From Plicaturopsis crispa FD-325 SS-3 (Eukaryota; Basidiomycota; Agaricomycetes; Amylocorticiales; Amylocorticiaceae), in assembly GCA_000827205.1 (NCBI GenBank), contig KN832574.1:1-64000 (forward strand): a stretch of 64,000 bases of DNA, given 5' to 3'. Under the pieces are notes generated by a model that saw only the letters and a program-made list of their open reading frames with translations, made no database searches and was not told the origin of the DNA. Position numbers and translations under genes: made by a program. Below are positions 1 through 64,000 of the stretch, in pieces (position 1 is the first letter of the stretch; each line of letters begins with the position of its first letter).

Positions 1-875
1 GTCGCCCGTTGCCGCTTTGCTTTGCATCGCCCGCCCATGGCCACTTTGCTTCGCTCTTCGTGAGCCGTTGTCAAGTCAGCGCATTCTTTTCGATTCGCAC
101 CGTGGAATCGTCGTTTCCGGAGTCGCAGGAGTTTTGTCGTTCGATCTTTCCATCAGGGGAGTGATTCATTTTTGTTTGTTTTATTTGTGGACGAAGCATT
201 CTTTTTCTTAGTTTATCTTTCTGCTTCTCCACATTACCGTTCTTTGTTTCTGGGGGTGCTTCAGAGGGTGTCGAGCCTCAGGGGGTGTGTTGGAATATGC
301 AGCGGTATTGGGTATGAGACTCGCCACCGTTGCCACTTGATCCTAACACATACAAACAACGTCCGTAGAGTTGCGTTCGTCTTTGTACTTACATCCTCTA
401 TCCTCTACTATGATGTTCACTCGTTCTCTGTGATATCTGGGTCCTCAGGCTTTCCGTGCATCAGTGTCTCTGGGTTATTCCTACATGTACGCGTCCGACC
501 TTCTTGATTTCTCGGATGCAACTGCGAAGAGGTAGACGTCGACGTGGACGTAGCAGAAAGAGGAGGACGCGTTCACCTTCGAGCTCGACGCGAAGTCATT
601 CACGTGAAGTCCCACGACATACAGCACAGCTGATAATTTGACGTCGATATATTGAGGTGAACTCTGAGATTTCTCAAGAATGTTGCGATGGCAAATTGTT
701 CACGAGGAACTTTTGGCGAAATTGTTACGAAATCTGAGGAATCGTAAAAATAACCTTGGCACAAATTCTCTGACTTTGTGCTGTGATATGGGACGATGAG
801 AGCCCTAGTAAGACTAAGGCAGAGGTCGCTCGATGATAATTCATGAGCCATGACAGAGCTGTGCTACCGATACGC
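1..875. other. Left-edge stretch without a confident gene
   Basis: No ORF here looks like a conserved protein. A short reading at about 505-651 (ending KEEDAFTFELDAKSFT and a stop, reached across a possible very short intron near 531) could be the last exon of a plus-strand gene starting outside or early in the window, but nothing upstream can be joined to it with confidence. The rest looks like UTR and intergenic DNA, T-rich near 150-240. Confidence 0.3.
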
Positions 876-2531
876 CTACCGACCTCTCACGACATGTCTC
901 TCCTGCCGCCAGACGGCAACAAGTCTGGCGACCTCTTTCCATTCTTCGCAATCCTCCTGCGCATCTATATTACACAAGTTCGGACACACGGCGGACAAAA
1001 ACGCGGCCGCTCCAGGGACTTCACCGACCGGCGAGTGGCCCGTATCCAGTCTCCACAGGTGGGTGTTGGGTGTCCCACCCGTGAGCTGTGGCGATATCCG
1101 TCCGCTTCCAAAATCAACAGCAATGCTCAGCTCGCAGAGCTCCGCGCACGATAACACCAAGTCGGAAAACGCAGCCAATGAGATGCGGCTCGAGTGATGG
1201 CGCCAAGCGGGTCGTGCTAGTAAGTCCAGTACACGCAGACGCGGCCACGATGCGGCTATCACCCGCACAGACGCGTCGTCGAGATCGACCGCCAACGGGA
1301 GCGTAACGTGAAGCTTCTCCAGCCGGTGGAAGGCGAGCAGCGGCGAGATTATGGCGAGCATGTCTCCGCCGCTGGCGGCCTCGCTCCCGTCCGCATAGAA
1401 GTTTCCTTGCACAACGACGCGTACCAGCGACGAGTGCTTCGCCAGCGCTTCGAAGAGGGCGCGCCATGGCTCTGGCCGGTGCGGAGGGTGTGCGGGCGCG
1501 TATATCTCGACGTCCGTGAGCGCGTGGATGCGCGGGAGCAGGGAGAGGAAGGCCGTGGCGGCGTCCGGCGGGGGGTTGAGGAGTGCGAGCGCGCGGAGCG
1601 CGGGGAACGGCTGCTGGCTGTGTGGGTACGTGTGTAAGGAGGGTGGGTGCTGCGTATCGAAATCCATGTGCACGTGGGAGAGTACGGTGAGCGCGCGCAG
1701 AGAGGGGAGTGTCGCGACGGCGTGCAGTGCGGACGGCGTCAGCCCGGTGACGCGCAGCGTCTCGAGGCGGGTACACGCCCCGATGACTTTGGTGAGCGCC
1801 GCGGTGATGCGCGGATCGTCGCCCTCACATACGGACCCCCGGGAGCGGTCGACAGCGAGGCATGTGAGTGCGGGGAATGCCGCGGGGAGAGCCATCAGGA
1901 GGGCGATCCGTGAGTCCAAGTCGTCGTCGGGATACTTGAGGGTGAGAGACGCTACGTCTGGATGCGCGAGCACGGCGATGTTGGACAGCAGGTGGTCCGG
2001 GTCCTCTTCGTCTAGTGCGATGCTCAGCAGATTGGGGAGATGGAGGTGTTTCGGGGCGGAGGTGTAGAGTGCAGCGGTGGTACCTGCATCTAAGAATACG
2101 GCGCGGCCACCCCACCGGGAGTTGTCGCAGTAGTTCAGAGCGCGCACGCGCGGCGCGTACACGGCGAATCGCGCCCAGTCGCTCTCCTCCACGAGCCTGA
2201 GGAGCACCTAATTTCACATGAAGCGATACTCACTGAGAGGATGCGCAAGACGCACAATTTCTCTGTTTGTATTGCCGTACTCGTCTTCGGCGGCCTCCCG
2301 CTCCTCCCAAAGGTCTGCAGGCAGCGTGCGCACGAGAGGGGCGAGGGAGGGTAGGGTGTGCCACAGTGCATCCAGGGCGGGGTCACGGAGCGCGTGGCAA
2401 GTACGGGCGAGGCGCGCGATGTCTCCGAAACAAAAACCCTTCTGGCCCCTGGCCTTGGGGGCGAGGCTTCCGAGCCTTAACTCGGTGCACACGCGAGAGA
2501 CGATCTCGCTGATGTAGAGACAGTCGTGCAT
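876..2531 (-). CDS. F-box/LRR-type protein, two exons
   Basis: The gene is on the minus strand with exons 2531-2256 and 2207-876 and a 48-nt intron (donor GTGCGT), giving about 535 residues. The N-terminus MHDCLYISEIVSRVCTEL followed by ARLARTCHALRDPALDALW is the form of F-box seen in Agaricomycete F-box families: two helices that bind Skp1, then a Trp-rich linker. The remainder, from ESDWARFAVYAPRVRALNY on, is a series of leucine-rich strand/helix units (LHLPNLLSIAL, HPDVASLTLKY, CTRLETLRVTGL, FHRLEKLHVTL). Family knowledge suggests a substrate receptor of an SCF ubiquitin ligase; the substrate cannot be read. I chose the short intron because it removes two in-frame stops and restores the typical 'xxLxxLVxxDWxRFxxYAPRVRxL' junction. 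It shares a 293-bp divergent intergenic region with the next gene. Confidence 0.85.
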
Positions 2532-2824
2532 TGGGGAAAGCCGTGACGCGTCGTTGGTAGACAGGTAGCAACCTAACAACGAGCGACGGGGTCGAATTCG
2601 ACGTGAAGGGTTAGAGACGAGGAGCTTCTGGCTGTCACCGCGAGCGTCGACGATGAGTTTGAGCTGGACGCGATCGACGATGAGCTCGAAGAGCTGCTCG
2701 GACGGGGCGAAAGAGATGACGTAATAGCTTCCGCCGCCTGGGCAGACCTCGAGGATTAAAGCAGTCGTGTTGCATGCGCGCTGTATTCTCCCACTCATCG
2801 TCCGGGCTCCTTTCTTGTCGTTCA
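2532..2824. promoter_or_regulatory. Divergent promoter between F-box and hydrolase genes
   Basis: This 293-bp gap separates the start codons of two head-to-head genes, so it must hold both promoters. No clear TATA box is visible. The hydrolase gene may start at 2774 instead of 2825, since both ATGs are in frame. Confidence 0.4.
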
Positions 2825-5800
2825 ATGTCCTCAGCGCACTCCAGTTCCACCTCAAATCGCAAATCTCTGAATAAATCAAAGTCCCACTCACATTCGTTGT
2901 CCAGCTCGCAGCCCCCGCCCAACTGGCGCGCGAGGGCGCTCTCCCCAGCCATCGTCAGCGTCAGCACGAGCCACGTCGTCGCTGCGGCAGAGACGCCGGA
3001 GAACGAGGGGTGGGCAGATGCCGCTGTCAAGTTGAAGGAGAAGGCGGCGGTGCAGGAGGTATCGGATGGCGTCGACGGTGAGTCGCCACCGCCGAGCGAG
3101 CACGATGACGATCGCTCGTCGATACGGGCGCCGTCTATAGCATCGCGCACTTGGTTCTCGTCGCTCGGAAGAGCAGGGACTCGCAGGCCCAAAACGACAC
3201 CAGCTCTATTTTCGCCACCCTCGACGTCTGAGGATACCGCGGCAGCGTCGATGGCACGACGTACATCATCAGCTGCCTCCGTCCTGAACAACTCGGTATC
3301 TGAACGCGCTGAACCTCCCACATCAACCCTTACGATCCCCGAATCACCACCCACTCCTTCCAATCCCACTCTTTCAAACTCACCCGATCCGCACGCGCAC
3401 TTCCGGGTGCAGGTCCAGCCACCCACCCCTCCATCCGCACCGCGCGAACCACCAATATTCAACGCACTCCCTGCTTCTGCGACATCGCCTCCCAATCCCT
3501 TGTCCCCCTCGCCTCCGAGCGCGCTGTCTCCCTCGCCGCGCTCGCGCAAAGGCTCGTCCCCGACACCCGCGGCGCGCCGTGCCATACCGGCGAATAGCCC
3601 GCGCCGCGCGTGGTTCTCCTCTTCACCACGCGCGTCGCCGGGAGGGTCGCCAGTGAAGCCGTCGAAGCTGCGTGAGGCGGTCGTGTCGGCGGACGAGGTC
3701 GCGAGTGAGTTGAGCGACGGGGCAGAAGCGAGCGTCGATAATGTATCGCCGCAGCAACCCTCCGCGCCGCTCGTTGAGTCGCCAGTGAGCGCCACCAACC
3801 CAGGTAAGTCTCTTCAATATCTTTCCAGACAAATCTTCATTACTAACTAACGGTTCACGCGCAGTCGAACCGGCCACTGTACCGAGCACGAACACGACTG
3901 CGAGCACGATGCCCATCCCCTCCTCCCGCTCGTGGTTCTCCTCCTCTACACGCGCGTCGCCCGTCGGATCGCCCGCACAACCCTCGAAGGTACGCAAGCC
4001 TTCGAGTGTGCACGCGGCGGATAAATCTTTGAACGGGAACGCGGGGGATAAGCCTTCCAACGGGAACGCGGACAAGCCTTCGAATGGGAACGCGGACGTC
4101 AAGGAGACATCGGACGCGCAAGCCAACACACCCGCTCCCGCTGAATCATCTGCTACCACCGAGCCACCTACCGAGCTCACGAAGCCTTCCACAAGCCCTG
4201 GTAAGCACTCACCTCTCCCCCTCTTCCGCGTGCGTTTTCAAACTACTCGTACAGGCGAGGCTTCGACAGCTACCAGTATACGACCCGACACCACCGCCGT
4301 CCCCGCTAGCGAGAGCTACTTCTCGCTCAGCATCCCCTTTATTGGGCGGATCTATGCCCCGCCCCCGCCTGCCCCTTCCTCCGCCAGCTCGACTGTCCCT
4401 GCTAACTCGACGGATGCATCAGCCATAGGTAAGCCCCACGCACGTGTTTTTCTTAAAAGCCCCCGCGAACGAGAACGCCGTGATGTGAACACATGTACAC
4501 CTCCTGACGCTGCGGACCATCGTGTACGCTGCGCTGAAGTGCTTGTATAGGGATTTATCTGAGCTGTCTCCGTTCTTGTTCTACTTGCTACGGCTGCTGC
4601 GTGGAGAGTGGTACTGACGATATTGTGGCTTTGTGCGTAGACGCGATGGAGAGTGCTAAGGAGGTGACGAAGACACATGACGAGGCTGCGACCGCTGCTG
4701 ACAAGCCCGTCGACGCTCCTGCTGGCGCCAACGACGGCAAGACAGACACGGCCACCGATAACACCAAGCCCGACGAGGACAAAGACAAAGCCGCAACAGA
4801 CAACGACAAAGCCGTCTCACCAACGGACGACAGCAAGGCCGTCGCACCGACCGCGAGCTCGAGCACGTGGTGGGACTATGTAGGCTGGACGTCGCCGCCC
4901 ACTGCGTCCTCCGCGCAGATGGCGTCGTTCTCGGCGGCGAACGGTGAAGGGGTGGCTGCGGCGAGTGGCGAAGCAGATGCGAAGAGTGGCTCATCGGAAG
5001 CGAAGGCAGATGGTACAGAGGCTGGTGAGTTACGTTTGACGATACATCCCAGAGCCGTTGCTGAACGCCATGAAGGAGGGGGGATGAGCACGTCGGCGGC
5101 GATGGGCGATCTGCACGGCGCTGCAGACTCGGGTGCGGCGGCTGTCGCCGAGTCACAGTCCGAGCCTGTGTCCTCGTTAAAGGCCGGCAAGGCGGGGGAA
5201 GCGGACAAAGCGGGAAAGACTGTGGAGACAGCAGGGAAGGCGACGAGCGTGCACTCGCAGACCGCGGACGCGTGGTACGCGCCGTGGACGTGGTACGGCA
5301 TGGCGTCGCCCGCGATGTCGTCTGCGTCGCTCAAGGAGGCCGAGAGTCAGGACGCGAAGCTGACAGAGAGTCGGGACGCGAAAGGTGCGAGCGGGGCATC
5401 CGCAGATGGAGCTGCGGCCGCCACTGGGCCGTTGAAGCAGACGCCAAGCGAGCGCGTGAAGGAGGAGGCCCTTGCGCGTGGGGATGCGAACCGCGGGACG
5501 GCGGAGGGGGAAGCGAAGGAGAGGCAGGTGAAGGACGGGCAAGCGAAGGACGGACAAGTGAAGGCAGGGCAGGTGAAGGAAGGTGAGACGGCCGAGGTGA
5601 CAGAGCGGACCGTCGCGCGTAACCTGAATCCGAACGCGATGTCCTCGTGGACGTCGTTCTTCTCCTCGGGCGCGCTCTCGGTGCGCAACAAGCCCGCGGA
5701 GATGGAGGTCATGGAGGTGCCGGACGACGTCGGCGAGAACGGCGAGAAGGTCGTCGTCAGCGAACAGGCGAAAGCAGAGAAAGACGACAAGACCGTGAAA

Positions 5801-8056
5801 GACGACAAGACCACGAAAGACGACAAGAAACAGGACAAGGATAAGCGCAAGCCGGACGCGCTCCCGCTCACGAACTCGCCCTCCGCGAAACGCGAGACGG
5901 AGAAGGCGAACCGCGAGCGGCTCCTCTCCGCGTCCTCGACCACCTCGTCCACGCGCCCGGGCACGCCCAAGAAGCCGCCCCCACCCCCGAATCTCGTCCT
6001 GCCCACGTGGGGCGACACGTTCCACTCCGCGCCGCGCTCGCTCGTGCCGCCGCCCGCGTCCGCGCCCGCGGCGGGGAAGCTGCAGGGCGCGATGCGGCTC
6101 GTGAGCGGGATGCTGTTCGAGGGGAGCGCGAAGGGGAAGGGGAAGGCGCGCGAGGGGGAGTGGGATAGGGAGAGGGAGAGGGAGTTTAGGGCGTTTGGGC
6201 AGGATCTGCCGAAAGCGCTGGATGTTGTTGGGGGTGGGGAGGATGTACTGCATGGCGCCAAGCGGGTCGTGGTGATTGGCATCCACGGCTGGTTCCCTGG
6301 TGCGTTTCACGTACCTCCTCGTTTCGAGTCACTGCGGTCACTGACGCGTTCGTTTAGGTGCAATGATGAGGACAGTGCTCGGCGAGGTAAGCTTAGCGTC
6401 TAAGTTATGTGTTTGTTTCACGGGCTGATCGGGCGGGGGTGCGTAGCCTACGGGTACCAGTGCCAAGTTCGTGAGCATGATGGTGCAGGCGCTGGAAGAG
6501 TTTCAATCGAAACACGACGTGAAATTCGACAAGATCACTACCATGCCGCTCGAGGGCGAGGGTACCATCGAACGCCGTGTCGACAAGTGCGTCTCATCTC
6601 GTCTCGTTCGGCTGGTCACTGACGTGCAACACTACCAGGCTGTACACTAACTTGAAGGCCAATGAGGAATGGGTGGACGACTTGCACGCTGCGGATGTTA
6701 TTTTCGTCGCAACACATTCGCAAGGCTCGATCGTGTCGACACATCTGCTCGACAGACTTATCCGCGAGGGCCATATACGCACGGTACGGGCGCCAGGTCT
6801 CGCGATGGAAGACCCCGCTGCCGCGTTAGGGCCTCAGCGAATCTGCTGTCTCGCGCTGTGCGGGATCCATCTTGGTCCGCTGCGTTATCTCAGCACTAGC
6901 TCCGTGTTACAGCCGTACATCCAGGTGTGTTATCTCAGTTGAAGAAGTCTGAGATCCGTCTGACTTCGTGCAGTATTTCGAATCTACGGCAGCCCGTGAG
7001 TTGTTCGAGTTCCAGGTAAGCGATCGGGTTTCTGCGTCTTCAGACTGATTCTTCTCTTTTGTTTCTATCTAACATGATGATGCTTCTGCTGTAGGACACA
7101 GAGAGCAAGGTTTCGCAGGCGTATGTGAAGGCGCTTCGAAATGTCGTTAATCACGGGGTGCGTTTTTTTCGTCCATGTCGCGCTGCTTCCCTTCTCATGC
7201 GCTGTCACCTCACCTCGGGACTTGCCCCCTCCCCGTCCTTCTCTATTCGCACAGACCAAGATGGTGTACGTTGCATCTCTAAACGATCAGGTTGTGCCGA
7301 TCTACTCGGGACTGTTCACGTCGGCAACACATCCACTCATTCTTCGCGCGTTGTACATCGACGGCGACGCATACCAGTGCGTGTTGCAATCTCCATCTTT
7401 GATCCGTCCACAGCCACAGCTTGCTAACTGACGCCCGTCTTGTTTTACCTTTTTGAATCCATCGATTTACTTTTAGCTCTTCGGATTTCTTGTCGAATCT
7501 ACTCGTGTTGCTCCTACGCGTGCTGAATTCCGGGCTCTCGGACAGTGGGCTTCTCGCTCATCTGTCCGAAGCTACAGCGGGCTCTTTAAATGGCGTGGGC
7601 CACTCCACCGCATACGAGGAAATCGCCACTTACTCGTGCGTCTTCAACGTTGCACTGCGATGAATCGTATCACTGATACCGATTCGGCAGACTGGCGGTT
7701 AACTACCTCTTCCTCGTCAACGATGGAGCCCGGGAGCATCCCGATCTCGAAATCGAGCCCTTCAACGGCACGCACGAGCGAAACGACTACGAGGTGCGTT
7801 CTTCCCCCGCGAGTATGCATCATGCGCTTGCTCAGGTGGTGCATCATAGATCCCGTGGGCGCTGCGTGACCTCATCGCGGATGCGCGTGTCACCCACTTC
7901 TTCGCAGACGAGATCGTGCAGCTGCGCGATGCGTTCCGCGATTGGCAGCCCAAGACTGCTATTTTGCGCGATATCAAGCGCAAGCTTCAGCCCATCCAGC
8001 GTCTACCGTCGTCCTTGAAAAAGACAGGACCTCCTAGTTCCGTCAGTAAGCTCTGA
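2825..8056 (+). CDS. YML020W-like alpha/beta-hydrolase-type protein, 13 exons
   Basis: Exons: 2825-3803, 3865-4200, 4255-4428, 4641-6299, 6358-6386, 6447-6586, 6639-6924, 6974-7015, 7095-7157, 7255-7376, 7477-7635, 7691-7793, 7850-8056; a further 51-nt in-frame intron at 5025-5075 is possible. The N-terminal ~1000 residues are low-complexity, rich in Ser/Pro/Ala then Lys/Asp, with repeated Trp-containing motifs. The conserved part begins at KRVVVIGIHGWFPGAMMRTVLGEP and includes a lipase-type nucleophile elbow, VATHSQGSIVS, then CCLALCGIHLGPL, KMVYVASLNDQVVPIYSGLF and LAVNYLFLVNDGA. These are the landmarks of the fungal YML020W family, predicted serine hydrolases of unknown substrate. A 29-nt exon lies at 6358-6386. 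The ATG at 2825 follows a second possible ATG at 2774. The function as an esterase is inferred from the fold only. Confidence 0.88.
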
Positions 8057-8503
8057 ACACGGCCGGGAACCATACGGAAGGACGCTTGCTATGATACCAT
8101 CCATCTAATCTTCTAGAAGTCGCTGACTGCTGCATTTGTTGTTCATGGCGCCTTTTCCTTTCTCCATGGTCTTGTAATTCACTTATACGTCGGCATATTC
8201 ATCCCCCTCCATCGCGTTTCATTCACTGTTTCATTTCAAGTCAACACCCATATATGTATTTCATTTCACGCTTTGGTCACGAACTTTCCCGTCTGCTACA
8301 TTGTACACGCTACCAGATCTTCTATACTACGTTTGGGTCATCGATCTCAGGGATACGGTCATGAACACGGTAACTCTTTGCACTGCTAACTGGGTGTCGC
8401 TAGTCGTCGCACCGGGCATGAGGGTAACGCGCGTCCTCAGGCTCCACTGTTCCCACTACCGATGGTCTCGAGATCCCTCGAGGGTTCTGGTGCTCGACCT
8501 CGT
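8057..8503. other. Convergent 3' region
   Basis: This 447-bp stretch lies between the ends of two convergent genes and should hold both 3' UTRs. It is T-rich after 8100 and no ORF is credible. Confidence 0.4.
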
Positions 8504-10075
8504 TCAACGGTACTCCGCCCCGCAGTCGCCTACTGACGCGATTAGACGCCGGCCATTTGAGCGGTCTAGCACAGCCTCGATGGTGGCATGGTCCTCGGAG
8601 GACAGTGTGAACCCGAAGACCTTCTGGTTGTCGTCCGGATGCTCAGAAACACCTAGACGAGCGCCTAGAGTAGACGTTCAGTGTACCGCGCGCACTTGAT
8701 GAATCACGGCGAGCAAAACGCCTACCGATTATGACAGCTCCGACAAATGATTGGTGGTCGAGCACCCACCGGGTGGCTATGTTCGCGATGCTGAGGCCGC
8801 CGTGTCTGTCGCCTATCGCGCGCAGGACTTTCAGCAAGGACTGAAACAGGTCCCAGTCGCCCCAGGCCTTCACGATCATGTCAAGGTACTGCGGACGCGG
8901 ATGTCAGATATCGCGTATCGAAATGAATCAGTTATATGTACCTTTCGTTGGGACGGGGTCAAGGTGCCGGAGTATAGGTCTGGCTGGGGCTTGTCCAGCC
9001 ATTTGTCGGCTAGGAAGCCACCGCACTGTGTAAGAATCGCTCAGCTTCGCAAGCGGGATTCCTTGCGGGACGTAACGCACGAGTGTTCCGTAAGTCAAAA
9101 GTTTGACGTTGTGCCGTTCGCAGACGTCCGCCATTCCGTGTAGTGGCCGAGTATCGATCACAGAGAACTGGAGGGGGGCGCTGCATGAGGAACTGGCTAT
9201 CTCAGCCAGGATCGGGAAGCACGTACCTGGACCTGATTCGACACAATCACCCCGGGGCCCAGGGTGGTGCAGATTTCGTCCGTCCGCACGGCATCGAAGT
9301 TGCAGAGACCAATGGCGGAGATGTGCCCTTCATTCTGCATCTCGTGCAGAATCTGCAGGGCCGGGAGGTATCCTGGATCCGCGTAGTTCTGCCAATGGAA
9401 CTACGCAATGTTCTGCGTCGGCAACCAAACGACGGCGATTCAAGGTTCCATACCTGGAGCAGGTCGACACGCTGGGTCTGCATGCGCTCGATGCGCTCGA
9501 ACACCGCGGCTTCGACCACAGCGCGGGTAGCTTCTGTAGGCCGGAAGACGCACCATTTCGTAGCCCCGATGACCCTTTCGGGAGAAGGGAGGGACTGGCG
9601 AAATTGACCCTAGAAATGATAGTCGGTTAATGTCGGTATATTCTCTAGTGAACGAGGGCGGTCTACATAGATAATTTCGGCACTGCCATAGTGGTCCGCT
9701 GGGGCGCGATGTGGGTCAACATCAATGTGTGCGACAACTACGCTCGGACTAACCCTTATTATGGCCAAGAAATCAGAGTCGTCAAATAAGCGATGGAAAT
9801 GTTGACGAGAATGAACAATTCCATACCATGTCTGCCACCACGAAAAATGCGCGTCGTCAATTCCGTGAATGCGGGGTATCTATGATAGGAGACTTACCAA
9901 ACGCAGTGTAGCCTTGCTCGACATACCGGGCCATGCCCTGACGGATCTTGGACACGGGTGCGCTGCCCCAGGCATTGCTCGAGAGCTGCCAGAGACCTGT
10001 CCAGATACGAGGCGCTGTGAAGGGACCCAGCTGAAAGTACTCGCGAGGAGAGTCGTCGGATAAGTGTGAGGACAT
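8504..10075 (-). CDS. Aldo/keto reductase, 9 exons including a 5-nt exon
   Basis: Exons on the minus strand: 10075-9898, 9831-9827, 9698-9667, 9609-9454, 9400-9237, 9177-9081, 9025-8942, 8888-8726, 8664-8504. The protein reads as an NAD(P)H-dependent aldo/keto reductase with the ADHYGSAEIIYG block (catalytic Tyr), GATKWCVFRP, RVDLLQFHWQNY (catalytic His region), ISAIGLCNFDA, VSNQVQFSVIDTRPL, and the C-terminal VGAVIIGARLGVSEH cofactor-binding block. The expected family sequence before ADHYG is FDM, with the catalytic Asp. Here FD-M is supplied only by ACATG at 9831-9827, flanked by AG and GT. Joining the canonical splice sites leaves the next exon one base out of frame, so either a non-canonical donor is used or the gene is damaged at this point. 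All other junctions restore the family sequence. It is head-to-head with the gene starting at 10676. Confidence 0.8.
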
Positions 10076-10675
10076 GGCCGCGTTCCGCTTGGACCAACAA
10101 GTTGAAGAAGCGGCTTTTATTGGCCTTGTATATATGGACCTGATTTCGGCGATATATGATCACACCGGGGAATTTGCACAAGATCGCGTTCAGGACAACG
10201 TTGGCAATTGATAAATTTGGGGGGCTTTCTGAAAAGAAATAAAGCATGTAGACGGCAGATCAGAGGTTTGAGCAGATGGAAAAGCTGTGAAGAAGGACGA
10301 GCTCGCGAGAATCGAACGGATGGCAACAAGTTGGCAACGATTCGTTCGAGTCGGTCATCTCCTTGTCTGCTCGTCAGAATGTAACTTCCGTTCCGCCAAG
10401 TTCCCGCGCAAAGGTAAAAAGGCACCGGACGAGGCAGTATTCACCGGTCATTGATGGAGATGAAATCTGGTGCTTGCGGGTCGTCAGTATCTCTTTCCTT
10501 CTCGGCGTTCTAATTCTAGGAGAAAGCTCCCTAAACCTTGGAATTTTCGGCCTCCCAGATTACCCGCGCCCTTCTCCTGCGCGTATAAAGTCTCTTTCGA
10601 TTTTCTCTGATCATTTTCCAACCATCCACGCCCTCCAATTTCACGCCCCCTCAAAATCCCTTACTCGCCTGCAAC
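10076..10675. promoter_or_regulatory. Divergent promoter with TATA-like box at 10584
   Basis: This 600-bp interval separates two divergent genes. A TATAAAG sequence at 10584-10590 lies about 90 bp before the ATG at 10676, followed by pyrimidine-rich leader sequence, a common layout in basidiomycete promoters. Confidence 0.4.
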
Positions 10676-11455
10676 ATGCCCGCCCTCGAAATCCCCCACG
10701 ACGTTCGCCCTGCCCTCGGCCATGTGTTAGTATCGTCCTACTCACCGGCAGCATCGCAAACGACTGAACCTATGCCTTTAGAAACCTCATGGTCGACACA
10801 TACATCGCCAACGCCGGCGTCGACGAGTGAGCGATCCATCGACTGTAAAAATCAAAGACTCACTTTTTCGCACAGCCTACGCGCCACCCTTCGCAGTCTA
10901 CTCGCGACGAACCCCCCGAGTCTGGCTACAGACTTCACCGCCAAGGCGAGGCACCATCTTCGCCAATCCAGCTCGAGGCATCCTCCCGCGAACCTATTCA
11001 CGAACTCTTGCTCGGAAGGCAGAGCAGCACCCACGACGGAGCTCGACGCGACGTTGGCGCGTGTGCGTTCGTTGTACGGCGCTGGAATGGGTTTCGAGAG
11101 TCTTTCTATCCTGTCGTCCGTCGTGAGAGCCACGATAGGCACTCGCTGGGAAGAAAATGACGACATGGCCCAAATTTTGGCTGCTATCGATACAGACATT
11201 AGTCAAGCGATCCAGGTGAGGGGCCTCAAAAACACTAATTCTGTTCAAGGTGATGCGTGAAACTTACCGAAACCACGTTCCCAGAGTTCCAGAGAGGAAA
11301 TCGGAGGAGGCCGAGTGTCTGATCTTGCGGCAGCACGTGGAACTATCGAGATTTTGCGGTCTGCAGTGCGCGAGAGCTTCGTTGATGTCGAAGCGTGGGG
11401 GGGAGAGTTTCCTTTTGAGCGAGCATCTGCGAGCCTCGAGTTTTGGAAGCTTTGA
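10676..11455 (+). CDS. Conserved hypothetical protein, 4 exons
   Basis: Exons 10676-10725, 10782-10826, 10876-11215 and 11285-11455 give about 201 residues. The start MPALEIPHDVRPALGHV is followed by NLMVDTYIANAGVDD, and the middle carries ARVRSLYGAGMGFESLSIL and WEENDDMAQILAAIDTDISQAI; it ends SLEFWKL. I do not recognise the family. It looks soluble and mainly helical, without signal peptide or membrane segment. All introns are 49-69 nt with GT-AG ends, and every splice keeps frame, which supports a real gene. The shared promoter with the aldo/keto reductase may mean co-expression, but the sequence alone does not show it. Confidence 0.65.
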
Positions 11456-14400
11456 ACGCGCAACGTGAAAAAATGTTGTCCCTGTATTTATTTCGAGTTC
11501 GATGATGCCGCCGCGATATAGGCAAAATACCACTGTACTTACTAGCTAGCTCTTGAAAATACCCGACCGTTTTCCGATGCACGTTCGACAGGTGTTCGTG
11601 ATCCAGAGGTTTCGTTAGACATGCCGGTGGGGTTGTAGCGTGAAAACGAGTTTCTATTGACTTTGATGGGGACAACTTGAACACGCTGCTCTTGGATAAG
11701 GACATATGAACTCACTTTCGATTTCGGTAGTACCACAGTGTCAAAATTGATTTTGACGTGTAAGTCGTGCAGTGCTTGATACCTATTGGACATAAGTCGG
11801 GGGTTTACCCACACTGTGTAGCGATATCAGACGACATATGCTACGAAAACGCCACACAGGTGTGAACCGCATGTTTCGTAAGTATATGCAGGGCAGGGCA
11901 TAGCTCGCGGTGACGTGTACTCACCTATCCACGGAAACTTACGACTATGTACGCGGAAAACGCCCGCCGCTCAGTCCCAGCGCACGCATTGGCTTAACAC
12001 AAGCCAAACCCTCCTCATGGGCCCACTTCTAAAGATTTGAGCAGTATTGCGTGAGCAGGGAGCAGACATGCGTCTATCGGCAGGGGAAAAACGATGAATT
12101 CTCAGCTTTCGAGACCCGTGGGTTTAATCAGGAACAACGATCTTTTTGTGAACGTACACGGGCGTCCACGAACAGATATAGCCCGGAGCTGCTAGGGCTG
12201 CGTCCTGAGACCGAGTCTCAAGCGAGACATCGGGACATCGACGTTCGCAGGCGTCTGTAGCGCAGGGACCGAATGAGAGCGTGCGCGCCATCTGCTGGTC
12301 CTGTGCGACGTGAGTGGGTGCCCAGCCATCATGGGAATTCGTACATAGGTAAGCGGCATCACCGTGCTCCAAGTACAGAATAGAGTTGCTGGACCACTTC
12401 ACGCGCACTGGGTGATTGGTGTGCTGTGAGACCGGCGAGTGGAAATAAGAAAAGAGCATTGCCGCCGGCAGATGCGGGCGTTGACCATAGATCACGAGCG
12501 CGTCTAAACGGAATTGTCGCGTTACAATTAGCGCCCGTCAGCTTCGACAAATTGGAGATAGAATAAGAGGGCAACGGTTTGAAGTCTTGGTGAACGACGT
12601 AGGGCAACACCCTGATGTCTTGGGGAAAGACTATTAGATGCTTGAGAGTGCAGAACGAGAACGCTCGCTGCAATACATTCGAATTTTCAACGCGCAGAGT
12701 CAAGGCATGATTGAAGCGAGCGTCATTATTGCTGTGGCGTGTGCATCGTGCTATCAAACGGAGGTAAAATGAGTTCGCGCTCAAGAATTCTGAAAAGTCG
12801 CTGATAGTCTGCGACCGCAGACCGTCCACCGGATGAAGAATGCAAACGTATGGTGGAAGCGCCGATGCCAAGTCACCGAATCGAAAAGCAGTCCCATCCG
12901 CAAGTCGCAAGTATCCTTGCGCAAGCCGAAAGATGCCGCATGGGACTCGAAATAGGCCATATTTCTGTGTGGACCGTTCGAAAAAGCAGTCCAGTACGAC
13001 AACTAGCATAAGTAAAAAAAGGAGCTGGGAGTAATACGCACCGATCAGCCCGGAAACTGACGACGGCGCGCAGGCGGAACGATGAGAGATTGCCGTGATA
13101 ATTGCGCATCGAAAGCGTTCTACGAGGTGTGGGCTTGCATATGAGAAGACCGGAAGCCCTCGCGAGCTCGTCATGCTGCAGACATCTTGATCACGGGTAG
13201 TCGACGGCACGCCCGACGGGGTAAAGTAGTATTGGGATGCTCGTTCGTCCATTTTTTCGCAGTCAGAGGGTCCGTTCGGAGAAAAGGCCCGCCACGGTGT
13301 ACGATTATGTCCGGGCGGTGATTCTGTTGCCCGACAAATGCGTCAAGCTGCGGGAATCGTTTAGCTAGCGACATTGGAGACCGGCGTACGTGTTCATCTA
13401 GGACGGCGGTCCGACCGAGTCCACAATGGGAGGTCAATGTCTCGATATGGGTAGCTCAAGAGCCCGAGGACGACGAAGGGGTGCTCAAGTGCAATACCGA
13501 TACGGAAGAAGCCTACGCCACAGTCCCTGTAGCATTGCTGCAGCATGGAATCGGCGACAAGAGTTAACACACCTGCAGGCTTCTGGGGTTTTCCTGAATC
13601 GATTCGAGGCTTCTGCTCAGTGTGGCGTTCCCGCAATGCTGTTGATAGGCTGAAACTTTCCGGCTATCCGACGAACGAGACGCAGCCGGGGACTGAAGAG
13701 GAAGTCCACCGTGACAGCATTCGGGGAGGATAAGGCCGGCTGAGGTTCGTCCAGCTATGGTGAAATGAAAAGAAGTGGGCCTCTGCGAGACGGCGTCATT
13801 CGTCGGATCCTGGCGACTCGAGATGCTCACGACGCCTTGAAAACGAGGGTAAATGTTGCGTTAGTCTTAGATGTTTACGGCAGGTACGCACGCCGGGGAT
13901 AAACATGGGACAGCGATAGCAACGACCGCGGCGTACGCTATCTTAATGGCATCCCTGGGTGCAGCGCACGTTGTGGGGCGCCGCTGCCTGCATGCTATGA
14001 ATCGACATTGGTTCGCAGGGGGTATGAAGGCGCCAATAAATTGTGCTCACGAGACGCATCCAAAATTGTAAGCCGCGAGACGCTACAGCGGACACGAGGG
14101 ATCCCAGTAGGGCAATATAGTCGTGTAGCGGCAACCTGTGAATGACCGATATATGATAGCTAGCTCGGCACTGGTAAACGAGATGATATCAGTCTTCTCG
14201 ATTTTCCGTCGGATAACGACCGAGTCACCGCTAGACATCGATAGTGTCAGGGACCAGCACGAGCATAAGGCGATCGGACGTCGCAAGGCATCAAAAACAT
14301 ACCGTATTACGGAGAAAAGCCAGCGCGGCTTCAGGCCCTGGTCGTAGCAGCGGAAGGGCGCTATGTCGAACGATGTACCTCAACGTTGAGCTCGCTGGGC

Positions 14401-16400
14401 CTGCGCAGCACAGAAGACAACTCGTTGAGCTGGGGGCTTGTAGAGCGCAAGTGTGTGCATTACTTGCAAGGCCGGTCTGGGGATTTCTTCGGTGCCGCTC
14501 GCGGCTCAAGGCGCAATCTACTCCGAGCGGTTTGAGTTCGACGTCTACTTTTACGGCAGAGTGGGCTCACAATAGGTATGTTCCAATTAGTCGCATTGCC
14601 AGAGCACGCGGGCATCCGTTTGATCCCTTGAAGCACGTCAAACAGAAACTAGGATCTTGAATTCGCTGAATCGCATTGAATCGAGAAAGCGAGTTTTTGT
14701 GGCACGGCACCTTGCGAGAATCCGTGGGCGAAAGCCGCGCGTACGGGACTCCGTCAACTCTTGAGCCCTGGTTTGTAGCCTCAAAATTTTGTTGCCTAAA
14801 AACACCGTCCATGGCGCACGTTGAGATTGGTGGTCGATAGGAAATAATTTCCCGGCGTTTAATTCGACTTCATGGATCTAAAATGACATCGCGATGAGTG
14901 AGCGGCGATGAACAATTTGGTGGGGGTTGAATAGCAAGAAGACGCACAGGGGTAATATCGGTGACGCGGCGATTTCCATGATATAATCGATAGCTCCTCT
15001 CGTTCGTTCTAAACGGTGAAAAATGTTGCTATCGCAGGATCTTGTTAACACGGAAGTATTGCAGTGGTTTGACGCTCGATAGCGGCAAAAGCCAGATCGC
15101 TATTCCAATCGTGAGAGATCATTGTTCTAGTCCTGCATCGCGAGCTCGCGCGCCGTCCTCGAGTGCGATGTCCAAGTTAGCGAGCTCAGTACTTGGGCAG
15201 CCACACGACCGTCGGCATTCTGTAAATGGCCGAGGGGTCACACCGTATGACGGGATGTCAAATCGCGATTGCATCGCTAGAGCAAATTCGGTCGGTCATT
15301 CAGAGAGAGGCCGTTGAATATTTATGCGGAGACGTACGACCGTGAGTGTGAGGAGCACTGATTCTTGGGGAATGGCACTTTAGGATGGATCGAGTAGATG
15401 ATCCAAGACAGCGTACAGCTGCCTGAGAGCAAGAGGGGCGACACCATGCGCACCTCGTGTACTTGGCACGAGGTACGATTGACCGGCTCTGCGCAGATGC
15501 TCCGCCGGATTTCTAGCGCGCGCATGCGCAGACGCGATTTGCTTGCCTGCTATCTTAGTCGACAATAATTCAAGAAGTCAGCGCATTGCATTTTCTGAGA
15601 TATAAAGACACTCAATATGTAGCTTCACGTCTGCGCCGAGAAAGTAGGAGAGAACGTAGTTCTCCTCGACTATGATCTCGTGCTTGTGCCATGTGCCCTA
15701 AGACACAGTTCTGGCGGACAAGTCTGTGTGCGGATAGTCACAAACTCGGAGGCTCAATCCGCGCAAGGCAAACTACGGTTGCTGTAGAAGTGCGTGAACC
15801 CGTGAATAGAACCCGCCATGGGCTTCTCTCACACACGAATCAGTCCAGCAGTCCAGTGGCTGAACTGATATGAGCTGTGGTTCCTTTTGGTCGTTCCGGA
15901 TATGTTCAACAGATGATAGACGGTGCAAAAGAATGTCTCGATTCCATGAGACTGTGGAGAAAGGTGGGCCGTGGACGTGCAACGCAATACAGTCACCCAA
16001 TCGGGCTTCTCGTAGTCTTTTTCATCTGGGCAGATATACAGAACCGAACAGTGTCGAGGGGCGAGATAGAAACGACCCCGGATTCTATGGGATACACTTC
16101 AGGTACACTGCTTGAGCGAACAAAACATGACGATTGAAAAGGCAACTCACTTGGAAAGCATATGCGATACGCCGGCGCGTCAGTCGTCCAATCCGAGGAC
16201 AAGTTTCTGAACACAATCGGCCTTACCCGGCAGCTCCAAGTTCCTCGAGTGATTATCCATTGTGAAATGGCGCAAATGTGCACACAGGAGCGCGTCGGCG
16301 TTTATCATGAGTGGGCACCGTATTTTCGAGTTGCTCGATCTTGTCTTTTCAGGCCCGTCGTCGTCGTCGGCAACCCACGATATAGACATTGAAAGCACGC
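11456..16400. other. Gene-poor stretch, possibly a decayed minus-strand gene
   Basis: Apart from the open segment at 12359-13252, this 5-kb stretch has only short open frames on both strands. Minus-strand pieces such as CPLMINADALLCAHLRHFTMDN (16321-16250), LHVHGPPFSTVSWNRDILL (near 15950) and AKRFPQLDAFVGQQNHRPD (near 13360) have a protein-like composition and resemble parts of F-box/LRR proteins. They cannot be joined into one model by eye. No transposase or reverse transcriptase motif and no terminal repeats were seen. Confidence 0.3.
12359..13252 (-). CDS. Unrecognised 297-codon open segment, possibly F-box/LRR exon(s)
   Basis: This is the longest open segment in the gene-poor stretch. 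It contains LRR-like pieces (VLQRAFSFCTLKHLIVFPQ, PSYSISNLSKLTG) after SDFSEFLSANSFYLRLI, as in the C-terminal part of some F-box proteins. A hydrophobic stretch, YYSQLLFLLMLVVVLDCFF, may be translated intron, because a donor-like and acceptor-like pair flank it. No start or F-box can be assigned. It could equally be a chance frame. Confidence 0.28.
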   Translation of the reverse strand: MDERASQYYFTPSGVPSTTRDQDVCSMTSSRGLPVFSYASPHLVERFRCAIITAISHRSACAPSSVSGLIGAYYSQLLFLLMLVVVLDCFFERSTQKYGLFRVPCGIFRLAQGYLRLADGTAFRFGDLASALPPYVCILHPVDGLRSQTISDFSEFLSANSFYLRLIARCTRHSNNDARFNHALTLRVENSNVLQRAFSFCTLKHLIVFPQDIRVLPYVVHQDFKPLPSYSISNLSKLTGANCNATIPFRRARDLWSTPASAGGNALFLFPLAGLTAHQSPSAREVVQQLYSVLGAR

Positions 16401-16936
16401 TAAGAAAAAGGCGAGATGGCAATTCGCTGTCGTGCAAATGGTCGTCGCGGTAGAAAGCAAGGAAATGAAACCGACGCGTACAAAAATGCCGCCTTGATGG
16501 CGGAGCCGCCGCCACTTCCCGACTTCCGTGGCCCTTTCTCTTCGTCGCTACCGCGAGCGGTTGTCTTTCGGAATACTCGCCGGCTCTCCTGCACCGCACG
16601 CTTCTACTCTTGTTCGCTGCAGGACCCTGGGGAAGATACAGAATACGCGTGCATCTTCGGCCAGTTCTTGATTGGACTAAATAGCACCAGGTTGAGACGA
16701 GAGAGCTGGATCTCTCGTTTCCCGGTATTTCGAAAGGTTTCGTGGGCAGCAGCAGCCGTAAGTCCTCACAACCTTATTGAAGTGGTGTTCAAGCCCTTAT
16801 GTTTCCATCCAATAGACCCACAGTCTTATCCGAGTGATGCTGGCAGTCAAACCGCGCGTCTGAGCAGGTCCCCGCCAGTCACCAAGTCGATATACTTCAC
16901 GGATACACGCTCTATCGTATTGTCGACGCGCCAAAA

Positions 16937-19900
16937 ATGTCGAATCAGTGCTCCCCGAAGTCTCATGCTTCGAGTTCCCATATACCGGTTGTCTCTCCGC
17001 GTCCAGCACGCGCAAACTTCCCTGCATCACTCTCCCTCCCACAATTGCCAGGCTCGTCGCAGCCCCGGCGCGCGTCCGGTGGGAGTACGCCCTCCCAGAC
17101 GAGCCCAGCGTCCGCGTCCTCCGCCAGCGGTGCTGTAGGCGGAAACTCCGGGATCCCTTCTTTTCGTTCACTCCGAAACCTGCTTCCGTTTGGACCAGGT
17201 AAATCGCAGCCTTCCACTGCCCCAACACAGCACGCACGTGTCTTCAGTACACCGAGCAAAACGCAGTTTTTTGGGTCGATGCGAAGGTCGATGACAGGTG
17301 AAAGGAAGAATTCCGGTTCATCGTATGTGCGCTCGCCTCAACTAGAGAACTCGCCGGTGCTGTCGATAGAGGCGCCTGCCGACGGCGATATCCGAGAAAA
17401 GTATGAGCAGGATCTGACAGAGGAATTGGATGTAAAATTCGAGGACCCATTTCGTTCTGCTTCTCGGTCTGCCTCATCAGGTAAGTCGGTTGGTCGTCAC
17501 CCGAAATACACGACTTACAGGATGTCTATAAGCACCCTCGCATTCACCCGATCCACCACCGGATAATGACTTTCTGCCAGATGGTGTAGGATCTTCATTG
17601 GCTGGCGGTGCGCCAGTAAGCACCGATCTATCGACTATTATCGAAGCCGAAAACTCTGGTATATCGAAACACATTCCATCCTTGGACTCTTCCTCCTCGT
17701 TCGGCTCACCTCCGACGCCACCCTCCAAGGACCACTCTCGCTCTGCTTCCCCGTTCCATCTCTCCCCGCCTTCCCCAGTAGTCTCCCCTTCGCCTTCACC
17801 CGTGAATCTCGAATTTCTCCGTCCTGGTATATCGCACAAACCGTCGCATGGATCCGACAATTCTTACACGTCCGAAATGGACCTGTCAACATCGAAGCTC
17901 ACTGCAGAAGTCCGCGATGCGATGCAGAGTGGCGCCGGTAGTAAATGGCTACACGGTGCGAACGGTGTCGTTATCGACGCCGCCCACGGTAGTGTCACTC
18001 CTACGACACCGTCCGAGGGCGACCAGGAGAACGAAAATGACACCTATAAGCTCTCCGTCGAGCCAAGCTTCAATATTAGCGCTTTAGATCCAGACCTTGC
18101 GGCGCTCCTCAGTCCGCACCGAGTCGGGCATAGAAGTGCACACGGTAATGCCGATGAGCCTACCATTCGGCGTGCTCTCAACTCCATCACGCCTCCCCCA
18201 CTTACGCCACCTAGATTGTCTCCCTCGTCGCCTTCCTTTCCTACCGCACCTACTGAGTCGTCCCCAGTCCGCCGCCGCCCAGTTCCATCCCGTGTTACAT
18301 CAGCCTCCTTTCTTCCCCGTCCCAAACCTAGTCCATTCAACTCTCGACGTTCTGGCAGCACGTCGTCAGTGTCGGGCCAGTCCTCTCCTGAAAGAGCTAC
18401 CTTTGACGAAGCACCCAAGCGCCGGCCTCCGTCCTCTCCTCTGGCTTCTGGCTCCGCTACACTCCAAGAGTATACCCCTGAACCTGCGAGTCCGAGTCGC
18501 AATTCCATATCTCTCTCCCAACGGCAGGCTGCTGGACCTTCAGCTCGCTGCCCGCCAGTTACTCAGTCGCGGCTCGTTACGCCAGCACGCCGCGCACCCT
18601 CGACGAATACTACACGCCCTCCTCTTCGGCACACTGCATCCACAGGTACACCGGAATCTGTCTCTCCGTCGCGTGCCTCGTCAGCGTTGGGGGCCGCCTC
18701 CACAACGCGGAAGCCGTACAACCCTCGTACGGAGTTGCGAAATCGCAAGCGTAGCATGAGCATGGACACGCCGTCACCGGAATCACTCTATCCCAGGCAC
18801 ACGGCCTCCTCGGGTATCACCCGCCCGTCGTCCGCCATGTCCAGCCGCGTCCGCCCCTCTGTGGAGCTGCTGGGTCCTCGCACCGTGAAAGCCTTTGCAG
18901 CGGCTGGTCTTCTTGGCCGTGACCAAGAAAACCTATCAGCAGGGTTCTCGCCCCGCTCGTCCGAGTCAGCATCGCGCTCCGGGTATGCACCATCACGTGC
19001 AGGTTTCTCTGAAGCTAGCGCCGGCTCGCACGGTCGCAGTCGGACGATGACCCTGTCTGACGCCGGCGGCGCGCGTCCTCCGAATGAGAGCCCAACATTT
19101 TCGATACAGCGCACGGCGCTATCGCGCGGATCGACTGCACCCACCAGCGTCAGTGCGGCTTCTTCATCTGCGCATACGCACAATCAGATCCAGGACCAGC
19201 TGCAAGCCCAGAAGGAGAAGCACGAAAGTGAAATGGGTGCGTTGATCGCTGCTTTGTCGGACTCGCAGCGGACTACAAAACTCCTCCGAGAGGAAAATGG
19301 GGAGCTCAGAGATCGGATCGCGGACCTAGAGGCTCGACTAGAGGATGCCGACGAGTATATTCGCCGTTTGAACACGCCACCGCCCCCGTCTGCGCAGACG
19401 TTGCCTCGAATGGCTATCGACCGCCTATCACGCTCGCGGAACGGATCGATGGAATTTCTCCCAAAGCGCTCACAGCTGCGCATGGAGGTCTTCAAGCCCC
19501 CACCCCGTAATCTGTCTCCTGAACGGTTTCTCCCGCCAAGTCCGGACCGTGCAGAGTCTGCGTCTATGTCTTCGAACAGACATCGACTAAAACGCATCAG
19601 CACATCGTCTTCCGTTTTCCCGGCGCCTCCACGCGACATGACGATGCTCATGCACGAGGAGGGACATATGTCAGACCGCTCGGGCGCTGCAGCCTTTTCC
19701 GGCTCGACACACTCACCCCCATCGTCGCCGACTATGATCCTTCCGAAGTTCAATCACGGACGCACGCGCTCTGTGTCGTCTGGGAACTACTCGGGGACCA
19801 ATGCCAGCTTCTCCATGACCGACGCGACAGGGTCTCCGAGGAGCCTGTTCCTGCGCCCCGAACATGAGCTACATCTAGGCGACATGGCGAGCCTCGACCT

Positions 19901-19943
19901 CAGTGGGGACATTAGCTACGACGACGACGCGGAACGTGGGTGA
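16937..19943 (+). CDS. Ser-rich protein with a C-terminal coiled coil, two exons
   Basis: Exon 1 is 16937-17480, the intron is 17481-17532 (donor GTAAGT, acceptor TATAAG), and exon 2 runs to the stop at 19943, giving about 984 residues. The first exon has the block GIPSFRSLRNLLPFGPGK and a stretch EKYEQDLTEELDVKFEDPF. Most of exon 2 is Ser/Pro/Arg-rich with many SP sites, as expected of a disordered, phosphorylated protein. Residues around 725-795 form a clear heptad coiled coil, from QIQDQLQAQKEKHESEMGAL to LEDADEYIRRLN. The tail has SMTDATGSPRSLFLRP. I do not recognise an orthologue with known function. A scaffold or cytoskeletal role would fit the architecture, but that is a guess. The start is the first ATG after in-frame stops. 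Confidence 0.75.
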
Positions 19944-20436
19944 CCGTCGTCCAGGATCTTCAATCATTTACTTTTTTTTCTCTGTTGTTTTGCGTCGGGA
20001 CCCTGCTGTTTTCGTGCAACCTTTGGAGCTCTCATCATCATTTCATTTCGCATTCTGGATCTCTTGGAACAACTTCATACATACCTTAATTTTTACGGCT
20101 CGACATTGTAGTATAGATAATCCACTCGTTCGTCTTTCCCGCTGCTGTCCTTTACATCTCTACTTACTCTTATTTGGTGTTCAATATGTACACTGCGACA
20201 CAATATGCAATTCTATGCGACCAGTATATGCACTTTGTCGACAAACGAGCATCAGTATTTTGCAGCCGCCGCGGAATCGCGTACCCCATGATCGTAACGA
20301 ATGTGACGGACGCGTTACTTACCCCGCATTTGCCCCACATTCGAGCTCCTCAGATCTTGCTCTTAACTCTCTCTGGACTTATTGCTAGATTATTACATTG
20401 GTCGCTGGTCTCGCCGTTTTCTGTAAATTCTCCGCC
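19944..20436. other. Intergenic, 3' UTR and next promoter
   Basis: A T-rich tract at 19968-19985 follows the stop of the coiled-coil gene. No ORF with protein-like composition is present in these 493 bp. Confidence 0.4.
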
Positions 20437-23089
20437 ATGAGCTCTCTCGTGGTACCACAAGGATCCTCGACACCCAGTGACACCTCGGCTGGAACCGCTC
20501 CCGACAGTGCATCTGTCGTAGATAACTTCTTGACGCCCCCGACAACCAGGCCAGCTACGCCTGAAAAGGTGCTCACGCCTCCACCTGTAGAGCGGCCATA
20601 CGACGCGAAGAATGCGCTCGTCGACCTGCCATGTGTCGCCTACGCATTGGAGACGTTCCTCGCGTCGCATATGCTGGAGGCGGAGGACTACATGAACGAG
20701 AAAGACCCATCAAAGTGCGTTTGCCTCGTCTCTGATGACTTGAACCTACCCTGATATCTGCAGGGAGCGGCTGTACTTTGCGACGGGTTTTGGTTTGATA
20801 CAATGTGTAAAGGGTTTGATGTCGTTCGAGAACGAGGTCGGTATCATCTTCTCTGCGCACTCATTCACGATTTCGAATTCTTTTGCTTCAGGACCTGCTG
20901 GCTGGTATCGGCCATACGAAGCACGGAAACCATATCGCGAGTCTGCACCGCAAACGTGCAGCATCCCTGCCGATGCGCCTCGCGGGATATTTTGCCGGTT
21001 CCCTGCACGCGTCTGGGATTGGATTTGTGCAAAGTATGACCGCAGTGGAAAGACATGCCGAGCTTGTATACGCGGAAAGTCTTTTTGAAAAGGTCTGTTC
21101 TACGACGCTATGCGGCATGTAAGGATACTTACCGTGGATTCGCAAGGCACTCCTCGGCATTGTATACTCGGGAGATTTCCTGGCGTTTATCAAAGAGGCG
21201 TGCGTATTCCGCCGTTTGCACTACACTTGTAATAATATCTTACGTGCAGGTTGAATATGCGAACGACGATCAACATCTACCGTCAGCTATATAAATTCAT
21301 AGAACACTCCGACGAGGAGGCAACAGCACGAGGAGAAGGGCAGGAAGATGTGTCTATAGACGCACATTTCCGCTCGGGCGTGTACCTCGGCATCGGGCTG
21401 TCAAACCTCATCCTCAGCCTCATCCCCTCCAAAATCCTCACGATAATGGAGATATTCGGATACAAAGGCGACCGGAAGTTCGGGCTTGAGATTCTCGCCA
21501 GGGCAGGCGGATGGAGCAAGGACCGCGACGAGCCAACGGTTACCAGAGGTCAGCTCGTGAAGCTGTCGATGCTTATTCGCGCTAACTTTCGATGCGTTTG
21601 AAGAGAACGAGGGTGTGCGGCGCAGTATATGCGACATGTCGCTCCTCATATTCCACTTGGTCCTCTCGAGTCTTACATTTGACGGGGTGGACATGTCCAT
21701 GGCACAGAAAATCCTAGACTATAATCTAAAGAGATACCCAAATGGTTTGCACATTCATGATGCCATCGCAACACTGAAACTTACTCACCGTCCATTACAG
21801 GTGTATTCTTCCTGTTCGGCGCAGGACGCCTTTGCCTCGCACGAGGGCAGCCAAAGAAAGCGATCGAGTATTATACAAAGGCGATGGAGTCGCAATCGCA
21901 GTACCGCAATCTGCACCATATATCGTTTTGGGAAATGGCCATCTCGCACATGGCGCTATGGGATATCTCGTCATCCCTCCCGTGCTGGCGAAATCTAGAG
22001 GCTGAGTCCACCGTCAGTCGAATTTCACCTCTCGTATTTCAGTGTCCCAGTAAAATCTGAACCAAACCTTTTCGCAGTGGTCCAAAGCTATCTACTCGTA
22101 CGGGGTTGCAGTTTGCTTACTCGAGCTTGGCGGCGAGGCCAACAAGGAGGAAGCGAAAAAGTTCATGGACAAAGTCCCCGGGCTTAGACAACGCATTGCT
22201 GGAAAGTCGATACCACTCGAGGTCAGCAGCCATCGCGGTGCTCTTCGCAATTTGTTTTAACCGCCGTCAACGACAGAAATTCGTCGCTCGCAAAGCGCGC
22301 AAGTTCCATGAGCAGGGCGGCCGCCTCGCCATGCCCGGACTCGAGATCCTGTATCTCTTCCTCGGAATCGCACGCGCCCCACGGACGATCGTGCTGACAA
22401 AGATGGTCCCGGAGGTGGAGCGGCATCTCGCGGTCCTGCGTGCCCATGAGGCGGACCCTGCGTCGTACGAGGGCGGGACGGGGTTCTGGGACGACATGTG
22501 CCTCGCGCGCTTCCTCGAGGGCGTGTGCTACCGCTATGTCGCGTATCCGGTCAGTGCTACGGCTTGTTTTGTGAATGATTGGATGGTCATTGACGATGTG
22601 CAGGATCCGGACGCGATCCTCGATCCCGACGAGCGCCTCGCGGTTCCGAGGGAGGACGCCGTGAAACGCGCTACGGACGCATTCAAATTCGTGTTTGCCC
22701 ATGGACCGGAGATCCATTTTGAGCATTATCTCGTGTATCATGCCCGTGAGTTGCTATGCGTGGTACTGTAATTGCGCACGACTGATGTTATTGCAGACTA
22801 CGAGTATGGCCGTCTGCTTGCGTGCGAAGGCGACCACGAGGGGGCTCGTACGCAGCTTGATCTCGTGCTTTCTGGTATGTTTTTCTGTGCTTGATACTCA
22901 AAGCCGGTCACTTACGTTGGGTAGGTAAACCACTCGAGGTGAACCATGCCGCGCGAAAGGGCAAGTACAGCATGGAGGTAAGCACCCTGATGCCTCATTC
23001 GTGCATTTAAGCTGACCTTGGACATCCAGAGCGCCTTGCATGTGCGCGCCCATGCAGCACTGGAGGCGATACACCAGAAACGTCTGTAA
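20437..23089 (+). CDS. IML2: Iml2/TTC39-family TPR protein, 13 exons
   Basis: Exons: 20437-20714, 20764-20836, 20892-21092, 21147-21199, 21250-21548, 21604-21744, 21801-22012, 22078-22221, 22277-22549, 22604-22745, 22797-22874, 22925-22977, 23030-23089. The protein shows the family landmarks in order: ALETFLASHMLEAEDYM near the N-terminus, LYFATGFGLIQCVKGLMSFE, RAASLPMRLAGYFAGSLHASG, LLGIVYSGDFLAFIKEALNM, SGVYLGIGLSNLILSLIPSK, then VFFLFGAGRLCLARGQPKKA and RNLHHISFWEMAISHMAL in the TPR region, and HYEYGRLLACEGDHEGA near the end. Yeast Iml2 takes part in clearance of protein inclusions with lipid droplets, and TTC39 proteins are the animal counterparts; the role here is by homology. All 12 introns are 42-66 nt and keep frame. 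The gene looks intact. Confidence 0.92.
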
Positions 23090-23350
23090 GCGCTCATAAA
23101 TGGACGCAATCCACCTACAGATTTTCAACGGACATTCTACGGTTGTCTTGCATATATTATACATATCTCTAACCATCCATACCGGGTATACCCTGTTCTT
23201 CTCACTGCATGTAATTGTACTTGGACTGTACCGCAAGCTTTGTGCAACCCGCACCAAATCCGCACACGACCAAATTGCGGCGCGTCTGAAAAGGTCTGAA
23301 ATTGGCGATTTGAAGTCTCTTGGACCGCTACGGTCACCACACATTTGCTG

Positions 23351-24617
23351 ATGTCGACGTCGAGCCCGCCGTCACCGTCCGTAGCGCCGCTGATACTCGA
23401 TGTACAACCGCTCAGTGCACCTCTAAACGACCCGCCGCCGCCATATCCATCCAGAGTCCGCCGTCCCCGTCGAGCACGCCCGCGGCATGCGCAGCAGGTG
23501 CCCTCTACCGAGTCGGACTACGATGGTCCGCCGTCCCAGGTCCTCCTCTCACCCGACCGCGCAGTTGCAGCAGACGATGATGCAGACGAGAACACTCCCC
23601 TTATCGGCCAGCCGAGCCAGCGCCGCCTGACGAATACGTCGTCTGGGCGCCCGCGTTCCGCTTCGCTGCTTTCCTCGTCCTCCGCAGCGCCTTCGCTTGC
23701 GCACACCGTGCTCTCGCTCTTCCGCCATGACCCGGACTCGGACATCGAGTACGACCCTGACCGGCATACGTCGCCAGAGCTGGACGACGGGGCGCAGCTT
23801 GACAGCGGGCTTTCCATGGCCCCGGAGTTACGGCGCAGTGGACAGTGGACGCTGCTCTCGGGGAGGGCTTGGGTGCGGTATTTTAGACCGGTAGCAAGGA
23901 GGGCGTACTGGGCAGCGGTATTCCATCTCCTGGTGCTTAACTTTCCATACGCACTCGCTGCTTTCCTCTATCTTTTCGTGTTCACCTTGGTGCGCCCCTT
24001 TCACTTGTCCATCTCCGTTCTCTACTAAGATGGTATTGTAGACTGGAACCACGCTACTGATAGCCCTACCCCTGGGTGCCGTGCTATGTTTCTTTGACCT
24101 GCTTGGTGCAAGAGCTTTCGCGCGCGGAGAGGCAAGTCCATTCGAACACTGCGGAGCCATTCCCAAGCTTACAGTTACGCGCACAGCTGGCACTGCAGTC
24201 GGCCTTCCACGGGCCCCTCGCGTATCCACCGCCCTACCCACCGCGGCCGCTCTTCACGCGCGCACGTCCGCCAACTGTCATGGAGCTCGAAGCCAGCACC
24301 GTCAACGGGCCGCTGTACGAGACCTCGTTCTACAAGAACACTTATGCCATGGTCTGTCCCTCTTGTAGCGGATGCAAGATACACTTTGCTAACGCACGAA
24401 ACTGCAGTTCACGGACTCGACGTCGTACCAGGCGCTATTCTACTTCCTCGTGATCAAGCCCTCGATCACGCTGCTGCTGTCGCTGCTGCTCGTCGTCGTC
24501 GTGCCGGTATCGCTGTGCCTCGTGCTCCCGGCGCCTGCGGTCTTGAGGGCGGTAAGGCGGCTAGGCGCGTGGCAGGCGAATGTCGCTGTGGAGGGGCTGT
24601 ATTTGGCTGTCTCGTAA
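23351..24617 (+). CDS. Multi-pass membrane protein with a GC-AG intron, 4 exons
   Basis: Exons 23351-23999, 24042-24131, 24187-24351 and 24408-24617 give about 370 residues. The first ~180 residues are a cytosolic Pro/Ser/Asp-rich region. Then come hydrophobic segments AVFHLLVLNFPYALAAFLYL, LLIALPLGAVLCFFDLL and LFYFLVIKPSITLLLSLLL followed by VVVVPVSLCLVLPAPAVL. The loop contains GPLAYPPPYPPRPLFTR and YETSFYKNTYAMFTDSTSYQ. The pattern of paired membrane segments resembles the putative 'sensor' membrane domain family found in fungi and actinobacteria, but I am not sure of that assignment. The second intron (24132-24186) has a GCAAGT donor; it is needed to join ARAFARGE to LALQSAFHGP. The stop at 24615 lies inside a GTAAGC sequence, so an extra 3' exon cannot be excluded. 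Confidence 0.72.
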
Positions 24618-24847
24618 GCGCTGACGGGACGTGTACTATTGTAATTTATAGAATACCATTCAGCGTGCACCCTTCCTCTCAGCAAGATAAGTTGTATCTC
24701 CTTTACTGATATCTTCTCTAGCACACGCCGGTCCGGACGACAGAGGCCCGTTATTCGACGGGCCCATCGCACCTCCTTTGGACATGTCGAAGGACACGGT
24801 TCTGGATAAATATCTACGCTCATCCCATCGATATCCCTCAAATCCCC

Positions 24848-26298
24848 ATGGCTGCCTCCACACCCGCAAACGACGCCCTCGACATCGCGAAAATCCGCGC
24901 CCAATTCCCCGCCCTCGCGTCCGGGTTCATCTTCGGGGACAACGCCGGCGGCTCGCAGATCCTCGGCGACGCCATCGATCGCCTGCGGGACTACCTAGTA
25001 AACTCGAACTGCCAGCTCGGCGCGACGTACAGCGTTTCCGCGCTGAGCACCCAGCGCGTGCTCGAGGGCGTGAGGGACGTCGCGGCGCTGTTTAATGCAA
25101 AGGGCCCGGAAGAGGTCACGCTTGGGTACACTTCGTCGCTGCTGGTAGAGAACCTCGCGAGGGCGCTCGAGCCAGATGTGCAGCCCGGCGACGAGCTCGT
25201 CATCACGGGTGAACACGAAGGTACGTGCATTCATATTGCGCGGTGTTCAAATACTAATAAAGCGTAGCGAACGCGGGGCCCTGGAAGAAACTCGCCGCGC
25301 GCAAGGGCCTCACCCTGAAAGTTTGGCACCCCGTGCCCAACAACCCCGAGAACCCGTACTCCGTCGCCCTCCGCGTCGACGACCTGCTCCCCCTCATCAC
25401 CCCGCGCACGCGCATCGTCGCGTTCACCGCGTGCTCCAACATCCTCGGCTCAATCGTGCCCGTGCAGGACGTCGTCGCGGCCGTGCGGCGCGTCGCGAAA
25501 GAGCGCGGGGCGGACCGCGTGCAGGTCAGCGTTGACTGCGTCGCGTACGCACCGCACCGCCGCATGGACGTCCAGGCGTGGGTCGTCGACTTCTGCGTCT
25601 TCTCTTTGTACAAAGTGCGTCCTCCTCCCCTCCCTCCCCCTTCCCTCTCGTGCTAACTACCTCTACCGCCCAGGTATACGGGCCACACGCCGCAGCGCTC
25701 TACATCCGCGCGTCTGCCCTACCCTCGCTCTCCTCCATAGCGCACCACTTCCTCCCCACCTCCGCGGTGTCGAAGCTGCAGCTCGGCGGGCCGGGGTACG
25801 AGCTGAACTGGGCCGCGACGGCGATCGCGCCGTACCTTCGCTCGTTGACGCCGGCAGGGACGCTAGAGGCGGCGTTCGACGCGGTGGCGGCGCACGAGCA
25901 GACGCTGGTGCGCCCGCTGCTGGGGTATTTGCGCGGGAAGGCAGCGCGGGGCGTGCGGATTGTGGGGGAGGAGCGGGAGGGGCTGGGGAGAGTACCGACG
26001 GTTAGCTTCGTTGTCGTTGGCGAGCACCCAGTTCGTAGCAAGGACATTGTTGACGTGTTCGACCGGAAGGGTGGGGTGCGTGCTTTGTCTTCGTGTAGAG
26101 GATATGATGATGGAATTGACAGAGGGCACACAGATTGGCATCCGGTACGGGCATTTCTACGCGTACACGCTGGTGGACAGCTTGCAGCCGAAGCTCGACA
26201 TCGACGACGGCGTCGTGCGCATCTCGTTTGTGCACTACAACACCGTGCAGGAGGTCGAGCGGGTGATTGAGGTGCTCGAGGAGGCGCTTGCGACTTAG
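24848..26298 (+). CDS. PLP-dependent class V aminotransferase / cysteine-desulfurase-like protein
   Basis: Exons 24848-25220, 25268-25614, 25674-26075 and 26134-26298 give about 428 residues. The protein has the fold-type I layout: FIFGDNAGGSQILGDAI near the N-terminus, QLGATYSVSALSTQRV, LGYTSSLLVENLARAL, GDELVITGEHEANAGPW (substrate His/Glu loop), RTRIVAFTACSNILGSIVP, QVSVDCVAYAPHRRMDV (PLP Asp region) and VDFCVFSLYKVYGPHAAALY, where the Lys is the expected Schiff-base residue. The C-terminal domain includes GIRYGHFYAYTLVD and VRISFVHYNTVQEVERV. Members act on cysteine or related amino acids; the substrate here is not deducible. No targeting signal is seen, so it is probably cytosolic. The leader region at 24618-24847 holds the promoter. 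Confidence 0.9.
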
Positions 26299-28085
26299 TA
26301 TCGACGGAGGAAATGAATGAACGTCAACACTGCATGTACTTTTATCACTTGTCTCAGTAGCTGTCATCTACTCAGATGTCTTGTGTAATTTTCGACATGA
26401 GGAGGTTCGCAGTCAGGCCTCAGGCCTCAGGTTTCAACCGGCGAGTGTAGCATACATTAGATTTACCAATGATGGATCGGATCTGACGAGCCATACAGTT
26501 GCCCTCAGAGGACTGTTGCAAGTGTCCGCTAAGATAGCGGCGCGAAGGTGATGCTCAACGTCCACAGGCGTGTATGCACGCCTACCAGCTCACCCGACAC
26601 GCGCGTCTTGTGCGCGACGTCTGCGACAAGGATTGTCCTTGGTGGATGGAGTGTACTCCCTGTCAGCCCATGTGAGAAATTGACCACTGGCCACAGTCCG
26701 GAGTCAACGTACCGTACCGTGTGCCATCTATTTCCGATTGTGGTGGCGACGAATCCTCCTCAAGGTCGCTGTCCACGGCATACCCGTCCTCGGCCGCGGA
26801 TATCCCGTCGGGTTTCCATTTTGTTCAGGGTGAGTCTGTCGGTGGCGTCTCGTGAATCACTGGAGGAATTTTGTTGGAGGGAGATCGGCTAGGGACGCAC
26901 AGGTTATCAAAAAACTGGCGGTACGTTTGTGACACTGATGACCGCCGCATTCAAGGTGCAGCTCCGATCGAGAGAAGACGAGACTGCGTGCGTATCGCTA
27001 AAATGCTATTCTCGATCCTGACAAGGTTACCGAGTACGAGGGGAGGCCGAAACACGAGGGCTGATGGAGATGCGTACGTTTGAACCACTCGAGTACTACG
27101 TAGCGTATGCGAATTGCGGCGGCGATGCATCGACGGATGAGATGTCGCCGGTAAGCTGTGGCCTGTTGTCTCTTCTCCAAGAGATCGTCCCAGCCAATGC
27201 TTTTCTGCCAGCACACTGCATGCGGATACAAAGACTTGGTCTTCAGCGATGCGATTTCAGCGGGAGCAAGGACAAACTAGGTGTATACGGTGGTCGGACC
27301 TGTGGGCTGCTGCCGAGCGTGTGCAATTTGACCACATTGAATTCCGCGTAGTTCTGAAGTGATTTCACGAGGCCCATAGGACCCCTGTGAATGTATCGCT
27401 CACGTTCTCGAGCTTGGAGGAGCACGATTGGCCAACTTTCAAGTTCGGTGAGAGCTGTTTACAAGACATGCGGATATATCGGTATCGACGAGTTTTGACG
27501 TTTTTTTAGTGTTCCATGACGCCGCAGTCAACGATCAAGAGCGCATTGGTACAAGTATGAAGAGTACTGTGCCCCATATTTGTATGAGCACACTGAGCAG
27601 AATGATTGAAGGAACGAAATGCAGCTCACGCGGAAGCAAAATGCCTAGAGATGCGCCGTTTTTACAACCTCTAGAGAAACGGTGATTCATGAGCGGTACC
27701 GCATTTGCATACTCGAATACCACTGTTACGGCTGGGAAAGAGAGAAAGACAAACGGTCTTTGTCGTCGCCGTCGACGTTGAAAGAGAGCTTGAGAGTCAT
27801 GTTGCGCACGGACCATGTTCGCTTGTGGACTCAGCAGTTCGTTCGACTCAGGTCCTTTCCCAGCGCCAACACCACAAATCCTCCGTTTCGTCGGTTTTCC
27901 ACCACAAACTCCTCGTATTTGCCTGTAACATAGCGAGTGCTGCGACAGCCCAGTATCCCGAGCTACAGCAGCCTTTTCCTTGGCAAAAACGAGTCACAAA
28001 GAGGCCACTCGATCGGCCACGACGACGACAACGACAAGGACGCCTATCCGTTTTACTCTAGTATCGCAACTACATCGTATCCGTA
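26299..28085. other. 1.8-kb stretch without a confident gene
   Basis: Only short frames are present. On the minus strand an ATG near 27798 opens MTLKLSFNVDGDDKDRLSF and reads FPAVTVVFEYANA, which looks protein-like, and another piece near 27400 reads LTELESWPIVLLQARERE. They may be exons of an unrecognised minus-strand gene running toward 26500, but no complete model can be made. A short repeated CAGGCCT occurs at 26416-26432. No transposon ends were seen. Confidence 0.3.
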
Positions 28086-30411
28086 ATGCCAGCACCATCG
28101 CCCTTCGTAAATGGCTCGGGACCTTCGCAGCAGGCCCCGTATCCTGCGCTATATCTTTACCCACTCAACGATTCGTTCGTGCCCAAACACATCGCCCTCG
28201 TACACGGCCAGCACGTCAAAATTGGCCGCCAAACGAACGCAAAGACCTCGCCGGGAGAAAGGAATGGCTATTTTGACTCGAAAGTACTCAGCAGGCAACA
28301 TGCAGAGGTTTGGGAGGAAGGGGGCAAGGTACGTCGGCTCATATGCGCTGTCTCCACCAGAACTGAGCGCGCTGTAGATCTACATCAAAGACGTCAAGAG
28401 CTCGAACGGAACCTTCATAAACAGCGAACGGCTCAGCGCGGAGGGCGTCGAGTCCGAGCCGTACGAGATCAAGTCCGACGACATAGTAGTGAGTACTCCG
28501 CACCACCGCCTTCAAGCGCAACCCCCTCACGCGCGCACAGGAATTCGGCATCGACATCGTCGGCGAGGACAACAAAACCATCATGCACCGCAAAGTCGCC
28601 GCGCGCGCCCTCTGCGTGCTCTCTGAGGCCGACTACGCCGCCGCCACCCGCGGCGAGCAGAGCCACCACCACCAGCAAGCCTACGCGGGACCCGCTGCAG
28701 CCGCCAGCTCCTCCGCGTCGTCCTCCAACGGCTTCAACTTCAACCAGCGACTTGGCGGAATGGGCGGCGGCATGCGCCAGCCCGGCAAGAGCGGCCTCAC
28801 CTTTGACCACATCCTAAGCCGCCTCCAGGGCGAGCTCCAGAAGAGCAGAGAGACCGGCGCAGAGCTCGCAGGCCTCAACGGCGCCATGGGCGAGATCCGC
28901 GACACCCTTGGTGGTGCATTGGTGCGTATTTGCTTGCCCTTTTCTCAATTGACGCACACTGACGACATGACCAGCCGCCGAATGGGCCGCCGTACCCGCC
29001 CAATCTGCCCGCAGTGCAGCAGCGTCGCTCGTCCTCGTCTGCGGACGAGCAGCAGCAGCAACAGCCGGCGCTCGCGACGCTCCAGGCGCAGCTCGCAGAG
29101 ACGCAGAGCGCGCTCGCGGGACATGTCGAGAAGATGCGCGGGCTCGAGGGCCTGCTCGCGGAACATGAGGCCATCAAGCACGAGGTCAGCGGGCTAAAGG
29201 CCGTTGTCGAGGCGCGCAGGGAGATGGAGGAGAAGGAGAAGCTTGCGCGGGAATATGACGGCGAGAGCGATGACGATGGCGATGATGCGAGGAGTGTTGG
29301 CACGGTTGTGCCGCACGAGCTTGAGCGCGTGGAGGAGGAAGATGAGGATGAGCAGGCGCAGGAGCGGGCCACGAGACAGGAGCAGGAGGACGAGGAGGAC
29401 AGGAGGATGACCCGCGTAGCGCTCGGTAGGCCTCGAACGCCGGAACCCAGTGGCATGGGCATGCACACACCCGAGGAAGAGGACAACCGTCCACCGTCGC
29501 CCTCGGTCGTCGACGAGCTCACGCAGCGTTTGACGACCCTCGCGTCGCAGCTCGAGTCAGCACTCGAACTTTCGAGCACCCTGCAAGCGCAGCACGCCGC
29601 CGCGCAGACGACCATCTCGGCACTCGAGAGCAAGGTCAATGCGCTGGAGACCCTTGTGCACGCGCCTCCTCCTCCTCCCGTAGAACCGGAGAAGACAGAG
29701 CGCGAGTCGCTTGCAGAGATGCTAGCGGAGTGGAAGACCAGCGTGGAGGGGCAATGGGGTGTGGTGCGCGAGGAATGGAGCGCCGAGCGCGAGAGACTCG
29801 CGCGTGCACGGGAGGAATGGGCAGGGAAGGTCGAGACTCTCGAGTCGTCGTTCACCGCCCGCGTCGATGCGCTTCAGCAGCAGGCAGCGCTCCGGAGGTC
29901 GTTTGGGGCTCCGAGCGGCGACGCTGGCGCCCACCATGTCAGCGGGCTCGTCACCCCGCCCAGTCCGCGCAGCCTTTCTGCGGACTCTGACAAACCGAGA
30001 CACAGGAGGCGTCGCTCGCGCGGACGGTCGCACTCGTCCCGCTCGCAGAGTCCTGGCGGGACAGATACCACCGCGGTAGAAGACATCGGCGCCGATGCCG
30101 ACGGGATTGTCTCCACGGTGGCAGCGAAGCTCGGCGCCATCGCCGTGAAGGAGGAAGAGACATCGCTGCGGCTCGACGACGATCTGGACGAACGGAAACC
30201 CGACGACCTGAAGCTACCTATCAAGCCCGCGGACGCGACGGACATTGTGCGTGCTTTTTCGTCGTTTGTGCGCACCGTGTTGCGGATGCTCATCGTCGCG
30301 CGCGGCGAATGCGATCCACAGGTGCAGATGCGGCACATGTCGACTGCGGTGGGCGTGCTTGTGCTCAGCGTTGCAGCTGCCGCTGTCATATGGCGCGTCC
30401 GGCCAGAATGA
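28086..30411 (+). CDS. FHA-domain, coiled-coil, tail-anchored protein (Far9/Vps64/SLMAP type)
   Basis: Exons 28086-28328, 28378-28488, 28541-28921, 28975-30246 and 30322-30411 give about 698 residues; the last intron (75 nt) is in frame and open, so it may be retained. Residues about 20-150 form an FHA domain with the phosphothreonine-binding landmarks [17 protein letters not shown] and [10 protein letters not shown]. Residues ~290-600 are acidic and helical with long coiled coils ([38 protein letters not shown]). The C-terminus is a single hydrophobic helix, [17 protein letters not shown], followed by RPE, a tail anchor. FHA plus coiled coil plus tail anchor is the architecture of yeast Far9/Vps64 and Far10, Neurospora HAM-4 and animal SLMAP, which place the STRIPAK phosphatase complex on ER or nuclear membranes. 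Role inferred by homology. Confidence 0.9.
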
Positions 30412-30919
30412 TCGCGCTAGACCCCTTCATGCATCCGTCGACACCGCGTCGCCGACACACAAAAGCCGATTCTCGATTCATACATACAAACATCAATCAC
30501 GGCTCGTACATCCTCAATTATCTTATCGTTTCTTGTCCTGGCTTCTCTCTTGCGGAATTTTTATTTCACTGTGTACTCCCTTTTCTTCTGTTTCATCGTC
30601 TGTCTCGACTCTCTGACCGACCGTATATACACTTGCATTCCGGATTCCCCTTTCTCGTTTATGACTACTGTTTCGTGCTCGCACATGCCTCCAGGCCCGC
30701 TCCGTACCCTCGTTTTCGCATAATGAACGCCATGACCCACTTGCAACATAAAATAATACACACAATTTCCACGTACAATCCCAAGATCTCATCCCTCTCG
30801 ACAACAAAAGTTCCTCGCATAACGCGGGTACGACGCGGGTAATTATACAAGACGCGTCGGAGCCCGACGCGTCCTTTGTCCTTCAATTTCAAAGTTCACC
30901 CACTACTTGCACTTTCAGC
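30412..30919. other. Intergenic, 3' UTR and BTB promoter
   Basis: No credible ORF. Two near-identical GACGCGTCGGAG/CGACGCGTC pieces at 30850-30872 precede the BTB start by about 50-70 bp and contain ACGCGT (MluI-box) cores. Confidence 0.35.
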
Positions 30920-32594
30920 ATGTCCGGGACCTTGAAAAACGCGGAGCTCAGCATCCAAGCAAAAGTCATCTACACTGGCTTAACAGCCCTAGCGCAATCG
31001 ACTTCGCATAGGCTGTACACAGAGCTCCCCGGGAGCTGGAGGGTCATGCTCGAAGTCCCCAAGCGTCTTGAGAGCGCAGACGAAGACCCGTCCGTGGGCA
31101 TCTACATATGCTGGCCCAAGTACCTCGCCGACGCCCCCGACGGGACGTACCCCGAGTTTCTCGTGCGCATCGGCCTCCAGGCGCTGGACAGCGTCGTGGT
31201 CATCCGCTCCAGGGAGCTCTTGCTCACCCGCGCGCTCGTCACTAGGGACATCAAGTCCTCCGCCCGCGGCTGGACCAACTTTTTCTCGTGGAAAGACTCT
31301 TGTGGGGAGGGGGCGGATTTCCGGGCGGACGAGGGCTTTCAGGTCGCTATCGACGTCTCGCCCGTCGAATGTCCTCCCGCGGCGGCGGCCACACCTGAGC
31401 CGTCAGAATGCTCGCTTTCTACGCCACCGGATGTGACGCATCCTCTCCTGCTCAGCAATATCTACCGCCAAATTGAGGGGAAAGACACTACCGATGTCAA
31501 GTTTGTCTTGTTCTCGCGGCGCCACACGCAGGATGGGGTCGTCGGCGCCAAAGACCCCCTGCCGGTCTTCGCGGGCATAGATTTGGTCGGGAGCCAGTCT
31601 ATGTACTTGATGGATTGTAAGCATTCACTATCGCTCACGGGGTCAACAGAGGCTCATACGTGCACTGCAACACAGTAGTGAAGTCCGATGAACAATTGCC
31701 GGAAGAACCGTCCATAGCCGCGTATGACTACGCGTCGGACAGTGACCTAGACGAGGACGAAGATGAGGACGACGCGGGGCTGTCCGATATTGAAGTAGAC
31801 TCCGCCGCATCCCTCCCGAAATCGGACGCTGGCTCGGACGACAGTGCGAACTACGGTAAGTGTCTTCAACGCTTCCTGTGTTCTTCAGTGACCGACATGG
31901 ATTTCTAAGATGAGGCGAGGGCAGCCGCGTGCCCGACCCCGCCCGCCTGCGCAGACGAGCCCAAGGTCGAACTGGTCGCGTGCACCCGCAGCCCGTCCAA
32001 AGTGATTCCGGTCAAAGACGTTGCATACAAAACGTACGCACCCACCATTTTACCGTTGGATGTCGCGAATTTAAACGTTTTTGCAGATGGAAAGCCATGA
32101 TCTACTACATGTACACGTCAAACCTCTCTTTTGCACCTCTGTCGTCCCGACCTCCCAGCGAGGATCCGGAGGAAGATGGCATTCCCTCGGTAAAGGCGTC
32201 GCCCAAATCGATGTACCGACTTGCGAAGCGGGTGAGCATGAATGCTAGTACGTTGGCACTGTCACACTGATATATACCTAGCTCGGCCTCGACGACCTCT
32301 GCACGGCCGCGAAGGAGGACATCGAGGAACAGCTCTCCGTGGACATTATCGTGGCGGAGGTGTTCTCGACGTTCACCGCTCAGTACGTCCTCCCGCCCTC
32401 GGACCCGCCCGTACGTTCATCCGCTGATGGTGCTGCGTAGGTTCCCCGAGATCCGCGAGATGGAACTGGCGTTTCTATTCCAGCACTGGGAGCAGCTCAA
32501 GGCGTCTGACGCGCTGCGCGGGATGATAGCCAAGGCCACACGGGGCGAGCTCCCGCACTCGACGGACGTGCTCATGGACATCATCGCGCACTGA
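30920..32594 (+). CDS. MATH-like/BTB domain protein, 6 exons
   Basis: Exons 30920-31616, 31676-31855, 31910-32033, 32087-32231, 32282-32383 and 32441-32594 give about 466 residues. The first ~130 residues look like a MATH-type beta domain (LPGSWRVMLEVPKRLESA, FLVRIGLQALDSVVVI). A BTB/POZ domain follows: DTTDVKFVLFSRR, LPVFAGIDLVGSQSMYL, an acidic insert, then VIPVKDVAYKTWKAMIYYMY, KASPKSMYRLAKRLGLDDLC and IIVAEVFSTFTAQFPEIREM. It ends TDVLMDIIAH. Such proteins are usually substrate adaptors of Cul3 ubiquitin ligases. A decayed paralogue lies tail-to-tail at 35782-36947. The first intron is placed at 31617-31675 because that acceptor alone keeps frame at usual length. Confidence 0.82.
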
Positions 32595-33090
32595 GGCCGC
32601 CGTGGTGTCTTCAGCGGTGTGTTTTCCCTAATACTTTAGGGTGTCGATATAATATGATACTTTACCATTCGATTACTGTAGATTTAGCCACTGGAAATTC
32701 TGCCCCAGTTCCATGGCCCCCAGAATAATATGATAGAGGACTCTTGCAATAGCCAAACCCTGACATTGGCTGAACCAGTCGGACCTTTGGAGTACTCTGA
32801 GAGAACGATGCATTTCAAGGCATTTTGCTCCCGGCCCGGCGCCTCCCGGCGCATTTCTTCTGAATCTTCACTTTCTGCTTAGTCTCCCCTAGCCAGCCCA
32901 CACGATATCCTCGGAAGACAGTCGTTCCGATCTATGTATGGTCTGCTTTGAGTCGCGCACCAAATACCGGTGCTGGGCATCAAGTGTATGATTTCGGCGT
33001 TATTCGGCTTTTCGCACCCATTTTTGGCTGAACGCGATTGTTTTGGGCACGAAGTTAGGGGCTAATGCGATCTAATGTGCATAGCGCAGG
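32595..33090. other. Intergenic after the BTB gene
   Basis: AT-richer DNA with no credible ORF, ending at the target-site duplication of the MITE that starts at 33099. Confidence 0.4.
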
Positions 33091-33098
33091 CAGTGAAT

Positions 33099-33527
33099 AG
33101 GCCCCCGGAAGCTCCTGCAGAGGTAGGCGACGGAATAGCGGATTTGAGGGAGCGAAAAATCGAAAATCTATGTCCTCAAATAGCGGATTTTAGGACCTTC
33201 GAGGTCAAAACCCTGTCCCATATAGCGGATTTCGGGAGACTCTGGGACAGCACTTTGGATCTATGAAAGGGCGGCAAGTTGTAATTTGGCGACGATGGGC
33301 TTGGCTCGATGCCAATTTCTCTTTTAGCCCAATTTAAGCTGATTTTAGAGGGATGACGAGGAAAAAATCAAGTTTTCGTAAAAAATTGCAATATCACGTG
33401 ATTTTTGCCTGCGTAACTCAGTCTCAGATAGCGGATTTGGGGAGATTTTGGGCCCAAAAAATTGCGGATTTGAGGGTCAAATTTCAGCAAAAAATTCGCT
33501 TACCTCTGCAGGAGCTTCCGGGGGCCT
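33099..33527. mobile_element. hAT-like non-autonomous element (MITE), 429 bp
   Basis: The ends are perfect inverted repeats of about 27 bp: AGGCCCCCGGAAGCTCCTGC at the left and its complement at the right, continuing through AGAGGTA. The element is flanked on both sides by the 8-bp direct repeat CAGTGAAT (33091-33098 and 33528-33535), the target duplication length of hAT transposons. Inside, AGCGGATTT or a one-base variant occurs five times, near 33137, 33182, 33223, 33429 and 33466, always in the same direction. There is no transposase ORF. Near-perfect ends and target repeats suggest recent insertion. Confidence 0.88.
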
Positions 33528-33535
33528 CAGTGAAT

Positions 33536-34494
33536 ACAGAGTGACTTGACATTCTATATAATGTCTGGCTATGCATATACGGAGAGCACATTTAAATCTC
33601 GTAGAAGGACTGCGAGCGCCCCTCTCTCTGAGCACAGCACAGCACCCACCTATCCGCAGACTCCGTGAACGCGCGTCCTTTCTCCGACAGAGGCATCGCG
33701 TTCCCTGTCGCAACCACAAGCTGCAAGCCACTCACCTGTATCCGCGCAGTCGACCCCGGTCTCTCTGGAAGGCCCCATCGCAGTGGTCTCCGTTAACTAT
33801 CGCTGCCAGCCGTTTTGCCCGCCGCGCAACAAACGCTAAAGCGCAAGCACGGCAAGGACAACGTCGCACCGCGTTGTGCTCGGGAGAGTAGTACACACCT
33901 GCGAAGAAAAGGTAACGAACGGAACTGTACACGGAAAGGTCGACTAGGCTTACCGCGAGTAAAAACGTCAGTGGCTGGGCCATGCCCGCCGAGCGTCTGC
34001 CAGTATACCGCTTCTTTGAACAAATCAGGGCGCCGACTTCACTTGAACGAGGCGGCACGCTGCATGCGTGAAGATATTCCTCGGTGGCTCATTACATCCT
34101 GGGCGACATCGTCGAATTTTGAGTGAAACAACGGAGACGCGACGCGCAAAAAACTCGTCCAAAATTGACGCGAGTCTGACAAATCACTACCCACGTGATG
34201 TTTTTATCGCCGAAAGCTGAGCACCGGTATTGGCCTGGCAAGTAAAACTAGACTACTTTCTGCTCGCAGCAACTTGGACTCTCCATAGCTCCTCGGCGTC
34301 AACGTTGGATCTACCTAAGGAGTAGGATTTGCTGCAAGTGATCCCAATTTCTGGCCTGCGCCGTGAGTGAATCGCCGGATCACATGGCCACGGTCTTTGA
34401 GCATGTTTCGAAGGGCTTACTTATGCAGCTCGGGCATATATGAAGACTTGCCGGTACCAAGTCCATCCCTTTCCGTGTCAGTCACCAAGTTATC
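33536..34494. other. Stretch without a gene between the MITE and the next gene
   Basis: Open frames here are short and of unlikely composition. No repeats, RNA gene or element ends were recognised. The last ~150 bp should hold the promoter of the NmrA-like gene. Confidence 0.35.
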
Positions 34495-35478
34495 ATGACT
34501 TCAAGTGCATCGAAGAAGATCATCATTGTGGGCGGCCACGGGAATGTGCGTTTCCGCTGACCATGCCTATAATGTTCAACACGCTGACCTGCTGCCGAAC
34601 TGATAGGTTGCGCTGCGTCTAGCACGTATACTCGCGCCCAAGCACGATGTCACCTCCATTATCCGCAACGATGAGCACAGCGCCGACATCACAGCGGTCT
34701 CCGCGACGCCGCTGCACCTCTCGCTCGAGGACGCGCCCGTGTCGTCTTTGACTGAGGCATTCCAAGGCAAGGACATCGTGTATTTCTCCGCTGGCGCCGG
34801 GGGCAAGGGCGGGCCCGAGCGCACGCGGAAAGTCGACTACGAGGGCGCGGTGAAGGTGTTCGATGCGATCGAGCAGGTGCAGGGCGCCAAGCCCCGCCTC
34901 ATCTTGGTCTCTGCGATCGACTCGAGGGACCCGGACAAAGTGCCGGAATACTATGTGAGTGCAGTGGTGAGGCTGGCTGCGTGTAGAGAAGCTGACACTT
35001 TGCGGTAATGGGCAGAACGAGACTGATATCTCTATATCAAAGAGAATCCGCACGGTACTCGCTGCGTATGTGCAGGCGAAATACGACGCAGACAAGGACC
35101 TTGTCAAGCGCACGGCTTTCAAATGGACTATTCTTCGTCCTGGTAAGCTATTAGTTCGTACACTACGCTTTTAGTATGATTTAAATCGACGATTATTGCT
35201 AGGCCAACTCACGCACGACCCGGGTGTTGGTAAAGGCGACATCGGGAGGACCCACCTCAGCAATGCCGTTACTGTGAGTCGTTCCCGCGTCACTGTGCAT
35301 AGATTACTAGCTTACATTTCTGGTCCTACAGCGTGACGATGTGGCACAAGTGCTGGCACTGCTCGCGGACAGAGAGGATGCATCTGGATTGGCACTCGAT
35401 ATCGTTGGGGGCGAAACACCGCTGGAAGAAGGGCTGAATACCGCCATTCAGAATCGTGTCACTGCCTGGGTGGGATGA
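34495..35478 (+). CDS. NAD(P)-binding NmrA-like/atypical SDR protein, 5 exons
   Basis: Exons 34495-34545, 34607-34954, 35016-35142, 35203-35273 and 35332-35478 give 247 residues. The N-terminus IIIVGGHGNVALRLARIL is a GxxGxxA dinucleotide-binding loop. It is followed by LSLEDAPVSSLTEAFQGKDI, VYFSAGAGGKGG, RLILVSAIDSRD and KYDADKDLVKRTAFKWTILR-PGQLTHD, the arrangement of the YwnB/NmrA-like atypical short-chain dehydrogenases. The C-terminus RDDVAQVLALLADREDASG is also typical. Members act as redox sensors or reductases with unknown substrates. The five exons join in frame with 56-73 nt introns. The gene sits between two tail-to-tail BTB paralogues. Confidence 0.88.
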
Positions 35479-35781
35479 TGCGACGCCGCTAGGAATTGTT
35501 CTCATTTGCATAAACTGTAATTCGTTGTTGTATTGTATCCTGTATGAGTCCTAAGCCATAGCCATTTCTAGGCCGCAGTAGGTTTGAGTAGGAAGGGACA
35601 TTGGCCCTTGTGCATCATTGCAACGCAAAGCCCAAGACGTATTCGTTATTGAGGATTTATCAATGCTATAACGCGAGAAGTGAATGAACTCGGGACATCG
35701 ACGGGTCGTGGAGTGAGACGGACAGCAACGGACAAGGAGGATACACCGCTGAGGGAAACATACCGCCAACGAAGAAGGGCC

Positions 35782-36947
35782 TCAGTGTGCGATTACTGTA
35801 CTATTCCGACCAAGTCTTCGGCCATTGTGACCTGTGACCACGGCCGAAGAGATGGACATCTCTTCGGGAGCGAAATTTTGCTGTGACAAGTCCGAAATCT
35901 CGAGAAAAATTGCTATTTCGAGCCTATTTTAGAGCAAATTTGTGACATTAGGAAAATTTGTACTCTTCGTATGCCAATGTGACCGTGACATTCCGAAAAT
36001 CTCTTCACTTCGAAAGGCGCTGTGACCCGTGACCCGAAGACTTGGTCGGAATAGTACAGTATGTCCATAAGCACCTCGGTTGCGTGCGGGAGCTCGCCAA
36101 GCTTGGCATTGGCGATGAACCTGCGCAGCACGTCAGAGGACTTGAGCGCATCCAAATGCGCGAACAGGAACTCCAGCACCATCTCGCGAATCTCGGAGAA
36201 TCGACGCAGAAAAAAAGTGGCTCGTGAGTGACACGCGCGAGCAAGGAGGAGAAGACACACAGTGCGGTGAACGTCGAGAACACTTCAGCGACGATGACGT
36301 CCTCCGAGAGCTGCATCTTGATGCTCTCCTTCGCGGCCGCGCAGAGCTCGGTGAGGCCCAGCTAGTGTAGTGCATCCGTGTCAGCGCCAGACACCACGCA
36401 TCATTTCGAATGTAAACGTCGCCTACCCGGTCCGCAAGCCTATACACCGACTTGGGCGACGCCGCCACCGCGGACGTCTCGCCGCTCTTCACACGTCGCA
36501 AACGCGATCTTCGACGTGTACATATAGTACAACACCGCATTCCAGCTGCAGCGAGCGGTCAGTAGACCCATAAATAGGGGCACGCACGTCTTGTATTGCT
36601 CCTCTACTTATGCGACATCAGTGACCTGATACACCGTTTCCGGGCTGTGCGCGCACGTTGGCTCAGCGCTGAGGTCTTGTGTAGGCGGTGGCGTCAGGCA
36701 TACGGTTCCCCGCGCAGAGTACAAGTTAGCCTGAATACAACGTAGGAAGCCGCGGATGGACATGCCGTAGCGCGTGCTATCTTCCGAGCCAGCGTCTGAT
36801 TGCGGGTGGAACGTTAACTTCTCCTCCGCGGTGTGCACCTTGACGTCGGCCTTCGCATCGTCTTCGCCGTTTGTGTCCTCGTCAAGGTCGCTGTCCTCGG
36901 CGTGGTCGTACTCGGCTACGAACGACACGCAATCTGTGTGCTCATCT
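35782..36947 (-). pseudogene. Decayed second BTB-domain gene, cut by the assembly gap
   Basis: On the minus strand this region repeats the C-terminal half of the BTB gene at 30920-32594: EYDHAEDSDLDEDTNGEDD, WNAVLYYMYTSKIAFA, ASPKSVYRLADR, LTELCAAAKESIKMQLSED, VIVAEVFSTFTA and LGELPHATEVLMDI. Three defects are visible against the paralogue: a one-base frame change after SKIAFA (near 36490), loss of the AG acceptor before FSEIREM (TGCGTCG near 36207, where the paralogue has TGCGTAG), and a mariner-like MITE inserted in the Ile codon five codons before the stop. Taking the MITE out leaves ...VLMDIIAH and a stop at 35784-35782, identical to the paralogue. The 5' exons fall in or beyond the N gap, so the start is unknown. 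Confidence 0.8.
35796..36059. mobile_element. Tc1/mariner-like MITE, 264 bp, TA target duplication
   Basis: The element has long inverted ends, CTGTACTATTCCGACCAAGT plus CTTCGG on the left and the complement on the right, with TA directly repeated at 35794-35795 and 36060-36061. It has no ORF of its own. Internally it carries TGTGACC/GTGACC repeats and a CGAAGAGATG...CATCTCTTCG foldback near 35842-35868. It interrupts the last codons of the decayed BTB gene. Confidence 0.85.
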
Positions 36948-37469
36948 NNNNNNNNNNNNNNNNNNNNNNNNNNNNNNNNNNNNNNNNNNNNNNNNNNNNN
37001 NNNNNNNNNNNNNNNNNNNNNNNNNNNNNNNNNNNNNNNNNNNNNNNNNNNNNNNNNNNNNNNNNNNNNNNNNNNNNNNNNNNNNNNNNNNNNNNNNNNN
37101 NNNNNNNNNNNNNNNNNNNNNNNNNNNNNNNNNNNNNNNNNNNNNNNNNNNNNNNNNNNNNNNNNNNNNNNNNNNNNNNNNNNNNNNNNNNNNNNNNNNN
37201 NNNNNNNNNNNNNNNNNNNNNNNNNNNNNNNNNNNNNNNNNNNNNNNNNNNNNNNNNNNNNNNNNNNNNNNNNNNNNNNNNNNNNNNNNNNNNNNNNNNN
37301 NNNNNNNNNNNNNNNNNNNNNNNNNNNNNNNNNNNNNNNNNNNNNNNNNNNNNNNNNNNNNNNNNNNNNNNNNNNNNNNNNNNNNNNNNNNNNNNNNNNN
37401 NNNNNNNNNNNNNNNNNNNNNNNNNNNNNNNNNNNNNNNNNNNNNNNNNNNNNNNNNNNNNNNNNNNNN
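36948..37469. other. Assembly gap of 522 N
   Basis: The sequence is unknown here. Gap size may be nominal. The 5' part of the decayed BTB gene is probably inside it. Confidence 0.99.
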
Positions 37470-37627
37470 ACCGCCGTATATACATGATAACTGATCTGAC
37501 ATTCCGCTAGAATACCGCCTCCGGTTGGGTTGATCTCGTGAAGACTCGTGTCGATCTAGGAACATTTTGATGTCAATGTGCAACGGGAATCAAGAAATCA
37601 TAATTGATCGAGGACGGCGGGAATGTA

Positions 37628-37976
37628 AGGACCCCCGAATATTAGGCTAAATGCCGTTTGAATCATCCGGGCAAAATTTGCACTTTTCGCCCGAAGGCCA
37701 TATGCCATCCGGGCAAAAATCTTGCCGTCTGCGAGGGAGGCCATGTTGCGTCCGGGCAAAATTTTGGCAGGGAGAAGGGGGCGGCGCCACAGGCGCCGCC
37801 ACCAAAATTTTGCGCGTATGCACGTGACCTTTTGGGGTGGGTAAACCGCCCGAAAAGGCAATAAAGCCAGTTGCCATCCGGGCAAAACGAGATCTGTCCC
37901 TCGCAAATCATCCGGGCAAAAAAAATCAGCTTTTGCGATTTTCATAACGGCATTTACCCTAATATTCGGGGGTCCT
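37628..37976. mobile_element. hAT-like non-autonomous element (MITE), 349 bp
   Basis: Ends are inverted repeats of about 31 bp with one or two mismatches: AGGACCCCCGAATATTAGG on the left and CCTAATATTCGGGGGTCCT on the right, continuing to AAATGCCGTT. The 8-bp direct repeat GGAATGTA flanks it (37620-37627 and 37977-37984). TCCGGGCAAAA occurs five times in one direction, near 37666, 37709, 37751, 37877 and 37911. A GC-rich hairpin, GGCGGCGCC-ACA-GGCGCCGCC at 37781-37801, is enclosed by an AAAATTTTG/CAAAATTTT pair. No transposase is encoded. Confidence 0.88.
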
Positions 37977-38124
37977 GGAATGTACAGTACAGCGGTGCAA
38001 GCACGAGTTGGATCGGTTGGACCCTTGTCGTCGTCAGCGCGGCGGGCAGGGTCCATAAAAACTCTTACAAAATCGGTTTCGCAATCCCTCGACTGGCCCG
38101 GCCCCCTCAACTTCATTCACTACG

Positions 38125-39453
38125 ATGAAATACACCGTCAAAGAGATTCTCTCCGAGACATTCAGCAAATGGCCAGCCGTCGTTCACGCAGATCTCACCG
38201 GCAAGACGGTCATGCTCATCGGCGCGAGTACTGGAATCGGCCTTGAAGCGTCCATCCATTTCGCCAACATGAAACCCGCCAGAATCATTATGGCGTGCAG
38301 AAGCCTTGAGAAGGGCAACGCCGCCATTGCTAGTATGTACCACCCTCGATATCATGTACCCTTTTCCCCCGCTGTTACTAACGCACCCCTTTCCCCACTG
38401 CAGAATTAGAGAAACAGACCGGATACACAAATGCCGAGCTGTGGCTTGTTGACCTGAGCAAATACTCTTCCGTCCTCGCTTTCGCGGATAAGTTTGAGAA
38501 GGACGGCGGCCGACTCGACATAGTCGTCTACAATGCTGGCGTACTGCCTCTGAAATATACCGCCTCGCCAGAGGGCTGGGAAATGACGTATGATTCCCTC
38601 TCTCTGAAGTTCAATGTCAATTCGTACCACTGAGTGATGGCGCAATCGCAGTCTCCAGGTCAATGTTATATCAGCGGCTTTAATTTCGCTGCTGCTGCTT
38701 CCCGTCATGGAGCGGACAGCGAAAACACACTCCACCACACCTCGTCTGGTCATCGTCTCCAGCGGCAGTCACTACTTCGCGGAAGTGCCAGATGTCGCCC
38801 TACAGAGCCCCAAGATCTTGGAGAAGCTCAACGATGAGAAATACAATACTTCTTCGTAAGTTCAAGTACTAGCATATTATTATTCCAGACGATCTGACTG
38901 CGACGATCTCACTCCCAGCGTCATGCGGGACCGTTACCCTCTGTCCAAGTGTGAGCAGCGTGTCCATTGTGGCGAGGCAGAGGCTAACCATTCGTGCAGT
39001 GCTCGTCGTCCTGTTCACGCGCGCGCTGAGCGACCACCTCGGCGCCTCCTTCCCCGTCGTTGCCGTCGACCCGGGATACTGCCACTCCGAACTCCGGCGC
39101 GAAATCGGGTTCCCTCTGTCCGCTCTGAACAAGCTGATAGAGTACATCTGCTGCCATCCGGCGGAAGAGGGCAGCCGCCAGCTTGTCTATGCTGCCGTGG
39201 GCGGATCGGACGCTGAGATGCACGCAGCGTACATCGCCCTCTCGAAGGTCAAGGAGGTCAGCGACTTTGCCCTCGGCGAGAAGGGCGTCGAGGCCCAGAA
39301 GCGCGTTTGGGTACGTACTTTGCCTTTGCCACTCGACGGGTCACGGTGCTGATACATTGACATCAGGACGAGCTTATAGAGATACTATCCAAAGTCTCCC
39401 CGAAGATCCCCAGCATCGTCAACCAGTGGGGCCCTGCCGGCTCAACCTCTTAA
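38125..39453 (+). CDS. Short-chain dehydrogenase/reductase, 6 exons
   Basis: Exons 38125-38332, 38404-38587, 38652-38855, 38918-38950, 39000-39310 and 39367-39453 give about 341 residues. DLTGKTVMLIGASTGIGLEA is the TGxxxGIG cofactor loop, LWLVDLSKYSSVL the adenine-pocket Asp, DIVVYNAGVLPLK the NAG block, RLVIVSSGSHYF the catalytic Ser strand and YPLSK the YxxxK catalytic pair, which is split between exons 4 and 5. FPVVAVDPGYCHSEL is the PG motif. This matches the fungal retinol-dehydrogenase/WWOX-like group of classical SDRs; substrate unknown. Exon 4 is only 33 nt and its donor GTGAGC restores the family sequence SKLLVVLFTRAL. Its promoter region contains the hAT-like MITE ending 148 bp before the ATG. 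Confidence 0.88.
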
Positions 39454-39592
39454 TTTACGGTATACTTACTAGCCATATTTACTACCCGTGCCATGCCACG
39501 GGGAAGACTTCTAATAGTGAATTTGTAGTGAATGCTCGATTTCCTTAACTCTGAGTACGAAGTCCCAATCAGATTGAACAGGATTTTCGTAT

Positions 39593-39629
39593 GCGTTGTT
39601 TGGCTGCGAACAGTTAAGCCAAATAACGC
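39593..39629. repeat. 37-nt foldback repeat, copy 1
   Basis: GCGTTGTTTGG, a 15-nt loop (CTGCGAACAGTTAAG) and CCAAATAACGC form an 11-bp stem with one mismatch. Four more copies occur in the window at 43078, 43176, 51035 and 62889. Confidence 0.85.
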
Positions 39630-39846
39630 CACCCATTCTTGCCTCGATTCACCCGCCGGGGAGCATGCGACTTAACCACCACAATGACCACATCTAGGCT
39701 CGTGTATAAGCAGTGTGATACATGAGCCTATGGATTGGGATGCGTCAAAGTGACCCGACATTAGGGCGTGTAAAACTATATATAATAACGACGAGCCGGC
39801 CCTGGCTAGTAAAAGCTGAAAGGGCGGCACCACTGCGAGACGTGGA

Positions 39847-42182
39847 TCATACCGCCGACTTCTCAGCGCCCAGCCTCTCTCGCCGCTCCTCCGCAATCTC
39901 CGCCGCCTCCGCCTCCTCAGCAGCCTCTGCGTCCGGCTGCACCGCTGAGGCCGGCATCATCTTCGTCGGGGCGTACCTGGAGTGCTGCCGCAAGTGCGGT
40001 CCGTACCTGCCACACGGTAAGCGTCAGCAAGCGAGACAGCGGTGAAGGGGGGACGACGTGCCGTATGAGGACGAGCGGAATCGGCATGAGCGCGAGCGCG
40101 ACGAAGCCGATCAGGGAAGACGCCCACTGCGTGCCGAGCGCGTCGTACATCTGCGTCGCGAAGAGCGGGAAGGCCGCGCCCGCGAGCGAGCGCAGGACGG
40201 TGTTCGACGCGAGCGCGGACGCGGCCACAAACAGGTACGCGTCCACGATGTAGTTTAGCAGCGCGAGCTGCAGGGTGTGCATGAGCAGAGGACGAGGGGT
40301 GCAAGAGTGGTTAGATTGGACGTCGATGAAAAGGACAAGAGTATGCGACGCACGAATATCCAGGAGATGGAGAATCCCATGCAGCCGGCCGCCATGAGGG
40401 GCGCCCAGAACGATATCGTCGGCGCCGACGTCCACCTGCGCAAAGAGTGAGCACTTGCGCGTGGAGCGTAGATGGGCACAGCGGGCAGCGCTAGCACTCA
40501 CGCGAACCAGAAAAACGACACTACGAATATAGGTGACGCAAATAGCGTCATCTCGAGGCGAAACTCCGGTGGCACGGGGCTCGGCGCGCGCCTCTTGCTC
40601 TCGCGCTCATACCTTGGGTTGAATATCACGAGGTAGCCTAAGACGGCAAAAGCCCCGCCGACTGCGATGGGGAGGAACATTAGCCCGGAGACGCCCGCGT
40701 TGAAGCCATGCCCCCGCGTGAACACGATCGGGAACGCCTCGAAGAGCAGGTACACGCAACCGTACACGAACTGCCCCGTCACGCAATCTCGTCAGCACGG
40801 CACGCGGGTACGGGGAGCGGGGATGGAAAACGGGAACTCACGCTGAGGTAGGTGTTGATGGCGAGGAGCATGGGCTCGCGGAACATGATTCGGAACGGCC
40901 GCAGGAGGATGTTGGACACGCGTTGGCGCAGGGCGACCTGCGGCGCGCGCTCCATCGGCGCGTAGTACCGCGCGTCACCGGTATCCTTGCGTAGCCGCCT
41001 CGCTTTGGCGACGAGGATCGTCGGCGCGTACGTCTCCGGCAGCGTGAGCAGGATTGCGACCCAGCATGTGCCCGCCTGTGACAATGCGCGTCAGATGGCG
41101 GAAAAAATGAAAATGAAATGCAAGGGGGGTACATACGAAGAGGGCGAGCACCCAGAAGACCCAGCGCCACGAGACGCCGCGCACGGAAATGAAGCCAGCT
41201 ACTGTTGGACCTAGTGCAGGGCCCGCAAAAGGGGCCAGCTAGTGCAGGGTTAGGTGTATCCTCTCTCTATGGCATGCGAGAGCACCTACAGAGAAGAGCG
41301 CCAATGCCTTTCCTCTCGTGTCGGCGTCCCATATGTCCGACATGAGAGCGCTGTGAAGGGTGCAGAAGTGGGAGGCAACTCAATGGAGACGGCACGTGTC
41401 GACGCACCCTGAGTTAGTTAACGGGGCGGCAGCGAAGGTGCCGCCCAAGAAGCGGAGGACGAGCATGGAGCCCGTGTTCTTAGACAGTGCGCATCCGACT
41501 TGGAACAGCTACATTCACGCGGCGATGAGCATCCTCCACCCAAGATGCGTGGGGTGCTTACCGTATACACGAAGAACGAAATCAGGAACGGAATCCGCCG
41601 GCCGTACTGCGCAGATTGTCAGTCCCCCGCTCGGAATTTACGCGCATACAAAGATGACAAACAGACCTGTTCAGACAACGGCCCCCATACCAGGGGCCCG
41701 ACGCAGTATCCGGCGACGAACAGCGCGATGGTGAGCGTGCCAACTTCGATCGACATGTGGAATTCCTTTATCATGTCGAGGGCGATACCAGACGGAGCCG
41801 AGCTCGCGAATGTCCTGCACGATCGTAGCCGTCAGAACAGATATATTATAGAAAGCGCCTCACAACGCGAGACTCACGCGTTGAGTACGAACATGCCCCC
41901 GAGGCCCGTGAGGTACCATCGTTTCGCCCTTGACCAGCTCTGCCAGAGCCCACACGCCCAGTAAGTGAAGGGCGGGTGGATATGAGGAGGTGATCCACTG
42001 CGGCGCACCTTTGGGTTTTCAGGATCATTCTCGTCGAACGTGACCTGATACGGATCGACAGTGTTCTTTTCCGGGCCAGGATCAGGATGCGCGGCGATCC
42101 GCACAGACCGGACGCTCCCATCCTGCTCAAAAATTGTGTCTGCGTCGGAAGGCGCGCCGGACTTTCGCACAACAGCACTCAT
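39847..42182 (-). CDS. MFS transporter of the fungal polyamine/drug:H+ antiporter type
   Basis: The minus-strand gene starts at 42182 (MSAVVRKSGAPSDADTIFEQ) and ends at 39847, with about eleven exons, the first being 42182-42009 and 41939-41878. A cytosolic N-terminus leads to SRAKRWYLTGLGGMFVLNA, then PSGIAIDMIKEFHMSIEVG, GYCVGPLVWGPLSEQYGRR (the motif-A-like loop between helices 2 and 3), GSMLVLRFLGGTFAAAPLTN, APFAGPALGPTVAGFISV with WRWVFWVLALF, LLTLPETYAPTILVAKARRL, and a second half with FVYGCVYLLFEAFPIVFTRG. Twelve membrane helices can be counted roughly. The family (DHA1, Tpo1/Flr1-like) exports polyamines and drugs; substrate unknown. The last intron seems to use a GC donor (ATACG|GCACGT) to reach YGPHLRQHSRYAPT. 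The tail is acidic and Ala/Glu-rich. Confidence 0.88.
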
Positions 42183-43077
42183 CGTCGGAGGGGATTCGAA
42201 AGAGCACGTAGGAATGGATCTGGGCAGAAATTCAATCGTGGCGGACGAAATATAAAGGGGACTGGTGCGTACTATTGCAAGCGTATCATTGCGTTTGCGT
42301 CACCGCTATGCCGTTATGTCTTTTCGTGATATCGTCGCGGGGTATGGGGTTTGTCAGCCAGTCACGCTTTAACCCAGGTGCGTGATGCGACGTCGGGTCG
42401 AGGGGATGTTCGATGGATGGGGCGCTCGAGGGAGGGTGCTAAGGATGTTGATATTTTTGCTTTGTCGGTCACGTCGAGCTCGCTCGTAGATGGCATCTTT
42501 CTGTTTGCGCGCCAAGCCGTATGTTCACTGGGCATGTCATTGTCAATAATATTAACAGTGGCTCGCACTGGGTGCCTATCGCTCGGAATCACGGGGTGCT
42601 ATGCTCTGACAGAGACCGTGGATCTTCAATTCATCGGACCCATCGCACTATATCTCCCGTCGGATCAGTCGACATACTAATCGGGAGTGACTAAGGAAAC
42701 GAACGTACTTACGCGCTCTCCAACACCAGCGCGTACACAGAATGTGCGTACGAGGGATGCCACAAGAAAGTCTCCAGGGACGACTTCGAAACGAGCGGAA
42801 TCGTAAGACAGCCATGGCGAACACCAAAAATAACGCGGTCTCTGCAACCCGGGTGTTTCAGTCCTTGCTTAGCGCAAGTAATGGCATAGGTGACGCACCA
42901 TGGTTCTCAGCAAATGCGTGTGCGCTTCGGTACGAGACTAGAGGACCGGCGTGGACGATACTCGAGAGTCGATGCCATGACAAGCCACTGCAAAAGTTCG
43001 AAGACGTAGCGTCGACGAGGTAGAATACAGGATGGCATGTTTTGGTTACCAATGCCCCGGTGGTCCGAACAATTGAA
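42183..43077. other. Intergenic, nothing recognised
   Basis: The first ~200 bp should contain the transporter promoter. No credible ORF, RNA gene or element end is visible in the rest. Confidence 0.35.
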
Positions 43078-43114
43078 GCGTTCTTTGGTGCACTTGTTCG
43101 CAGCCAAACAACAG
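43078..43114. repeat. 37-nt foldback repeat, copy 2 (degenerate, inverted)
   Basis: GCGTTCTTTGG, loop TGCACTTGTTCGCAG, CCAAACAACAG. The loop is the reverse complement of the loop of copies 1 and 3, so this copy lies in the other orientation, with three stem mismatches. Confidence 0.7.
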
Positions 43115-43175
43115 TTCCGAGTCGTCGACCGGTGCTTACTTGCCAAGGTCGGAGGCAAATCGACGATGATGGGAG

Positions 43176-43212
43176 GCGTTGTTTGGCTGCGAGCTAGTGC
43201 ACCAAACAACGC
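43176..43212. repeat. 37-nt foldback repeat, copy 3
   Basis: GCGTTGTTTGG, loop CTGCGAGCTAGTGCA, CCAAACAACGC. The 11-bp stem is perfect. It lies 61 bp after copy 2. Confidence 0.85.
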
Positions 43213-43414
43213 GGCCGCCTCCAATTCTCTTGTGCGTCTCTCTGGCGTCTCTTGTCTGCAGCCACGACATTCCCTTTGCCCAGCCGTCTTTCAGCGCGCA
43301 TCCAATCCTCCTTGAAACCAAGCGCAACACGTCATGACACGTAGATTCTGTTCAATCTGCGCTACGAGGCGATGAAATCAGTATGCAAACCCCGCCCTTG
43401 TATCTGATCGTTCT

Positions 43415-43916
43415 TTGCCTGACATTCACCCACTCATCGGTATGCAGGCAGAGGGCGTGCACTTCATGGCCCTCGAGGTCGTAGACGCGCTGGATGAGTG
43501 CATACCGATAAGAAACAACGCGTGGCACGACATTAATATTGAGTCGTTCATCTGGGTCTTGTGCTGCGCCGTCGCGCGGTGCCTGCTCACGACCCGCCCA
43601 CCATCACCACCGTCTCATCGGGGTCACGAGAGGCCGCAGCGGAATGCTATTCCGCCGCGAGAGCCTACTTTCACATATGGTTTGCGCATGCGATGAATGC
43701 GATGTCATCGACGTCTTGGGTTTCAGGAACGCGCGCACCAGCTCGTTCGCACGGCGGCCCCATCGAGAGATGCTCTCTGCGCCGATGGCGGAGCTGCTCG
43801 AAGATTTGCATGAGCTCATTTACCAGGGGAAGCGTCGCAAAGACCATGTGCGTCTCGCGTATGAGTCTGTTTGTGCTGCACTAGAGAAGGCGATCGCGGC
43901 CGTGTCTAGTGCGTAG
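43415..43916 (+). pseudogene. Remnant of a FunK1-type protein kinase C-lobe
   Basis: The reading GVHFMALEVVDALDECIP and WHDINIESFIWVLCCAVARC corresponds to the GTxxFMAxEVLxxxxHxxRHDLESFxYVLxWxC block of fungal-specific FunK1 kinases (C-lobe, APE-like region and helix F). A second reading frame then gives LSAPMAELLEDLHELIYQGK and ends AALEKAIAAVSSA at 43916, like the tail helices of that family. The two pieces are in different frames and no N-lobe, HRD or DFG motif is seen upstream,so I read it as a fragment of a host gene family rather than a working kinase. Confidence 0.5.
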
Positions 43917-44973
43917 TGGTGATAATGGAGCCGTTCTATATATCTTTGTGGCCCAGTCTTCAGCCCCAGCTCAGGACATGCGCTGCTTGCTCTAATGTGG
44001 GGAGGTAACAGGTGCAGTCGAATGAAATGAAATGTCATAGGTGCTAGACAACTTTTTAAGGGCGACCACCCAGCCTCGCCGACGTCCAGGATCACGTCGT
44101 CGATGGTCGCGGATGGTGTTGGCGTGGTTTTCGTCCGGCATGAGACGACGGCTGTTTGGACTAGTCACTACGGAGGCTAGAGGCCCATTTGCATGATGCC
44201 TCGGTTGAGATGATGAAGCCGCCGCGCAGGACTCGGACAGTTGTGCGGGTGCGTGGTGGCACAGTACCAGTCGCGACGGTGGTCATCTTGCCGCGCTCAG
44301 CGAGGGATCCAGTCGCTGCAAGTCGTCGAAGTATCTTCCTCCCTCGAGTCCAGAGAGAGAACAGCCCGAGCTGTGGTAGTCTCTCCTAGACAGATCTAGA
44401 CACCAACACTCGTACCTCCTTCTGTAGAGCTGTGGGTGTACTGGAGCGGAAAGATTGGCCTGTAAGTATGTAGTGCTGGGCAAGACTGGGCAAGACAATA
44501 TTAATAGTAAGAGCACTTTTCACTGCAACGAGGTTCGACGCGACGAAGAGAACGCGCTCATGAAGGTTTCGGCGCGTGTCTCTTGTCCGGAACCATTTCA
44601 CTGTGGCCGATGTCGTTCAGCACTGGTTCAGCAACTAGTACTAGTACTGCAGCTGTTTTTACTGTGCGAGTCCTAAAGCAGGACCTGTCACCCGGCACTA
44701 GCTATCAGTCGACTTCGAACAACACCTTGGGCCGTTATGGGACAAAGGAGGAGCCTCCAGAAACCAGGGCGCATGTAGTGCCCCAGTGGCCTAAGCACTC
44801 CCTTGTGCGCTCTCCACGTTTCGATATCGTCGTTGGCGGCCACCGAGACCTTGAACGCTTTCTTTCATACTCGCTTTGACCTGCTTTGAAATAGCCTTAA
44901 ATACCAAGAGGACGAGCGACATCCATGGCATCTATATTCACTGCAAAACATCCCCTGCAAACACCACACGATC
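43917..44973. other. Intergenic stretch, nothing recognised
   Basis: No ORF of plausible composition. A near-palindrome CAGCAACTAGTACTAGTACTG lies at 44629-44649. The last 100 bp are the leader of the SET-domain gene. Confidence 0.35.
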
Positions 44974-45969
44974 ATGGCCAATAAAAAGCTACCAGGATAC
45001 AGGAGAAAAGCAACGAAGAAAGCAAAAAAGCAGGCTCGCGCAGGACCTGGACCTGGCACGACGGCGCACTCGAATGATTCTCGTACAAACGCACCGCAGG
45101 CGGACAACGACTCAGCGACCGACCCCGAGGACGATTTCCCGGACCCCCTCAAACGCGATCTACGCCACTGTGCCTGCGCAGACACGGTGTTGCAAGACAT
45201 CGTCTACCCAAACGGCATGCACGGCCAGCTTCTCCTAGACCAAGCCCTGCTCGACGCCCTCCTCCCCCTCGCGCCCCCGCCTCGCCCCCCTCCTGCGCCC
45301 ACAAGCGGCCCGTACACTCACCCCGTCTACCGCCGCACGCTCCCCGGCCGCGGCGAAGGCCTCTTCCCCGCACACGCCCACCCCGCGCACGCGCGCATCT
45401 TCTTCGAGTGGCCCATCTTCCTCGCCGCCGCGCCGTCCGCGCAGATGTGCCGCGCTCTCTTCGCGCGCGTGCCGCCCCACTTGCGTGTGGCGGTGCAGGA
45501 CCTCGTGGACTGTGGCCCGGCCGGCGCGCGCAGCCATGAGGAGGGCGTCCTGCGCACGAACGCGCTCTCGGTGAGCGTCGGCGCGCACAAGCAAACCGTC
45601 GCTGCGCTGTTCCCGCTCGCGGCGAAGTGCAACCACAGGTGCGTCTTTTGCGCAGATGGCTGATGATGATGATGTGTGCGTGGATGGCTGACGATATGTG
45701 GACACTGCAGCTGCGTGCCGAGCGCGTACTGGACGTGGGACGAGAAGACGTTTAGCCTGGCGGTGTACGCGGCGCGCGACCTTCAGGCGCACGAGGAGCT
45801 GACGATCGCGTATATCCCGGTGCAGGGCGTGTGCCGCGCGGACCGTCGACGGACGCTGCAGAGGAGGTACCGCTTCCTATGCATGTGCCCGATGTGTCTG
45901 CTTCCTGGGGAGCGCGCTGTGCCGGCCGATGCGCAGCATCCCTACCTGCAGGCGGAGCGTTCGCCGTGA
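44974..45969 (+). CDS. SET-domain protein (SMYD-like), 2 exons
   Basis: Exons 44974-45638 and 45711-45969 give about 307 residues. The N-terminus MANKKLPGYRRKATKKAKKQ is strongly basic. The SET landmarks are in the C-terminal half: AALFPLAAKCNHSCVPSAYW (the NHSCxPN site, split by the intron), FSLAVYAARDLQAHEELTIA with YIPVQ (the EELTISY catalytic block), and RRTLQRRYRFLCMCPMC, the post-SET cysteine cluster. Such proteins methylate lysines of histones or other proteins; SMYD-like members usually also have a MYND finger, which is absent here, and at 307 residues this one is short. The substrate is unknown. Arg/Ala-rich long frames on the opposite strand are shadows. Confidence 0.85.
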
Positions 45970-46595
45970 GGTCTTATCACGTTGCGATGCATCTGGCCTT
46001 TTTCTCGAACCTTGGCTGCGTGTACCAATCCAGCTATCCAGGGTCCCAATGTCGAGTTCTTGTGTATTCTGTGAACCCGCGCACTTAAATTTTGTTGTCC
46101 GAAATAAGTCGTTGCATTCCAAGACGACACTGTTATTTTTGAGTAGACAGGAATTCATGTGCAGCCACAAACGGGCCTTGAGAGAAGTACGCATAGCACG
46201 CAGTCGTTCCGCGCCAGCCCCTGCAGCACGAGATCGTACGGCTCGGGGTACATCGCCACCAAGGGCGGGGTCGAATAATAGCCACGGTTGAAAACTGCTA
46301 AGTATTGCGGGCAGAGAAATGCCTTCCGAAGTCACTTTGACGGCAGGATGGATAGGAGCATAGTAGATTCGGACAAGGTAGTCCGCACATCGATCGAGTT
46401 TACGAGGTACAATCTAGCAAGTACAATAGAAATATTGGCGTCCGAAAGGCACTGTGAGAAACGGTAAGAATTAGGCAGAGAGAACACAAGATGCTGTTGC
46501 TCACACCCGGCTCACATCGCCCTTTCTGGTACGATTCAGGGGATTATAAGTTCATGGAAGATGTGAAGTCGGTACTCGTATCTGAAGAAGTTCCA
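45970..46595. other. Convergent 3' region
   Basis: The region lies between the stops of the SET gene (+) and the MLKL-like gene A (-). No credible ORF. It should hold both 3' UTRs. Confidence 0.4.
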
Positions 46596-49538
46596 TCAGT
46601 GACCGGCACTTTGAGGCAAATGTATACCAATGTACTTTTCGGATTCTGGATATGCGCGCGTTTTCAATCGGAAACCATCCAACTCTACACCGGGCATGGT
46701 TCGAAAGGCATCTTCGTTCGGGGCCGCAGGTATCACGTACTCTCCGTGCGCGCAATCTTTGGAGGTTGACCAGTGTCCCCATGGTTTAGGCGTGTCCGAG
46801 TCGGCATCTATATGTGCTGTTTTCGTTGGATTTCGGTGAAACACATAAGGATCATCGTGGAATAAATCACGGTTGGAAGAAGTACGGCGAAGGGCTGAGG
46901 TGGGTGATCCTGTACGCCGCGCTTCGAGCGTGTAAAGCTGACTGTGTTCGACGGCGGTAACTAATATATGATGACATCCGTGAGAAGGGAGGTGCTGAGC
47001 AGACATAACAAGCTTACTCATGAAGAAAACACGTCGAACAGAACAGTTCAACTGACCACTTGGCATGTGCCCCGTACATCCAGTGACTATATTTTCAAGG
47101 TTGTGCGATAAGTATGCATGCACGGGGTTGGGTGTCATAGACATCGCGATGCTGGGAAAGGCTTTCTCGTAGAGTACCGTCGACTGCCAAAAAGTTGGAT
47201 AGCCGCTTACAATGTGCAAAGAAATTGATTAGTACTGGCTCAGAACGATGTAGAGACAGGTACTCACTCCTTGTACCCAACAAAACGTGACGAAATCCCA
47301 CCTTTGTTCGTCTTTAAGTTTGAAGCTTCAGAATGGGCGTCTGCTCGGAAGTTACATGCTTCCCATATTTTGGTAGCGAGATTGCAGATGACCGTGTAAT
47401 TTGAGGCGTTGGCCTCAAGTGTAGCGGGAAAACTGCACGGGTAATCAACATACACGACGTCGCCCAGTTCCGGCCTAGTAGGGTGGTCAGGGAGTTGTTC
47501 CGAGGTGATGTACGAATCTTCAATTTGGAAGTAGGGCGCCAGCATCGTCCTCAAACTTGGCCAACACTGGGCACTTTCCGTCATTCCCGTGGTCGCTGTA
47601 TTCCAATCCTCGTATATAGCGGTGAATGCTGACTGAGGGTTGTCGAGAGCTCGGCCATATGCACTAGAAGAATGGTCTGGCAGGTTCCAAAGCGGACTGA
47701 GGATGATGTTAAGTGCTGGGACACCTTTTCCTCCCACTGTTTGAAATCTTCAGTCAGTATGCCCAGCTCGGGCTTCGAACGGATGGCCGCTACATGACAT
47801 ACGATCAAAGTTCACAGACGGCCCCGAAGAAATTCTGGGCCAAACTGTGAGCAAACTATGAAACCTTTTGATGTACGAGCCCGATGAGTATACTAGCAGA
47901 ACGTGAGTGAACAATCTGTTGACACAGCGTTTTTGAAGATACCAGCGTATGTGCTCAAAGGGGTTGGTTGGTACACGCATCTGCTTAATGTAGCATCAAA
48001 CCTTAACTTGGCTCGCAGTCAGTGTCAGATAACATGAAGCAGGCAAATAAACATAGTCACAAAATAGCCACGCGTTACCGGCGGAGCACGCATGTCGCTG
48101 TGGACAAGATACTCGAAGAAAGACTGGATCCACGCAGTGGATGGTGTTCGTGAAATGTTCTTTGTGAGTGGTTTCGATGATACTCACGTACATATCGGCG
48201 ACCTGTTTGAGATGAGATTACTTTTCGCTGATGGCATATAAATAACGAGGTACTACCATTCGCAAAGCTAATCGTACACGCTCTCGTACTGATAGCCCAT
48301 AGGGATTCTCAGGCGCTAAGACGGCACTGGCGAAGTAGGGATCTATACATACGGGTGAGCATTGAGCCATGCTATGTGATCTAGTCAGAAAAACACTTAC
48401 GGTCATCTACAACGACGAATCTTGGTCTAGAAGTCTGGCTTGATGCACCGCGGAACTGGACAACATTTGGGTGACTGTAGTTTGCACTATGAGAATCAAG
48501 ATCCACGGGTATGTCGCGGCCAGTTCTCACTATGCATCCCGGTAGCGGTGAACTTCCGCAAGGAAATCCTACAACAACGACTCAGGCTCGATCAATGCAA
48601 GCGTCAATATCATGCTAATAACATACCATGGCAGCTATATCCCGCTGGTACTGCAAGAAGAGGATGGACGTGCCGTCTGCTCGTAGTCGAGCCCGATAGA
48701 TATTTGAGTATTGAAACTCGTCATGATCAAGGCTCTTATGTGTCGCTTCCACTTCCAACAGCTCGATATCTTCTGGTTGAAAAGTCGCGTAGTCCTGGCG
48801 TCGGCTCAGCAGGGGAAGATCGCGGGCGGAAGAATGCGAACTACCCACCTGTGACTCAGCGACCGCCGAAGCCATCTGGATGCGTACGAGCGAGTTATAC
48901 TGGCCTTAAAATGAGTGAAATGCCCGCATAGAATAGCACAGCATCGTACGGAAAACTCTCGAAGTCTATCGTCCAAAGCCCGCCGTTGTTGCAGGATCTT
49001 CTCTTTATCGGCAAGGCTTAGTATGGCACGAAAGAAAACATGTCGCTGGGTGATCTCCGCCATTTCGGAAGAGACCCGTACGAATACCCTGGGAATGTAC
49101 GTCAGTCATACGGCGTTTTTCCGCGGGAGATACAGCAGCTATCTCACGGAATCAGATCCTTCAAATCGTGCAACAGAGCCTCGGTGGTGGGCGTCTTGGG
49201 AAAGTTCATGTCGTGGATCCAGTTCATGGTCGGGAGGACAAGCCGAATGATTCGCGCCACAAGCTCATCGGCGTCCTCCTTGTTCGTGCGTGCGTCCTGA
49301 GCAAGCGGAATGAGGTGCTGAGGGTCCGAGCTACAATCGGCTAATGGATGCGCACCTTCGCTGTCTCGACACAGACTAGGAGGGCGCTCGCGACGTTACT
49401 GACAATCGTCACGTTCGCGATGTCGGCTGCCGCCTTGACCGTCTTCAACGTCTGTATCGTAGCGAATAGGGTGTCTGTTGCCGAGGGAATAGCGTGAGTT
49501 ACCCGTCGTCGGAAGACACGTACGACTTTGAGCGGCAT
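46596..49538 (-). CDS. MLKL-like four-helix + pseudokinase-like protein, copy A
   Basis: The gene starts at 49538 and its first exons are 49538-49356, 49296-49148, 49088-48950, 48899-48849, 48794-48627, 48568-48531, 48474-48401, 48342-48257 and a 15-nt exon 48202-48188; clear later exons are 47736-47277, 47205-47018 and 46960-46596. Exon lengths 183, 149, 139, 38, 74, 86, 15 and 188 are identical to copy B at 54666. Residues 1-157 have the pattern of the MLKL/HeLo-like N-terminal helical bundle found in many Agaricomycete proteins (TLKTVKAAADIANVTIVSNV, ADKEKILQQRRALDDRLREF). HPNVVQFRGASSQTS resembles the kinase alphaC-beta4 segment, but no VAxK lysine is visible. The C-terminal domain (LGDVVYVDYPCSFPAT, VICNLATKIWEACN) is unrecognised. 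The segment between 48.0 and 47.75 kb does not resolve cleanly, so whether this copy is active is uncertain. Confidence 0.7.
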
Positions 49539-50524
49539 CAGTGTTGAAAACTAGGCGAGGTGAATGGTGGGTATGAGGAGTGGGGAGTAGCAGCGATGGG
49601 GGGCTGGTGCGAAAAAGGGAAGACAATAAGGCTCGAAGTAAGACGTGCTGTGGCACAGCAAGGGTAGAAGGCGGTACAGGTTTGCGATGCCATGAACGCA
49701 CCCTGCTTCGAATTAGCGCCCGATTGCTATATCGGAACATATAGACGCACTCACCTGCAGGACTACACGAGGCCGGCCTATCGGCAGGACAGTCCTCTGC
49801 CGACCCGCGTGAGGGGCAATGTCGAAAAAAAAAACGCACTCTTGCGAACACGGGTCTATCGGTGCGATTCACGGGCTTGAACGCTGCGTTTGAGGCGAGA
49901 ATAAAACTAAGCCCAAGCGTCTATGGATATGGGCTGACGGAGACGCCAAGGTGGCAGGCAAGTCAAGGAAGTCCAGTGTCATCTTTCGAAGTACACAGGA
50001 TGAAGCACATGATTGCCCAAGGCGTCGTAGTACTTGCGAGATTTGATATCGATCTGTAGCGTAGCGGACGAGGGGCCAGTCGCAGAAAACGCGCCCGCAG
50101 AGCAGGCGACTTCGATGGCTGCACAGAAACGGCCCTGCTTTTCACGGCGATAAGCACTGGAGACGCCATGGAGTCGTTAGCGCGCGGGCGACGGGCTATG
50201 CGTAGCCTGGACATACCTAGACACGGACGTTTGAGCCTCCTCGTGCCCTCCATGTGGGATTAGACATCGAATCGAATCAAAATGTCGCAGGGGGCAATTA
50301 CAAGGCCCTACATATGAATATAACGTGCTGCGTCGTCAGCGATATATATAGTATACTACAGGTGGACAGATGCACGCGTCGTGCAGCTGGGCATAAGTGA
50401 CGGGCGCGTGCCTCTAGCACGAGCCGTCAAGCTCCAGTAATTAGGTGTGGCGGTGAGAAGGGTGCGCAAAGGGCGCGGGTAGCGGCGTCGGCCTCGTCTT
50501 GCACGAGCTTCGTATGGTCAGCAC
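49539..50524. other. Upstream region of copy A and unassigned DNA
   Basis: About 200 bp before the copy-A start (to about 49730) are homologous to the region before copy B: both share GCGCTAATTCGAAGCAGGG and CGCAAACCT. The rest, 49740-50524, has only short frames and no recognised feature. Confidence 0.45.
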
Positions 50525-51034
50525 AAGGTCAGCAAATACGCGTCATGATGCAACGAAGAGCCTGCTGCATACGCGAATGAGCCCACCACACACACGCTAG
50601 GGAGAACACGTACGAGGGCCGTCCTTCAGAAGAAAGAATCATGCGAGTCCTCTCCCAGCGAGGAGGGCACGGACCATTGGTATCACCGACGCCCACACAA
50701 GATTGCGAACGCCAGTACGAATGCATGCAGAACTCGGAGATCCACGGCCTATTTGAACGACACAGAGCACGCCTCCACACGGTGGTCGTACCACTTGAAG
50801 GATCTGGACATACACACGTTGACAGTTTGCCAGAGCCTTGATCTCCGACACCGTGACGCGACGTTCCCTTGACTCAGTTTTGCAGCTACACGTGTAGTCA
50901 TTGAACGGAAAATGAACGCGCCCATTGGTATGTCACGGAGAGAACCAGGAGACAGCCTGAGAAGTAAGCAGACAGCATTGACAACAGATCTGGATCAAGG
51001 CAGCAAAATACGACTCGGACGAGAGGAATGGCAG

Positions 51035-51071
51035 GCGTTGTTTGGTTCACCTGCTCGAAGCCAAACAACGC
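51035..51071. repeat. 37-nt foldback repeat, copy 4
   Basis: GCGTTGTTTGG, loop TTCACCTGCTCGAAG, CCAAACAACGC, with a perfect 11-bp stem. It was duplicated together with its surroundings; copy 5 is the counterpart in the inverted copy. Confidence 0.85.
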
Positions 51072-51654
51072 ATACGAGGTTACCAATTTCGGACTTGAAC
51101 CTTGAACTTCTCTCTCCGACTCGCGAGGCGCATGCAGAGATCAAACTTCCAATCCTCTTTCAAGTCAATGCTCAGTACTCGAGTACAGCTTCCTTGCGCA
51201 ATCCAAGGACAAAGCCTTTCGCCCTCAGCATGTCTCGATGATGCGATGACTACGAGCGACACCCCGGCTTACCAGCCTACCACTGCTGGAACAAGGCGAA
51301 CGGATATTGAAGCATGATAAGTTCGGAGACGGATGCACGAGAATGGGCAAAAGGACACGCATGTCTTGGCCTTGCGGACATGTGGTCAGCGTATTCCCAG
51401 TGCGTTCCTCAAGTTCCTCTTGGATATAAACGAGCTCACGATTAAGGCCTTACGCGCGAACAAGTAGGCGCGAGTGGGCGCCTTTCCCTTCGCTACTCCT
51501 TTTACCTCGTCGCACGCTGCATGAGGAGTATTGCCGTTCTTGCCGCACCACGCCAACCTGTCTGACAGTGAAGACGACGCCATCATCTACGCTCTGATCA
51601 ATCCCCGGTCAATGCGACGATATACCTGTGTACGGATGGCCTAACGATGGCGTT

Positions 51655-51738
51655 CGTATGCATCTGCAGCCGCGACCGCGCTCGTATGCATCTACAGCCG
51701 CGACCGCGCTCGTATACATCTATAGACGCGACCACGCT
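51655..51738. repeat. 28-bp tandem repeat, three units
   Basis: The unit starts CGTATGCATCTGCAGCCGCG and ends ACCGCGCT; units begin at 51655, 51683 and 51711, the third with four changes. It lies in the part of copy 1 missing from copy 2. No coding sense is apparent. Confidence 0.8.
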
Positions 51739-52747
51739 CGGCACATTTGGCCACGCAACTCACAGCACGCCAAACAAGATGGGAAGCAAGTTCGGCCTTA
51801 CATTACTATTGAGGATGGGTACGGGCCTGGCGCCCTACCAGTCGACATAATTAAGTATAGAAATATCATATTTTCAAGACCGAGCACGAAGGGAACGTCC
51901 TCTGCAACCGTGACGCGCACGCTATCACCCGACACCCGTCACCCGTCCTTGCAACCCTCGTACCGCGGCTCTCGACAGCAAACGGAGGATTCGAAGGTCT
52001 AGAAAACAGTGGGATTGTGTATATGTCATTATCGCCTGGTGCGTATTTACGACACGCTCGTCTCGTTCTGCAACGACACTTGCTACTTATATGCGCCGAC
52101 CGTCCTTCCACCGTACATGCGAGCACATCGCGATTCCGGCCGGCCTCCCCGTCGCGGCCGACTATCTCCCCCCTCGGGTTCCGCTCGTACCACACACACA
52201 CTGTGATTGTGACTTCGGGATCTAGCGCACCCTGCGACTTCTGGATCCAGTGCCACTACGCGGATCCACCGCCAACACGCCCCAGGAGAATAGGACGACC
52301 ACGGTAGCCTCATACAGCGCACTGGCCAACTCGTCGATCGATTCTGGGTATACGCAGATTGGGCATGGCGGAACCTTCCCAAGGTGTATCTTAATTTTAG
52401 GCGGGGCGGACGGAAGGATGTACACTGGGAGCACGTCCGAGGCCTTATACTGGGACAATATTGACGGATTTCAATGATACGCGCTCAAAACGACTTATCC
52501 AATCCTCTGATGGTGACATCCTCGCCGCGACTGAGATGCGCCCGCGCGATACGGTCGATCATGCACGGCCAGAGTGCAATGACGTGGATATGGATCGTTG
52601 AGCTCGTTGTGCAGCACGGACAACGTAGGGAGAAGAACATGAATTACGGCTTGCTCGCTGCTTTTGCGCTTTCTACGGAGGCGAGGGGCATGTGCAGAGG
52701 CGTGTACATGTGTGGTTGCGCGGAAGACGATGCTTTCCCGGCGCCCT

Positions 52748-53230
52748 TCACCACTCGCGATAATGCTCCGAGAACACCGTCCGGAACTCGCTATGCTCGA
52801 CGCCTACGAATAAATGAGTAGCCAAACTTCTCAAAAAGACGCGCAGACACGTACCAGAATCGTCCAGCAGCCTCTCCACGCTTGCCGTAACCTCGTTCGG
52901 CTCAAACTCGTAGCTCGGCGGGACGACACCGCTCACGAGGTTCTCCTCGTACAGCGCCACGTCAAACACTCTCTTCCGGTAGTGCGAGCACGCAACGTAC
53001 TTGTCCCCGGCGAACGTACCGTGAAAGCCGCACCCGACGCCGCCGACCCTGCGGACGGCGGCGCTGATGGTGACGAGGATGGTGAGGGAGTGGTATTCGT
53101 CCGGGAGGAGCGGAGGGGCGTCGGGTCCGCGGAGGGTCGTGGCCCAGGTGCAGGCTGCGGCTGCGGAGAGGACGAAGCCGCAGCGTAGGCTTTTGACGGT
53201 CGTCCGGGGACGCGGGGTGGTGGTGGTTAT
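52748..53230 (-). pseudogene. Unknown small gene, copy 1, start codon changed
   Basis: Minus-strand exons 53230-52855 and 52803-52748 read TTTTPRPRTTVKSLRCGFVL, ATTLRGPDAPPLLPDEYHSL, TILVTISAAVRRVGGVGCGF, HGTFAGDKYVACSHYRKRVF, DVALYEENLVSGVVPPSYEF and end VEHSEFRTVFSEHYREW. About 143 residues, family not recognised. The homologous copy at 62226 begins with ATG, but here the same codon is ATA and no other in-frame ATG precedes the conserved part. The 3' exon is complete, whereas copy 2 has a different tail. So copy 1 probably lacks a normal start but keeps the ancestral end. The promoter is shared with the PD-(D/E)XK-like gene on the other strand. Confidence 0.65.
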
Positions 53231-53393
53231 CGATAAGTGTGAGGACAGGTTGCAACGCGGTGATGGTCAAGATGGACGCGTCGACGCGTCGCACGAGGCG
53301 CGTGTACGTAATCTCCACAGCGTACGCGCGAGCCGCGTTCCCCAGTGCTTTGACGCATCTTTCTCTCGACATCGACCCGGATCGTATCCAGAC
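53231..53393. promoter_or_regulatory. Divergent promoter with GACGCGTCGACGCGTC palindrome, copy 1
   Basis: The 16-bp palindrome at 53275-53290 contains two ACGCGT cores (the MluI cell-cycle box bound by MBF in fungi). The following GCACGAGGCGCG and TACGTAATCTCCACAGCGTA are conserved in the other two copies at 58191 and 62158 (reverse). It lies between two genes transcribed outward. Confidence 0.6.
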
Positions 53394-53945
53394 AAGGTCG
53401 GGTGGCCCAACTTCATACACACCGCATACAACGCCATCCAACACCCCGACCTGAAGAATTCGTGCTACGGGCTCTGGAACATGATCCTCTGCGAGCTGTT
53501 CCCAGCCCACGATGGCTTCGTCGTCGCACCTCAAACCTCCGACCCTTACTCCAGCAATAACTCAGTCGAGATTGCCTAAATCGTCCGGCGGATCAAGTCC
53601 AATCGTCCTGTCCTCTTCCTCGAGGTGAAGCCCCCATTCCACCTCGACCATCCCTCCCACCGAAGACGCGCCGACGCCCAAGTGCGCGAGCGTTTCTACT
53701 CGCTCTGGGTCCCTGGCATCCCTGGCCAGGTCCTATATGGTATCAGTGCGATCGGCACCACGTTCGCCGTGTATACGCTCGAGAACGACAGGATCACTCC
53801 TGTGGCGACTCCTCGGTCTGACGATGGAATGGTGGATGTCGCGCCGGGGGATCGATGGGAGCACGATTTGGTAACGGATGGGGACCACGTTTTAGAGGGA
53901 ATCGCGGCGTCGGTGAAGAGTGCGTCGCCGTCCCACGAGGCCTAG
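53394..53945 (+). pseudogene. PD-(D/E)XK-nuclease-like accessory protein, probably decayed
   Basis: The plus-strand reading WPNFIHTAYNAIQHPDLKNS, CYGLWNMILCELFPAHDGFV, VAPQTSDPYSSNNSVEIA, then RPVLFLEVKPPFHLDHPS, RRRADAQVRERFYSLW, VLYGISAIGTTFAVYTLEND and DVAPGDRWEHDLVTDGDHVL is a family common in Agaricomycete accessory regions. Its Asp...Glu-x-Lys core (FLEVK) resembles the PD-(D/E)XK nuclease fold. Here the codon aligned with the ATG of the copy-2 relic (61989) is AAG, and an in-frame TAA follows SVEIA at 53578. Unless an unseen intron or start exists, this copy is not translated normally. The role of the family is not established; a nuclease-like fold is an inference from the motif. Confidence 0.6.
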
Positions 53946-54665
53946 GGGAGGGGCAGGTAAGTTTGAGCGGTTAGCTCGTTGGACCGGAGCTGACATGAAT
54001 ATCGAACACGCGATATCAGTGATTGCCCTCTTCAATGAATGTGGCAATAATCTCATAGCGAGCGGCGAACGCGTACTCGACTATCTCTCCTGCGCCTAAT
54101 CCAATGCGAGCGAGCTGCAGGCGCCTTTCTCGCGACCGTGCTCTAGGCCGTACGTGGTTCAATATGGCACGATTGTTATATCGGGAGCTTTACAGCGCCC
54201 TGAGAAATCACCTGTGTCTTCCATTATATTGCACTGGGTTAGCATAGGCTGGCATAGAGTGCACCGCAATTACTCGACTGCACCTTCGTTCTGTGCACCC
54301 GTCGGTGCCAGTCTCGACACGTTCATAGAATTTGGATTCCGCTGCATTTCATTCTTGGACTGACAACCGAATATAGGTCAACTTGAACGCGTCGCTCCAA
54401 TAAGCTCCTGCCTTTCGACGATGCCGGCCTCATGTCTGCCTGGGGGTGGATCCGTCTAATTTCTGCGTGTCGATGCTGTGATTGCGCGCTAATTCGAAGC
54501 AGGGAACAGTGGTTATGGCAGCGCAAACCTATGTTGTCCTCCCGGGGCCCGATATCGATGCCATAGCCCGCTTGGCCTCGAAGCCTTATTATCCTCCCCG
54601 TGCCAGCTGCTACTCCCACACGCTCTTGAGTCCTACCATCCACATAGCTTCTCTCAGAAACTTTC
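53946..54665. other. Intergenic and promoter of copy B
   Basis: The last ~200 bp share blocks with the copy-A upstream region (GCGCTAATTCGAAGCAGGG at 54485). No other feature is recognised. Confidence 0.45.
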
Positions 54666-57600
54666 ATGGCAATGCTTCGAGTCGTGCGTGTCCTCCAGCG
54701 ACGGGTTCCAAACGCTCCCTCGGCGACAGATACTCTATACTCCGCTATACCGGTGTTGAAGACCGTGAAGGCAGCGGCCGACATCGCAAACGTGTCGATC
54801 CTCGGTAATGTCGCTAGTGCCCTCCTGGTATGTATCGAAACAGCCAAGGTGTGTACTCAGCTGCTGAGTGTAGTCGCGACTACCAACGCTTCGATTTTCC
54901 CGACAGGATGCCCGCGCGAATAAGGAGGACGCTCTCGAACTAGTCGCCCATATCGTTCGGCTTGTGCTCCCGACCATCAATTGGATCAAGGACATGGAAT
55001 TCCCTACCTCAGCCGTCGCCGAGGGATTGTTGCACGATCTGAAGGATCTCATCCCGTATGTCGACCAGTTCATGATATATCTTCGCTGCTTGACTAGCGT
55101 GCCTAGGGTATTCACACAAGTCTCTGTCGAGATGTCGAAGATCACCCGGCGAAACCTTTTGTTTCGAAGCTTTCTCAGTCTCGCAGATAAGGAAAAGATC
55201 CAGCAACAGCGCCGATTCTTGGACAACAAGCTTCAGGAATTTACCGTGCGGTTTCCTTGAGCTGCTTTCGCATGTGTTTTGCTCATCTCGCGGGCAGTAC
55301 AAATCCGACATGCGCATCCAATCTTTAGTAATGGACTTAAAGAAGATAGTCTCGGACATTGATTCGAGGCAGATAGTTACCCGGGATATCGTCAGAGAAG
55401 TACTGCCTGTTTTTTTCTTCTCTTCATCGTGCTGAACCTGCGCTAGGATTACACGATCGTGAAGCAGGAGGACGTTGATTTATTGGAAGAGGACCGTGCG
55501 TGGCATCTGAAGAAGGGTCGTGTCTTGCGCGCTCAATTTCAACCGGACAAAAAGCCACTTCGCGTTTTCGCGTACAAGCAAGGCATTTCCACTGAGGTGC
55601 GCGATCATTTGACTGTACGCAACTGGATTTCAATGTTCTTTGACTCGGGACGCTAAAGGAATTCTTGGCCGAAGTTCATCGCTACCGATTCTTCTTGTGA
55701 GTACTTGGTAGAATGCAGCTCCGAGTCTTGATTTCCACACGAACATTATAGCCACGCAAATATCTCGCAGTTCCGTGGTGCATCAAGTCCTACGTCTCCC
55801 TCAAAGTTTGTAGTTTTTGACGATCGTAAGCCTATACCAATGCTCGCGGCATGTCTCATCTTGCTCACCTGTGCTTTCAGATCCCTATGTTGTTCGTGAG
55901 GTGCTAAGACCTGGTAATCCCTGTAAACTATCGATACGAGAGCGCGTGCGATTAGCTTTGCAAGCGGTAACATATCTGCTCTGGCATATGTGGGCAGATA
56001 GACTAATTCGGTGTGTTGTAGACCATCGATCTCTGCGTGAGTATCCAGACTATATGTGATCGACCGCTTTCTCAACCGCGCGTGTCTAGTCAGTGTCTCA
56101 TTATATGCACGACAATGAAGTTCGTCATTCCGTTTGGGTAAATGCCTGCGAGGTGAGTATGCGTCATCCTTTAGACCGCACATTCTCTAACATTCAAGAC
56201 GAGTGAAGATTAGACTTGATACTGCATTGAGCAAAGTTGTGTTCCAGCCACCTGTCTCTGGGTTAGACAGAGGACGCAGTAAGCATATGTTGCTCCCAGT
56301 TGAATACTGCATTAAGGCTAGCAGATTTCTCACATGTATTTTATTCTAGAGGATTTTTCGGCCAATCTGATACTGTGCACACTCTTGGAAAGAGTACGTT
56401 TCATGCCAATACCTTTGAGACGAGCCAAAATTCCTCATTGCGCAGTACAGGCAACGCCTTATTATGGAAGCGGTGTGTTCTGTTGCGATCATCTGCCAGC
56501 TCAAGTTATGCAAGTTCACTTTGTGTTGCAGTGAGATCCTGGCGCAACATCTCCGCACTTGACGTAATATTAGAGTCGCTATGGCTCTTCAGAAGATATC
56601 ATGACAATCAGCCTTTTGAACGAACTGGGGCCATATTTTCCGAAATACTAGAGGACTGGATGTCTGCAACCGCTACAATCACAGAGAGCGCCCAGTTGCC
56701 GAGTTTGAGGATGATCCTCATGCGCCACTGCGTACTCTACGATACACCCATTGGGTGTGAAACACGGGTCCCTACACTTGATCTAGGTGATGTCTTTTGT
56801 GTCGAGTATCCTTGCTCGACTGTGTCTACTGGAGCCGAGGCGAAGTACACGTTCATCTGTAATATCGCTACAAAAGTATGGGAGGCATGGAACTTGCCAC
56901 CGCTTTCGACCTTCACACTCGACCGTGATCCGTTGGCCCTATGGAGACATCGCGGACCTTTGTGAGCACCCGTCTCTTCTTTAATATCAATCTAGGGACT
57001 GCTTATGATTTGCCTCATGCGTGTAGCATAGGAAATAACGACGCTTGTCGATCCTCTTACTGGAAGTCATTTTACCCTGACGGTGCAAGGTATCCTCGAG
57101 CGGAAGGTGCTGCCCGTTTACAAAAATACTTGTCAGACAATCTTGAGGGTATAGTGGGATGTATCGGTGACCTGGGCGCTCAGAGCACTCCCGTTCGACG
57201 TGTTCTGTTCATGGGTAAAATCCTCATTTCTGCATTCTTATTCGTGTGCTTACATTTGTGCGCTGTGAGGCTAGTTACCGAGGTGACGCGCAGGATAACC
57301 TCCAGGATCCGGGCGAAGCCTCTGAAGCCTCGTACTCGCGAAGCTCTTTCCTCGGCAAGCGGTATTGAGAACAGCAACACAGATGTCGACAGCAGCGGTG
57401 GTCCATATTGGTTTCACCCTAATCCAACGATATCCGCAGAAACAGACACACCTAACTCGTGGGGATACTGGTCAACATCTCGGTTCCCAAAATGGGCACC
57501 TCCAGAGGAGCGCGGCGAAGATACAATCCCTACCCTGACCGACAAAAAAGAGTTCGAGAGGTTGATTCTAAATGGTTCTGGTGTTGGAGCGTTCATGGAA

Positions 57601-57720
57601 GAAGATTCCAACGATAAGTGTGTTAGTATTTACGTCCCTAAACCATGGGTGGCTGATTTACATCGGTTTTACAGCTACACATACCAAGTTCGAATACTTG
57701 ATGAACGCGTCATTCTTTGA
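54666..57720 (+). CDS. MLKL-like four-helix + pseudokinase-like protein, copy B
   Basis: Sixteen exons: 54666-54848, 54907-55055, 55107-55245, 55298-55399, 55447-55596, 55659-55696, 55752-55825, 55881-55966, 56022-56036, 56090-56152, 56209-56278, 56325-56393, 56446-56472, 56532-56961, 57027-57214, 57275-57720. Their sum is 2229 nt, an exact 742 codons plus stop with no internal stop. Residues 1-157 are helical, amphipathic and MLKL/HeLo-like (VLKTVKAAADIANVSILGNV, ADKEKIQQQRRFLDNKLQEF). Residues ~190-310 resemble a kinase N-lobe (VKQEDVDLLEEDRAWHLKKG, NISQFRGASSPTSPSKFVVF) without a VAxK lysine, HRD or DFG, so pseudokinase-like. Residues ~390-742 (LGDVFCVEYPCSTVST, FICNIATKVWEAWN, NSWGYWSTSRFPKW) are unrecognised. 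In animals the MLKL helical bundle permeabilises membranes under control of its pseudokinase; any such role here is inference. Confidence 0.8.
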
Positions 57721-58119
57721 ATGAACACTGAACAGCACTCAGGCCAGCTTGATGGAGGGGCAATGCGAGTGATAGTATCCCAGGCAAGTGCTTCCTCTCC
57801 CTAGCACCATCCTTTGATACTGAACGCGATCACAGTGGAATCGAATGTGTTCAGTGCATGTCAAGTATTCGCCGTGTTTCTCGGATATCAATCTTGTCGT
57901 ATCGAATTGTATAACGCCAAAGTGAGAGCGTAAGGACTTACCGGTAAAGGTTTCAGCCAATATTAATGGGGAGTCGAGGACAACCCGCTAGCATAAATAA
58001 ATAGCAAGTGAAATTATTCGACATCCGACATTGAACAGATACAGATACAGAAATTCTGGACAGCTGACACTCGGAAGTAAGGCGTGTTGCAGTCGTACCT
58101 TTATCTTCGGGTGCCTCCT
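57721..58119. other. 3' region of copy B
   Basis: No credible ORF and no repeat recognised; AT-richer than the flanking coding DNA. Confidence 0.35.
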
Positions 58120-58270
58120 TGTGCAGTGGGAGTGGTGGTCATGGATATTCGTGAGCTGAGTACGACACGGCGATGGCCAACATTTTTTTTGACGCGTCGA
58201 CGCGTCAAGGCGCGCCTACGTAATCTGCATGGCGTACGCGTCCGTCTTGTCTTTCCTGCCGTCGAATCGT
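58120..58270 (-). repeat. Relic of the divergent promoter, third copy
   Basis: The palindrome GACGCGTCGACGCGTC is at 58191-58206, followed by AAGGCGCGCCTACGTAATCT and GCGTACGCG as in copies 1 and 2. On the minus strand an ATG at 58142 begins MTTTPTAQGGTRR and stops, matching only the first residues of the small unknown gene (MTTTTP). So a third module once stood here and only its promoter and start remain. Confidence 0.6.
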
Positions 58271-59157
58271 CTCTTCCTAGTATCTTCCGTCGCGTATATG
58301 CATCGTGGAAGAAACAAGGTACGTCGCTATTCGTTGGCGCTGCACTCGTCACTAGTAGTGAGCTCATTTTGTGTAGTGCCACATTCAATCTGTGCGTCAG
58401 ATTCGTGTGGAGTGGGACCGTCTCGCCGTCGGTGCGAACAGCTGACCGGGCACGATCTGGGGCGTGTTTTGTGCATACCCAGCGGCATCCGACCCAAGCC
58501 ACGCGAAATAGGTACGGTCATAGGCGTGTTGTAGGCGTGTGGATATACTACACCGCGTGTGTAGGTAAGCTACACCGGTACCGCTGCTGCGCAGCAAGTA
58601 AATATGCCCCCGCGTCAAAACTGGGGTATTCCAAATGCGACGACCCTCGTTCTTCGTCGCGCATCCCGCACTGCTGCGCACGCCGCACGCACTCTTCCCC
58701 ACCGTTCCTTCAAGCGTCCCTGTTTTTTGTATGGATCCTAGTCCTGCTCCAGTTCATGTGCATTAGCGTACGCATATAATTTCACCGCCTGCACGTTTCC
58801 GTGGTGCCCTGCCCTGCTCCGTATGGTCATGCCAGTATACGTATACATTCACGGGAGCCCCGCGCTGTGAATTCAGGTGCAACCTGCATCTTGCCGCGAG
58901 AGTTGGGGACTTTTGAAATTCTTGCGCGACCTGAAAAAATGACGTCAGCCAATGAGGGAGCGAGCACACGGCGTCCGGCCGCAAACGGCGTTCAAACCTT
59001 CACGCCTCGTTTATTTTCCTCACCGGTCAAACTTGCTCTTTCCCTTCACCTTCACCTTCCTCCCGCTCCTCCTCCTCCTTCTCCTTGCGCTTTACATCTT
59101 TCCTCGTCCTACCGCACTTTTTCAACTAACACGCGCGCAGTCGTCTCCGAGCGCACG
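58271..59157. other. Unassigned DNA and promoter of the next gene
   Basis: Short frames only. A pyrimidine-rich tract of CTTCACCTTCCTCC type at 59030-59100 precedes the ATG at 59158, as in strong basidiomycete promoters. Confidence 0.35.
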
Positions 59158-61621
59158 ATGGACCGCCGCGCACCCCGCATCAAGCGCCAGGGCCAGAGCT
59201 CCGGTGCATCTGGTGGCAGCAGCAGCGCGAATGCAGCAGGGCCCGCGAGCAGTGAGTCGTCGCCGTTCAGATTCACTTTTATTCCTTTTTCCTTTTGCTA
59301 GCTTTGTTGCGTTCCGTGTGCGTACGTCTGCCACAGATGTTGTACGAGCAGGAGAGAAGGTGTCGCTGGATGGAGCGGCGACTCTGTGCCCGCGTGTGCG
59401 TATTTCCGTGCATCGGGTCCAGGCGATGATACGCCAAGCGATATTGCTCTGCTATGCCTGTCATCGGGATTGATATCGCGCCGCTCTGAGTACCGATATC
59501 TCTGGCGTACGACGAGCCTCGGCCTGGTTGTCCGCGGACGACGGCGCGAGGGCGAAGGAGCTGTTTCATATCCGACCGCTGATGCCAGTTAATTGGCTTT
59601 CTGCATCACATCTGACTTTCTGCACGACATTTCCTGGTGGATCGTGGGTCGTCGTGAGCGGTGTCGACATCGAGTTGCCTATCTTATCGTGCGCCCGCAC
59701 GTCCCTCTTGTCATGCGCCCGCACGTCCCTCTCATCGTGCGCCCGCATAATCCGCTTCTCTCTACCGCGCCAGCTGCGGCGCGGAAACGCTTTCTGGGGG
59801 AGAGTCTTCTCGTTTCGTTTCATATCCGACCGCTCAATTTTTCTTTTTTTTCTGCGCCTCCTAATTCTGTTTTTGGCGGTATCGACGCAAAGCTATTTGC
59901 GGCGCGCCGCGAAACGTTTCATGTCTCCCGTCTCGATTTTTTTTTGCATCCGCACAAACGAGCGCCCTCATTTCCTTGTATGCGGATCCGGCCCCCGCCC
60001 ATGGTAGTCGTCGCGAGAAAAAAATATTGACGACATACAAGGCTCGGAGACGAACCCCACGCCGATGTCCACGTCGCCATTCCTTGCCTCTTCCTCATCA
60101 TCCCCATCGTCCCCATCATCATCATCCTCACCGCCGCCCTCTTCTTTTTCTACAGCCTCCGCGGCGGCACCGAGTAGCGCGGCTGCAAGTAGTTCGAGTA
60201 GTGACAGTTTTGCGTCTGCGTCTGGATCTTCATCTGGTCTGCTCTTCTCTTTTACCCTTACTCTCTCTCTCTCTCTCTCTCTCGTCCTCCCTCTCCATGT
60301 CCTCTACCCTTACTTCCACTGCCCCTCCTACCTCATCGGATACGCCGTCTGACAGCGCAACTGACACAACCACCCCTATAACAGCCGCCGACACGAGCAC
60401 TTCTACCACGCAAGACACCTCGACCAGCACGTCTACCACCCCCTCCACCTCCACCACCCCCACATCGACTACGCCCACGTCTACCTCCACACCCCCGGAT
60501 ACGAGCACCAGTACTAGTAATGGTGGAGGCGGGGGGACGACGACGAATGGCGGGGGAGGTGGGACGGCTACGGCTACGAATACAGGGGGGACGAGTACGG
60601 GTGCGACGGGGGTGACGAGTGGGAGTGGGAGTGGGGTTAGTGGGAGTGGGACGGCGACGAGCACGGGGACGCCTAGCCTGACGACGTCTGCGTCGACGAC
60701 TGTGTTGCAGTCCACGCTTGTGTGAGTGCGATTTTGTCTATCTTTTCACGTATTCTTTTTTATAGTGTTAGGCGCCCTCTCTATCCTCTGCCTTTCTGTC
60801 TGTTTTTTGCCCCTCTGTTCATCCCTTGCCCCCCCATACTAACGCCCCCTCCCTCCACCCGCAGCTCGACAGACGCCGCCGGCTCCGTCTTCACCACCGT
60901 CATCGTCTCCACCTCCACCACCACCTCCATCTCCACCTCCGCCCCCCTCTCCCCCTCCACCCGCACCTCCTCGCACGCAGGCGCCATCGCAGGCGGCACC
61001 GTCGGCGGCATCGCCGCCCTCGCCCTCCTGCTCCTCGGCGGCGTGTGCGTGTGGCGGAGGCGGAGGCGCGGGGAGGAGTTTGATGGGAACTTCGATCCGG
61101 ATCGGGTGGGGCATGGGGAGGGGGGGACGTTGCCGAGGGTGAATTTGGATGAGGGAGAGGGGATGGGGGCGGAGGTGACGCCGTATCCGTATCACCCCGG
61201 GGAGAGTGGGTCGACGGGCCCGAGTTCGGGGTATGGCGGGCCGCAGATGGCGCATTATGGGGACCCAGCGTATTTGGGAGCGGGTGCAGGTGGGAGCCAG
61301 AGCCCGCCGCACAGCCAGTCGCAGTACTCGACGTCGGAGTACGATGCCTATGGCCAACATCCGCAACAACAACAACAGTACGCCCAAAATCCGCAACAAC
61401 AAGGGTACGCGATGGGACCGGGGACGGGGACGAGCAGCAGCAGCGGGCCGCGGAGCGCGAAGGAGCGCGAGGCGATGCAGCGGCGGCTGGGTGTCGCCAA
61501 TCCCGGCGGAGGAGAGGGAGAAGGGAGCGGGGTGGTGGTGCATCAGGATGGGGGGCGGATTGATGAGGAGGTGGAGGGGCCGAGGGAGATACCGCCGACG
61601 TATGATAGTATACGGGAGTGA
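59158..61621 (+). CDS. Ser/Thr-rich single-pass membrane protein with PPxY tail
   Basis: The last exon, 60865-61621, and the exon before it, ending at 60721, are secure: the intron 60722-60864 joins ASTTVLQSTLV to STDAAGSVFTTVIVSTSTTT. The ectodomain is a Ser/Thr/Gly-rich, probably O-glycosylated stalk; a single membrane helix IAGGTVGGIAALALLLLGGV with CVWRRRRR follows, then a cytosolic Gly/Gln-rich tail ending EIPPTYDSIRE, a PPxY motif that could bind WW domains of a NEDD4/Rsp5-type ubiquitin ligase. The plan resembles cell-wall stress sensors of the Mid2/Wsc type or the many Agaricomycete Ser-rich membrane proteins. The 5' exons are uncertain: MDRRAPRIKRQGQSSGASGG at 59158 is a likely first exon, and 60065-60235 is Ser-rich coding-like DNA, but the junctions cannot be fixed by eye. 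Confidence 0.6.
59690..59749. repeat. 24-bp tandem repeat, about 2.5 units
   Basis: The unit TGCGCCCGCACGTCCCTC plus TTGTCA begins at 59690, 59714 and 59738. It lies within the 5' intron/leader region of the Ser/Thr-rich gene. Confidence 0.7.
60262..60285. repeat. (CT)n microsatellite
   Basis: About twelve CT units in a pyrimidine-rich tract, probably inside an intron of the Ser/Thr-rich gene because no AG occurs across it. Confidence 0.7.
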
Positions 61622-61989
61622 GCGAGTGGGCGGGAAATGGTGGGCGAACGGGGAAAGGGAGGGCGACGTGTGTGTACGACTTTAATGCTTTCGAATTGAT
61701 ACAGACAGACAGCTCTTACTTTGCACTTGGCGGACTACATACTGCGGTTAACGTTACTTTATGGAATTTATCATTTTCCAAGTGCACGGAGGACAAGTTC
61801 GACATGGACGCAGCTTAGTGTGGTTAGATAGGCAAGATGCAGTGCGCACAACAGAACGAGGGTCGAACAGAACGAGACTCCGCTCACGCCGAGGTACCCT
61901 TCACCGACGCCGCAATGCCGCAATGCCCCCCAACACCCTCTCCAGGTCGGGGTGCTGTATGCGCTGCGTACGAAGTTGGGCCACGCCAT

Positions 61990-62225
61990 GTCTGGATACA
62001 ATTCGGGACGATGTCGAGAGAAAGATGTGCGAAAGCGCTAGCTGCAGCTGGTGGGAGGGTTCTACAGTACTGCGATCTAGACATTGCAGGTGAAAGAACG
62101 GGAGGGAACGAAAGACGAGCGCGTACGCTGTGGAGATTACGTACGCGCGCCTCGTGCGACGCGTCGACGCGTCTCAATCATCTCGACCATCGCCGCGTTG
62201 CATTTTGTCCTTGGTGCACTTCATC
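61990..62225. promoter_or_regulatory. Divergent promoter with GACGCGTCGACGCGTC palindrome, copy 2
   Basis: The palindrome lies at 62158-62173 between the ATG of the truncated PD-(D/E)XK-like gene (61989, minus) and the ATG of the small unknown gene (62226, plus). It is longer than copy 1 by about 70 bp. Confidence 0.6.
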
Positions 62226-62693
62226 GATGACCACCACCACGCCCCGCACGACCGTCCAAAGCCTGCGCGGCGGCTTCGTCATCTCCGCCTCCGACGCCTG
62301 CGCATGGGCTACGACGCTCCGCGGCCCCGAGCCCGACGCCCCTCCGCTCCTCCCGGACGAATACCACTCCCTCACCATCCTCGTCACCATCAGCGCCGCC
62401 ATCCGCAGGGTCGGCGGCGTCGGGTGCGGCTTCCACGGTACGTTCGCCGGGGACAAGTACGTTGCGTGCTCGCACCGCCAGAGGAAGGTCTTTGACGTGG
62501 CGCTGTACGAGGAGAACCTGGTGAGCGGCGTCGTACCGCCGAGCTACGAGTTTGAGCCGAACGAGGCTACGGCAAGAGTAGAGAAACTGTTGGATGATAG
62601 TGGTGCGTGTTGTTACTGTAATTTTACCGTTTGGGTGCTCACGTCGTTGCAGGTGTTGAGCACAGCGAGTTCCGGACGGGGTGTCGCTCGTAG
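62226..62693 (+). CDS. Unknown small gene, copy 2, new C-terminus
   Basis: Exons 62226-62602 and 62653-62693 give about 138 residues: MTTTTPRTTVQSLRGGFVIS, ASDACAWATTLRGPEPDAPP, TILVTISAAIRRVGGVGCGF, HGTFAGDKYVACSHRQRKVF, DVALYEENLVSGVVPPSYEF, ending VEHSEFRTGCRS. The family is not recognised; it looks soluble and compact, with conserved Gly/Cys/His residues in the middle. Compared with copy 1, the ATG is intact but the last residues (VFSEHYREW) are replaced by GCRS, because the deletion that removed the 51266-52764 equivalent cuts the final exon. It could still be expressed. Confidence 0.6.
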
Positions 62694-62888
62694 TCATCGC
62701 ATCAGCGAGACATGCTAGGCGAAAGGCTTTTCCCCTTAGATTGCGCAGGGAGGCTGTATTCGAGCACCTGAGCGTTAACTTGAAAGAGGATTGGATTGGA
62801 AGTTTAATCTCTGGCCAGTAGCCGCATGTATGATGCGAGTCGGACTGTCGGAGAGAGAAGTTCAAGTCCGAAATTGGTAATCCCGTAT

Positions 62889-62925
62889 GCGTTGTTTGGC
62901 TTCGAGCAGGTAAACCAAACAACGC
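62889..62925. repeat. 37-nt foldback repeat, copy 5
   Basis: GCGTTGTTTGG, loop CTTCGAGCAGGTAAA, CCAAACAACGC, perfect 11-bp stem. It is the inverted-duplication counterpart of the copy at 51035, with one loop change. Confidence 0.85.
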
Positions 62926-63560
62926 CTGCCATTCCTCTCGTCCGAGTCGTATTTTGCTGCCTTGATCCAAATCTGTTGTCAATGCTGTCTACTTATCAGG
63001 CTGTCTCCTGGTTCTCTCCGTAACCCATCACTGGGCGCGTTCATTTTCCGTTCAATGACCACACGTGTAGCTGCAAACCTGGGTCAAGGGAACGTTGCGT
63101 GTCGGAGATCAAGGCTCTGGCAAACATACACTGGCAGTCAATGACGAACAAGGCTGCGACTTCGAGCAGCGCACCTTTTGGCTCCAAAGTGCGATCGCGC
63201 ATGTCTTCCTATTGTATTGACCACTATGATCGGCTGCGTCGCGTTGATCGCATTCTGTTCGACAACGCGTACGCCGTAGATGTCTAGATCTTTGGAGGAG
63301 TACCAGTGATGTTCGCAATCTCGTGCGGGCGTCCGTGGAGAACTCCGTCGATGTCCTCTTTGCTCCACATCCCAAGATTCCGGTAACTGGGTTTCCTGCG
63401 CGAGTCATCTATCACAACGAAAGATTCCTGGTGAGGATTTGCGTTTTTGTTGGGCGGCCCTCGTACGTGTTTCTCTTTCTCTCTGGAGCGTGGGTAGTGA
63501 GCTCAAACGCGTAAGCAGCAGGCTCGTCGTTGCATTCTGACGCGTATTTGCTGACCAGAC

Positions 63561-64000
63561 GAAGCTCGTGCAAGACGAGGCCCAAGAATGCGCGTCCGTC
63601 GACCCGAATCCGACGGCCTAGCGTCCCTTACGACGCATCGCCTTACTACTCGCACCCATGGCGGGATAGGAAACGCTCGGATGCGTGTCCCCTGCCAATA
63701 TACCCGGTGCATCCGATGATCTGCGGTATGAATCATCGCCCGAGCACTGTCGTCGTTTTTTCCGGGCCCGAGTTGACTGTGGCAGCAAGAAGGATTATGT
63801 GGTCAGTGCTGAACGACATTTGGTGAGACATATTCATGCTCGTAACCGTTTTTGTTTTCGACCGACGGCGAGATAATTGACAGACATTGCAGTCTGTGTC
63901 ATGGGCACGCATGAGAAGGCCAAGGCGTGCATGGTGTGATACAGGAGCGCCCAATTTGCCGCAAACAACTCTCCAAATATCATCGTTTTCCTCCATAGAG
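63561..64000. other. Right-edge stretch, nothing recognised
   Basis: Short frames on both strands; no family was recognised. A minus-strand frame covering 63733-63996 (MEENDDIWRVVCGKLGAPVS) may enter the window from the right. Confidence 0.3.

Follow-up and report, generated by a model that had tools for sequence, protein, structure and literature searches.

Two intact, head-to-head paralogs in Plicaturopsis crispa combine a constrained N-terminal region with a degenerate kinase-like domain and a divergent, unrecognised C-terminal domain

Introduction

What do two divergently transcribed genes of the basidiomycete Plicaturopsis crispa FD-325 SS-3 encode, and how far does their likeness to animal MLKL extend? 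Both lie within a 64,000-nucleotide window (contig KN832574.1, positions 1 to 64,000), to which all coordinates below refer. An initial annotation described them as a head-to-head pair encoding an MLKL/HeLo-like N-terminal helical bundle, a kinase N-lobe-like segment and an unrecognised C-terminal domain. We examined the gene models, the constraint acting on each part of the protein, and the support for each domain assignment.

Results

Structure and Integrity of the Gene Pair

The head-to-head arrangement is borne out: the two genes are divergent, intron-rich paralogs, with copy A on the minus strand (49538-46596; 15 exons, 707 aa) and copy B on the plus strand (54666-57720; 16 exons, 732 aa). 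Spliced models were made by hand and checked by script. Copy A comprises exons 1-8 at 49538-49356, 49296-49148, 49088-48950, 48899-48849, 48794-48627, 48568-48531, 48474-48401 and 48342-48257, and exons 9-15 at 48202-48188, 48123-48079, 48006-47943, 47892-47803, 47736-47268, 47205-47018 and 46960-46596. Copy B comprises exons 1-8 at 54666-54848, 54907-55055, 55107-55245, 55298-55399, 55447-55596, 55659-55696, 55752-55825 and 55881-55966, and exons 9-16 at 56022-56036, 56090-56152, 56209-56278, 56350-56393, 56451-56472, 56532-56961, 57027-57214 and 57275-57720. Neither spliced model contains an internal stop, and the introns of both copies are all GT-AG and 47-72 nt long. Each of the 14 introns of copy A has a counterpart in copy B, in the same order and phase, and copy B has one more; eight exons are of equal length in the two genes (183, 149, 139, 38, 74, 86, 15 and 188 nt). 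The junction 47943/47892 keeps the reading frame of copy A intact, and the last introns of both copies are in frame. Copy B is thus open over 16 exons, as had been claimed, and the integrity of copy A goes beyond that claim, as both copies are intact and not B alone.

We also considered whether intron 2 of copy B (55056-55106), which is 51 nt long, in frame and open, might be an exon. This was rejected because copy A carries a frame-breaking 59-nt intron at the corresponding position, in the same phase, and the flanking sequences align without the intron.

Uneven Constraint along the Protein

Copies A and B share 40.6% identity over 741 columns (BLASTP, E 2.9e-146, using a copy A model without the 47943/47892 junction), a likeness far above chance. 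It is unevenly distributed. Between the copies, residues 1-160 (B numbering) have a dN of 0.18 and a dS of 0.96, and the middle and tail have a dN of 0.58-0.59 and a dS of 1.26-1.30; protein divergence in the latter parts is three times the N-terminal rate. Bootstrap ranges of pN/pS were 0.20-0.40 for the N-terminus, 0.55-0.78 for the middle and 0.57-0.80 for the tail, with comparable dS. The N-terminus is under strong purifying selection. Gene conversion was judged insufficient to account for the high N-terminal similarity and is not a simple explanation, since dS there is only somewhat lower than in the rest of the gene while dN is one third. Uneven constraint of this form is expected of a fixed effector joined to drifting sensor parts, and it suggests that the N-termini share a job while the other parts specialise.

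A Degenerate Kinase-Like Middle Domain

The middle domain lies at 48794-47528 on the minus strand in copy A (exons 5-13 in part) and at 55447-56731 on the plus strand in copy B (exons 5-14 in part), with putative ends in both cases; the two regions are 39% identical, and that of copy B is the more degenerate. When the copy A region was compared with PDB using phmmer, 17 of the 18 matches were kinases, representing six different proteins: FES, CTR1, ABL1, ABL2, JAK1 and a MAP-kinase-kinase-like protein (best E 0.05). FES, ABL1, ABL2 and JAK1 are tyrosine kinases. The reversed region, derived from an earlier model of it, matched no kinase in PDB. A joint A+B profile yielded six PDB matches, all of them kinases (best E 0.32), but the copy B region alone gave a single match, which was not a kinase. 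None of the kinase matches passed E 0.001. Pfam PK_Tyr_Ser-Thr was reached at E 0.21 and 0.3, under the cut-off and with cut-out pieces only; neither full-length copy A nor copy B had a Pfam kinase match.

The copy A alignment covers the N-lobe to alpha-E, and likeness to a C-lobe is apparent by eye. Alignments inspected in the same way show that the glycine-rich loop and the VAxK Lys are missing from both copies and that DFG is broken in both, with the Asp at the DFG position kept (DAT in A, DTA in B). Copy A retains HSD in place of HRD, the HRD Asp is gone from copy B, and the alpha-C Glu is retained as FLAE. The earlier statement that VAxK, HRD and DFG are lacking therefore applies to the full motifs but not to each of their residues. 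Kinase ancestry is supported by these comparisons, with a degenerate kinase fold as the most likely identity of the middle domain; the N-lobe-like segment is moderately supported, by copy A and the joint profile but not by copy B alone.

A Divergent C-Terminal Domain

Beyond the kinase-like region, a C-terminal domain extends over 47527-46596 on the minus strand in copy A (approximately residues 438-707) and 56732-57720 on the plus strand in copy B (approximately residues 446-732). Although the tails are only 37% identical, they share the motifs GDVxxVxYPCS, ICNxATKxWEA, VRRVxFM, PYxFHxNPT and DTPxxWGxWSTS. Neither copy has a Pfam match or a credible PDB match here, and nothing credible was found among the viral contigs of IMG/VR. 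An AlphaFold2 model of the tail piece 57028-57717, which had copy A as the second row and ran through the final introns in frame, was uninformative (mean pLDDT 40.4). The tail still matches no credible family, as first described, but its length had been put at about 350 residues and the kinase-free part is about 270-290; the longer segment probably opens with remnants of the kinase C-lobe, the boundary being placed by eye.

The N-Terminal Domain and MLKL

The putative helical domain occupies residues 1-157 in each copy and is encoded by exons 1-3 (49538-48950, minus strand, in A; 54666-55245, plus strand, in B). It is the most conserved part of the proteins, with 67% identity across the aligned N-terminal block, linker included. 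In Pfam searches up to E 10, neither full-length copy A nor the N-terminal piece of either copy matched MLKL_N (PF22215); human MLKL, as a positive control, matched this profile at 6.3e-61. Pfam includes the HeLo, Helo_like, Goodbye and NACHT_N families, and all were absent from the matches of copy A and both N-terminal pieces (up to E 10) and of full-length copy B (up to E 1). MLKL was also absent from the PDB matches, including those of the N-terminal profile and of full-length copy B, whose two matches were neither kinase nor MLKL. The top PDB match of the N-terminal profile was an unrelated endopeptidase at E 0.0097, from which it follows that short profiles can reach E 0.01 by chance, a better value than that of the best kinase match. 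In hhalign comparisons with human MLKL the N-terminus scored at chance level, with 31 of 100 shuffles equal to or above the real score and reversed MLKL scoring higher. A fixed-register test, chosen post hoc and with the best diagonal elsewhere, was weakly suggestive (13/500 shuffles). The region around 'RRNLLFRSFLSLADKEKI' may resemble Agaricomycete MLKL_NTD sequences.

A structure model of the piece 54907-55245, comprising exons 2-3 with the probable 51-nt intron read through, was all-helical with four helices, at low confidence (mean pLDDT 53.7). Foldseek returned 93 matches to it at E ≤ 10 and none at E ≤ 0.001. First in rank was the membrane protein NINJ1 (E 0.94), and the plant NLR Sr35 (rank 6, E 2.8) had the highest probability, 0.47, among the best 50 of the 93; with a model of this confidence neither match is proof. 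In both copies, segments 66-90 and 96-126 are more amphipathic than their shuffles (P 0.001-0.03, uncorrected, seven segments tested per copy). The extreme N-terminus carries a charge of +4 in B and +5 in A, the most hydrophobic 19-residue windows fall at about 39-58, and some 42 residues precede the region that lines up by eye with MLKL helix 1. For residues 1-160, then, no significant match was found, and the one foldable piece is predicted to be helical throughout. The proposed bundle agrees with that low-confidence model; its assignment to MLKL or HeLo draws no support from Pfam, PDB or hhalign, and kinship with MLKL is not established.

The Intergenic Island and Wider Searches

A 5.1-kb island (49539-54665) separates the two start codons, in agreement with the annotated 5-kb accessory island, whose contents require correction. 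Segments of it recur in inverted orientation at 61956-63582 with 77-85% identity; one of its ORFs has a counterpart at about 62.1-62.7 kb, and another, interrupted by a stop, contains an ExK motif. The frames at 52751-53266 (minus) and 53580-53942 (plus) had no Pfam match at E ≤ 0.01. Of the ten ORFs scanned in the window apart from the pair, two matched Pfam at that threshold, NAD_binding_10 alone passing its curated cut-off, and none of the ten could be identified as an NLR or known death gene. No relatives were found in IMG/VR with the copy B N-terminus or the tail profile, in GTDB genomes with the N-terminal profile, or among plasmids with the copy B N-terminus (tblastn); these collections do not hold fungi as such, and absence from them means little. 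Copy A matched no NCBIfam family.

Discussion

We tentatively favour, as a real possibility, a reading of the three-part protein as a switch that works on its own in the manner of MLKL, with a helical effector joined to a dead TK/TKL-type kinase-like domain and a fast-diverging tail. An old inverted duplication would have produced the two intact copies. At rest, the N-terminal helices would be held by the pseudokinase and tail, one of which may sense a signal, be it a phosphorylation event, a ligand or a partner that is non-self. The freed helices would then oligomerise at a membrane and set off a cell-death response in defence or incompatibility.

A somewhat unlikely alternative is that the genes encode regulatory pseudokinases of an Agaricomycete-expanded kinase lineage, either FslK or a relative of TKL kinases, in which the N-terminal helical domain is kept for interaction and the protein is a scaffold or allosteric signalling partner devoid of membrane or death activity. 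The best PDB matches of copy A (the tyrosine kinases FES, ABL1, ABL2 and JAK1, and CTR1) agree with this, as does the lack of any MLKL-family match. By published analysis the FslK kinases form a TK-related group that has expanded in Agaricomycetes, but they are described as keeping all conserved kinase subdomains (PMC3937382), whereas the middle here is decaying. Decay of the middle alongside constraint on the N-terminus suggests that the N-terminus does the work.

The pair might instead be a lineage-specific orphan family whose N-terminal helices are unrelated to MLKL, the likeness in domain order being coincidental and function residing in helical-domain interaction or in the C-terminal domain. 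We consider this unlikely, even though neither terminal domain has a credible library match and the MLKL comparison is at chance level: the C-terminal domain ranks with the less conserved regions of the protein, which would be odd for a working end, and the post hoc register agreement with MLKL, weak as it is, leans the other way. That the protein is an atypical yet active kinase is very improbable, for despite the alpha-C Glu, the DFG-position Asp and the HSD of copy A that are kept by eye, the glycine-rich loop and VAxK Lys are gone from both copies and the HRD Asp from B, which alone matches no kinase.

Should the N-terminus prove to be an MLKL/HeLo-type bundle, each gene would be an intact fungal protein with the layout of animal MLKL plus a candidate sensor, and the two would form a natural paralog pair in which to study how a pseudokinase restrains membrane-active helices. 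A bolder and doubtful extension is a one-polypeptide, necroptosis-like system of basidiomycetes, with executioner helices, a pseudokinase latch and a fast-diverging recognition domain, whose mirror-image members have tails that drifted to different signals; this would be a fungal MLKL analogue with a built-in sensor.

Among known systems, animal MLKL shares the order of helical N-terminus, linker and kinase-like domain; the proteins described here differ in having no MLKL_N profile match and an additional C-terminal domain. The copy A kinase region is most like TK/TKL kinases, which in Agaricomycetes include FslK; the FslK members are described as likely active (PMC3937382), whereas the catalytic motifs are broken here. 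MLKL-like bundles of basidiomycetes (BaMLKL) number about 600 sequences and carry an extra N-terminal helix, 'hG'; in that account, the set was drawn from NLR proteins and some clusters of the superfamily fall just under assignment thresholds (Wojciechowski et al. 2022, PMC9815663). Like these, our proteins are fungal with a putative helical N-terminal domain, and the residues that by eye precede the MLKL-helix-1 region may correspond to 'hG'. In the published BaMLKL proteins, however, the partner is a nucleotide-binding domain, and here it is a pseudokinase, with no HeLo, Goodbye or NACHT_N among the Pfam matches. In the fungal HELL domains fused to a kinase or pseudokinase (PMC12881547), a helical death-type domain is likewise joined to a kinase-type partner; HELL identity is only a candidate for our N-terminus, and the C-terminal domain of about 280 residues is additional. 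The best reading of the pair is a variant of this published bundle/HELL-pseudokinase kind that has an unrecognised C-terminal domain.

A divergent pair of intact genes in predicted splice models

Copies A and B, paralogous genes encoding a helical N-terminus, a kinase-like middle and an unrecognised tail, are intact genes as judged from their predicted splice models. Copy B (54666-57720, + strand) has 16 exons and encodes 732 aa; copy A (49538-46596, − strand) has 15 exons and encodes 707 aa, and is intact, beyond what the initial annotation had claimed, when the junction 47943/47892 is used. Both models run from ATG to stop without interruption, with GT-AG introns of 47-72 nt, bearing out the head-to-head arrangement and the open copy B described in the initial annotation. 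All 14 introns of A have a counterpart in B, alike in order and phase, and 8 exons are identical in length. The BLASTP alignment of B with the earlier A model (built before that junction was used) spans 741 columns at 40.6% identity (E 2.9e-146), and a similarity search detected no third copy within the window better than E 0.2. The last introns of B (57215-57274, +, 60 nt) and A (47017-46961, −, 57 nt) and intron 2 of B (55056-55106, +, 51 nt) each have a length divisible by three and contain no in-frame stop. Keeping the last intron of B would, by eye, insert a hydrophobic, membrane-helix-like stretch.

Repeats and neighboring ORFs

Between the two gene starts lies a 5.1-kb island (49539-54665), in which segments 50490-50624, 50825-51266, 52774-53329 and 53344-53430 are repeated in inverted orientation at 61956-63582 (77-85% identity). 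The island copy of this ~1.6-kb segment is split by ~1.5 kb (51267-52773) that has no counterpart there. An ORF in the repeat (52751-53266, −) appears conserved by eye, with a counterpart near 62119-62682 (+). Further fragments at 44089-44259 and 58165-58262 resemble parts of the 61956-63582 repeat (70-76%), and a stretch at 43078-43212 matches its own reverse complement (72%). Together these form a repeat family local to the region, which may be what is left of mobile elements. The stretches upstream of A (49678-49777) and B (54423-54530) are 69% alike, which fits an inverted duplication extending into upstream sequence.

An ExK nuclease-like motif (FLEVKPP) occurs in ORF 53380-53942 (+). A stop codon in frame at 53577-53579 splits off its likely upstream part, giving it the look of a decayed gene, and the downstream half (53580-53942) has no Pfam match. 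Of 10 ORFs scanned against Pfam in the partly annotated window, one matched an NAD(P)-binding family and another, weakly, a dehydrogenase-type family; no NLR was seen among them. A run of Ns at ~36900-37500 makes genes unreadable in that part.

Constraint is strongest at the N-terminus

Nei-Gojobori counts were taken from the A-B codon alignment, with gapped codons left out (667 codons compared, from 707 in A and 732 in B). Residues 1-160 (159 codons) gave dN 0.18 and dS 0.96, compared with 0.58 and 1.30 for residues 190-450 (252 codons) and 0.59 and 1.26 for residues 455-732 (238 codons). The pN/pS ranges from 200 bootstraps were 0.20-0.40, 0.55-0.78 and 0.57-0.80, respectively. The duplication is old, and dN is below dS in all three parts. 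Gene conversion as the cause of this pattern is argued against by the similarity of dS among the parts.

The N-terminal domain and MLKL

The initial annotation likened the N-terminal domain (~residues 1-160) to that of animal MLKL, and profile searches gave no MLKL match for it. Pfam returned only irrelevant matches below cut-off (Phage_tail_terminator, 0.26, 0.032 and 0.14; TY-Chap3, 0.089; USH1C_N, 0.11), while human MLKL, as a positive control, matches MLKL_N of the same library at 6.3e-61. MLKL was absent from the 3 PDB matches of the two-sequence N-terminal profile (best, a murein endopeptidase, E 0.0097) and from the 13 of the A N-terminus alone (best, a designed protein, 0.034). An hhalign comparison with human MLKL scored 13.3, a value equaled or exceeded by 31 of 100 shuffles, and reversed MLKL scored 15.3. 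The best alignment is a gapless diagonal of 87 columns pairing B 96-182 with MLKL 52-138. At offsets 42-44, the MLKL register picked after the alignment had been viewed, 13/500 shuffles score equally high; the best overall diagonal falls outside these offsets and is reached by 198/500.

The domain is helical and probably a bundle. AlphaFold2 predicted four helices for a contiguous 113-residue piece (exons 2-3, with the probable 51-nt intron read through) at a mean pLDDT of 53.7 and pTM of 0.33, a low-confidence model with no Foldseek match at E ≤ 0.001. Rank 1 was NINJ1 (E 0.94), and among the best 50 of 93 matches the top probability, 0.47, belonged to plant Sr35 (E 2.8). Helical moment exceeded shuffles (P < 0.05) in both copies for segments 66-90 and 96-126, and did not for the remaining five segments tested per copy.

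A degenerate kinase-like middle

The kinase-like segment proposed for both genes is moderately supported in copy A. With E 10 as the limit, a PDB search with its middle region returned 18 sequences, 17 of them protein kinases (best E 0.05) representing six different proteins (FES, CTR1, ABL1, ABL2, JAK1 and one MAP-kinase-kinase-like); the lone non-kinase was AlyQ. The reversed region, from the earlier A model, had no PDB matches, and all 6 PDB matches of an A+B profile using that model were kinases (best E 0.32). Pfam PK_Tyr_Ser-Thr matched cut-out pieces of A at E 0.21 and 0.3, under the family cut-off; full-length A and the B region had no kinase-type Pfam match. No kinase match of this domain reaches the usual significance threshold of 0.001. 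The case for a kinase derives from the uniformity of the matches, the empty reversed control and an alignment of A that is colinear from the N-lobe to alpha-E and includes HPNVVQFRGA. The B middle is more degenerate, since neither the B region (1 PDB match, a non-kinase) nor full-length B (2 matches) finds a PDB kinase. By eye, the alpha-C Glu is kept, the beta-3 Lys is substituted, and the HRD and DFG positions read HSD and DAT in A and HSV and DTA in B, in agreement with the reported absence of full motifs; a kinase C-lobe is likewise inferred by eye.

An unrecognised tail

The tail (residues 446-732 in B, 438-707 in A) carries GDVxxVxYPCS, ICNxATKxWEA, VRRVxFM, PYxFHxNPT and DTPxxWGxWSTS in both copies. 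It remains unrecognised, as first annotated, with no Pfam match and no relatives in viral contigs. N-alpha-acetyltransferase 10 accounted for all 4 PDB profile matches (best E 0.59), which are local and not credible. Structure prediction yielded an unusable model.

Relation to known systems

In animal MLKL, as PMC12881547 recounts, the pseudokinase first keeps the bundle at the N-terminus in check and later frees it; the paper also describes HELL domains as integral to some kinase or pseudokinase proteins. PMC9815663 and PMC3937382 report, respectively, ~600 MLKL-like sequences in basidiomycetes and FslK, a TK-related kinase lineage expanded in Agaricomycetes. The kinase part of A and B may derive from the FslK lineage. 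The N-terminus could be a fixed effector and the other parts a drifting sensor, which the constraint pattern fits; the tail would be an additional candidate sensor, and the output would putatively be membrane attack and cell death. The general layout of the A/B protein is already published, and the open-licence papers searched yielded no description of the exact three-part protein. The A/B N-terminus falls outside the MLKL profile; the layout of the pair fits the MLKL/HELL-pseudokinase plan, to which it adds the tail.
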